In this document: positions 1 to 38,162 of the stretch, one piece after another
Numbering within the stretch: position 1 is the first letter of the stretch
Layout of the letters: every line of letters starts with the position of its first letter
Source: Desulfobulbaceae bacterium
GTDB lineage: Bacteria; Desulfobacterota; Desulfobulbia; Desulfobulbales; Desulfocapsaceae
Assembly (NCBI GenBank): GCA_019163335.1
Contig: JAFLKM010000015.1
Coordinates: 1 to 38,162, forward strand
Direction: 5' to 3'
Length of the DNA: 38,162 bases
Notes under the pieces: model-generated
Seen by the model: only the letters and a program-made list of their open reading frames with translations
Told to the model about the DNA's origin: nothing
The model's database searches: none
Position numbers and translations under genes: made by a program

Positions 1-191
1 AACCAGCAGCTCCCCAGGCCAGGGGCACGCATACTGATAAAGACTTTAAAGAAATGGTGACGCAAATAAAGCTATTGAACAAAATGGTGGCACACCTTGA
101 AACGATGGTCGCCGACAGAGATAAACAGATTGTTCGGCTGGAGAGCGAACAGACCGCTCATGTCGCGGTCAAAAAAAAACAGGTCATATAG
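1..191 (+). CDS. Phage repressor A, C-terminal fragment (cut by window edge)
   Basis: The frame that starts at base 3 encodes about 62 residues and stops at TAG 189-191. It aligns with the C-terminal part of the complete CI-like repressor at 36138-36578: both share the stretch around THTDK/AHTDK, then a Leu- and Met-rich, charged, probably coiled-coil segment, and end in V-K-K-K-Q plus a few residues. Only the linker and coiled coil are inside the window; the helix-turn-helix domain would lie upstream of base 1. The role is therefore inferred from the second copy: DNA-binding control of lysogeny. The gene ends on a run of nine A (171-179), and the next reading frame begins in -1 phase without a start codon (see the next entry). 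It is likely to be the lysogeny regulator of the element that ends at about 2250. Confidence 0.7.
   Translation, partial: PAAPQARGTHTDKDFKEMVTQIKLLNKMVAHLETMVADRDKQIVRLESEQTAHVAVKKKQVI
171..179 (+). other. A9 slippery run at end of repressor A
   Basis: Nine consecutive A sit in the zero frame as AAA AAA AAA CAG, which gives a zero-frame A-AAA-AAA heptamer, a sequence type known to promote -1 ribosomal frameshifting and transcriptional slippage. The -1 frame stays open from here for 99 codons and is conserved in protein sequence with the second copy, which has A10 at the same place (36557-36566). Slippage itself is inference. Confidence 0.55.
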
Positions 192-478
192 TAAAAATCT
201 ATTCCAATCCAGAGCCGCATAGGAAATGCAAAAACCCGACGCTCTACTGTGTGCGCAATGTCCGCAAGGAAGGCGGGATCTGCACCGCCGGGGTGGAGTC
301 GGTGATGGAGAAAACCCACGCTCTGGCCGTCGCCATGAACAATATGATGGACCAGCACAGCATGAAGTATAAAGCCAACCACGAGAAGGGCCTGCTTGCC
401 CGCGACAGGGTTTTACAAGTCCTGAGTGGGGGGGGGGGTGGTGGCGACAGAGAGTTATGGAAGAGGACGGCCGGCTGA
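179..478 (+). CDS. Start-less -1-frame zinc-motif extension of repressor A
   Basis: This frame lies -1 to the repressor and is open from the stop at 122-124 to TGA 476-478. No ATG, GTG or TTG occurs in frame before GTG 251, yet similarity to the second copy (36566-36841) starts right at the A-run: K-K-K-T, then I-x-K-I-Y-x-N-P-x-P-H-R-K-C. Conserved residues form H-x2-C-x6-C-x10-C, a plausible zinc site. Next come a Met-rich helix and the block N-H-E-K-G-L-L-x-R-D-R. Most nucleotide differences between the copies in the conserved motif fall at third codon positions, as expected for a translated sequence. The simplest reading is a C-terminal extension made by -1 slippage on the repressor. The alternative is a separate gene starting at GTG 251, which would cut off the conserved Cys/His part. 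The function is unknown. Confidence 0.55.
   Translation, partial: TGHIVKIYSNPEPHRKCKNPTLYCVRNVRKEGGICTAGVESVMEKTHALAVAMNNMMDQHSMKYKANHEKGLLARDRVLQVLSGGGGGGDRELWKRTAG
428..438 (+). repeat. G11 homopolymer tract inside the zinc-motif frame
   Basis: Eleven consecutive G encode glycines after the conserved N-H-E-K-G-L-L-x-R-D-R block. In the current frame the protein ends 13 codons after the tract (478). In -1 phase it continues to TAA 493-495 with residues such as R-V-M-E-E-D-G-R-L. These resemble the -1-phase residues after the G10 tract of the second copy (R-D-I-E-E-R-S-K-L, ending at 36879). Length variation or slippage here would switch the C-terminus. Confidence 0.75.
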
Positions 479-522
479 TGCAATTATTGGGGTAAAAAAA
501 TAAACCTTCCGGTGGAGGCACG

Positions 523-1110
523 ATGGGGTTTGACGCAGCGGATATGCGGGACGCACAAGAGCGGAGGCTGTTGGCAAAAAGGCGGCAGGAAGAACAAAAA
601 ACAGGGATGAAATCTTGCGCTGTCTGTAAAAAACAGATTTCACTTGCCGCCTACACCTGCCCATATTGCGGGGATCCCCAACGAAAAACCCCTGAACAGG
701 AAAAAAAAGAAAGTGATTCAAGGGCAATAGGGTGGTCAATCATTATTATTATCGTGGTCATCGTTTTCTCAGTTGCCAAAATCAATCTCGGCAAAGAGAA
801 GAAGCCTTATGTTCATCGCCAGGTCGATGCGGCGGCGGAACAAAGAATAAAGGATGAAAACTGGAAGTATTTTACCCAGGAGGAAATAACAAAGCGGCTT
901 AGGGACGCAAAAAGTGCTCAATTTTCAGGGGTGTTTGTCTCAAGAAATAGCGGGGCCCCGGTTGTGTGTGGCATGGTTAACGCGAAAAATGGGTTTGGCG
1001 GTTATGTTGGATTTGAGAGATTTATCGGATCCGGAAATATTTTAGGAATCCTGGAATCGGATATGAAGGCTGGAGAGATGGACAAAGCATGGCAGGAATA
1101 TTGCGAATAG
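523..1110 (+). CDS. Zinc-ribbon plus single-TM membrane protein, probable lysogenic-conversion (moron) gene
   Basis: This is a 195-residue protein. The N-terminal ~45 residues are charged and include C-x2-C ... C-x2-C (C-A-V-C near 32-35 and C-P-Y-C near 46-49), a treble-clef or zinc-ribbon pattern. A strongly hydrophobic Ile/Val-rich segment near residues 69-85 is a transmembrane helix. The C-terminal domain (about 110-195) contains V-C-G-x-V-N-A-K-N-x-F-G-G-Y-x-G-F, a pattern I recall from small bacterial and phage envelope proteins of unknown function. GGTGGAGG upstream gives a reasonable ribosome site for ATG 523. The gene lies between the repressor extension and integrase A and has no equivalent in the second cassette, where the integrase follows directly. 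A role such as superinfection exclusion is speculation. Confidence 0.75.
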   Translation: MGFDAADMRDAQERRLLAKRRQEEQKTGMKSCAVCKKQISLAAYTCPYCGDPQRKTPEQEKKESDSRAIGWSIIIIIVVIVFSVAKINLGKEKKPYVHRQVDAAAEQRIKDENWKYFTQEEITKRLRDAKSAQFSGVFVSRNSGAPVVCGMVNAKNGFGGYVGFERFIGSGNILGILESDMKAGEMDKAWQEYCE

Positions 1111-1117
1111 TGATCCT

Positions 1118-2161
1118 ATGAGTGTCGGGCCACACCCTCACAATCCAGGCCAATGGATAATTGATTGTCGCCCTGGAGGATATAAAGGCCCGCGTGAGCG
1201 GATTCCATTTGTCGGCACCAGACAGGAGGCGGTGGATCTTGAGCGGGTGATTATGCGGCGCCATGCCGATATGCCCAAGGTCACGCCAAAATCATTGGGG
1301 ATGATCTATCGGATGTGGATGGTCTGGTACGCGGCCAACAGGGCGGTGAGCACGGTGGAAGATGTGAGGTCGGTATGGAAAAACAGGCTGGCCCCAGTCT
1401 TTGAAACGGTCCGGCCAAACCATCTCACCAGGGCGATGCTTGAACAATACAAGCTCACCAGGCTGAAAAGTGGCGTCAAACCCAGGACCATCTCCAAGGA
1501 GTTGAATTATTTTTCTGGGATGCTTAAATGGGCGGTGGATAATGAATTTTGCGAGGCGTTGCCTTTCCAGATCACCGGCTTCTCACGCAAACAAACCGCC
1601 CCGCCAAAACCGCGTCCGCTCACCCCGGAACAAGTGACGCTGCTCTTGAATAATATCGAACCACAGTTCCGGCTGATATTCCTTTTGATGGCTGATTGCG
1701 GCCTGCGGCTAACCGAGGCGACTCGGCTGCTCAGGTCACAGGTGGAATTTGATCACGGCGTCATTTTCGTCATCGGCAAGGGTAGCAAAGAGAGGATTGT
1801 CCCGATCACCACCGACAGGCTCAGACAGGAACTGGAAAAGGCAAAGGGGATGAAGGATTTTCTCACCCTCAACCCCCAAACCAAAAAACCCTACGTTACC
1901 ATCAGGACCGCCCTTATCCGAGCGGCCAAAAAAGCAGAGATCGACAAGCGCCTCTATCACCACCTGCTGCGTCACAGCTTCGGCACAAACGCCACAGCGG
2001 CCCACATCGATCTGTCAGCCTTGCAGCGGATAATGGGGCACAGTTCGTCGCAGACAACGGCGATGTATCAGCACCTGGCTGGTGAATATTTGCGGTCAGA
2101 AGGGTCAAAATTAAACGATATGGTCAATGCCGAGCGTCCACATGGACACTCTGGACAGTGA
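1118..2161 (+). CDS. int: Tyrosine-type phage integrase A
   Basis: A 347-residue tyrosine recombinase for integration and excision of the element. Catalytic motifs are visible: the first Arg in C-G-L-R-L-T-E-A, the beta-hairpin Lys in G-K-G-S-K-E-R, H-x2-R in H-L-L-R-H-S-F-G, G-H-S-S, and the nucleophile Tyr in M-Y-Q-H-L near residue 317. The first ~50 residues (Pro/Gly-rich, then R-I-P-F-V-G-T-R-Q-E-A) are almost identical, in DNA too, to integrase B at 36900. Beyond that the two are clearly diverged homologues. In this family the N-terminal segment binds arm-type sites and the rest binds the core. The gene follows the moron by only a few bases and points at the tRNA-Gln 3' fragment that is its presumed core site. 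Confidence 0.95.
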   Translation: MSVGPHPHNPGQWIIDCRPGGYKGPRERIPFVGTRQEAVDLERVIMRRHADMPKVTPKSLGMIYRMWMVWYAANRAVSTVEDVRSVWKNRLAPVFETVRPNHLTRAMLEQYKLTRLKSGVKPRTISKELNYFSGMLKWAVDNEFCEALPFQITGFSRKQTAPPKPRPLTPEQVTLLLNNIEPQFRLIFLLMADCGLRLTEATRLLRSQVEFDHGVIFVIGKGSKERIVPITTDRLRQELEKAKGMKDFLTLNPQTKKPYVTIRTALIRAAKKAEIDKRLYHHLLRHSFGTNATAAHIDLSALQRIMGHSSSQTTAMYQHLAGEYLRSEGSKLNDMVNAERPHGHSGQ

Positions 2162-2203
2162 CCTGGAAGGCATGATGGTAAATGGTTTGCGCGTTTTACG
2201 TTT

Positions 2204-2251
2204 CGGACTCTGACTCCGCTTATCGAGGTTCGAGCCCTCGTCCCCCAGCCA
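2204..2251 (+). tRNA. tRNA-Gln(CTG), 3' fragment only (attachment core)
   Basis: The 3' half of a tRNA is intact: anticodon loop 2208-2214 with T33 and anticodon CTG, 3' anticodon stem, short variable loop, T-arm CGAGG-TTCGAGC-CCTCG, acceptor 3' strand TCCCCCA, discriminator G and encoded CCA. The D-arm and 5' acceptor strand are absent: the bases before 2204 do not form them, and the base at 2203 already breaks the anticodon stem. This is the usual core of a phage attachment site in a tRNA 3' end, not a functional tRNA gene. Confidence 0.85.
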
Positions 2252-2260
2252 ATAACAGTA

Positions 2261-2293
2261 AGGGTTTCCGGTTAAAATCGGAAGCCCTTTTTT
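2261..2293 (+). terminator. Rho-independent terminator after tRNA-Gln fragment
   Basis: AGGGTTTCCG (2261-2270) pairs with CGGAAGCCCT (2279-2288) with one G-U wobble around an 8-base loop, followed by six T. It would end rightward transcription from the integrase or a restored tRNA gene before the opposing late operon. Confidence 0.8.
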
Positions 2294-2298
2294 CTTTT

Positions 2299-2380
2299 AA
2301 TTTGTCCACATTTGTCCACATTGGTTTTTTGTGGACATTGCTGGTTGTCCCGGGTTGTTTTTTTTATAGAGGTGTGGCCG
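2299..2380. repeat. 82-bp direct repeat, left copy (probable P' arm)
   Basis: This is identical to 38082-38162 except for one T in a T-run (six here, five there). It contains tandem TTTGTCCACA units and an inverted TGTGGACA, so it can also form a hairpin. It lies directly beyond the tRNA fragment and terminator, and 10 bp before the stop of the tail-fibre gene. The right copy ends exactly with the window. Confidence 0.9.
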
Positions 2381-2390
2381 GTGAGAACTA

Positions 2391-5174
2391 TTAATTCCTC
2401 AGCGCCAGATAATCATCCAGCGTCAATAGCTCATCCACCTTGGGTGCATACACCTTGCCTGAATCCAGCTGGATACTATTTGATGCCGATGCAATCACTG
2501 TCTCTCCATTTTCCTTGTACAGCCGCGCTCCATCGGCGAATTTGAGCGGGGTAGCCTGCACATTATCCAGGTACAAATTGAATCCGGCGTTGATCCGGTA
2601 GTTAACGACGTCCTCCATGGTGATACCCTCGAAGAAATAACGGATACCGTCTGCCGTGGTCAGGTTATGCACCCACCAGGCGATGAGACGCTGCTTGGTG
2701 GTGACGTTGTCTGGATCGCTGATATTGACCTCAATGGTCGGGTAGTCGGCGGAGAACTCCGTCACAGTGGCGCCGTCTATGCCGATGTCGATATACTCCT
2801 GCCAATCTTCCTGGCTGTCGATGACCTGCAACCCGGCGTTGGTCAGTATCCCTCTGGCGCTCAATTCTCGTTTGGCGGCCAAGCCCACGCAGTAGATGGC
2901 AAACAGCATGATGGTATTTCCGGCAACCAGCGAGGCCGAGGGGATATCCGCGACAAAGACATACCCATTGCCGCCGGAAACCACCGAGTTATCCACCTCT
3001 ATGCCCAGGGTGTCGTTGATCACATAGACGCGGGTGTCATCCACCAGATTCGGGGCGGTGATTTTAACCCTGGTATGGGTGGCGTCCTGCAAGACGCCGT
3101 CAAAGTCGCCGCCGTTAATGATCGAGTATGCACCAGTCCCGGCCAATACCAGAGCCTTCCCGGCGGCATTGACCACCGTCCCGTCTATGGTCAGATCCCA
3201 ATCGTCAGGCAGGTTATAATTTGCCCCATCCACGGTGGTGATCGGCTCCGGATGCGTCATATTGGCGGATTGCGCCGCCCACCATTGGGTGTATTCGTAT
3301 AGTTCCTGTATGGTGTGGGCGGCGGTAACGATGATGGACATGGCAACTGGGTCAATGGCAATGCCGGTGTAGGCACCGGCTATGGCCTCACCCGCGGTGA
3401 CAAAGACGTTGGCTTGCAATATCTGCTTTAGCGCAATGGGTTCAGCCACTGTCTGCGTTATGGCAAAGAACTGATACCCGTATTTCCTGATAACTATTCT
3501 GTGCGGAGTGTACACTACCGTGTTGTACGTCACTGGTGGAGCGGCGACCTTCCCTTGATACGTTTCCGCTGTAAGGTACTGCTCGGGGATTTTACCATCA
3601 GCACCGGTGGCAATAGCCGCCTTCTGGATGTAAGTTTTTTTATCGTAAGTGTTATAGGAGTGGGATATGGCGACGCTGCTCTGAACGCCCCGAACAACAC
3701 CCAACTGAGTGCCGACCTTATTGGTGACACTCATCCGTTCCGGCCCGGCCAGTATGACATCCCCTACAGATATGTTGGCTGGAGTGCCTGACATAAACAT
3801 GGCCGTGGCCGTGCCGTTGAGATCAGTAAAGGTTAATCCGCTGTCAATAAACATATTGCTGATGCCGTTGACATCAAACGCGGCTATGTTTACCCCCGGT
3901 ATCGGGAGATTATCTCCGCCGATTATTGTGGCGTTGAATGACCACCGACGATAATACCAGGAGTAAGTAGGCTCCGTCTGTGAGCTGCTTCTAAGCGGAT
4001 TGTATGTCCCGGTAAAATCAATCAGATCAAAGACCTTATTGGCGGCTGTTCCAGAAAAATGCAATTCTTGCACTGAGGCCGTAAAAACGACCCCCTTTAC
4101 CTTTGAATAGCTGTTGTAATATGAGTAGAGGGAGTTTCCCTTCCATTTAGAGTTCGTGATCAGGACATTCCCGGACTCCATCCTGCCGTCCATCTCGATT
4201 TGGCAATTATCAACATCAATAAACCCGGTAAATTGCGCATTGGCGCCAAAGACAAATAGGCTGGAATTTTTAATTGCAGATCCAGGCAAGCCTTTAAACA
4301 TGTTGAAAGACGAGCCGCTGTTTAGATAGGCTCCGCCGCTGGCACCCGTGGAGTTGGCAAGTTCTATGACCTTGGAGTTATATATCTGAAACTTCCCACT
4401 TATATTATTGCCGCCGTCCCCATTGATCCCCATTGACCCGAATACGCTGCCATTGCTACCACTGGTTGACCCCGTCACAAAATCAGACATCCCGGTTGAT
4501 TCGTTTGGGTTTATTCGGCCCTCTATGTATACAGAGCGGCCTGGATTTATTTTCCAAAAGCAGGCGGCTGTATACCCGACACGGATACATCCTCTGAAAA
4601 AGTACTGCGCCCCAGTATTGTTTTTTGTGAGGGCCACTCTTGTTGCAAATTGGGATTTTCCCTGAGCGACATAGGCATTGTAAATAAACTCCTCATCAAT
4701 CCTATCGGCATCTGTCCCGCCATCCACCTCCACCATCGGTACGCCCAATGGAAATACCTGGAAATCGGTGTTGGTCTGCGCGGCGGCATCGGTGCAGGTA
4801 ATAGCATTTACTAGGGTTGTTGCCGTGGCCGTATCGGTCGATGCTATTCTGACCATGTGACCGAGGCCGCTATAATCCCCTGCCACTGTGGTGCGAAGCA
4901 AAATGTACGCAAGGAAGTTCGCTGGTTTTATCTTTGTAGTCCCGGCCCAATTGAGCTGGATGGACTTATTTGTTGTGGTGGTGGTAGCCGATGCCTCGTT
5001 GGATAATACGGACATGGCAAAGTTGTTGTGGCACCGCAAAGAGGAGAAGATGTACTCCAGGGCACACAATCTGTAATAGTATGTGGTGTTGGCGGCAAGA
5101 GCACCGCCGGCAACCGCTGTTGCTGATAATCCGGTAGGTGGGGCAAGCTCTGATATCGTTACTGTTTTTGCCAT
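2391..5174 (-). CDS. Large phage tail fibre / receptor-binding protein
   Basis: A 927-residue protein at the distal end of the late operon, where lambda-like phages carry tail fibres. The N-terminal ~90 residues look like a fibronectin-III-like module (P-P-T-G-L-S-A-T ... T-Y-Y-Y-R). The middle (about 200-480) is rich in short Gly/Asn/Ser beta strands with many N and D turns, compatible with a beta-helix or pectate-lyase-like fold. The C-terminal part is also beta-rich and ends in a Leu/Asp-rich segment. I see no intramolecular chaperone signature. The start ATG overlaps the stop of the upstream collagen-like gene by one base (TAATG), implying translational coupling. It probably mediates host recognition. 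The receptor is not predictable from the sequence. Confidence 0.75.
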   Translation of the reverse strand: MAKTVTISELAPPTGLSATAVAGGALAANTTYYYRLCALEYIFSSLRCHNNFAMSVLSNEASATTTTTNKSIQLNWAGTTKIKPANFLAYILLRTTVAGDYSGLGHMVRIASTDTATATTLVNAITCTDAAAQTNTDFQVFPLGVPMVEVDGGTDADRIDEEFIYNAYVAQGKSQFATRVALTKNNTGAQYFFRGCIRVGYTAACFWKINPGRSVYIEGRINPNESTGMSDFVTGSTSGSNGSVFGSMGINGDGGNNISGKFQIYNSKVIELANSTGASGGAYLNSGSSFNMFKGLPGSAIKNSSLFVFGANAQFTGFIDVDNCQIEMDGRMESGNVLITNSKWKGNSLYSYYNSYSKVKGVVFTASVQELHFSGTAANKVFDLIDFTGTYNPLRSSSQTEPTYSWYYRRWSFNATIIGGDNLPIPGVNIAAFDVNGISNMFIDSGLTFTDLNGTATAMFMSGTPANISVGDVILAGPERMSVTNKVGTQLGVVRGVQSSVAISHSYNTYDKKTYIQKAAIATGADGKIPEQYLTAETYQGKVAAPPVTYNTVVYTPHRIVIRKYGYQFFAITQTVAEPIALKQILQANVFVTAGEAIAGAYTGIAIDPVAMSIIVTAAHTIQELYEYTQWWAAQSANMTHPEPITTVDGANYNLPDDWDLTIDGTVVNAAGKALVLAGTGAYSIINGGDFDGVLQDATHTRVKITAPNLVDDTRVYVINDTLGIEVDNSVVSGGNGYVFVADIPSASLVAGNTIMLFAIYCVGLAAKRELSARGILTNAGLQVIDSQEDWQEYIDIGIDGATVTEFSADYPTIEVNISDPDNVTTKQRLIAWWVHNLTTADGIRYFFEGITMEDVVNYRINAGFNLYLDNVQATPLKFADGARLYKENGETVIASASNSIQLDSGKVYAPKVDELLTLDDYLALRN

Positions 5175-5881
5175 TATAGTCCGTATCCTTTATTCGCCCG
5201 ATCCAACCAGGCCGTGTTAAAGTCCCCTGCTCCGGTGGCCACCATCCACGATCCGGCAGCGACTTCCTTGCGTTTGATCCGCCAGTTTGTGTCCAGGGAG
5301 AAGCCGTAATAGATATATCCGGATTCGTTTTCTGACTTGAGGATGTAATTGTACATGTATGCCGCCGGGCCGGGGTCGCCCTGGATTCCTTGTATGCCTT
5401 GCGGGCCGGTATCGCCGGTGTCACCTTTGACGCCCTGGAGTCCTTGGGGGCCGGTATCGCCGGTATCACCTTTCACGCCTTGAATGCCTTGCGGGCCTTG
5501 GAGGCCGGTGTCTCCGGTCAGTCCTTGAATACCTTGCAACCCCTGCGGGCCTGTCAACCCCTGAATACCTTGCAGGCCTTGCGCCCCGGTGTCACCCGTA
5601 TCACCCTTCAGCCCTTGGATTCCTTGCTGGCCTTGTAATCCCTGTGGCCCCTGGTCGCCGGTGTCGCCTTTTTCGCCTTGGATACCTTGCGGCCCTGGAA
5701 CGGTCGAATCATCTCCAGCAGGCCCTGCTGGCCCTTGCGGCCCTGGAACACCAACCGTCACCACCGACACGACCGCCGGTGTCTCCTGTACGGTGATGAT
5801 GGTTGGTGGCTCGCTGGGCGGGCTGATGGTAATGGTGGTTACCTCGGTCGGGCCGGGGATGATGGATATAGTGTCGCCCAT
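5174..5881 (-). CDS. Collagen-like phage tail fibre protein
   Basis: A 235-residue protein. Residues ~50-175 are almost uninterrupted Gly-X-Y triplets (G-P-Q-G-I-Q-G, G-D-T-G repeats), a collagen-like triple-helix stalk as found in several phage fibres. The N-terminal ~48 residues are Ile/Thr/Pro-rich and probably dock to the virion. The C-terminal ~60 residues (with Y-M-Y-N-Y-I and a Trp-containing tail) form a small globular head that could trimerise. The repeat DNA is itself highly repetitive and prone to copy-number change. The gene overlaps its neighbours by single bases on both sides, so it is translated together with the large fibre gene. Confidence 0.85.
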
Positions 5882-6249
5882 TATTTTGTTTGCTCCCGCT
5901 TAACAGTTATTTCGCCTTCAAAGATCCGCTTGACAAGGCCACCGGCAGTCCGCTCCAGGCCGTAGATCGCTTTGAGCGTAGCCTTTGAAAAAACATATGC
6001 AGCGGTGACATCAGCCGGAAAAATCAGCGAAAAGGCATTGGCTGCCGTGATGACAATCCTACCGTTATTGGTGCTCAGGGTGTCGATCACCGTCCTGAAA
6101 TCGTTGGAACGTATCTCCATTTTCAAAGACGCCACGGCCATGGTGTCTGGGACGCCATCGGTCACATAGGTAACCGGTATGATTAAGTCCTGGCCTTGGA
6201 TCAGGTCAAAATTAAAGACCGGCACTTCAATTCGTAATTCAGCGCTCAC
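5881..6249 (-). CDS. Phage fibre/baseplate-associated protein, BppU-N-like
   Basis: A 122-residue, beta-rich protein with no membrane segment. The N-terminal pattern, F[16 protein letters not shown], resembles the N-terminal domains of small upper-baseplate (BppU-type) phage proteins, which attach fibres. This is a family resemblance from memory. The start is GTG 6249 with AAGGGGG upstream. It is the first gene of the three-gene fibre block, coupled to the collagen-like gene. Confidence 0.5.
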
Positions 6250-6343
6250 TATTCCCCCTTCTTGTCAATGTGCATTTTTTGATTCCGTCCATGCAGCGCG
6301 GGCTATTGTTCCGTTTATCCGCTAGACGATGTTCAACAATGTT

Positions 6344-6439
6344 TTACATTCTGGTACAGGCCAGCCACACGCTCACTCCAAGCAGCACGGCACTGACCGC
6401 CAGGCCGGTAATGATAAAAATAATATACAATCTGTCCAT
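6344..6439 (-). CDS. 31-residue single-transmembrane protein
   Basis: A very small ORF with an excellent ribosome site (AAGGAG, 5 bases before ATG 6439). The peptide starts M-D-R-L-Y and is then almost entirely a hydrophobic helix (I-I-F-I-I-T-G-L-A-V, V-L-L-G-V), with a Cys near the C-terminus. It sits directly downstream of the endolysin at the end of the lysis cassette. An accessory holin or antiholin is possible but unproven. Confidence 0.6.
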   Translation of the reverse strand: MDRLYIIFIITGLAVSAVLLGVSVWLACTRM

Positions 6440-6447
6440 TATTCTCC

Positions 6448-7005
6448 TTACGCGACAAGCACGCCGCTTGCCCGATCCAGGGCCCGCCGACGATCCGCAT
6501 AGCCATTTAGCCCGCCGTTAATACGCTTGGTGATCCGTTCAAAATTCCCGACATCTGCCAGCTCATTTAATCCGTGCGACTGCCAGAACCAGGCTGCCGA
6601 CCGGCAGGCATATTCCGGCTGGGTCAGCAGGTCAGGGAAGGAGAGCAGGTCAAGATCCAAGGCGTTGCCGCACGCCTTATGGTTGTCAAATCCGGTAATC
6701 TGGATAAGGCCGTGCCCTTTCCAGAATTGTCCAGGGGTGGTGCCGTTTTGCCGGGCAATCCATATTGCTTCCGGCCGAGCGTTTCCTAGGTCCTCTCGGT
6801 AATTATAGGCATCTCCAGATGCAATCTCCGAGGTGTAGAGCAGACTTCCGGACTCGTGGCAGATCTGCGCTAGAAACGCGGATTGACGGGCCGGGGTGTT
6901 GATGGCAAACTCATCCATGGCCGCGTTGAGGTGGGGCAGATAAAGATCTGCCCGCCTGCCTGCCGATGGCATGATGGTTTTCAGCTGTTCGAGGGTGATG
7001 GTCAT
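6448..7005 (-). CDS. Endolysin, glycoside hydrolase family 19 (chitinase-like muramidase)
   Basis: A 185-residue soluble enzyme that would cleave the glycan strands of peptidoglycan. GH19 features are visible: I-C-H-E-S-G-S with the first catalytic Glu near residue 49, a following Y-T-S-E-I-A with a second Glu, Y-N-Y-R near the substrate groove, and F-W-K-G-H-G-L-I-Q-I-T-G. No signal peptide or SAR helix is seen, so release should depend on the holin. The start at 7005 is chosen because AGGAG lies ahead of ATG-ACC-ATC and the ATG overlaps the spanin stop; an upstream in-frame start (7035) has no ribosome site. The gene is part of the holin, spanin, endolysin set. Confidence 0.9.
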   Translation of the reverse strand: MTITLEQLKTIMPSAGRRADLYLPHLNAAMDEFAINTPARQSAFLAQICHESGSLLYTSEIASGDAYNYREDLGNARPEAIWIARQNGTTPGQFWKGHGLIQITGFDNHKACGNALDLDLLSFPDLLTQPEYACRSAAWFWQSHGLNELADVGNFERITKRINGGLNGYADRRRALDRASGVLVA

Positions 7006-7502
7006 TTGTTTTCTCCTATGATGGTCGTGGCCCACTGGTGACAGGCTATGGCGTACTCTGCGGCCCGGTCTGCATCGGCGGCAAGGGTAAGAAGAAACTC
7101 CTCAGCCTCTCCTGAAAGTCGGCTTTCGGGGGCGGCAGCTGCAGCATCGCTGGAAGGGTGAGTTCCTGCCTCGGTGCAACCACCACCCGGCCTACGTCCG
7201 GGGTCGCGCATGCCGCCAAGCTTACGAGCAAGGCGACGGTTATCATCAAGGGTTTGATCAATCCGGTTCTGGGCTGCGACATGGCTTACCTCTATGGTGG
7301 TATTGAGTTCGGTGTTGCGACGCTCTGCTGCCAGCACCTTTTCCGTTTCTTCCTGGAGTACGGCTGCAGCCTCTATTTTCTGCGCCGAGATCGTGGCCTG
7401 CCATCTGTTTTCCTCGTAGCGATAGATCAGGATCCCGGACGCCAGAGACCCGGTAACCAGCCCGGCCACCAGGGCGATCAGGATATTCTTAATATCAATC
7501 AC
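7002..7502 (-). CDS. Rz: i-spanin, Rz-like
   Basis: A 166-residue protein with an N-terminal membrane anchor (residues ~7-26, I-L-I-A-L-V-A-G-L-V), followed by a charged, Ala/Glu-rich coiled coil (about 30-95) and a Pro/Gly-rich linker. This is the inner-membrane spanin layout. It would bridge the periplasm with the nested Rz1-like lipoprotein and disrupt the outer membrane at the last lysis step. It overlaps the holin by 8 bases and the endolysin by 4. The Gly/Pro-rich linker region coincides with the +1-frame Rz1 gene, which explains its odd composition. Confidence 0.85.
   Translation of the reverse strand: MIDIKNILIALVAGLVTGSLASGILIYRYEENRWQATISAQKIEAAAVLQEETEKVLAAERRNTELNTTIEVSHVAAQNRIDQTLDDNRRLARKLGGMRDPGRRPGGGCTEAGTHPSSDAAAAAPESRLSGEAEEFLLTLAADADRAAEYAIACHQWATTIIGENK
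7046..7282 (-). CDS. Rz1: o-spanin, Rz1-like lipoprotein nested inside Rz
   Basis: A 78-residue protein encoded wholly inside Rz in the +1 frame. It has a lipoprotein signal: a basic N-terminus, the hydrophobic segment M-I-T-V-A-L-L-V-S, and lipobox L-A-A-C with the lipidated Cys near residue 25. A short Pro-rich periplasmic segment (L-P-P-P, L-P-L-P-P) follows, typical of Rz1. The alternative start at M-I-T-V would give a more compact signal peptide. Being fully embedded is the lambda arrangement; it also shows that the host has an outer membrane. Confidence 0.85.
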   Translation of the reverse strand: MSQPRTGLIKPLMITVALLVSLAACATPDVGRVVVAPRQELTLPAMLQLPPPKADFQERLRSFFLPLPPMQTGPQSTP

Positions 7503-7722
7503 TCAATGTCTCCTTTTTCAGGCCAAGGGTGACCCCCAGTCCGGCAAACAGCGAGCCGACACCCAGGCCGAAGCTCTGCATATCGAATGGATGTTTCAGC
7601 CATACCGCCGAATACACCGACAGCCAGAGACTGACCATCACGGCAAAGGCGGCAAGCACCCGAAAAACATCCGGGGTCTGGTTGTCGGACTCGGTAAACA
7701 ATTTCAGCAAGATATCCTTCAT
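7495..7722 (-). CDS. Holin, two-transmembrane (class II-like)
   Basis: A 75-residue protein with two hydrophobic helices (about 22-40, F-R-V-L-A-A-F-A-V-M-V; and about 53-70, G-L-G-V-G-S-L-F-A-G-L-G-V-T-L-G) joined by a short loop, with a charged C-terminus. These are class II holin features. The start at 7722 has AAAAGGAGGG upstream, and its ATG overlaps the stop of the 42-residue gene before it (TGATG). The protein should permeabilise the inner membrane and release the endolysin. Confidence 0.75.
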   Translation of the reverse strand: MKDILLKLFTESDNQTPDVFRVLAAFAVMVSLWLSVYSAVWLKHPFDMQSFGLGVGSLFAGLGVTLGLKKETLSD

Positions 7723-7850
7723 CAGTCCCTCCTTTTCCGGTACCATCGTAAGTTCTCCATCAATCGCATATGGCCATCCCAGTCTTTCTTTCGGTACAGG
7801 CAGTGATACATGGCCTGCATCAGGGTCACCCAGTCACTTGCCAGTCGCAT
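7722..7850 (-). CDS. 42-residue basic/aromatic small protein in lysis cassette
   Basis: This ORF fills the gap between the 90-residue membrane protein and the holin. It starts at ATG 7850, three bases after the upstream stop, with AAGGA ahead, and its TGA overlaps the holin ATG. The sequence is Trp/Tyr/Arg-rich with no transmembrane helix (M-R-L-A-S-D-W-V-T-L-M-Q-A-M-Y then K-K-D-W-D-G-H-M). I do not recognise a family. Tight coupling on both sides argues that it is a real gene. Confidence 0.65.
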   Translation of the reverse strand: MRLASDWVTLMQAMYHCLYRKKDWDGHMRLMENLRWYRKRRD

Positions 7851-7852
7851 TA

Positions 7853-8125
7853 TCAATCTTCCTTTCTGCGATGCGTATTGTTCTCCACCGGCTGGATGCC
7901 CAACTTACCCATGATACGGCAGAGGTTACTGTTCATGGTGGTCACCACCGCCATGCGCTCTTCGCAGCTGCTCTCCAGGCATGCAACCCGTTTTCTTAGA
8001 TCGTTGTATTTTTGGTGCTCGTGGCCTGTTTGATAGACAAATCCGAAGAGCACCACAAGGCCTGCAAGGAACCGCTCCCAATGCTGGAGGAAATATTCAA
8101 TAAAAGTGGTTGTTTCCGGGGTCAT
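7853..8125 (-). CDS. Small membrane-anchored coiled-coil protein of the lysis cassette
   Basis: A 90-residue protein with one predicted membrane helix near residues 18-34 (R-F-L-A-G-L-V-V-L-F-G-F-V) and a C-terminal charged region with heptad-like Leu/Met spacing and two nearby Cys (L-E-S-S-C-E-E ... L-C-R). It is the first gene of the lysis block, after a 39-bp gap from the tail-tip gene. Similar single-TM proteins next to holins may act as antiholins or accessory holins. No specific family is recognised. Confidence 0.65.
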   Translation of the reverse strand: MTPETTTFIEYFLQHWERFLAGLVVLFGFVYQTGHEHQKYNDLRKRVACLESSCEERMAVVTTMNSNLCRIMGKLGIQPVENNTHRRKED

Positions 8126-8164
8126 TGGTAATCCTTTTAAATATTATTTTTATTTTCAAACTAC

Positions 8165-10360
8165 TCATAAACGAACCGCAACCACATTCCATTTTTGTAG
8201 ACTCACAATCGCTCCGCGCGCACTCTCGATTCCCACTCGCACACTGGTATTTAACCGCCCCAGTCCGCTATCGGCCACCTCGGTAGCCCATGTATAGGTT
8301 GTCCCGGTCAGGCCCGTTACGGTCTTTTTCAGCACATCGGTCTCGCCGTAAAGGCGCAGGGTGTAGGTCACGCCAGGCTCCGGGCCGATATCGGCGGCAT
8401 CCTGGTAGATCATCGCAGCGGTCTGCAGGGTGCGGTCACGGTGCGCCCAGGAGACCGTCAGTGCTTCTGCTGCTCCGATGGAATCCGGCCAGCGCAGGGT
8501 GTTGATCTTGACATTGCCGGGCGGATAGGGCCGCATCATCCGGCCTGCACAGGTGATGGCCTCGGTGGTGGCTGCTCCCAGATCAAGCCTCCCTGAGGCG
8601 GTGGACGGCAGCATCCGGATTTCCACTTGCTCACCCACCGCCCGTTCAGTTCCATCCAACCCATAGAAATTCTGGTGACACCAGATGGTTTCGCCGTCGG
8701 CGTGGCTCACCGGGATGGTGTCCAGCACCCCGCGTGCAATGGTCACGGTGGAGAGCACCGGGTTGATGGCGGTGATCCATACCAGCTCATTCCCCAACGC
8801 CGCATACTGGCCCACGGCCACCATATTGGTGTCGATAGATTCCAGCAGAGTGATGGTGGACTCCAGCTCCGGGACCATGGCCCCGACTACGGTGCCGATA
8901 AAGGGGAAGTTGTCGGTGTCGCGCAGGGCATAGTCGGGGGCGCCGACGTTGCGGCTCCACATCTGGTAATTCATCGCGTCCGACGATGGCCGTCCACAAA
9001 AGCAAGTGACCAGGGTGGAGCTGTCGTCAATCTCGGCCAATACCGCCGCCGACTCACCGTATTGCTGGACAAACTGCCACCAGGTGACCTCATCCACCTT
9101 GCGCTTAATTGCATCAGCAGGGGCGGAGATCGGGCTGGTCCAGAGACTTCCCGAAGGCTGGGTGAACGGGGTCGCCCCCAGGCCATAGACATCCCGGCTG
9201 GCAGAGATTCTGATCTTACTGTCGGTGTGGACATTGATCTCGATTTTGGCAACCCGCATCACCATCTCGACAATGCCCAGCGGCGCCCAGGAGAAGCGGA
9301 AGATATCGCCCGGCTCCAGGCTGAAGTTGCGGCGGTTGATCTCCAAGGTTACCGAGGCAATGGGCACCACCACCTGCTGCAATTCGCGGGCGGCAATCTT
9401 CTGGGCCCAGTCCTCGGTGGCAATGCCGACAAACTCCATGGAGGTGGCAATGACCTGGCCGTTGGCTCGGGCAATCCCTGCAATATCGTGCACCGTGGTG
9501 GTCTGGGGCGAGTTGTCCCGATCCACCCAGTTGATGGACAGCTGGTTCGGTGCTTCCGCTGCGGAGGAGTTCTGGAAATCCACCAGGTCAATAATATTGG
9601 AGGTGTCCAGGATCGGGGTCATGGCCAGGGTGTAATCGTTGCGGATCAGCTTGAGAGTGATCAGCCCGGTGATATGGGAGGGGTACAGTACCGCCTCGAT
9701 ATGGCTTAAAATCAGACCGAGAAAGTCCTCGACACTGCTGTTTTTGGCCCAGACCAGGGACAGGCCGAAGGCCTCCTGATTCGGGTCCACTCCCTGGGCG
9801 AGCTTATAGGCGGCATCCTCAAAGGAGTCCATATCGAGATCGGCGGTGGGGTAACCCAGGCCACCCCAGCTGGTATTGGTCAGGGTCTCGTAGATAATAT
9901 GGACCGGATTCATATCGGCAAAGCCATCCGAGGCAACAATCGTCGCCCACTCATCATGCCAGCCAAAGCTGGTACGCTGGCCCAAAATTCCCCACTCCTT
10001 GATATAGGGGTTATTGGCCGACATTTGGCACTTTCTCGCTACCAGTCCAAACAGGCCGCGATAGGCCGGGATCACCGAGCCCAGCACCGACTGGAGATAG
10101 CCGTTCTGGGGCTGAGTACTCAGGCCGAACTGCGGATCAACGGTACCGACAATGCCGCCTTCGCGGGCATCCCCGCCAAAGAGCTCCGGGCTGTTGACAT
10201 AGATGGCGGTATTATCCACAGCGTCCCCTTCCCAGGCCCACTGATCGCCCACCCTGATCTTGAGCAGGTGGTTCAAGCCGTGGCAGAAGACCAGGTGCAG
10301 GCCAGCATAATAGCGATAGCCGGTGGTGGCACAGCTTTTGCCCTTGCCGCCGCCGCCCAT
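8165..10360 (-). CDS. Tail tip / central-fibre hub protein (gpJ-like position)
   Basis: A 731-residue protein near the end of the tail-tip block, where lambda has gpJ. The Gly-rich N-terminus (M-G-G-G-G-K-G-K) and the early section D-P-Q-F-G-L ... R-G-L-F-G-L-V resemble the tail-tip proteins of temperate siphophages. The segment R-R-N-F-S-L-E-P-G-D-I-F-R-F near residues 340-353 and a following P-x-G-x-x-x-M-V-M-R-V stretch resemble hub domains that thread the tail lumen. A fibronectin-type beta domain is likely near the C-terminus (residues ~620-731). The start ATG overlaps the preceding stop by one base. Contact with the host surface is inferred from position. Confidence 0.75.
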   Translation of the reverse strand: MGGGGKGKSCATTGYRYYAGLHLVFCHGLNHLLKIRVGDQWAWEGDAVDNTAIYVNSPELFGGDAREGGIVGTVDPQFGLSTQPQNGYLQSVLGSVIPAYRGLFGLVARKCQMSANNPYIKEWGILGQRTSFGWHDEWATIVASDGFADMNPVHIIYETLTNTSWGGLGYPTADLDMDSFEDAAYKLAQGVDPNQEAFGLSLVWAKNSSVEDFLGLILSHIEAVLYPSHITGLITLKLIRNDYTLAMTPILDTSNIIDLVDFQNSSAAEAPNQLSINWVDRDNSPQTTTVHDIAGIARANGQVIATSMEFVGIATEDWAQKIAARELQQVVVPIASVTLEINRRNFSLEPGDIFRFSWAPLGIVEMVMRVAKIEINVHTDSKIRISASRDVYGLGATPFTQPSGSLWTSPISAPADAIKRKVDEVTWWQFVQQYGESAAVLAEIDDSSTLVTCFCGRPSSDAMNYQMWSRNVGAPDYALRDTDNFPFIGTVVGAMVPELESTITLLESIDTNMVAVGQYAALGNELVWITAINPVLSTVTIARGVLDTIPVSHADGETIWCHQNFYGLDGTERAVGEQVEIRMLPSTASGRLDLGAATTEAITCAGRMMRPYPPGNVKINTLRWPDSIGAAEALTVSWAHRDRTLQTAAMIYQDAADIGPEPGVTYTLRLYGETDVLKKTVTGLTGTTYTWATEVADSGLGRLNTSVRVGIESARGAIVSLQKWNVVAVRL

Positions 10361-10557
10361 TACTTAGCCTCCCTTTCTGCCAGTTCCACCGCCCGCGTGG
10401 CCATGGCGTTGTTTTTACTGCGCAGCCAGGCGCAGGAGATGCCGTTGTCTAAAAAGTCCTGCCAGTCCACCCCTTCACGGGCAAACCACTTACGCAGTCC
10501 GGAATTGCAATATCCTAAAGACCGCAGGTGGCGATGATAGACCTTGCAATCTTCCAT
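10360..10557 (-). CDS. Small tail-tip assembly protein (65 aa), unknown
   Basis: A 65-residue protein. ATG 10557 overlaps the upstream TAA, and its own stop overlaps the next gene. It is basic and aromatic (Y-H-R-H-L-R-S-L-G-Y-C-N-S-G-L-R-K-W-F) with two Cys in the first half and one more near residue 43. Short proteins of this kind with W-F-x-R-x-G-x-D-W are frequent between the BR0599-like hub gene and the tip gene in temperate siphophages, but have no defined role. Confidence 0.75.
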   Translation of the reverse strand: MEDCKVYHRHLRSLGYCNSGLRKWFAREGVDWQDFLDNGISCAWLRSKNNAMATRAVELAEREAK

Positions 10558-10796
10558 TACTTCTTCCCTCCGGAGCAGTTGACAATGGCGGTGGTGCCCA
10601 CGTCGCCATACCAGACGCAGTTGGTTTTGGTGAGCAGCCGGGTGCCGAAGAGCACCGGCACATCCGAGGACGAATCCACCAGTGTGCCTTCCAGTTCGCC
10701 CGGCGTCACCTTGGCCTGCTCGGCCATTTTTGGGCGGAGGAGAAAGGATAACACCTGCAAGCCGACCCAGACGATTGCCATTAAAGGAAAGGCCAT
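10557..10796 (-). CDS. Small tail-tip region protein with N-terminal hydrophobic helix (79 aa)
   Basis: A 79-residue protein. Residues ~3-20 are hydrophobic (F-P-L-M-A-I-V-W-V-G-L-Q-V-L-S-F-L-L) followed by R-P-K, then a soluble segment with P-V-L-F-G-T-R and a C-terminal G-D-V-G-T-T-A-I-V. Its position between the DUF2163-like gene and the tip protein, and the conserved-looking P-x-x-F-G-T motif, suggest a tail assembly component. The function is unknown. Confidence 0.75.
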   Translation of the reverse strand: MAFPLMAIVWVGLQVLSFLLRPKMAEQAKVTPGELEGTLVDSSSDVPVLFGTRLLTKTNCVWYGDVGTTAIVNCSGGKK

Positions 10797-10798
10797 AT

Positions 10799-11596
10799 CT
10801 ACACCAGTGCGTCGCCGCTGAAGGGGTTTTTTGACGGGAGATAGGGCAACCCGCCAAAGTTGATGACGTTGTTAAATTTGCCGGTGCAGCTGGTCATGGT
10901 CCGGTCACAGCCCGGCCAGATGGTCACGGTGTCGCCAACCACCAACTCCGGGATCAAATCCACCAGAGAGACGACATTGCCGACCTGCCCAACGATCAGG
11001 CGCAGATGGGTGTCAAACTGAAGCTTGCCAGCCAAATAATACTGGTCGCCATGGGCCCCGCCGGTGCTGATAGTCAGGGTGTTGCCGCTGATTGCGGTGA
11101 CCGTCCCGGTGGCGGCAACCCCAGCCGCATCAACCCCGCATTGAGCGGAATAGAGGACATGGGGGCACCCGATCTGGTATTTGCGGCGCAATCCCGCCCG
11201 TTGAAACAGAGAAAAGGCACTGTCGCAGGCAAGCTGGGCGGTGGAGCCGCTCCACTTGCAGCCGGTGACCCTGCCCTTCCAGAACAGCGAGTAATCCACA
11301 TCGCCCTGGTGATGGCGATAAACGTTGACCACCATAATCCCGGTGAGCCATCCTGAACGAAACTGCATGGCCACCGCATTGGCAGCGGCAACCTCAATCT
11401 CCAGGGTGGCCTTTTTGCCATCGCCCATCACGGTGAATCCGGATCGCTTGATAAAGACCGGGCTATAGGTATCGCCGACCCAGTCCACTTCGGTGTCGGC
11501 GCTGGTAAAGAGCCACACGTCGGCCCCCAGGGAAAAGCGGTAGAGCTCCAGGGGCTGGCCGTCATACTCGGATTGTTCGTAGGCGACATAACTCAT
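10799..11596 (-). CDS. Tail hub protein, BR0599/DUF2163-like, Cys-rich
   Basis: A 265-residue protein when started at ATG 11596, which overlaps the upstream stop (ATGA); the longer in-frame start at 11632 lies inside the preceding gene. The C-terminal half carries the family signature: G-C-P-H-V-L-Y-S-A-Q-C-G-V-D, then G-C-D-R-T-M-T-S-C and F-N-N-V-I-N-F-G-G-L-P-Y-L-P. Related tail proteins (gpL-type) coordinate an Fe-S cluster with conserved Cys, so metal binding at the tail tip is plausible here. The N-terminal half (Y-R-F-S-L-G-A-D-V-W-L-F-T-S-A-D) is the beta-rich hub part. It works with the 521-residue protein just upstream. Confidence 0.8.
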   Translation of the reverse strand: MSYVAYEQSEYDGQPLELYRFSLGADVWLFTSADTEVDWVGDTYSPVFIKRSGFTVMGDGKKATLEIEVAAANAVAMQFRSGWLTGIMVVNVYRHHQGDVDYSLFWKGRVTGCKWSGSTAQLACDSAFSLFQRAGLRRKYQIGCPHVLYSAQCGVDAAGVAATGTVTAISGNTLTISTGGAHGDQYYLAGKLQFDTHLRLIVGQVGNVVSLVDLIPELVVGDTVTIWPGCDRTMTSCTGKFNNVINFGGLPYLPSKNPFSGDALV

Positions 11597-13158
11597 GGCA
11601 GCACCACCACTGGAAACCCGGCCTCGACGCATTGCCAGTCGAGCCAGCTCAGGTCAATGCTGTCGGTATTGAGCCGCACCTTTTCCAGCCAGGCGCAGCG
11701 GTTTAAGATTTCGGCACTGATCGCCACCGGCAATGCGGAATCCAGAATCAATTTTTCTTCGTAGCTGGGCAGGGTTTCCACCCCGATAATCTGCCGGCGG
11801 ATTATCGTCCCATCGGTCATGATCATCTCGATATGGGCACGGGCGTTGCTGTCGGTGAGGCTGAAGGCGTAATTAATCGGCTTGATCACGATATAGTTTT
11901 GCCCGTTCGGGGCAGGGACGGCCAGCTCAAAGCCCCGGTCATCGGCGGCAACCCAGAAGGGCGATTTTCGGCCCGCGCAGTAGGCTATAAAGGCGAGCAT
12001 CCGGCTGATCCGGTCGCGGCTCCACACCAGTATCTTCAGCTCCCGCTCAAAGACCGGCTCCGAGGATTGCACATCCACCTCGATGATGCCGGTGTCGTTG
12101 TCGAGCAGGGTCCACTTGTTATCATAGCCCTGGCCCTGCTCGCCCCATGATGCGGGCAGTGGGAAAATCGGCAGGCCCTGATAGGTCTCGGAGGCAATGG
12201 CGGCGGTGGGCGCCCATTTATCCTCCACCATCAGCAGTTGCAACTTGTATTCGCCCACGTCCTCGGTGAATCGATTAACGCTCCGGCCTCCGGAGCAGAG
12301 GCAATAGCGGCAGGGCGCGACATTGGCCCCAACCGGCCATTCCCGGATAAAGGGCAGGCCGACTGCCACAAACCCGGCTCCCACGCCGGAAATCTCTCGG
12401 TATTCAAAGGTGTCGGCATCTGTCCAGATTGCCACAGGCGTGCCCACCACATAGTTGTCGGTGCTCTCGGCCACCGGGATCACGCTGGAGTTTGCCGGAA
12501 GCACGACATCTAAACGCGAGCCATCCCGCCAGATGGGGGCGAACATATAGACCGACTTGCGCTGGCCCATGGTGGTCTCCAATTTTCTGCGGCTGTCACC
12601 CGCCACCAGCAGCCGCAGATCAAAACGCCTGCGGGGGGCGGTACGCAGCTGCACCCGCTGCTCGGTGCGATTCCAGGCAATCATCACGTCTGTTTTCCAC
12701 TCGTATGATTCATTCCAGCCGTCCTCCCAGTTATGGGGATGGAACAGCAGGCCGATATCACCGGCCAGCTGGGGGGCGCGGAGCCCGTAGAGATTCAGGC
12801 TGGTAGTGTTGCAGGTGGAGGCAAAGGCGATATCGGCGGAAAAGGTCAGCGGTCCGTCAATGCCCACGGTAAAGATCACCCGCAGGGAGCGTTTCGGGCC
12901 CAGCAGTTCCGGCGGGGCCGCATCCCAGGCAATGCCCTCGGTGTCGCCGCTGCTGCTGACGCCGGTCAGGGTTGCCTCGGCAGCGGAGCCGTTCCATAGA
13001 TATATAGGGACAGAGCTGTCTCGGGTGATATAGCCCACATCCTGCTCGGGCGGCAGGCCCAGCAGAAACAGCTGCGCCTCATTATTGGTGGTGGATGGGT
13101 GCAGGCCATCCATGGCAATATAGGGCACAAAGGGGTCGGCGAGGGTTCCGATGGGCAT
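11593..13158 (-). CDS. Distal tail / baseplate hub protein (521 aa)
   Basis: A beta-rich protein without membrane segments. It lies between the tape-measure block and the DUF2163-like hub gene and overlaps the latter by 4 bases. Features include a Trp-rich middle (N-W-E-D-G-W-N-E-S-Y-E-W), P-R-R-R-F-D-L-R, and C-R-Y-C-L-C-S-G-G-R near residue 280, a compact Cys cluster. In related phages this slot holds the distal tail protein and baseplate hub that connects the tube to the tip. The assignment rests on position and general character. Confidence 0.65.
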   Translation of the reverse strand: MPIGTLADPFVPYIAMDGLHPSTTNNEAQLFLLGLPPEQDVGYITRDSSVPIYLWNGSAAEATLTGVSSSGDTEGIAWDAAPPELLGPKRSLRVIFTVGIDGPLTFSADIAFASTCNTTSLNLYGLRAPQLAGDIGLLFHPHNWEDGWNESYEWKTDVMIAWNRTEQRVQLRTAPRRRFDLRLLVAGDSRRKLETTMGQRKSVYMFAPIWRDGSRLDVVLPANSSVIPVAESTDNYVVGTPVAIWTDADTFEYREISGVGAGFVAVGLPFIREWPVGANVAPCRYCLCSGGRSVNRFTEDVGEYKLQLLMVEDKWAPTAAIASETYQGLPIFPLPASWGEQGQGYDNKWTLLDNDTGIIEVDVQSSEPVFERELKILVWSRDRISRMLAFIAYCAGRKSPFWVAADDRGFELAVPAPNGQNYIVIKPINYAFSLTDSNARAHIEMIMTDGTIIRRQIIGVETLPSYEEKLILDSALPVAISAEILNRCAWLEKVRLNTDSIDLSWLDWQCVEAGFPVVVLP

Positions 13159-13159
13159 A

Positions 13160-13492
13160 TTAGATGCGCCTCATTAAGATGGCCATACACTGCTCATGCC
13201 ACTCCATTCCGCTGGGGCCGACAAAGGCAGTCCCAGCGGTCTGGCCGATGATATCAATGGGGGCGTTGTCGGTCATGGTTCCACTGGCCGGTAAAACTAC
13301 CGGGGGAATCAGAGAAGTAGCGGGGGTGGTCAGATCAATATCCTGCCGCCACGGCACCGCCCAGCTATGCTCGAAGCTAACGCTTTGATCCGGATACACA
13401 TAGAACGAAACGGACTCCGGAAGTTCGGCGTAGATAACCCCCTGGATTAATAGCAGGGACTGTTTAAGCTCAAGTTCTGTAGGGTTTGGCAC
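13160..13492 (-). CDS. Phage tail-tip structural protein, unknown (110 aa)
   Basis: A 110-residue protein within the tip block, one base upstream of the 521-residue hub gene. The N-terminus is helical (L-E-L-K-Q-S-L-L-L-I-Q-G-V-I-Y) and the rest is beta-rich with Pro (L-I-P-P-V-V-L-P-A-S-G). There is no signal peptide. Its role is unknown; co-transcription suggests a virion component. Confidence 0.65.
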   Translation of the reverse strand: MPNPTELELKQSLLLIQGVIYAELPESVSFYVYPDQSVSFEHSWAVPWRQDIDLTTPATSLIPPVVLPASGTMTDNAPIDIIGQTAGTAFVGPSGMEWHEQCMAILMRRI

Positions 13493-13493
13493 G

Positions 13494-13820
13494 TTAGGCC
13501 CTCAGTAGATTCCAAGGGAAAGCTCTGCCGGTTCCCGCCGTCTGTTGCAGGGTACAGGAAATTTCGGTATCAACGGGCACCGGCACTGAATATTTATTCA
13601 GATCCGTCTGCGCTCCGGTATAGGTTAGGGTATAGGCCAGCCTGGAGGTTTCGGCAGATTTTACCTTGGTGTTGATCTTTATAATAACTGTATCCCCGGC
13701 AGTCATATTGGTTGTTTCAACCACCAGGACATAGATACCGGCCACCACACTGGTGGCCAGGGCGTGGACGGTGCTGATGGTGGCGGTCTGAGATCCGTTA
13801 GCAATGGAGGAGAGTCCCAT
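13494..13820 (-). CDS. Small beta-rich virion protein (108 aa)
   Basis: A 108-residue protein, Thr/Val-rich with alternating polar and hydrophobic residues (V-V-A-G-I-Y-V-L-V-V-E-T-T-N-M), consistent with a beta-sandwich, plus M-T-A-G-D-T-V-I-I-K-I-N. It lies between two unknown tip-region genes with one- to two-base gaps. Small jelly-roll or Ig-like decoration proteins often look like this. No family is recognised. Confidence 0.65.
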   Translation of the reverse strand: MGLSSIANGSQTATISTVHALATSVVAGIYVLVVETTNMTAGDTVIIKINTKVKSAETSRLAYTLTYTGAQTDLNKYSVPVPVDTEISCTLQQTAGTGRAFPWNLLRA

Positions 13821-13821
13821 A

Positions 13822-14622
13822 TTATGCTCCTAATTTAAAGAGATAATGACCGGTATGGATATCACTGTCCGGGTTGCCGGAAACGGCAGAAATCAGGTAG
13901 GTATCCGCCCCAATAATAATGGAATCCCCGTTTGAATAGATGCCTGTTCCATTGCAGGAGTAGACACCAGGGGCGAAGCCGAGGGGGACGTGCTTGGTGA
14001 TGTCGGTTGCGTGTATCATTCCCATTAAGAGGGGGAAGGGAACAATGGCGGCATTATACATATTGGGCCCCAATGCTCCGAGGCCAGGATAGACTGGAAT
14101 ACAGGACAACGCTCCGGCGGTAATATTGATACCCCCCCAGGCGCCATTGACATAGATGTTCCCATTTGGATTGGCCGCTATAAATAAACCATTGTTTCCT
14201 GGCCAAACTGCTCCGAATCCATCGGCAAAGGCTCCGATTTTTGCCTGCAAGTGGAAAAGCATCCCCCAAGTATTTGCAGTGGCGCTACTTCGTATCTCGT
14301 AAAAAATACCGCCCACCGTTGAATAAAAAGAGTATTTCTCACCAACCGTAATGGTGATTGAGCCGGCGCCCTGCCCCACGCCAGGCTGTGCTGATGGATT
14401 GCTACCAAACACATATCCAGTGCAATGGTAGAATTGGGCGGCGGTGCTGTAATATGTAAATCCATCGATATGTAAAGAACCTTTGTGCATGTGCAATCGG
14501 AGTTCCGTCGTTGCATGCACCCCAAGGTAGTCTACAGTCCAGCCGTTTGCCGTTGCAAATGCTGCCAGATCCGTTAGAAACTGCTGAATGGTTGTTGCTG
14601 TATGTTCTTCATAGTATGGCAT
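13822..14622 (-). CDS. Tip-region virion protein, paralogue 2 (266 aa)
   Basis: A 266-residue beta-rich protein. Its opening T-A-T-T-I-Q-Q-F-L-T-D-L and F-A-T-A-N-G-W-T-V match the next gene upstream (14624-15487): T-A-T-N-Y-K-D-L-L-A-R-M and F-A-T-A-N-G-W-A-V. Both start with a short helix and then a Gly/Tyr-rich beta region, so they are tandem paralogues. Tyr, Gly, Asn and Ile dominate the middle. The location just after the tape measure suggests a tail-tip or side-fibre component. The function is not known. Confidence 0.7.
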   Translation of the reverse strand: MPYYEEHTATTIQQFLTDLAAFATANGWTVDYLGVHATTELRLHMHKGSLHIDGFTYYSTAAQFYHCTGYVFGSNPSAQPGVGQGAGSITITVGEKYSFYSTVGGIFYEIRSSATANTWGMLFHLQAKIGAFADGFGAVWPGNNGLFIAANPNGNIYVNGAWGGINITAGALSCIPVYPGLGALGPNMYNAAIVPFPLLMGMIHATDITKHVPLGFAPGVYSCNGTGIYSNGDSIIIGADTYLISAVSGNPDSDIHTGHYLFKLGA

Positions 14623-14623
14623 T

Positions 14624-15487
14624 TTAGTTCATCCTCAGTGCGCAGTAATCCCCGGCACCAGTGCGGCTACCGTCTTGGAAAACGATATAATTTACACCAC
14701 CAACGGTGATGATGTTCTCTGACAGATTGTTGAACCCTGTTACCCGGTAGAGTCCTTCTATCTGCCCGAATATTGTTTTTGCATTATTGGACACCACATA
14801 AATAGGGTCCAACAGGTAGGAACTGTCCATGGCAGTCAACATGCTATTGTTCCAGGATTCATAAAGACTGACGACATCAAGTACTGGTTTTTTATATGAT
14901 TCGGTAGATGGATATTTTTCTCCCCAGGCTCCGCCCGGAATACTCAACCTGGAAAAACTGTTTCCGGAAGTCCAGAATCCGTACAATGTGCCAGAAGTGT
15001 TTAATATTTTACTATTCCATGATCCCCCAATAAATAACGGGTAGGGGTACTGAGCATCGGTGGCGGGGACTGTTAGGAATCCCAGGTGAATCTGCTGGTA
15101 AGTTGTGCCTACATTAGCACAGAGGATGATGCGTCTGGGAGTGCAGGCTATCCAGTAAGGGATAGACGTGTTATGAAAGTAACCCACAACCGATCCGGTA
15201 TCTGCGGTCATTTCGAAGGCACTGCTCCTGGGCTGGGTTTTGATTGTGCGGCCCTCCCGCCAACCCCACATCCCGGCCATCAGCCAGTTGTATCTATTAT
15301 TGTAGGTATCTTCATAGGTTTCGATCCCCACATAAATCTCATCCAGGCCCGCCGTCCCAGATCCTTTCAGGTACACCGACTCAGCGGTCTGGGTGCCCAC
15401 CACTGCCCAGCCGTTGGCCGTGGCAAAGGTGACCATACGGGCAAGGAGGTCTTTATAGTTTGTCGCGGTGCCGCTGGTAAAGGCCAT
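14624..15487 (-). CDS. Tip-region virion protein, paralogue 1 (287 aa)
   Basis: A 287-residue protein and tandem paralogue of the gene downstream (shared F-A-T-A-N-G-W near residue 25 and similar C-terminal layout). It is rich in Tyr, Trp and Gly, with W-L-M-A-G-M-W-G-W-R-E and I-P-Y-W-I-A-C-T-P-R-R. No transmembrane segment is seen. The start ATG lies 3 bp from the tape-measure stop. It is probably a virion component. Divergence between the two copies suggests they form distinct subunits, not a recent duplication. Confidence 0.7.
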   Translation of the reverse strand: MAFTSGTATNYKDLLARMVTFATANGWAVVGTQTAESVYLKGSGTAGLDEIYVGIETYEDTYNNRYNWLMAGMWGWREGRTIKTQPRSSAFEMTADTGSVVGYFHNTSIPYWIACTPRRIILCANVGTTYQQIHLGFLTVPATDAQYPYPLFIGGSWNSKILNTSGTLYGFWTSGNSFSRLSIPGGAWGEKYPSTESYKKPVLDVVSLYESWNNSMLTAMDSSYLLDPIYVVSNNAKTIFGQIEGLYRVTGFNNLSENIITVGGVNYIVFQDGSRTGAGDYCALRMN

Positions 15488-15490
15488 GGG

Positions 15491-18061
15491 TTATGCTCCT
15501 ATAATGGTGCGGATGGTGGACCCGTTGCGGCGGATCATGTTGATCAGGGCGGTCTCGCCGTCGGCGGTGCGCATAAAATCGCCCACCATATGTTTGTCGA
15601 TAACGTTCACCACCTTGAGGCGGGTGTCCCCACCCTTAAAGGTGGTGGAGGTGTTGCTGCCGGAGGCCATACCGCCTTCGGCAAGACGGTTTCCGGAGGG
15701 GATCCTCGGCAGGGTCATCCCGGACAGGGCACGGGCCAATGATCGGGGGAAGAGCCTGCGGCGTACCGCCTCCATAAAGGGGGCTCCGTAATAATCGACG
15801 GAGGCCACCGGCTGGACAAATTCACGGGCGGTGAGCCAGGCCGGGATATTATCGGCCTTGGATGAAGGGCTCCATCCGCCCACCATGCCGCCCCCGGCAA
15901 AGGCCGGGACGGGGCCGCCGGTGGAAAAACCGAAGGCCGAACCCGCCGACTTGATGGCGTTGTAGATCAGCTGCTGGGCAATCATCTGGGCGACCATGGA
16001 GATGGTGGATCGGGCAAGATCGAGCATCGCGTCCTTGGCACTCTTGCTGCCGTCGGCCATGGAATTAAAGGCCGCTGCAAGCCCTGAGCCGATGGAGTTG
16101 GCCACCTGGCCGAACATCCCGGCGACAAACTCGGCATCGGTCTGCACCGTGGCGGCCCAGTCGGAAAAGCCGAGCTTCAAAGCCTCGGTCATATTGTCGC
16201 TGGAGAGGATCATGCGACGGTCGGCCTCTTCCTTGTCAATCACCCCCAGGGACAGGGCGGACTGGACAGCGGCCTGGTATTCCTGCACCGAGCCGGTTCC
16301 CCGCCGCCAGGTGTCCTCCACTAAAGAGAGCTGCTCAGAGGCAATGGCCCGCTGGCCGTCCAACTCCTGCCGGGCCACCTCCAGGCGCATCTCGGAGAGC
16401 TCGGACTCGGCCTTGATAATATCGGCCTGGCTGGCCTCGGTGTCGGCCTTGATCGCGGCCAGCTCCTGCTGTTTAAGGCTGACCCGCTCGGCCATCATCT
16501 TGCGATTGATGGCAAGTTCGGCCTCGGCACGGGCAAGGACACTGGGCAAGGTGGAGGCGTCCAGGCGTTCCATTTCGAGTGCGACAATCTTTTCCTGACT
16601 GGCGGCCCGCAGCCGTTCGGCGGCATTTTTTTTCTGTTCTTCGTATTCTTTTTTGGCGGCGGTTGCGGCCTCTTTGGCAGAAGCAGCTGCCTCTCTTTTT
16701 GCCGACGTATCTTCCTTGGCGGCGGTACCGGGCTGCTGCCCATCCCCGCTGACCCTGAACTTTGCTGTCTTGTCGGAGGTGTCTGCCTTGGCAGCGGCCC
16801 GGCCTGCGTCAAATTCGGCGCGCAATTTCTTAGCGGCGGCAATGCGGTCGTCACTGGCCTGGATATCGGTGTCCCGTTCCTCCAGGATCGCCTGAATGGA
16901 TGACTCACGGGCCTCGTTGATCACGGCAAGTTCCCGCTCCAGATGGGCACCCACGCCGGCCACGGTGTCGCTGGTAAAAATCGCGGCGACTCCTTGTTTA
17001 AAGGCCTTGGAATAGGCGGTCACCCGGTCGAATCCAGCCGCCACCGTCACGGTCATCAGACCGATAAAGGCCCGGACATTTTCCGGAAATCTGCGGAACG
17101 ACTCTATCATGCTGTCCACCGTGGCCCGGCCATCAGTATCCAGGCCGCCGGTGAAGTCGGAAAACTGTTTAGCGACAAAATCAAAGGCAACTTTGACATC
17201 ATCAGCCCAGCCGGAAAAGCGGGCGGCGATATCGCGCAGATATCCTTCCAGCTCGCCTGAAGAGATCATGGCGTTGAGTTCTTCCAGGGCACCGATTCCG
17301 ATGCGCACCCCGTCAGCAATCAGGTCGCCGATTCCGGCCTTGGAGATATTGAGAAAAACCTTGTCCCATTCGTCTTGCAGGTTGGATAAAGCCCCGTCCA
17401 AGGTCTTCATCCGGTTGGCCATGGCGTCGCCGAAATTGGTCTCGCCCAGCTTGATCAGATAATCCTCGATCTCCTGGGCGTTTTTGCCCACCGTGGTGGT
17501 GACCCCCCGGAAGGAAAAGCTGACCTTGTCTCCTTCAACCTTGGACTTGACCCCAAATTCTTTGAGGCGCTCAAACTCGCCGGTGGCGGCATCGGCCACC
17601 GCCTCAATCATCTGGTTCAGATTTTTGCCCAGGGCAGAGGAGGTGTTGCCGTAACTGGTGAGGGCACGCTCGGACGGGTCCAGGCCAAAATTCACCAGCT
17701 TGACAAAGGAGTCGGTGACCTGGGCCAGATCGTAAGGGGTTCTGGTGGCAAAGTCCTGCAGCGCGGCAAAGGATTCCTCCGCCCCTTGCGCACTGCCGGT
17801 GGCAGTCTGCAATCCAGCGCTGAGTTTATCAAACTCTCGGGAGACACTTACCAGCTTTTGAATTCCAGCCGCAGCCGAGACCATGCCCAGAAGCGGCCCA
17901 AGGAGGCCGGTGAGCGCACCAGAAAAGGTTCTGACCTGCCGCGATCCGTCGCTCATATTGGAGAACAGCCCCTTGACCGCTGATCCGGCTCGGTTGATGC
18001 CGGTGGTCAGGCCTTTATCAACCGCCGAAAGGATGATCTCTATTTTTGATTGACCGTTCAC
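15491..18061 (-). CDS. Tail tape measure protein
   Basis: An 856-residue protein with the classical layout: an N-terminal tape-measure domain (G-I-N-R-A-G-S-A-V-K-G-L-F then G-A-L-T-G-L-L-G-P-L-L-G-M and R-E-F-D-K-L-S-A-G-L), a long Ala/Glu/Lys-rich helical rod (~400-600), and Gly/Ala-rich hydrophobic stretches near residues 650-720. It sets tail length and passes into the host envelope at DNA ejection. The start is GTG 18061, which overlaps the TGA of the -1-frame chaperone extension (GTGA); this supports both calls. It is one of the two longest genes of the window, as expected for a siphophage. Confidence 0.95.
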   Translation of the reverse strand: MNGQSKIEIILSAVDKGLTTGINRAGSAVKGLFSNMSDGSRQVRTFSGALTGLLGPLLGMVSAAAGIQKLVSVSREFDKLSAGLQTATGSAQGAEESFAALQDFATRTPYDLAQVTDSFVKLVNFGLDPSERALTSYGNTSSALGKNLNQMIEAVADAATGEFERLKEFGVKSKVEGDKVSFSFRGVTTTVGKNAQEIEDYLIKLGETNFGDAMANRMKTLDGALSNLQDEWDKVFLNISKAGIGDLIADGVRIGIGALEELNAMISSGELEGYLRDIAARFSGWADDVKVAFDFVAKQFSDFTGGLDTDGRATVDSMIESFRRFPENVRAFIGLMTVTVAAGFDRVTAYSKAFKQGVAAIFTSDTVAGVGAHLERELAVINEARESSIQAILEERDTDIQASDDRIAAAKKLRAEFDAGRAAAKADTSDKTAKFRVSGDGQQPGTAAKEDTSAKREAAASAKEAATAAKKEYEEQKKNAAERLRAASQEKIVALEMERLDASTLPSVLARAEAELAINRKMMAERVSLKQQELAAIKADTEASQADIIKAESELSEMRLEVARQELDGQRAIASEQLSLVEDTWRRGTGSVQEYQAAVQSALSLGVIDKEEADRRMILSSDNMTEALKLGFSDWAATVQTDAEFVAGMFGQVANSIGSGLAAAFNSMADGSKSAKDAMLDLARSTISMVAQMIAQQLIYNAIKSAGSAFGFSTGGPVPAFAGGGMVGGWSPSSKADNIPAWLTAREFVQPVASVDYYGAPFMEAVRRRLFPRSLARALSGMTLPRIPSGNRLAEGGMASGSNTSTTFKGGDTRLKVVNVIDKHMVGDFMRTADGETALINMIRRNGSTIRTIIGA

Positions 18062-18240
18062 TTATCGCCCGTTAGCTGCTTAATGGCAGCGAGGAAGAAT
18101 CCGTACCCGTAGTCCCAGACGCCTTGGCCGTGGCCTGCGCTAATGATGGCGCAAATTGCATTATCGAGGTCGTGATTGACTCCTTCACCGCCCCGATCAT
18201 CGCCACGTCCAGCCCCACCTGCCGGATCACGCCCAAAAAA
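18058..18240 (-). CDS. Tail chaperone frameshift extension (gpT-like part of gpG-T)
   Basis: In the -1 frame relative to the chaperone gene, the sequence is open and ends G-V-W-D-Y-G-Y-G-F-F-L-A-A-I-K-Q-L, then a stop whose TGA overlaps the tape-measure GTG. Short W-D-x-G-x-x-F-F-like tails before the tape measure are typical of gpT-type extensions reached by programmed -1 frameshifting. The one canonical zero-frame heptamer I see is T-TTT-TTG at 18235-18241; a slip there would join about 79 codons of the first part to ~60 codons of the second. A non-canonical site further downstream would keep more of the first part and is equally possible. Confidence 0.65.
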   Translation of the reverse strand, partial: FFGRDPAGGAGRGDDRGGEGVNHDLDNAICAIISAGHGQGVWDYGYGFFLAAIKQLTGDK

Positions 18241-18476
18241 TCGGCGTTCACCTCCTCAAAGACGGTCCAGATCTCTTTGACTTCCGAGGGGTACAGGTCG
18301 AGCAGAAGCTCTTCGGTCAGCTCCGGGCAGGCCAGCTTCAATAGGCTCTGTACCCGCTCAACGCCGGATTGCTTGGCAGCAGATCCATTGTTGAACAGGT
18401 TCCAGATCACCCGTACCGGCAACTCCTTGACGGTAAAAGAGTTGCCGTTGATTTGAATGGTTTTAATTTTTTGCAT
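18072..18476 (-). CDS. Tail assembly chaperone (gpG-like)
   Basis: A 134-residue protein directly upstream of the tape measure. Features include F-T-V-K-E-L-P-V-R-V-I-W near the N-terminus, L-L-D-L-Y-P-S-E-V-K-E-I-W and F-E-E-V-N-A-D-F-L. It belongs in the slot of gpG-type chaperones, which coat the tape measure before tube polymerisation. The C-terminal 20 residues (T-T-G-T-D-S-S-S-L-P-L-S-S) are low-complexity and lie where the overlapping -1 frame encodes the conserved extension, so the zero-frame tail may be unconstrained. Confidence 0.8.
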   Translation of the reverse strand: MQKIKTIQINGNSFTVKELPVRVIWNLFNNGSAAKQSGVERVQSLLKLACPELTEELLLDLYPSEVKEIWTVFEEVNADFLGVIRQVGLDVAMIGAVKESITTSIMQFAPSLAQATAKASGTTGTDSSSLPLSS

Positions 18477-18530
18477 TTAGGATTCCTTGGTCAGAGAACG
18501 TTAAACAATGTCAAGCAATGTTGAACAAAA

Positions 18531-19262
18531 TTACACCACTTCAAACGGCCAGGACTTGTCCGCTGGTGTGGTCATGGTTCCGGAAAAGGTCAGCTCAGGG
18601 AAGTCCTCGCCCATAAAGTCAAACTCAGAATCGGAGCGTAGCTGGGCTCTCCAGACCGTGACCTGCACTGCGCTGCCGTCGGCAAAGTTTTTGCCGTCGA
18701 GGCGCAGCACCACGTTGACCATCGGGCGGGTTGCCCCGGTGATCTTGCTGCCGGTCTTGGCGGCCACGTTGCCGGAGATCTTGAGGACGGCCGCAAGTGG
18801 TGCGGTGATAGCTTTAATCATGCCGGTACGGAGGTTGACTTCATAGTCGGTGCCGAGCACGTAGGTTGTGACCTCCGTGGTGTTTTTGACTACGCAGGTG
18901 GCAAGGTCGGTCTGGCCGACAGACACCCACTTGCCGACAATCCCGGTGATGGTGGCGGCGTATGGGGCAAGCGCTGCGGTCTGATCCACCGCGCTGCCCA
19001 TAAAGGCGGCAGCAAGCAGGGCGGGATCGTAGCGGTTAAAGGCGAGTGAGATGGTGGAGCTGGTGATGCGGGTGTAGCTGTCTGCGGTCTGGCCAAGGGT
19101 CGCGCGGCCATTGAGTTTATTCTCCTTGGTCTCGGTTTCAACCTTGGGGGCAAATTTTTTGCAGTTTCCCACCAGGACAAAGCCGGTGGAGGCACCGAGA
19201 TCGTCGAGGAAGTCCATATAGAGATCTCCACCGGCGATCATGCCTGTTTGTACATTTAACAT
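18531..19262 (-). CDS. Tail tube protein, second paralogue (243 aa)
   Basis: A 243-residue beta-rich tube protein directly upstream of the chaperone, the usual place for the major tail protein. It is a clear paralogue of the gene at 19607-20356. Shared features: an N-terminal G-G-D-L-Y-M-D-F-L like the G-A-G-D-V-Y-I-D-R-L of the other, a V-L-G-T-D-Y-E-V motif matching V-L-N-T-D-Y-T-F, G-A-T-R-P-M-V and L-D-G-K-N, and closing F-S-G-T-M-T-T-P-A. One of the two is probably the main tube subunit; this one is likely, given its position next to chaperone and tape measure. Confidence 0.85.
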   Translation of the reverse strand: MLNVQTGMIAGGDLYMDFLDDLGASTGFVLVGNCKKFAPKVETETKENKLNGRATLGQTADSYTRITSSTISLAFNRYDPALLAAAFMGSAVDQTAALAPYAATITGIVGKWVSVGQTDLATCVVKNTTEVTTYVLGTDYEVNLRTGMIKAITAPLAAVLKISGNVAAKTGSKITGATRPMVNVVLRLDGKNFADGSAVQVTVWRAQLRSDSEFDFMGEDFPELTFSGTMTTPADKSWPFEVV

Positions 19263-19288
19263 TTAGTATGCTCCTTTTTGCAATTTGA

Positions 19289-19582
19289 TTAATACGTCCT
19301 GATGATCTGGGCGGAGAATTCTGCTATTATCCAGAGGTAATATTCCGGATGTGGTTGCAAACCTGTTTCTTTGTCCCCTAGCCATCCGGTGACTGAGTCC
19401 ATTTTCCAGCCGCTGTAACAGGTCATTTTCGATGCGAGCGGATCGAGCAGGGTCAGGAGGCGGTTGATATCCTCCAGGGCCTCTTCCCGGTCATCGTTGT
19501 GTAAGGCATAGAGCAGCTCGATTTTCTGCGACCGTTTTGGCATGAGGGCAAAGCCCTGGGCGCGGGCCAGGCAGAACGGCAT
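19289..19582 (-). CDS. Unknown tail-module protein (97 aa)
   Basis: A 97-residue protein located between the two tail tube paralogues. It contains F-A-L-M-P-K-R-S-Q-K-I-E-L-L-Y and D-D-R-E-E-A-L-E-D-I-N-R-L-L-T-L-L-D-P, a helical charged sequence, and a C-terminal part with several Trp/Tyr. The AAAGGAG after the upstream stop lies about 18 bases before ATG 19582. An ATT in frame sits at normal spacing, so translation may begin 5-6 codons earlier at a non-standard codon. No known function. Confidence 0.65.
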   Translation of the reverse strand: MPFCLARAQGFALMPKRSQKIELLYALHNDDREEALEDINRLLTLLDPLASKMTCYSGWKMDSVTGWLGDKETGLQPHPEYYLWIIAEFSAQIIRTY

Positions 19583-19606
19583 GACATCGTCGCATGGAAT
19601 CTCCTT

Positions 19607-20356
19607 TTACACCGCATCCAGCATGACCACCGTAAACGGCTCGGTCATCCCGGCAGGGGTGGCCATGGAGCCCTTCAGCTCGATCTCGGCAAAGTCGTCG
19701 GCCAGGAAATCCACGGCCGAATCGGGGCTGACGGTGGCCTCGTGGATGGTGACGTAGCACAGCGCGCCGTCCACCATATTCTTGCCGTCGAGGAGCACCG
19801 CCATCTTGACCAGGGGCTGGGTTGCGCCCTTGATCTTGTATCCGGACTCGGCCGCGTAGGTGTAGCTCACCTTGAGCGATGCCCCCTCGATAATCGCCGA
19901 CCCGGGAGTGATAGTGATCATCCCCAGGCGGGCATCAAAGGTATAGTCGGTGTTCAAGACATAGACGGGGGTGCCGCTGGTGTGCTTGACGGAAACCACG
20001 GAGATGTTGCGGTGGGCAAGGAAAACCCCTTTGTCTTTGCGGGCAAGCATCACCTCATCCACCACCGTCGATCCGGCCACCGTATGGGCCACATCGTCAC
20101 CTAACAGGGCGATGGCCAGGGCCTTACGATCCACCTGGGTGAGGGTCATGGTCATCTCTGCCGGCTTGTTGATCGCCACAGAGGCGATAACCTGACCATA
20201 CGAATCGCGGCCCTTGGAGGTCTGCTCCTTCAGCTCCACATTTGGCTTGATCTCCAACTTGCCGATACCAACCTTGACGCTTCCCTGCTTGACTCCTGCT
20301 GCGGTGAGGCGGTCGATGTAGACATCGCCTGCCCCGATAAATGATTGTGCTGGCAT
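19607..20356 (-). CDS. Tail tube protein, first paralogue (249 aa)
   Basis: A 249-residue beta-rich protein with V-Y-I-D-R-L-T-A-A-G, V-L-N-T-D-Y-T-F-D, G-A-T-Q-P-L-V, L-L-D-G-K-N-M and a C-terminal D-F-L-A-D-D-F-A-E-I-E-L-K-G-S-M. It is the same length and domain order as the second paralogue and follows the tail terminator. Two tail tube genes in one siphophage are unusual; one may form the tube and the other a distal or decorated segment. The ribosome site AAGGAG precedes ATG 20356. Confidence 0.85.
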   Translation of the reverse strand: MPAQSFIGAGDVYIDRLTAAGVKQGSVKVGIGKLEIKPNVELKEQTSKGRDSYGQVIASVAINKPAEMTMTLTQVDRKALAIALLGDDVAHTVAGSTVVDEVMLARKDKGVFLAHRNISVVSVKHTSGTPVYVLNTDYTFDARLGMITITPGSAIIEGASLKVSYTYAAESGYKIKGATQPLVKMAVLLDGKNMVDGALCYVTIHEATVSPDSAVDFLADDFAEIELKGSMATPAGMTEPFTVVMLDAV

Positions 20357-20368
20357 AATACTTGCTCC

Positions 20369-20785
20369 TTATATTTTTCTGAAAGTGCTTGGCAAAACCT
20401 CAAGGCTCATGGCAACGAGGTACACCAGGCTGCCATGATCCTTGTAGGATTCGATTTTTATCTGTGGCACATGCCACCATCTCTTTACCCCGATATATCC
20501 GTCCGGGGGCCAGGCAACAAAGGTATCGCGCACGGCATCGAGCAGGGCAAACATATTAGCCTGCATCTCGCCGGTGTCCTCTTCATGGGAGGCAGAAACC
20601 CGCACGATCCATGTCAATTCCCGTAATACTGCCGGGGTCTCCGTCTTTTCCTTATCGTCAGCAAGCCAGACCTCGGCTGCGGGTAATGCCCCGGGGCCAT
20701 CTGTCAATGCTGACCCCACAGTGGCAAACAGGCCCAATGATTCCAGACGGGCGGTAATCATTTCAAAAATGAGTTGCAGCATCAC
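20369..20785 (-). CDS. Tail terminator / tail completion protein (gpU-like position)
   Basis: A 138-residue alpha/beta protein lying between the head-tail connectors and the tail tube genes, the position of gpU-type tail terminators. Its pattern fits: an N-terminal helix M-L-Q-L-I-F-E-M-I-T-A-R-L, a middle strand L-T-W-I-V-R-V-S-A, and a helix F-A-L-L-D-A-V-R-D-T-F before the C-terminal strands. The terminator caps the growing tube and joins it to the head. It overlaps the upstream gene by 4 bases. Confidence 0.7.
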   Translation of the reverse strand: MMLQLIFEMITARLESLGLFATVGSALTDGPGALPAAEVWLADDKEKTETPAVLRELTWIVRVSASHEEDTGEMQANMFALLDAVRDTFVAWPPDGYIGVKRWWHVPQIKIESYKDHGSLVYLVAMSLEVLPSTFRKI

Positions 20786-21087
20786 CAGCCCGCCTTGCCG
20801 AGGTTGAGGATAGCAAAACCGCCGCTATCTTTATCAATGGAGTGGATACGCCAATCCTCGCCGTCGATGGTGATGACGGTTCCGTTCTGGCCACCTGACA
20901 GGCTCAAGGCGGATACCTGGGCAGACGGCACTATGGCGTAGGGCGGGGTCATGTCGATGGCATTTCCAGCCAGCGACACAATTTCCTCTTCCTCGTGAAA
21001 CGAGATGGAAAATTCCACCCCTTCCGCGACAGCGGTTTCGCCCATGGCATCAATCATGCCTGCCTGATCCTCATCGGAGAATTTCAC
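20782..21087 (-). CDS. Head-tail joining / connector protein (101 aa)
   Basis: A 101-residue, acidic, beta-rich protein in the head-completion region. The C-terminal part I-T-I-D-G-E-D-W-R-I-H-S-I-D-K-D-S-G-G-F is a pattern seen in small phage head-tail joining proteins (gpFII-like or ATP-binding-sugar-transporter-like folds). It is coupled to both neighbours by 4-base overlaps. The exact ring of the connector it forms is uncertain. Confidence 0.65.
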   Translation of the reverse strand: MKFSDEDQAGMIDAMGETAVAEGVEFSISFHEEEEIVSLAGNAIDMTPPYAIVPSAQVSALSLSGGQNGTVITIDGEDWRIHSIDKDSGGFAILNLGKAGW

Positions 21088-21293
21088 GCGTCGTCATCTC
21101 CAGTCTTATCATCGTCGTCTTCGTCCTGGTCCTCATCGTCAAGTTCCCGGATATCAATATCGTCGTCACCTGCCGGCACCGCTTTCCGCATGTGGATCAG
21201 CGTTGCGGCGGTGGTTTCATCCACCTCCACCAGCCAGCCTTCCTCCACATGTTCTCCGTTGATCAGCACGTTGCGTAATGATTTTATTTTCAC
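21084..21293 (-). CDS. Small acidic head-region protein (69 aa)
   Basis: A 69-residue protein. The first half contains L-R-N-V-L-I-N-G-E-H-V-E-E-G, a small beta motif found in phage proteins next to the capsid gene. The second half is almost wholly acidic (D-D-D-D-K-T-G-D-D-D-A). It resembles short proteins of unknown function between major capsid and connector genes. The acidic tail could bind basic regions of the capsid, but this is speculation. Confidence 0.7.
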   Translation of the reverse strand: MKIKSLRNVLINGEHVEEGWLVEVDETTAATLIHMRKAVPAGDDDIDIRELDDEDQDEDDDDKTGDDDA

Positions 21294-21357
21294 TTTTTAT
21301 TCCTTTCCTTTGTTAATCGTGCAGGCTGAGAGATGCGTCCTCAGCCTGCACGGATGG

Positions 21358-23247
21358 TTATACGGTCAGGGCGTCGAGCATCGCGGAAAAGCTCTCTGCG
21401 TGGCGGACGGCAACATCAACATCCTGCAGCACCCGCACTCGCACCGTTCCGGCCGCGCCGCCGGTGTATGGGTCCACCAGCACGTCAAGGCCGCCCCATT
21501 GGCCGATGAGCAGATCCGCCCAGTTGCCGAAGAAGACGGCAGAACAGACGCCGCTGGATGTGCCTTTGGTCAACGCACTTGATACCTGGTTGGAGACGCC
21601 GCAGCGAGCCCCGGCCATGGCTGTGAATCCGTTGGCGTCGGGAAACTGGTTGACCACAAAGTCGTTTCCATAGGTGGGGACCTTCTGGGTGGCCATCATC
21701 TTGCCGATCACCTTATTGTTGGTTAAAAATCCCAACGATCCGGAATCGGCGTTGTCCACGGCAACCTCTGTCCACAGCCCGATCATATTGGCCCAGGTGG
21801 GGGCAAGGCCGTTAGTGCCGCCTGCCACGGACCCGATACCGGCCGTTGCAGCGATGCCGCGCGGTTGATTTCCGGCAGCGGTTCCATGCAGGGCGGCCCG
21901 GTCAATTTCGAGGGCAAGGATGGTGGAGAGGTCGCGGGTGACCAGGGCTTCCACATCCAGGGAGGATTGAATCAGCAGCTTGCGGCTTAGATCGGTGAAC
22001 CCGCCCACGGTTTTTGGAGCAAGGGTCACCTGGCCAAAGGTCTGATCACTTTCAGTCACCGCGCCATTTTCAGCCACCCAGTAGGCGGTAGCTCCGCCGG
22101 ACTGCGAGGGAATGGCCACATCGCCCACCAGGCCGGTGAGGATGGTGGCTCCCATGCGTTGGACCATCATCCGGTTGCGCAGCATCTCGATAAACGATCC
22201 GCTCAGCAGGGTGGTATCGACGGTGTGTCCACCGGCGGTGGTTGTGCCTTTGAGCAGATCACGCTGTTGGACTTCCATGGGGATAAAGAATCCCTGGGGG
22301 GTCTTTTTCAGAAGATCGGCAGTGGCGCGGGATGCCTCAAACTCAAAGCCTGCCGCCTCCTGAGCCTGCCGGTTTTGCGGATTGGCCATGGCGTGGATGG
22401 CACGAACCATGGAATAGCGTTTTGTCTCCGTCCGGCTCAGGCCGATTTCGGCACTGGTGGAAACCGGGGTGATCTGGCCACGCTTCTCCATCACTTCGAG
22501 GATGGCGGCGCGAAATTCATCCACGCCCTTGCCGTTGTCGACAAAGGTGCGGGCAAGCTCAGCCATCTTGATCTTGTCGCCGATGGCCATGATATCACGG
22601 ACGCGGGTCTGTTCGCCGATGCGCGCCTCGGTGCGGATGGCGGTGAGGTCGGGGGTGGCTGCCGGCGCTGGGGTTTCAATTACTGGTGGCATAATGGTGT
22701 TCTCCTTTTCTCGGATAAGTAATTCAGTTGTATGGGTGGCGGCGGCGGCATTTCTGCCGATGCCTACGGATGTGTCCGCCGGGATTGAGACAATACTGAT
22801 CTCCAGCGGTTCCCAGTCCACAGCACGACAGGTGGGGGATGCCGATTCCGGCTCATCCACCTCCATCTTGTGGATCTGGTAGCCGACTGAGACATTGGTG
22901 CGGATGCCGTCCAACACATCCTGATACACCTCTTCGGCGCGGGCGCTTTTGCCAAAGCGAACCACGGCGCGGCCTCTTCTGTCGGCGGTGACGGTGACGC
23001 CCTCAATCACGCCAACCTGATCTTCCCGTTCATGGTCCATCAGCAGGGGGCCGCCTGCTTGAATCCGGTCCATGCGCATGGCGCCAGGGGAGTGGTCAAG
23101 GATCTCGGTTCCGAACCATCGTTCCACCGGTTGCTCGGAGGAGAACGACAGCTCTACACTGCGTGTTTCCTGATTAATCTGCTCCTTGTTCAGGCGCAGG
23201 ATGCGGGTCAGGGTCCCGGTTTCGATGGTTTTTATTTTTTTCTGCAT
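21358..23247 (-). CDS. Prohead protease-major capsid protein fusion (HK97 fold)
   Basis: A 629-residue fusion. Residues ~25-165 look like an HK97-type (U35) prohead protease: L-L-M-D-H-E with the candidate catalytic His, and L-E-I-S-I-V-S-I-P-A with the candidate Ser. Residues ~200-290 form a helical, charged linker comparable to a scaffold or delta domain. Residues ~320-629 carry an HK97 capsid: R-M-G-A-T-I-L-T-G, A-Y-W-V-A-E-N-G-A-V-T, R-A-A-L-H-G-T-A-A-G-N-Q-P-R-G and a C-terminal D-V-A-V-R-H. Many phages encode the two parts separately. The fusion would tie one protease to each subunit and must be self-cleaved. The stop overlaps nothing; the start overlaps the portal stop by one base. Confidence 0.9.
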   Translation of the reverse strand: MQKKIKTIETGTLTRILRLNKEQINQETRSVELSFSSEQPVERWFGTEILDHSPGAMRMDRIQAGGPLLMDHEREDQVGVIEGVTVTADRRGRAVVRFGKSARAEEVYQDVLDGIRTNVSVGYQIHKMEVDEPESASPTCRAVDWEPLEISIVSIPADTSVGIGRNAAAATHTTELLIREKENTIMPPVIETPAPAATPDLTAIRTEARIGEQTRVRDIMAIGDKIKMAELARTFVDNGKGVDEFRAAILEVMEKRGQITPVSTSAEIGLSRTETKRYSMVRAIHAMANPQNRQAQEAAGFEFEASRATADLLKKTPQGFFIPMEVQQRDLLKGTTTAGGHTVDTTLLSGSFIEMLRNRMMVQRMGATILTGLVGDVAIPSQSGGATAYWVAENGAVTESDQTFGQVTLAPKTVGGFTDLSRKLLIQSSLDVEALVTRDLSTILALEIDRAALHGTAAGNQPRGIAATAGIGSVAGGTNGLAPTWANMIGLWTEVAVDNADSGSLGFLTNNKVIGKMMATQKVPTYGNDFVVNQFPDANGFTAMAGARCGVSNQVSSALTKGTSSGVCSAVFFGNWADLLIGQWGGLDVLVDPYTGGAAGTVRVRVLQDVDVAVRHAESFSAMLDALTV

Positions 23248-24746
23248 CAGGGTTTCTCCGTTGGTGCTGGTTTCTGGGTTGGCTGGGCGGGCGGTGGATT
23301 CAGATCAATGCCGTAATCCTCGGCAAGCTGGTTCTCCTGGGCCTGCTCTGCCAGCATCTCTTCAAAATCCTCGCCAAGCTCGGCAAGGATGCGGGTTCTG
23401 GTGGTGAGCTTATTGGCCAGGCCCTCGGTATTGGCCTGTTCGTCCTTGAGCGGATCAACCCACTCCCAGCCCCGACCGACAAAGACCGGGTTGGCGTACT
23501 TGTCAAAATTAGCCACAGACAGGCGGCTGTTGGGTCCGCGCTTGCCGCTTGCCACCACGATCAGGCCAAAGGACAGGGCCATGGTCAGCCAGGACTCGTA
23601 CACCGGGAGGCAGAGCTGCTCAATCAGCAGCTGCTGTATGTCGCGGTAGGATTCGCGTGAGTTGATTGTCCCCTGCCGGATACTGGAAAAGGAGACGGAT
23701 TCGAGGTCGTTGGACAGCTCAGCATAGGAGGCGCCGGGCAGACCGCACGAGGCCCCCTTGATCTGCCGTTTGACAAATCCGTCATACTCGCCGGAGGGAT
23801 AGGCCGGGTCGAAGGCCTTGAAATCGTAGCCCACCGGCAGGACGTCAAACTGGCCTGGTTCGGCGGTGATCTCTGATTTTCCGGGCAGGAATGTGTCTCC
23901 GTTTTCCGGCAGGGTCTTGTCCGGGTCGCGCAGGAAAAAGCCCATCTTGCTGGCACCGGTGCGGGCGTTGATAATCGCGGCCTCTTCGTATGCACCGAGG
24001 TGGTGCAGACGGGTCATGACGCTGGAGGTCCATGGGATTCCGCGCGTTTGTCCAGGGCGCAGCTGTTTATAGATGTGGAGCATTTCGTCGGCGGGGATGC
24101 GGATGGTGCGTCCGGAGGTGTGGCCCAGGTTGAAGTCGCCTGGGTGGCGCTCAAAGACATGGTAGGCAATGGGACGGTCGAAGGGGTTCAGCTCGACGCC
24201 CATGCGGATGGTGTTGCCATTCTCCAGGGTGTCGTTTTTATTGATGTCCACCATATCCGCCTCGATAAACTGAAGGGCGAAGTGGAAGGAGTTGACGGAT
24301 GGGGCCGAAATCCGGCGGACAAAGATCTCGCCATCACGGGCCATGGAAATCAAGGCCAGTTTCTGGGCGGCTGCCCAGGACAGGCGGCCGGTGACGTCAC
24401 AGATTCCGCGCTTGCCCCAATCGCTCCAGGATTTCTCAACGGCGGCATTGGCGTCACGGTCAAGCTTTCCGTCGCCGCCCCGCGATTTCATCTGCAGGCG
24501 GATGCCGCGTGGGCCGATGACCTTGTTGGAGAGCAGCTCCAGGTAGCCGGCCACATAATCGTTATTCTCCGCCAGATCGCGGGATCTCCCCCGTAAGACC
24601 GGCAAAGAGAAACGCAGGGTGGAATCGGCGGATTGCATGGATGCCTTCCAGGAGGAGGTGAGGCGGTCCAGCCGTGCCCCGGCAAAGTCGCGGCGTTGTT
24701 TTTTGGCAGGGGTCGGCGTAAAGATTCGGGAAAGAAATTTTATCAT
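23247..24746 (-). CDS. Portal protein (lambda gpB-like family)
   Basis: A 499-residue protein forming the dodecameric DNA gate of the head. Family features include N-D-Y-V-A-G-Y-L near residue 60, R-D-G-E-I-F-V-R-R, G-V-E-L-N-P-F-D-R-P-I-A-Y-H-V, P-A-D-E-M-L-H-I-Y, R-P-G-Q-T-R-G-I-P-W and a C-terminal Gln/Ala-rich helix with a Pro tail. The order terminase, connector, portal, protease-capsid is that of lambda-like packaging modules. The start and stop overlap neighbours by 4 and 1 bases. Confidence 0.9.
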   Translation of the reverse strand: MIKFLSRIFTPTPAKKQRRDFAGARLDRLTSSWKASMQSADSTLRFSLPVLRGRSRDLAENNDYVAGYLELLSNKVIGPRGIRLQMKSRGGDGKLDRDANAAVEKSWSDWGKRGICDVTGRLSWAAAQKLALISMARDGEIFVRRISAPSVNSFHFALQFIEADMVDINKNDTLENGNTIRMGVELNPFDRPIAYHVFERHPGDFNLGHTSGRTIRIPADEMLHIYKQLRPGQTRGIPWTSSVMTRLHHLGAYEEAAIINARTGASKMGFFLRDPDKTLPENGDTFLPGKSEITAEPGQFDVLPVGYDFKAFDPAYPSGEYDGFVKRQIKGASCGLPGASYAELSNDLESVSFSSIRQGTINSRESYRDIQQLLIEQLCLPVYESWLTMALSFGLIVVASGKRGPNSRLSVANFDKYANPVFVGRGWEWVDPLKDEQANTEGLANKLTTRTRILAELGEDFEEMLAEQAQENQLAEDYGIDLNPPPAQPTQKPAPTEKP

Positions 24747-25294
24747 CTGAACCTCACCAGCAGGGTGTTGCCGGAATCAAGACCGGCGGCGATTCGTGCC
24801 GCTGCCTCTTCGGCTGCCACCTCATGCATCAGGCGGGTGCGCATGGCAAGCAGTTCGGCGGGGGAATGGCGCTCAATCCGCTTGCCGTTGATCTCCAGCA
24901 TGCGCTGGGTCAAGGTTCCGGTTCCGAGCAAGGCCGCATTGATGGCGGCAAGGATCAGGCGGGCGGTGCTTTTCTTGGGGGTGGAGCTTGCAAAATTGGC
25001 CCGCACGATGGTCCGGCCACTGGCGACGGTGTGGCGTTCGGCGGCATTGGTCACATAGGATTGCCAGTCGTAGGTGTCGGCAGCCCAGAGGGCCGATTCG
25101 GCAGCGGTGACGGTGACCAGGTGGGATGATCCGGACGCGGCGGAAGAAAAGGCGATCTTTGCCGAGGAGGAGAGCAGGACATAGGAGAGCACCCAGCCAT
25201 CCGAGGCGGGATAGTCGGCCAGGGAAATGGACCAGGTCAGGGAGTCGCCGGCAGTAACCTCAACCGGCTCGATGGTGGGAATTGGGATGCTCAT
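24743..25294 (-). CDS. Head-tail joining protein, gpW-like C-terminus with beta-sandwich N-terminus
   Basis: A 183-residue protein. The N-terminal ~100 residues look like a small beta-sandwich (V-E-V-T-A-G-D-S-L-T-W-S-I-S-L). The C-terminal ~75 residues contain L-E-I-N-G-K-R-I-E-R-H-S-P-A-E-L-L-A-M-R-T, similar to gpW-type connector proteins (short helix, hairpin with G-K-R-V, then a helix). It sits just before the portal gene, as gpW does in lambda. The two-domain build would be a fused connector. Confidence in the family is moderate. Confidence 0.6.
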   Translation of the reverse strand: MSIPIPTIEPVEVTAGDSLTWSISLADYPASDGWVLSYVLLSSSAKIAFSSAASGSSHLVTVTAAESALWAADTYDWQSYVTNAAERHTVASGRTIVRANFASSTPKKSTARLILAAINAALLGTGTLTQRMLEINGKRIERHSPAELLAMRTRLMHEVAAEEAAARIAAGLDSGNTLLVRFR

Positions 25295-25691
25295 GGTCGT
25301 AATGATAGACCATGGCCATTTTTTTGTTTAGGGACGATAAATGACGATAACGGGTGATAATGACAATAAATGCATTTTTAAAAAAATAATTTTTCAGGAT
25401 TTGAGCCTTGATGGGTGGCTGTACGTTGTGTATAGTACACAACATGAACAGCAAGGAAATCATAAAACAGCTTGAGGCTGAGGGCTGGGTTCTTCGTGGG
25501 GTAAAGGGTTCGCACCATGTTTTTACCCATCCTTTACGGCCTGGCTTAACCCCATCCTTCCCGGCTGGTTGCGGGCGGCAAGCCTTTGCCTTTCTTTGAG
25601 CCCGCTCCGTGACGGACTGGAACCACTGAAAATCCATCCGTGTTGCTCCAACCAATCCGGTTCGGGTGGTTTTAAAGATCCCGTCGTTCAT
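25260..25691 (-). CDS. Doubtful ORF with chimeric tail (N-terminal phage part, C-terminal noise)
   Basis: ATG 25691 has a strong AAGGAG site 7 bases upstream, so translation very likely starts here: M-N-D-G-I-F-K-T-T-R-T-G-L-V-G-A-T. From about residue 40 the protein becomes Lys/Pro/Arg-rich and then low quality; this stretch is antisense to the hicA remnant on the other strand. It also overlaps the next gene by 35 bases. I infer that a small phage protein lost its original 3' end when hicA-like DNA was inserted. The first ~40 codons are credible; the rest probably is not functional. Confidence 0.45.
   Translation of the reverse strand: MNDGIFKTTRTGLVGATRMDFQWFQSVTERAQRKAKACRPQPAGKDGVKPGRKGWVKTWCEPFTPRRTQPSASSCFMISLLFMLCTIHNVQPPIKAQILKNYFFKNAFIVIITRYRHLSSLNKKMAMVYHYDHEHPNSHHRAG
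25426..25442. promoter_or_regulatory. 17-bp palindrome before the hicA remnant (possible operator)
   Basis: TTGTGTA-TAG-TACACAA is a perfect inverted repeat of 7-bp arms with a 3-bp centre, ending one base before ATG 25444. Toxin-antitoxin operators commonly take this form and position. The antitoxin gene is absent from the window. Confidence 0.6.
25444..25599 (+). pseudogene. hicA: hicA mRNA-interferase toxin remnant (truncated)
   Basis: The first ~30 codons match HicA: M-N-S-K-E-I-I-K-Q-L-E-A-E-G-W, V-K-G-S-H-H-V-F and T-H-P, including the conserved G-S-H-H that holds the catalytic His. After T-H-P the frame runs into L-R-P-G-L-T-P-S-F and unrelated sequence. The family's P-H-P-K-K-D-L block appears only as P-H-P in another frame, so the C-terminal half is lost. 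No hicB follows. The gene is on the opposite strand to the surrounding packaging operon, a sign of insertion. With the catalytic His but no C-terminal half it is most likely inactive. Confidence 0.7.
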
Positions 25692-25713
25692 TCTGTCTCC
25701 TTCTGATCGATTA

Positions 25714-25932
25714 TTATTCCTGCCACTGTTCCGCCGCAATCTTGCCGTTTTGCTCCAGGGACTCGACACTTTCGATGGTGATCCGCAGGCCCCGGCTGCC
25801 GACCACGGAATCAGGATGCCAGGCGGTAAGCTTGCCTTTTTGCACCAGCCCATAAATAAACCCGGTGGACAGGGAGAAATACTCTGCCACCTCGGGCACG
25901 GTCATGTATCGCTTGACAAATCCTTTTTTCAT
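25714..25932 (-). CDS. Small helix-turn-helix (excisionase/MerR-like) DNA-binding protein
   Basis: A 72-residue protein with M-T-V-P-E-V-A-E-Y-F-S-L-S-T-G-F-I-Y-G-L-V-Q, the winged-helix or excisionase-type fold (helix 1 with V-P-E-V-A, turn, recognition helix S-T-G-F-I-Y), followed by G-L-R-I-T-I-E-S-V. It lies between terminase and connector, with its ATG overlapping the terminase stop. In this position it may help terminase bind DNA or be a regulator; an excisionase role is possible but it is far from the integrase. Confidence 0.75.
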   Translation of the reverse strand: MKKGFVKRYMTVPEVAEYFSLSTGFIYGLVQKGKLTAWHPDSVVGSRGLRITIESVESLEQNGKIAAEQWQE

Positions 25933-27902
25933 CCGTTTTTAAACCTTGTGGAAAAGTTTGATTTTCGGGGCACCAGTCGCGCCTGGGCCTCTTCTTTCCT
26001 GCCGACCAGCGATTTTAGCCGGGCAACCGTCCCTTTGATATCAATGCGCACCGACAACAGGGCAGCCAGGGCATAGGCCCTGAGATCGATGGCCTCATTA
26101 CGGGCGTTGTCGCGGATCTTCTCCCAGACCTCAAAAGATTCCCCGCTGATTTCCTTGGTAACCACATGCTCGGCGGTGAGGTGATCAAACCATTGGGGCG
26201 GGTACTCTTCCGGGATATGGCAATAGCCCGGCCCCGGCTGAGAAAGGCCAAAATAGCCGAACAGCATCGACTTGAGGCGGTTTGTCCCCAGGCTGAACAG
26301 CTGGCAACGGATGTTCCCCAGCTTCTGCCAGTTTGGCCCCTGCACTTCCGGCGCCCGCACCGCCGATGCCCCCTTGATGGCGTAGATCCCGCGTCCCTTG
26401 CGGGGAGAACAGAACTTGTACACCTGCACCGGCAGATATCCGGAATCGACAAAGGCCCTGGTAATCCCCAGGGACTCGCCGCTCTCGTGCTGCCATCGCT
26501 GCATCAGATAGGTGTCGAGCTGATCCCACACCTCCGGCAGGCGGGTGTCGCCATGGAGCACGGCATAGTCCATGCCCCATGACTGGGCGCCAACTCCCCA
26601 GGCAACCACCTCGATCTCGATACGATCCATCTGGATATCGACCCCGGCGGTCAAGGCCCCGGCATCCATGGGGATGGTGGGGGCGTAGGCCTCCATGCGG
26701 TCGATAAGGCCGGCGGTTTCCGGGGTGTTGCCGATTTGCTGGCCATGGATTGACGGTTCAGCCAGAAAGGTATTGTAAAAATTCTTGTGGGCGTTCAGGT
26801 CCAACAGCTTGCCATCCTGCTTGCAGCGCAAAAAAGCGGATGCCACCCGCGACAGTGAAACAAAGGTGGACAGCCATGCAGGGACGTGGAAGGCGATCTT
26901 GCGCGGGCGTTCTTCTTCCAGGTAGGTTGTCATTTTTCGACCATCGTTTTTTGCCTGCCAATGGCCCCCTTGCACCGCCTTGTCTCGCTGCTGATCGCTC
27001 CACTTCGCCTGGCAATGCTCGCACTCGTACCAAGCAAGGTTTTTGATTTCAATTTTTTCCGGGTCACCGCCGCAATCGTGGGGCCAGCGAACCCCGCCGG
27101 GAGCGCCGTCGTCCCCAAAGCGCATCACCTGCCGTCCGTTACAGGACGGGCAGCGCGACACATATTCAAAGATCACCTGGGCTGTGATCATCGCCTGCCA
27201 GATGTATCCGGACTCGGTGGTGGGGCTGGATATTTTCCAGATCCGGCTGGTCCATGGAAAGGTGGTCACCCGGGCCGACCCCAGATGGATCGGATCGGTC
27301 TCGGAATCGTTGCTGGCCTGGTACTTGTCGGTCTCGTCAAAAACCACATAGCGGCACGGCTTATTGGCCAGGCTCGACACCGATCGGCACCATGCCATAT
27401 AGATCGGCATTCCGGACAGCTTCAGCTTGAGCGCCCCGGCATCGTCGTCAAGCCCGGTCATCAGCGAGCGCAGCCGGGGAGAGTGGGTGAACATCGGGGT
27501 GATCCGGTCTTTGCAGTTGTCCTTTGCCGTGCGCTCATCCGGATAGACGTAGAGCACCGGCCCGGCTGCCCGGTCAGCGGCATAGGCGATACAGTTATTG
27601 ACTGCCTCGGACCCGCCGGTTTGCGGCGCCTTGCACAGCGACACCTCCCGTACCGACGGATAAAACGAGGCGTCCATGATCCCGGCAAGATAGGCCGCAA
27701 CCTCATTCCGCCATGGCCCTGGCAGGCTGGACATGGTCACTACCCGATGTCTGGCGCACCATTCCGACACCGCAACGGCCTTGCGCTTGCGAAACACCGA
27801 CCGCTCCGCCCTGGACAGGACGATGGCCAGCGGTGCGGCCGGAAACTTGCCGAGCAAGGCTGGGTCCAGACAGGAGTTGCGGGCGGCGATATTGTTAATC
27901 AT
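25929..27902 (-). CDS. Terminase large subunit, GpA family
   Basis: A 657-residue packaging motor and nuclease. Markers of the GpA family: C-A-R-H-R-V-V near residue 48, the Walker-type loop L-C-K-A-P-Q-T-G-G-S-E, the Walker B-like Y-V-V-F-D-E-T-D, a zinc-like C-P-S-C-N-G-R ... C-E-H-C segment, and the C-terminal nuclease part with D-I-Q-M-D-R-I-E-I-E-V-V-A-W-G and G-Y-L-P-V-Q-V. Gene order and family imply cos-type packaging in the lambda manner. The ATG overlaps the small-subunit stop by 4 bases. Confidence 0.95.
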   Translation of the reverse strand: MINNIAARNSCLDPALLGKFPAAPLAIVLSRAERSVFRKRKAVAVSEWCARHRVVTMSSLPGPWRNEVAAYLAGIMDASFYPSVREVSLCKAPQTGGSEAVNNCIAYAADRAAGPVLYVYPDERTAKDNCKDRITPMFTHSPRLRSLMTGLDDDAGALKLKLSGMPIYMAWCRSVSSLANKPCRYVVFDETDKYQASNDSETDPIHLGSARVTTFPWTSRIWKISSPTTESGYIWQAMITAQVIFEYVSRCPSCNGRQVMRFGDDGAPGGVRWPHDCGGDPEKIEIKNLAWYECEHCQAKWSDQQRDKAVQGGHWQAKNDGRKMTTYLEEERPRKIAFHVPAWLSTFVSLSRVASAFLRCKQDGKLLDLNAHKNFYNTFLAEPSIHGQQIGNTPETAGLIDRMEAYAPTIPMDAGALTAGVDIQMDRIEIEVVAWGVGAQSWGMDYAVLHGDTRLPEVWDQLDTYLMQRWQHESGESLGITRAFVDSGYLPVQVYKFCSPRKGRGIYAIKGASAVRAPEVQGPNWQKLGNIRCQLFSLGTNRLKSMLFGYFGLSQPGPGYCHIPEEYPPQWFDHLTAEHVVTKEISGESFEVWEKIRDNARNEAIDLRAYALAALLSVRIDIKGTVARLKSLVGRKEEAQARLVPRKSNFSTRFKNG

Positions 27903-28468
27903 GCATCCCTTTTTATCGTCACCATAAAGGTGTCGGTGGTGGCGTACTGGTTAAACCATTTACACTTTGCCTCCATCAGCAGTGCGATCATCCTGTCGAC
28001 AAGCTGCACATCTCCCCCGGTCAGCTCGATGATCTCGGCAGACCTGGTATAGACCATGTGGTCAAAACCTGCCTCCAGCACCACCGCCCGTCCGGCCATT
28101 TCAAGCTCGACATCCTCACGGTTGATCAGCTTGCCCTCCATCATTTCCCGCTCAATCTTGGCCTTGGCTGCCTGTTCCTCGGTGCGGTGGATCTCGGCCC
28201 GCAGTTTGCGCTCCTGGAGATCCACAGTCCGCTTGTCCGCCGCATCCATGCCGGTGGCGGTGTCTTTCAGATGCAGTTCGGCATACTTGTCCACATCACG
28301 GAGGCGAAAGCCTTCCGGCTTCTTGGCAAGCAACCGCGCCCGCACATGGTTGGACAGCGCGCTCTTTTCCACCTTAAAGCCTTTGCCCTTGAGGTAAATC
28401 AACACCAGTTGCTGGGTGGCAAAGGCAAGCGGCAATTCTGTCGCCGCATCTGTCATTTTTTCAACCAT
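27899..28468 (-). CDS. Terminase small subunit / DNA-binding packaging protein
   Basis: A 189-residue protein when started at ATG 28468, which has AAGGAG just upstream; the longer frame (to 28597) overlaps the previous gene and has no such site. The N-terminal region contains a winged-helix-like unit with F-K-V-E-K-S-A-L-S-N-H-V-R and R-L-R-D-V-D-K-Y-A. The middle is a long charged coiled coil (L-Q-E-R-K-L-R-A-E-I-H-R-T-E-E-Q). Both fit Nu1-type small terminases that recognise cos. Confidence 0.75.
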   Translation of the reverse strand: MVEKMTDAATELPLAFATQQLVLIYLKGKGFKVEKSALSNHVRARLLAKKPEGFRLRDVDKYAELHLKDTATGMDAADKRTVDLQERKLRAEIHRTEEQAAKAKIEREMMEGKLINREDVELEMAGRAVVLEAGFDHMVYTRSAEIIELTGGDVQLVDRMIALLMEAKCKWFNQYATTDTFMVTIKRDA

Positions 28469-28496
28469 TCTTCTCCTTGCGACCAAGTATCGACCT

Positions 28497-28757
28497 TTAT
28501 TCCCAAAAACTTCCCTTTTTGAGTTTAGCCAGGTGGATCGTGGCATCATAGGCGTCACAGATGTTTTTCGGATTAATCCGATACGCCAGGCCTGCATCCA
28601 AGCCGATCCGCTTGCATCGTGGTTGCATTCCCAGATCCTGCCCGGCTATCCCTTTGATCTGCACCGTGCAAAATTCGTCGCAGATCCGGCAATAGCGGCT
28701 CGCGCAGCCTGTTCGGTAATTCAACCGCTTTTTAATATGGAGTTGAGGTGCTCCCAT
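28497..28757 (-). CDS. Small Cys-rich unknown protein (86 aa)
   Basis: An 86-residue protein with Cys at C-A-S-R-Y-C-R-I-C-D-E-F-C, then two further Cys, and a basic N-terminus. This is a probable zinc-binding or nuclease-related small protein between the replication and packaging blocks. ATG 28757 overlaps the stop of the preceding gene by one base. No family is recognised. Confidence 0.65.
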   Translation of the reverse strand: MGAPQLHIKKRLNYRTGCASRYCRICDEFCTVQIKGIAGQDLGMQPRCKRIGLDAGLAYRINPKNICDAYDATIHLAKLKKGSFWE

Positions 28758-29845
28758 TACGCCACCTCGCCCAGCACAATAATGTCTGCTGCCAGATAAT
28801 TGATGGCGCCCAGCAACTCACGGATGGCGGCATCACGATCAAGGCGTTTAGCCTCGGCTATCTTCTTCCTGGCCTGCCCCCGCGTGAAGCCGTGGCCTTC
28901 GCTGCGGGTGATGGTGCAGATATCCTGCTCCTCAAAGGGCTTATTGTCGGCATGGCGCTCTTTTCCTTTGCCGATTGCCGCCTGGGTGAGGGCGGCATGA
29001 AGCACCTCAGACAGTGCTTCGTATCCGTCAAAAGGCATGGGGGTGAAAATTGACGGCACTGCTTTAGTTTCTTCTTCGGTGCCAGAAATTAAGCCCGACT
29101 GTTTCAGCTGCTCAATCTCCTGAATTAGCGATAGGTTTTCTTTCAGGATCTCGGTTTTCTCGCACGAGAGGGCATCAAAATTTTTCTCAAGACTCTCCAC
29201 GGTGACTGCCAGTCTGCCGTTTGCTGATTTTAGCGCGTATATATTATCCAGCATCTCCATCCGCTCAACCTGAAGATTACTATTACACTCTCGCAGATCC
29301 TTGACCATCTGCTCCAGGTTGGCATAGTCGGCGGTCAGGGTTTCATTGATTCCGGTTATGGTCTCGACGGCGGCTTTTGAGGCCTGGAGCTGGAGCTTTA
29401 GTGTCTTGTAATCATTCGACTCAGCAGCTATTGACGAAAGTTGATCAAGGAAGTCTCCTTCATTTGCGTCTTTCAGCGCGTCAATTAGCAAGTCCGGGCT
29501 TTTATGTGCGGCACGGCGAATATGCTCACAGGTGGCGCAACACTTCTTGTCCAGCACCTTGCGCAGGGTTTTTTCCGGCTTTAAACACATCTCGCACGTC
29601 CCTTGATACGATGTCACAGTTCCCATGTCGATCTCCTTTAGTTTGATAATTGTCAGTTCCGGCGGATACTCCCCGCCGCATTGCTTGCAATACTCATCGT
29701 ATATCGTTGACGTTCCAACACTAGAACCGTATCCGTTGCGTATATCCTGATCCTTATTACGCACCCGGCAGGACCGGTTGAATCCGGCATCGGTCATACT
29801 GGTAATCGCGCCCATGGTTAGCGGGCAGACGCTAACGGTCAGCAT
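28757..29845 (-). CDS. Coiled-coil protein with paired zinc-ribbon-like Cys motifs
   Basis: A 362-residue protein from the start that overlaps the upstream stop (29845). A second start at 29626 has an almost perfect ribosome site (AAAGGAG, 6 bases) and would make a 289-residue form. Both may be used. The longer form adds C-K-Q-C-G-G-E-Y-P. The common part has C-E-M-C-L-K-P-E ... K-K-C-C-A-T-C-E (zinc-like), a long coiled coil (about 90-235 of the short form) and a C-terminal charged segment. The function is unknown; such proteins may regulate or assist replication. Confidence 0.65.
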   Translation of the reverse strand: MLTVSVCPLTMGAITSMTDAGFNRSCRVRNKDQDIRNGYGSSVGTSTIYDEYCKQCGGEYPPELTIIKLKEIDMGTVTSYQGTCEMCLKPEKTLRKVLDKKCCATCEHIRRAAHKSPDLLIDALKDANEGDFLDQLSSIAAESNDYKTLKLQLQASKAAVETITGINETLTADYANLEQMVKDLRECNSNLQVERMEMLDNIYALKSANGRLAVTVESLEKNFDALSCEKTEILKENLSLIQEIEQLKQSGLISGTEEETKAVPSIFTPMPFDGYEALSEVLHAALTQAAIGKGKERHADNKPFEEQDICTITRSEGHGFTRGQARKKIAEAKRLDRDAAIRELLGAINYLAADIIVLGEVA

Positions 29846-30284
29846 GGTTTTCCCTGGCCAGCTGCTCACGCTCCCAGCTACCCAGCGGGCGCATCCGGAG
29901 CAGGTTCTCATGCCTTGGTCTGTCTATGGTGATCGCCCCGCCGAATATCCTTCCGTTACCGCCGCTATTAATCCGCTCCTGCCGGCAGCGTTCCCGTTCT
30001 GTCGCGATCCTTTGCTTGCGCTCTTCCAGAGCGGCTTCTGTTTTGCGCTTCTTTGCTTCCAGGTATTCGTCGATCGGCAGGAATATTGTCGGGTTATCCA
30101 GCCCTCCTGAATTAATCCGCCGATACAGGCAATCATCATTGAGCCCAGTGGCAGCACACAGCTCCTTGCGCGTGTATGTTTTTCCGTCGTCGCATTTGTA
30201 TGTGCACCGTGGCAGCCCCCCCCCTCCAATATTTACCCGCTCGCCGATACTGACAATCATTGTCGGTCGCTTTGTCTTTTTCAT
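29832..30284 (-). CDS. Unknown basic protein with HTH-like unit and G9 tract (150 aa)
   Basis: A 150-residue protein. The start at ATG 30284 overlaps the primase stop (ATGA); the longer frame to 30545 lies in the primase and is rejected. It opens M-K-K-T-K-R-P-T-M-I-V-S, then I-G-G-G-G-L-P-R-C-T-Y-K-C, then T-R-K-E-L-C-A-A-T-G-L, a helix-turn-helix-like unit, and ends in a long Arg/Glu helix. The glycines are encoded by a run of nine G (30216-30224 on the complementary strand). The role is unknown. Confidence 0.7.
   Translation of the reverse strand: MKKTKRPTMIVSIGERVNIGGGGLPRCTYKCDDGKTYTRKELCAATGLNDDCLYRRINSGGLDNPTIFLPIDEYLEAKKRKTEAALEERKQRIATERERCRQERINSGGNGRIFGGAITIDRPRHENLLRMRPLGSWEREQLARENHADR
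30216..30224 (-). repeat. G9 homopolymer tract in coding sequence
   Basis: Nine consecutive C on the + strand (G on the coding strand) encode glycines 31-33 of the 150-residue protein. Any length change would shift the frame and truncate the protein shortly afterwards. Confidence 0.7.
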
Positions 30285-31732
30285 TTTGTCGCCTCCACAC
30301 GGCCAGCCCGAATATAGCTTGCCGCAAAAGTTTCCTTGATATCGACGGTCATTCGTGCCGCCTGCCTCCGCTCTTCCTCTCCCATTCCGGCGCACACCGC
30401 TGTTAGCCTGGAAAGCTCGTTTTTTGAAAAGACAATCTTGCCCTCCATGGTCAACTGATGCCAAAGGGGTTGGTCCTCGGTCACATAACAATCCACCGGC
30501 AGCCCGGCGGCATCGAGATGGCCATGCAAGTTGAAAACCACACATTTTTCTTCCGCTGTAAGAGCCTCTTCCCCTTCCCCCCGAAGGGAACCGCCAGAAA
30601 TATGCATGGGTGCATGGGAAATGGACGGCAATGGTGGAACCAGCCCCCCTTCAACCCATGCTCGCAGATCTCCCTGGTGCTCCTTGACAAAATCTCCAGG
30701 GTCTTTGCCAGCGGTCACGGGCCAATACTTTGCCTGCCGGTAAGCTCGCAGCCATACCGACACGGCGGCTTGTCCTGCCCCTTTTTTCCCGTCCTTATCT
30801 GCATCGGCATCGAGCGCCACCAGAATCACCGGCATGGATGTGAGGATTTCCATCAGATCCATGGTGATTGGCCCCTGCACCGTCCCGATGGCCACCACCA
30901 GCACGTCCTGGTGCGCTGCGGCAACCGCAATGGCGTCAAGCTCTGCTTCCACAATCACCGCTCCACGGCAGGGATGAATGGAATGGATCACCATTGGCTT
31001 GTTACCGCTACCCTCAATCCACACATATTTCCGGTTGGGCAGGAACTTTTCCCGAGCCCAGGAGGGGCGGCGGACCCGCAGGCGATGGACTTCTCCCTTT
31101 ACTCCCATGATCGGGATCACCAGCCCGGCTGGAACCCAGAGCTCCCGTTTTCCGTCACGCTCCGGGCTCAGCCCGATACCGGCCCGGTTGACATGATCGT
31201 TCTTCTGCAGCCAACCAAGGCCGAAGCGCTGCACCGTCGCCATATCGATCCCCCTGGAGGCAAGCCATGTCAGTTGTGCCTTTTGTCCTGAGATGGTTGC
31301 AGCGGCGTCATGGGTGAAGGCAGAGGCCCATGCCTGCCAGAGCTGGTCCGGCTCCTTGACTGTCTGTGACACCGCAAGCTTCCCCTGCTGCTTCTGGCAC
31401 ATTGGCTGCACAGAGTGCTTTTTCACCTGGGTGCGGCGTCCACTGCCATCGCCCATACGACAGCTGCCGTAATTTGGACAGTCGGCCCCTTTGCGACAGG
31501 CAAGACCGGCCTCGTCGTGGGCGGCTCCACAGCTCTTCCCTTCCATTTCACGCAGCCAGGTAATGATGTCCCCGCAGAACCCACAGGAGTAACACTTGAA
31601 GCCGCCATCATCGCGCAGATTAAACTTATCGGAGGTGGTGGATCCGCCACACTTCGGGCACGGCCCAACCCAGCGGTCTGTGCGGCGGTGCAGGTGGTGG
31701 GTGGAGGCTATGGACTCAAGGATGTTTTGCAT
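30281..31732 (-). CDS. DNA primase, CHC2 zinc finger plus TOPRIM
   Basis: A 483-residue protein from ATG 31732, which has AAAGGA upstream; the extra 20 codons of the longer frame read the iteron DNA and are rejected. The N-terminal zinc-binding domain has C-P-K-C-G-G ... C-Y-S-C-G-F-C-G (residues ~25-53). TOPRIM signatures lie at V-I-V-E-A-E-L-D-A-I and V-A-L-D-A-D-A-D-K-D-G. It makes RNA primers at the phage origin together with the D5-type helicase encoded across the iteron region. Confidence 0.85.
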   Translation of the reverse strand: MQNILESIASTHHLHRRTDRWVGPCPKCGGSTTSDKFNLRDDGGFKCYSCGFCGDIITWLREMEGKSCGAAHDEAGLACRKGADCPNYGSCRMGDGSGRRTQVKKHSVQPMCQKQQGKLAVSQTVKEPDQLWQAWASAFTHDAAATISGQKAQLTWLASRGIDMATVQRFGLGWLQKNDHVNRAGIGLSPERDGKRELWVPAGLVIPIMGVKGEVHRLRVRRPSWAREKFLPNRKYVWIEGSGNKPMVIHSIHPCRGAVIVEAELDAIAVAAAHQDVLVVAIGTVQGPITMDLMEILTSMPVILVALDADADKDGKKGAGQAAVSVWLRAYRQAKYWPVTAGKDPGDFVKEHQGDLRAWVEGGLVPPLPSISHAPMHISGGSLRGEGEEALTAEEKCVVFNLHGHLDAAGLPVDCYVTEDQPLWHQLTMEGKIVFSKNELSRLTAVCAGMGEEERRQAARMTVDIKETFAASYIRAGRVEATK

Positions 31733-31747
31733 CGTATTTTCCTTTGG

Positions 31748-32011
31748 CCATGCATTTTTTAAAACTGCATGGCACTGCATGGCAAGTTGCATGGTGGTAA
31801 CTTGCTTGTTTTATTATCTATTAGTACTCGTCCATGCAATCATGCAAAATATATAGATATACGCGTAGAAGAATTTTTTATTAAAAGGCTTTTTATCGTT
31901 CCGTGCGCACGCGGGTTTTTACTGCATAATTGCATGGCTAGGCATATTTCGTTTTTCATATCAACGATTTACCCCCATGCATTTTGCCATGCAGTGCCAT
32001 GCAATCATGCA
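31748..32011. repeat. Iteron-like repeats TGCATGG/CCATGCA: putative replication origin
   Basis: The heptamer occurs exactly at 31748, 31766, 31776, 31788, 31832, 31931, 31975, 31987 and 31997 (both orientations), with one-mismatch copies at 31840, 31923 and 32005. Several are 10-12 bp apart. The stretch 31800-31970 between the clusters is A/T-rich. It lies between primase and helicase genes, as origins often do. Initiator binding is inferred. Confidence 0.7.
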
Positions 32012-33630
32012 GTTTGCCGCCGCCCAGTGATATAATTCTCCACATCCTGGGTGATATTGAGGCTGACGGTATAATTATAAAGCCAGGATTTCCCGCCAAC
32101 CCTTTCAACTTTATTCCCCCTGTTGGATAATTCCCGGTTGAGCACATTTTTTGACGGAATTTTCCGCTCCACCTCGTCCATATTCTCATTCCACCACCAG
32201 CGAAAGGCGTCATACACCGCGCTGGATGTGATTCTGGTGTCCGGAATAGTGGTACGCTCCAGGCATGAGGTGACAAACTGGGTAAAATAATCCTCCTCAT
32301 CTGCCAGTTTTTTGACGGCATCGTGGATGGTGTCAGGAATCATCAGGCCGAATTGAGCCCACTCCCGAGCCCCTTCCACCAGCCAGCGAAGGATACCTAC
32401 CTTGATTTTACGAAGGCGTTCTTTCAGTTTTGGATCCTTCTTGCGAAATTTGGCGGCATTGATCGGGTTTGCCAGAGCCTCTTTTTCAGGATCGTCAACA
32501 AACATCAATGGAAGTTCTACCTTGATCAGCCGCTGCACCAGGGCAAAATCCTTGGTCATCCCGATGGGGATATGGTTGGTATGTAGGAACAGGGTGTGCG
32601 ATGGATGAAAGGTGATTTCGGACTTATAAAGGGGGCGACATTTGATATCATCGTCACCGGTTAGCTCTTTGATCGCACCGGCGTCGATGCGTTGTCCTTT
32701 GTTGGTCTCGGATCCGACAATGATCCTCTTGCCCATCAGGGAGTATTTGTGCTCGGTGGCGGCAGATGGCCCTGGCTCGCTGCGTTGCTCGATCAGCATT
32801 GCCCGGGAAATAACATGGTAATATTGCCGCATCACATCGCCGACCAGGTCAAAGATAACCCCTTTTCCATTACGCCCGGGGCCGGTAAAAACCCAGATGT
32901 ACTGCTCAAAACTATGGCCGGTGATTCCATACCCGAAGGAGCGTTTCAAAAATCCGATCACCTCCTCGGACAGTCCGGTTGATGTGAGGAAATCAGTCCA
33001 CTCAGTGTAGTCGGCGTGGGGGTCATACTCCAGATCCAGGCAGGTGCGCAGCATATCCTCCGGTCTCCCGGTGGTAAGCAGGCCGGTGCGGAGATCAATC
33101 ACCCCGTTTTTAACCGGCAGCAGGTCCGGGTTGCGGTCAAAATCAGACTCCCTACAGGCCATGGAATTATCAACCACCGGCGCCCAGCTGATGGTCTTCT
33201 CGGCCCCATTCATATTGCGCAACCGTTGAGCCCTGCCGGCGAACTTGTCCCGCTTGACAATCTTCCAACCTTCTTTCTCGGTTTTTTTCTCAATTCCCTG
33301 GGAAATAATGTCTTTACTTAAAATCTCACCCTGCTCCTGGTACTCGATGGCGCACGACTCAACCGCATTGATCGTCCTTTTAAACTCGTCAACCGTCCAG
33401 ACGTTCCCGTCCCAGAAATACCACTCGCCATCCTTTGGAGTCGTGTTGTACAGGAATTTTCCACGGTGCATCGTGGCAAACAATGTGCCATCACCGCGCT
33501 CGTTGGCATCAAGGCACTCCCCGATAAACTCAGGAGGAGGGCTATACACCACCTCATCCTCAGCAAGAAGCATCTTCGCCCGCTCACTAACCTCTTTTGC
33601 AACTTCGCTAACATCCTGCATATATTCCAC
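32005..33630 (-). CDS. Phage/plasmid primase-helicase, P4/D5 family (SF3 helicase)
   Basis: A 541-residue protein. Family features: a D5-N-like region (about 140-220, including L-P-V-K-N-G-V-I-D-L), then an SF3 AAA+ helicase with Walker A G-P-G-R-N-G-K-G (residues ~250-257), the sensor region V-G-S-E-T-N-K-G, and F-L-H-T-N-H-I-P. A C-terminal winged helix is expected at ~470-541. It should unwind the origin and load replication proteins. Translation starts at GTG 33630 or ATG 33621; there is no strong ribosome site. Its last codons read iteron DNA. Confidence 0.9.
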   Translation of the reverse strand: MEYMQDVSEVAKEVSERAKMLLAEDEVVYSPPPEFIGECLDANERGDGTLFATMHRGKFLYNTTPKDGEWYFWDGNVWTVDEFKRTINAVESCAIEYQEQGEILSKDIISQGIEKKTEKEGWKIVKRDKFAGRAQRLRNMNGAEKTISWAPVVDNSMACRESDFDRNPDLLPVKNGVIDLRTGLLTTGRPEDMLRTCLDLEYDPHADYTEWTDFLTSTGLSEEVIGFLKRSFGYGITGHSFEQYIWVFTGPGRNGKGVIFDLVGDVMRQYYHVISRAMLIEQRSEPGPSAATEHKYSLMGKRIIVGSETNKGQRIDAGAIKELTGDDDIKCRPLYKSEITFHPSHTLFLHTNHIPIGMTKDFALVQRLIKVELPLMFVDDPEKEALANPINAAKFRKKDPKLKERLRKIKVGILRWLVEGAREWAQFGLMIPDTIHDAVKKLADEEDYFTQFVTSCLERTTIPDTRITSSAVYDAFRWWWNENMDEVERKIPSKNVLNRELSNRGNKVERVGGKSWLYNYTVSLNITQDVENYITGRRQTA

Positions 33631-33758
33631 AATTCCACATATATTTAGAATTTACCCGGACACAACCATCGGGGTCTGAACAACCCTTAAGCTGGGAGAT
33701 TGCCGGAAGGACCCATTTTCTTGATGGCATCACAAGGGGGCAAGGGGCACACACACCC

Positions 33759-34559
33759 TCACCGCCGAACCGCTGAAAAGAATTTGTGAAAGAACTTGGT
33801 GAAGTTCTGGCTATAGGTTTTGTTTGCGATACCGTAGAAGTCGAGCAGGGGCCGCACTGGCTTGGGTGTGGCCTGGAACATAACAGGGGCTAAGCCTCTG
33901 GCTCTGACCACTGCTTTCCTTGTGCCGGTCTGCCAGGCGTTGGCACCACCGGCACGGCCTGTTTTGCGAGCGCTCAGGTCTGAGTATCGACCGCGTACTG
34001 ATCGCGTGGTGGCCACTCGCTGGTAGATACCAGGGGCGAGGTTGGTCTTTCGATTGCGGATGAGCACATAGTCGCGCTCCTTGCCGCCCTTGAGAGACTT
34101 GGTGGTTGCGTTGCCGCTGCTGCCTGCGCTCTTGGTTAGTGCGCCTAACCTTGACATGATCTGTTTTACCTGGCCTGACTTGACGTTTCCGTACTGATCC
34201 ATCTTGGCAAAGCCCAGCTCGTCTGCAGGGGTGAACTGCATACCAAGGGCAAGCTCAAGGCCCTTTGATCTACGCAACCCTCCATCTACTTGCGGCACCA
34301 GATAGTGCTGATGCATTCGAGCAGGGTCTTTAAACCAGACCTTTGCCATCATGTTATGGTTCTGTGTCAGCGTGAGCTGGAGACTGTTCAGAGTGAATGG
34401 CGTTGGCCTGTCAAAGACACTCTTCATGGTGGTAATAACTTCTTTCTTGATCTCTCTGACAGTGGCGTCAATGGCCCGCTCTGCTGCCCTGCTTGCCTTA
34501 TTCGGCAAATCTGCGATCATCTGCTTGACCGCCTTGTCATCCACCGTGATGGTGATCAT
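33759..34559 (-). CDS. Virion morphogenesis protein, gpZ/HK97gp10-like (displaced)
   Basis: A 266-residue protein with I-T-V-D-D-K-A-V-K-Q-M-I, A-S-R-A-A-E-R-A-I-D-A-T, R-P-T-P-F-T-L-N-S-L and K-G-L-E-L-A-L, plus a Phe-rich C-terminus. These suggest the gpZ or HK97gp10 type of minor tail or head-tail protein. That gene normally sits between the connectors and the tail terminator; here it lies in the early region beside small unknown genes. Either it moved, or this is a homologue with a new function. It overlaps the upstream gene by 4 bases. Confidence 0.55.
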   Translation of the reverse strand: MITITVDDKAVKQMIADLPNKASRAAERAIDATVREIKKEVITTMKSVFDRPTPFTLNSLQLTLTQNHNMMAKVWFKDPARMHQHYLVPQVDGGLRRSKGLELALGMQFTPADELGFAKMDQYGNVKSGQVKQIMSRLGALTKSAGSSGNATTKSLKGGKERDYVLIRNRKTNLAPGIYQRVATTRSVRGRYSDLSARKTGRAGGANAWQTGTRKAVVRARGLAPVMFQATPKPVRPLLDFYGIANKTYSQNFTKFFHKFFSAVRR

Positions 34560-34864
34560 CGCTCGATACTCCCCATCAGTTGGCCATGATCCACCCTGCT
34601 TGCTATTGTACAGGGATCATGGCCGGGGGTTTGGATGGAGGTAGAATCAGAGGAGATTGTGTAGGGCGAGGAGGAGAGCTTGGCAGCAGGGCCTGACGGA
34701 TGCTCTCCGATGGTGATGAGGGTCATGATGATCATGCCCCCCATTAAAAAAAACACAGTGGCACAGGGCAGGCCGTCGGCCTTGACCCATGCGGTAACTC
34801 TTCTGGTGGCCCGACGGATCTTGCCGGTCAGGCTGGGGTTCTCGTGGAAGAAAAGTATCCTCAT
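34556..34864 (-). CDS. Small single-TM protein (102 aa), unknown
   Basis: A 102-residue protein with a basic N-terminus (R-R-A-T-R-R-V-T-A-W-V-K), one hydrophobic helix near 38-54 (V-F-F-L-M-G-G-M-I-I-M-T-L-I) and a polar Ser/Thr-rich remainder. It has coupled starts and stops on both sides. It belongs to the leftward early operon below the ribbon-helix-helix gene. Envelope function is plausible, identity unknown. Confidence 0.6.
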   Translation of the reverse strand: MRILFFHENPSLTGKIRRATRRVTAWVKADGLPCATVFFLMGGMIIMTLITIGEHPSGPAAKLSSSPYTISSDSTSIQTPGHDPCTIASRVDHGQLMGSIER

Positions 34865-35052
34865 TATATCCTCTTTCCCGGCTTGCGGGCTTGGAATTTA
34901 CTCTTGAGATACGCCACCGGATCTTGCCCGGCCTCTGCCATCTGCCGCACCTCATCCACGATGGATGAAGGCTTTGCGTGGTTGGCAGCCGCCTGGATCT
35001 TGGCAAAGACCGCTGACGCGATGGCGTCGATATCTTCATGATCAAGGGTCAT
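34864..35052 (-). CDS. Small helical unknown protein (62 aa)
   Basis: A 62-residue, helical protein: H-E-D-I-D-A-I-A-S-A-V-F-A-K-I-Q-A-A-A and V-R-Q-M-A-E-A-G-Q-D-P-V-A-Y-L. A C-terminal basic tail (R-K-P-G-K-R-I) may bind nucleic acid. The ATG overlaps the upstream stop (ATGA). No family recognised. Confidence 0.65.
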   Translation of the reverse strand: MTLDHEDIDAIASAVFAKIQAAANHAKPSSIVDEVRQMAEAGQDPVAYLKSKFQARKPGKRI

Positions 35053-35261
35053 AAAGTATCCTCTTTGTATCCCTTTATATTCACGGTCTTCTGTGAGAGA
35101 CTATCTATAAGGTCGGGGTTCTGGATGATGAACGGAAGGCCAGATGTCAGAGCGGCGCGGATCGCCTTAGACCGGCTCACGTCGAGGGTCGATACGCATT
35201 TTGCGAGCATTAACGAAAACTCGGGAGACACCTTGAAAGAAATGGTTTCCAACTCTTGCAT
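35049..35261 (-). CDS. Ribbon-helix-helix-like small regulator (70 aa)
   Basis: A 70-residue protein from ATG 35261; a TTG at 35273 would add four residues. It has the pattern of an RHH/CopG DNA-binding domain: I-S-F-K-V-S as the strand, then F-S-L-M-L-A-K-C and S-R-S-K-A-I-R-A-A-L as helices. It is the first gene of a four-gene leftward operon and lies next to a divergent promoter region, so it may control both. Confidence 0.6.
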   Translation of the reverse strand: MQELETISFKVSPEFSLMLAKCVSTLDVSRSKAIRAALTSGLPFIIQNPDLIDSLSQKTVNIKGYKEDTL

Positions 35262-35283
35262 CGCACCATCCAACTTTTTTAAT

Positions 35284-35312
35284 TTGATAAAGCCCCGGAC
35301 ACCTGCTACGAT
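35284..35312 (+). promoter_or_regulatory. Candidate sigma70-type promoter (rightward)
   Basis: TTGATA (35284-35289), a 17-bp spacer, then TACGAT (35307-35312). The -35 box matches the consensus at 5 of 6 and the -10 box at 4 of 6. It would drive the DUF2513-like gene (ATG 35413) across a ~100-base leader. Confidence 0.45.
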
Positions 35313-35412
35313 GAGGACTGGCTACCAACCAATCGTTACCGTATTTTTACACTGGACTATCCAGCTGCAGGGCCGGAGGCGTTTTGTTTTACTCAGACAA
35401 CGGAATCATTCC

Positions 35413-35769
35413 ATGAAAAGAGACATGGAAACAATCAGATCAATCATGCTGGCCATTCAGGCCGCAGACATTCCGGTAGGCCAGATATCCGGTATTGACC
35501 CAGCCAGCTTTGCTTTTCATGCCCAGCTTCTTGAGGAGGCCGGACTTGTTACCGCTGCCATTCATGGAGGCGGTAAGAGTATTTCCACGTCTGCTGTTAT
35601 TTATAGGCTGACGTGGGATGGTCACGACTTTGCCGACTCGATTGCCGATAAGGCGATATGGGAAAAAGCAAAAAAGCATTTACTCAGCCCCTCGATTTCC
35701 TGGACTTTCGCGATCCTGCGAGAGGTTATCACCGCCGAGATCAGGAATCGGATTGGCGGTCTCGGATGA
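35413..35769 (+). CDS. DUF2513-like protein
   Basis: A 118-residue protein from ATG 35413 (M-K-R-D-M-E-T-I-R). The frame is open further upstream but there without coding character. Family-like features: the start K-R-D-M-x-x-I-R-x-I-M, then Q-L-L-E-E-A-G-L, R-L-T-W-D-G-H-D-F-A-D-S and W-E-K-A-K, a winged-helix-like arrangement common in phages and accessory islands. It is the only rightward gene in this part and its 3' end overlaps 90 bases of the opposite-strand gene. Confidence 0.8.
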   Translation: MKRDMETIRSIMLAIQAADIPVGQISGIDPASFAFHAQLLEEAGLVTAAIHGGGKSISTSAVIYRLTWDGHDFADSIADKAIWEKAKKHLLSPSISWTFAILREVITAEIRNRIGGLG

Positions 35770-35922
35770 GATCCTTTCAAGGTCCAATTTTATAAAGGTG
35801 AACTCATTGCCCATGCGTCTCAATAACGATGCGGGAGAGTCGCAGGCATCAGCGGCCATCATGCAGGATTCTTCCAGCATGCCGACTTTGCTTGTCAGGG
35901 ATTTAATAGAATCTCGGCTCAT
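35680..35922 (-). CDS. Small early unknown protein (80 aa), antisense to DUF2513-like gene end
   Basis: An 80-residue protein whose ATG overlaps the Cro-like stop (ATGA). The N-terminal ~55 residues are helical with two Cys (M-L-E-E-S-C-M-M-A-A-D-A-C), resembling small phage regulators. The last ~25 residues lie antisense to the DUF2513-like gene and are low complexity. Opposing transcription could let the two genes control one another. Confidence 0.55.
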   Translation of the reverse strand: MSRDSIKSLTSKVGMLEESCMMAADACDSPASLLRRMGNEFTFIKLDLERISSETANPIPDLGGDNLSQDRESPGNRGAE

Positions 35923-36125
35923 GCTGTTTCCTCTTTGGTTGAGATTTCCGGCCAGATATCGGAGACTGGCTTGTTGATGGCCAGAGAGATTGCCGTTCTT
36001 ATTCGCGGAGTTTTCCGCTTCCCCGTTATAACGTTATGAACGCTCGGGGCTTTGATTTTCAGCATCTTTGCAATGCTCAACTGGGTGACCCCAGCTTTTT
36101 CTAATTCCTGCTTAATGTCTTTCAT
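35919..36125 (-). CDS. cro: Cro-like helix-turn-helix regulator
   Basis: A 68-residue protein from ATG 36125 (M-K-D-I-K-Q-E-L-E-K-A-G). It carries a lambda-repressor-type HTH: V-T-Q-L-S-I-A-K-M-L-K-I (helices 1-2), A-P-S-V-H-N-V-I-T-G-K-R-K (recognition helix), then R-T-A-I-S-L-A-I and a C-terminal W-P. A longer frame to 36161 has no merit. It is divergent from the repressor with only ~12 bases between start codons, so operators must lie in the coding ends. This is the lytic-switch regulator. Confidence 0.75.
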   Translation of the reverse strand: MKDIKQELEKAGVTQLSIAKMLKIKAPSVHNVITGKRKTPRIRTAISLAINKPVSDIWPEISTKEETA

Positions 36126-36137
36126 ATTAGGCACATT

Positions 36138-36578
36138 ATGGCAAAAATGAATAATATGCAAGAGGAAAAATACATTGATGTTGGAAAAATTATAGATTCT
36201 TTAGTTGAATATAAAAAACTAAAGGAAATACAAGACCTTGCTGTTTTTTTAGAAATGCCAAGGCAATCACTTTATTCGTGGATAAAGCGGGGAAGGATAG
36301 CAAAACCGAGAAAAATATTAGTCAAAATACCAGAGCTGAATATTAGTTGGCTCCAAACCGGCGAAGGCCCGATGTTAAACAACGCCACCGATGAACCAGC
36401 GGCTCCCTTGGCCAGGAGCGCGCATACTGATAAAGAGTTTGACGACATGGTCTGGAAGATTGAGCTGCTGGAAAAAAGAGTAAAAGACAAAGAGGAAATT
36501 ATTGATGGACTTAGACGAGAAAACGAGACGCTCCGAGCTGGTCTTGCTGAACCTGTAAAAAAAAAACAGCAACTATAA
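36138..36578 (+). CDS. Short CI-like phage repressor without S24 peptidase domain
   Basis: A 146-residue protein. The N-terminal ~80 residues resemble phage CI-type HTH domains: L-A-V-F-L-E-M-P-R-Q-S-L-Y-S-W-I-K-R-G (turn and recognition helix) and I-S-W-L-Q-T-G-E-G-P-M. The remaining part is a linker plus a charged coiled coil (I-E-L-L-E-K-R-V-K-D-K-E-E-I). The LexA-like S24 autoprotease domain of classical repressors is missing, so RecA-stimulated cleavage is unlikely. The gene ends at a run of ten A, after which a -1 frame continues with a zinc-like domain. Starts at Met 4 or 7 are possible. Confidence 0.8.
   Translation: MAKMNNMQEEKYIDVGKIIDSLVEYKKLKEIQDLAVFLEMPRQSLYSWIKRGRIAKPRKILVKIPELNISWLQTGEGPMLNNATDEPAAPLARSAHTDKEFDDMVWKIELLEKRVKDKEEIIDGLRRENETLRAGLAEPVKKKQQL
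36557..36566 (+). other. A10 slippery run at end of repressor B
   Basis: Ten consecutive A in the zero frame GTA-AAA-AAA-AAA-CAG (heptamer A-AAA-AAA). It is in the same place as the A9 run of the first copy (171-179). The -1 frame is open for 91 codons beyond. Confidence 0.6.
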
Positions 36579-36841
36579 TTAAAATATATGCGAACCCGTC
36601 ACCACATCGGAAATGTGCGCACCCAGATCTAACTTGCGCTCGTGGCTGCCGGTCACCAGATGGCATTTGCATGGCGAACTCTGCCAAACATGTCACGAAA
36701 CTGGTTGAAAATATGAAACAGATGTATGTGGTGGAAGGAAAAAGCAACCACGAGAAAGGCCTCCTGCTCCGTGACCGGCTTTTTAAACTGCTTTGTGGGG
36801 GGGGGGCTTCCACCGGGATATCGAAGAGCGCAGCAAGTTGA
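36566..36841 (+). CDS. Start-less -1-frame zinc-motif extension of repressor B
   Basis: This frame is in -1 phase to the repressor. Its protein matches the first copy: K-K-K-T-x-x-I-I-K-I-Y-A-N-P-S-P-H-R-K-C, H-x2-C-x6-C-x10-C, then K-x-N-H-E-K-G-L-L-L-R-D-R-L-F. The first in-frame ATG (36671) comes only after all the Cys/His, so the conserved part can be made only by slippage or a non-standard start. It ends at TGA 839-841 after a G10 tract (36797-36806). In the -1 frame after that tract the sequence continues to 36879. A separate 56-residue protein from ATG 36671 is possible in addition. Confidence 0.6.
   Translation, partial: TATIIKIYANPSPHRKCAHPDLTCARGCRSPDGICMANSAKHVTKLVENMKQMYVVEGKSNHEKGLLLRDRLFKLLCGGGASTGISKSAAS
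36797..36806 (+). repeat. G10 homopolymer tract (second copy)
   Basis: Ten consecutive G encode glycines after the R-D-R-L-F-K-L-L-C block, at the same point as the G11 tract at 428-438. In -1 phase, the frame continues with F-H-R-D-I-E-E-R-S-K-L-N to TAA 36877-36879, resembling the first copy's -1-phase tail. Confidence 0.75.
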
Positions 36842-36899
36842 ACATGCTCTCGGCGCAGGGAAAACTGCGGACGGGATAAAAAGGATATAAGATAAAATT

Positions 36900-37961
36900 A
36901 TGAGCGTCGGGCCACACCCTCACAATCCAGGCCAATGGATAATTGATTGTCGCCCTGGAGGATATAAAGGCCCGCGTGAGCGGATTCCATTTGTCGGCAC
37001 CAGGCAGGAGGCGGTGGATCTGGAGCGGGTGATTATGCGGCGCCATATTGACGCCCCTGATCCGACACCACGGCAGCTGTCGGCGATCTTTCTGGAATGG
37101 CTGGTCTATTATCGGGCAAATCGGGCGGAAAAGACGGTGGGGGACGCAAAGCTCTGTTGGACCGTGCATCTGGCTGAAAAATTCGGCAAAATACTGCCGA
37201 AACACATCACCAGGGCGACCATCGAACAGTATAAAGCGGGGCGGATCGGCGAGGGGGTGAAGCACCGGACGGTGAACAAGGAGCTGTCCTATCTGAGCAG
37301 TATGCTCAAGTGGGCAGCGGCCAACGATTATTGTGAGCCCATGCCATTTCCGATATCCGGCTTTAACCGTAAGCTGACGGCACCACCCAGGCCAAGGCCG
37401 CTTACGGCCGAGCAGATCAGCCTGGTGTATTCGCTGATCGAACCGGAATACCGCCTCGTTTTCCTGCTGATGGCAGATGCCGGATTGCGACGCAGCGAGG
37501 CGATGCAGCTGCAACGATCCGCCGTCGAGTTTGATCACGGGATTTTGTTTGTCACCGGCAAGGGGAATAAGGAGCGGATCGTCCCCATTACCACCGACAG
37601 GCTGATGGAGGAGCTGAGAGACCGCGAAGGGATGACCGGATATCTGACTGTCAACCCAGGCACCAAGCGGCCATACCTGAGCATCCGGAAGGCACTGCTT
37701 CGGGCAGCGGAAAAAGCCGGCCTGGGGAAGCACCTGTACCACCATCTGCTTCGGCACTCGTTCGGCACCGTGGCCACCATTGCCGGGTATGATCTGTCCG
37801 CCCTGCAGTCTATTATGGGGCACAGCTCGCCATCTACCACCGGCATCTATCAGCACATGGCGGGCGACTATTTACGCAACCAAGGCCGGAAATTAAACGA
37901 TATGGTCAAAACCGAGCGTCCACATGGACAGTGTTCGGACACCCCGCAAAAGCACGACTGA
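36900..37961 (+). CDS. int: Tyrosine-type phage integrase B
   Basis: A 353-residue tyrosine recombinase. Catalytic residues: Arg in A-G-L-R-R-S-E-A, Lys in G-K-G-N-K-E-R, H-L-L-R-H-S-F-G, G-H-S-S, and Tyr in I-Y-Q-H-M. The first ~50 codons differ from integrase A by only about three bases, then similarity drops abruptly to ordinary homologue level. It lies 20 bp after the -1-frame tail of the zinc-motif extension and directly before the tRNA-Arg fragment, its presumed core. Confidence 0.95.
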   Translation: MSVGPHPHNPGQWIIDCRPGGYKGPRERIPFVGTRQEAVDLERVIMRRHIDAPDPTPRQLSAIFLEWLVYYRANRAEKTVGDAKLCWTVHLAEKFGKILPKHITRATIEQYKAGRIGEGVKHRTVNKELSYLSSMLKWAAANDYCEPMPFPISGFNRKLTAPPRPRPLTAEQISLVYSLIEPEYRLVFLLMADAGLRRSEAMQLQRSAVEFDHGILFVTGKGNKERIVPITTDRLMEELRDREGMTGYLTVNPGTKRPYLSIRKALLRAAEKAGLGKHLYHHLLRHSFGTVATIAGYDLSALQSIMGHSSPSTTGIYQHMAGDYLRNQGRKLNDMVKTERPHGQCSDTPQKHD

Positions 37962-37989
37962 TAAGGGATAGCGGCAAGTGTGACCCTAA

Positions 37990-38034
37990 TTCCTAATCCA
38001 GGTGTCGCGCGTTCGATTCGCGCCGTGGGCACCA
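37990..38034 (+). tRNA. tRNA-Arg(CCT), 3' fragment only (attachment core)
   Basis: From the anticodon loop TTCCTAA (anticodon CCT) onward the tRNA 3' half is intact: 3' anticodon stem TCCAG, variable loop GTGTC, T-arm GCGCG-TTCGATT-CGCGC, acceptor strand CGTGGGC, discriminator A, CCA. The 5' stem (expected CTGGA) is replaced by CCTAA. It is not a functional tRNA; it is the attachment core of integrase B. A different tRNA from that at the left junction. Confidence 0.85.
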
Positions 38035-38042
38035 ATAAAATC

Positions 38043-38076
38043 AAGGGTTGCAGAGGTTTCTCTGTAAGCCTTTTTT
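38043..38076 (+). terminator. Rho-independent terminator after tRNA-Arg fragment
   Basis: AAGGGTTGCAGAG (38043-38055) pairs, with one mismatch and one G-U, with CTCTGTAAGCCTT around a short loop, followed by six T. It occupies the same position as the terminator at 2261-2293 but with a different stem. Confidence 0.75.
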
Positions 38077-38081
38077 GTTAA

Positions 38082-38162
38082 AATTTGTCCACATTTGTCC
38101 ACATTGGTTTTTGTGGACATTGCTGGTTGTCCCGGGTTGTTTTTTTTATAGAGGTGTGGCCG
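38082..38162. repeat. 82-bp direct repeat, right copy (probable P' arm), ends with window
   Basis: Identical to 2299-2380 except for one fewer T. It includes two TTTGTCCACA units and inverted GTGGACAT. The octamer GTCCACAT is also found at 37918-37925 in the end of integrase B. The match runs to the last base of the window, so the true end of the repeat is not seen. Confidence 0.9.

Follow-up and report, generated by a model that had tools for sequence, protein, structure and literature searches.

Two diverged copies of a CI-type phage repressor gene lie in the window (by which we mean the whole 38,162-nt stretch of DNA that was analysed), and in both the gene is continued by an extension in the -1 frame that has no start codon of its own, bears the marks of selection and is reached only via the region of an A-run at the end of the repressor. 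We consider it probable that the gene makes a short and a long protein by programmed slippage, either transcriptional or ribosomal. Normal decoding would give a 146-aa repressor, consisting of a helix-turn-helix and a coiled coil and ending just past the A-run. A slip at the A9 or A10 run would, in some fraction of events, lead into the -1 frame and add about 90 residues carrying the motif H-x2-C-x6-C-x10-C and the stretch NHEKGLL-x-RDR.

The window is an entire contig, one of the 103 that make up a 3.2-Mb genome, and holds parts of two related prophages, arranged head to tail. Only the end of the left prophage is present, with the 3' part of the repressor, the -1 ORF, a gene with a zinc-ribbon-like start and an integrase (1118-2161, + strand; named by the start that it has in common with the other integrase). 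The second prophage fills the rest of the window and finishes with the repressor, the -1 ORF and, downstream of the extension, a tyrosine integrase (36900-37961, +). The starts of the two integrase genes have 148 bp at 98% in common, with no DNA match beyond, which is perhaps the trace of a recent exchange; a stretch of about 97 bp recurs after each integrase (2282-2378 and 38066-38162) and is probably the attachment site. Gene 523-1110, found in the left prophage only and situated between the -1 ORF and the integrase, encodes an N-terminal CxxC...CxxC pattern and, as read by eye, a membrane segment; its zinc-ribbon matches fall below the cut-off, and it matches phrog_2320 (function not known) at E 2.5e-17. 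A divergent helix-turn-helix ORF of at most 80 aa (35919-36161, minus strand; phrog_769, E 1.2e-10), whose listed TTG start overlaps the start of the repressor, is possibly the Cro-like partner of the latter. The second phage, with the same A10 and G10 runs, is also carried by an IMG/VR contig (L017/L018) that is perhaps from the same sample. L017 equals the window over 4,606 identical bases, the repressor region included; L018 shows 4 mismatches over 10,127 bases, and near the junction it matches over another 2,718 alignment columns, apart from 3 mismatches and 2 gaps. At about 4400-4620 of L017 the integrase end of the second prophage is joined to the tail-gene end, and this junction represents either an excised circular form or prophage copies in tandem.

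The repressor of the second prophage (copy 2; 36138-36578, +, 146 aa) matches PF07022 (Phage_CI_repr) with 28.5 bits against a gathering cut-off of 22 (E 1.9e-6). Its helix-turn-helix is followed by a likely coiled coil (read by eye), and comparison with family profiles gave no match to an S24 domain in the 0 frame or in either -1 tail. The repressor of the left prophage (copy 1) is truncated by the contig end, leaving its 3' part (3-191, +). The original prediction placed the end of the copy 2 repressor, V-K-K-K-Q, at an A10 run and described a diverged copy of the same geometry at an A9 run. Both statements agree with what we found: the A10 run (36557-36566, +), the proposed slippage site, holds A_AAA_AAA in the 0 frame, and copy 1 has its A9 run at 171-179 (+) and shares the TGA that closes the -1 frame. 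The 0-frame proteins end in ...VKKKQQL* (copy 2) and ...VKKKQVI* (copy 1), with the stop (TAA and TAG, respectively) as the third codon past the Q of V-K-K-K-Q. These are the sole runs of at least nine A or T within the window. Their difference in length is due to a substitution, the codon preceding the three AAA codons being GTC in one copy and GTA in the other, so that the two frames keep the same offset in both copies with no indel involved.

In copy 1 the open -1 frame extends from 125 to the TGA at 478, in copy 2 from 36551 to the TGA at 36841. The extension itself amounts to 102 aa in copy 1 (170-478, +) and to 93 aa in copy 2 (36560-36841, +; KKTATIIKIYANPSPHRKC...). In both copies it contains H-x2-C-x6-C-x10-C, as had been predicted, besides the conserved NHEKGLL-x-RDR stretch, and the conserved spacing of the H/C/C/C residues suggests that the tail binds metal. 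Upstream of the A-run the open -1 frame is free of ATG, GTG and TTG in either copy. The earliest such codon in copy 2 is the ATG at 36671, beyond all four ligands; in copy 1 it is the GTG at 251, between the third and the last ligand. The claim that no standard start precedes the conserved Cys/His residues therefore holds, save for this GTG ahead of the last ligand in copy 1. Both elements by which a programmed frameshift is recognized, a slippery run at the junction and a conserved second frame without its own start, are present.

Comparison of the two copies indicates that the -1 frame is under purifying selection from the A-run to the shared TGA. The tails are identical at 43 of 93 aligned residues (46%), of which 21 are encoded by different codons; the half that holds the motif has 22 identical residues among 37, 13 of them via different codons. 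The expectation of mostly synonymous changes is thus fair, but for the conserved positions alone (13 of 22 in the motif half). The dN/dS comparison that had been proposed as a check came out in favour of the -1 frame: from the A-run onwards dN is 0.515 and dS 1.983, whereas reading that alignment in either of the remaining frames gives ratios above 1 (0.684/0.526 and 0.726/0.520, with 8 and 6 codon pairs skipped on account of stops). When the alignment columns were shuffled, none of 5000 shuffles matched the observed pS-pN, none reached the observed identity, and 4 of 5000 kept both copies free of stops. Since the alignment used for the shuffles was guided by the -1 proteins, the comparison was repeated using DNA alone. 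All 275 compared columns then hold the same -1 phase, the differences are distributed over the codon positions as 44/91, 28/92 and 50/92 (p = 0.003), and the gaps before the stop (18 and 6 nt) preserve the frame. A codon-usage score with six ORFs of the window as training set also puts the -1 frame ahead of the five other frames in either copy, albeit with small margins.

Each -1 ORF also contains a G-run, and the two occupy matching places: G11 at 428-438 (+) in copy 1 and G10 at 36797-36806 (+; Gly-Gly-Gly) in copy 2. The frame is kept across both runs to the common stop. Runs of at least ten G occur at nine places in the genome, including these two, and we can offer no explanation for the latter beyond a poly-glycine stretch. 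A second slippage at G10/G11 was suspected, since reading on in the next frame yields EERSKL-like residues in one copy and EEDGRL-like residues in the other. It was rejected since the -1 frame itself reaches the shared TGA with frame-preserving gaps; the pairing of the alternative frames is not clearly above shuffles (p 0.13 for -2/-2 and 0.03 for 0/0, among nine comparisons).

The tail had been proposed to take the place of an S24 domain that the repressor lacks, a suggestion that other viral repressors do not bear out. In a simple text test the GDSM (S24) signature is absent from 26 of 30 other viral repressor loci (a set with 23 distinct tails, several being copies of one another, in which L133 still looks S24-like to our eye and L112 is truncated by its contig end). 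Many of the 30 measure about 142-161 residues from stop to stop and have a short helical end. S24-less repressors ending in a short helix are therefore an ordinary form of the family, and what is out of the ordinary is the tail. Such repressors (L113-L118, L120, L121, L124-L127, L130) are like the one in the window in combining a helix-turn-helix with a short helical C-terminus and in carrying no protease signature; unlike it, they have neither an A-run of at least nine nor a start-less extension. None of the 30 viral loci contains an A-run of at least nine in the ORF or in the 30 bases past its stop. An A7 run is situated near the end in four (L129, L131, L134, L135), and the long open -1 frames that accompany it in L129 and L131 were rejected for want of any likeness to the tail. 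Eight further relatives of the repressor (L033-L040) show no A-run of at least nine and no matching tail; L034 has an A8 close to its end. One further match in a genome (L142) was also discarded: it has an A8 run 65 nt before the stop, but no open -1 frame afterwards.

As far as our pattern scans, tblastn and HMM searches of the sampled collections reach, the tail is confined to this phage pair. It matched no family in Pfam or NCBIfam; the best E values were 0.07 and 0.11 against PHROG and 1.2 and 4.7 against PDB sequences, and the predicted structure (pLDDT 50.7) was too poor for use, so that neither a known family of zinc fingers nor a reliable fold emerged from these comparisons. Phage records yielded no relative of either copy and plasmid records none of copy 1. 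An HMM search of 257 genomes of the host class returned ten other genomes at E 0.004-0.05, which after a recheck are taken as chance; a further HMM search gave matches in 13 genomes at E 0.03-0.85, and among 395 genomes of the phylum (a set overlapping the 257) the genome's own entry alone passed E 0.003. The tail patterns found the same phage and one chance match in IMG/VR, where copy 1 alone found nothing, and no relative in genome contigs; such scans require short exact matches, which remote homologues may escape. The exact H-x2-C-x6-C-x10-C was present in none of 24 rechecked candidate loci, all of which are taken as chance; the best of them (L021) has stops inside. L006 and L029 have an HRRC-x6-C stretch in common with the tail, but theirs lies in an alternative frame that overlaps a long ORF at its end. 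L019 and four genome loci, which match the NHEKGLL DNA pattern only and can be read through with no tail-like Cys/His part, were likewise dismissed. No third homologue was accepted in the sampled collections, and the conservation of the junction rests on the two diverged copies.

We infer slippage at A9/A10 from the same geometry in both copies, the selection on the -1 frame, the lack of a standard start and the frame relation kept between the copies without an indel. A10 and G10 also recur in the IMG/VR contig, even though it departs from the window by a few bases at other positions. The slip would consist either of the RNA polymerase adding an A or of the ribosome stepping back on A_AAA_AAA, and either would yield V-K-K-K-T. 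The position of A_AAA_AAA in the 0 frame makes ribosomal -1 slippage possible; transcriptional slippage is the likelier of the two, given run lengths of 9-10 and the failure to find a downstream structure common to both copies. Downstream of the A-run, no RNA structure beats shuffles in either copy. Upstream, a 6-bp GC-rich hairpin (152-170, +; -9.3 kcal/mol alone) abuts the A9 run of copy 1 only, copy 2 being without one. Of 200 shuffled sequences each, 3 folded as well with a 71-nt piece, 1 with a 21-nt piece and 43 with a 31-nt piece, and given these counts the hairpin could be there by chance. Its absence from copy 2 counts against slippage, as do the downstream folds no better than shuffles, the restriction to two diverged examples and a housekeeping gene broken at a C11 run (see below); so do three A9 runs that lie in frame within long ORFs elsewhere, since A9 is evidently not strictly avoided in this host.

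The mechanism itself is known. A9 runs are described as established slippage sites and bacterial RNA polymerase as slipping at A9-A10 lengths (PMC1088944, PMC3711429, PMC5009743). Transposases of IS elements from Deinococcus, Nostoc, Mesorhizobium and others, for which 9A transcriptional slippage is reported, resemble the window in having a run of 8-10 A close to where the first ORF ends, slippage to a second ORF and a mobile element as carrier; the product differs, being a transposase and not a repressor (PMC1088944). Shigella Spa13 and Thermus dnaX, the latter with a 9-A/T run as slippage site, likewise obtain two protein lengths per gene from polymerase slippage, although, as presented in PMC5009743, these are unrelated proteins and not of phage origin. 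The hairpin abutting A9 in copy 1 resembles the nascent-RNA stimulator of a Roseiflexus IS mentioned in the same source (PMC5009743), a likeness that counts in favour of slippage. The nearest functional precedent is FseA (msi172-msi171) of ICEMlSym-R7A (PMC10359603), a transcription regulator of a mobile element encoded by two ORFs that are fused by low-frequency programmed frameshifting; unlike the repressor, FseA is an activator, uses a +1 ribosomal frameshift and is built of DUF6499-DUF2285 domains. A frameshift-extended CI-type phage repressor was absent from the matches listed in the open-licence PMC literature, which is weak evidence of absence. Most known cases of programmed frameshifting in temperate phages concern structural genes; in the regulation of mobile elements the main known case is FseA. 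Among structural genes, those for head and tail of phage A2 are given as examples in PMC5009743. The extension of the repressor, documented in two diverged copies, is likely to be a new use of a known mechanism.

Were the run lengths miscalled in the assembly, repressor and tail would be one ordinary gene and slippage would be unneeded. A fused gene would also have a tail without its own start, and the same assembly contains a glutaminyl-tRNA synthetase-like gene, presumably glnS, that is broken by a C11 run just past its ATG (L048; own-genome contig C12, around 7923-7933). Its relatives lie in one frame without such a run in 14 of 16 other genomes of the genus (L091-L104; the remaining two gave no match). 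The break may be either an assembly error or real slippage, and unless that gene slips too, homopolymer lengths in this assembly are not always right. Nevertheless, we judge a miscall unlikely in the window: the two copies are unlike in sequence and in the length of the run, yet the frame is offset to the same side in both, the GTC/GTA substitution speaks against independent miscalls, the G10 and G11 of these very ORFs are passed in frame, and the IMG/VR contig (if perhaps from the same sample) carries the same A10 and G10. Other runs in the genome point the same way. A9 has 151 overlapping matches on both strands, and among the 27 distinct runs in the 30 loci listed, L061, L079 and L080 are in frame well inside long single ORFs (which we take to be conserved genes, gyrA-like, NADH-dehydrogenase-like and QueH-like, respectively), while the remaining listed runs offered no clear in-gene test. 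Seven other G/C runs of at least ten include three of 10-11 that are in frame inside ORFs (L047, L054 and L058, with L047 and L058 so counted on the assumption that the gene starts upstream of the run), besides L048; L050, L055 and L056 gave nothing clear.

The tail might also be a separate protein, started by translational coupling at a non-standard ATA or ATT at the repressor stop, and in both copies an ATA of the -1 frame (188 and 36575) does overlap the 0-frame stop. ATA is a very poor start codon, though, and counts against a separate start; the most that resembles a ribosome-binding site by eye is a weak AGGT in copy 1, copy 2 showing none, and conservation begins at the A-run itself (K-K-T). 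We hold such a start to be highly unlikely. As homopolymer runs are classical phase-variation tracts (PMC3711429), and two of the nine places with G-runs of at least ten fall in these tails, slipped-strand replication could instead alter the A-run at the DNA level, so that some cells would carry a fused repressor and others the short one. This appears extremely improbable: A9 and A10 differ by a substitution and not by an indel, with the frame relation kept, and the run lengths in the IMG/VR contig are identical.

If programmed slippage operates here, the place of the tail behind the coiled coil points to mixed oligomers, in which long and short repressors would associate through the coiled coil, and the Cys/His tail may bind metal and tune repression. 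It is doubtful, and at present speculative, whether such a minority isoform governs lysogeny, its metal or redox tail joining the short form via the coiled coil as an induction input where RecA-triggered self-cleavage is absent. Frameshifts of this type are known from other mobile elements, and a CI-type phage repressor would probably be a new setting for them. It would also be a warning that gene callers miss such tails. A repressor with a fixed ratio of two isoforms would mean that recoding acts directly on the lysogeny switch.
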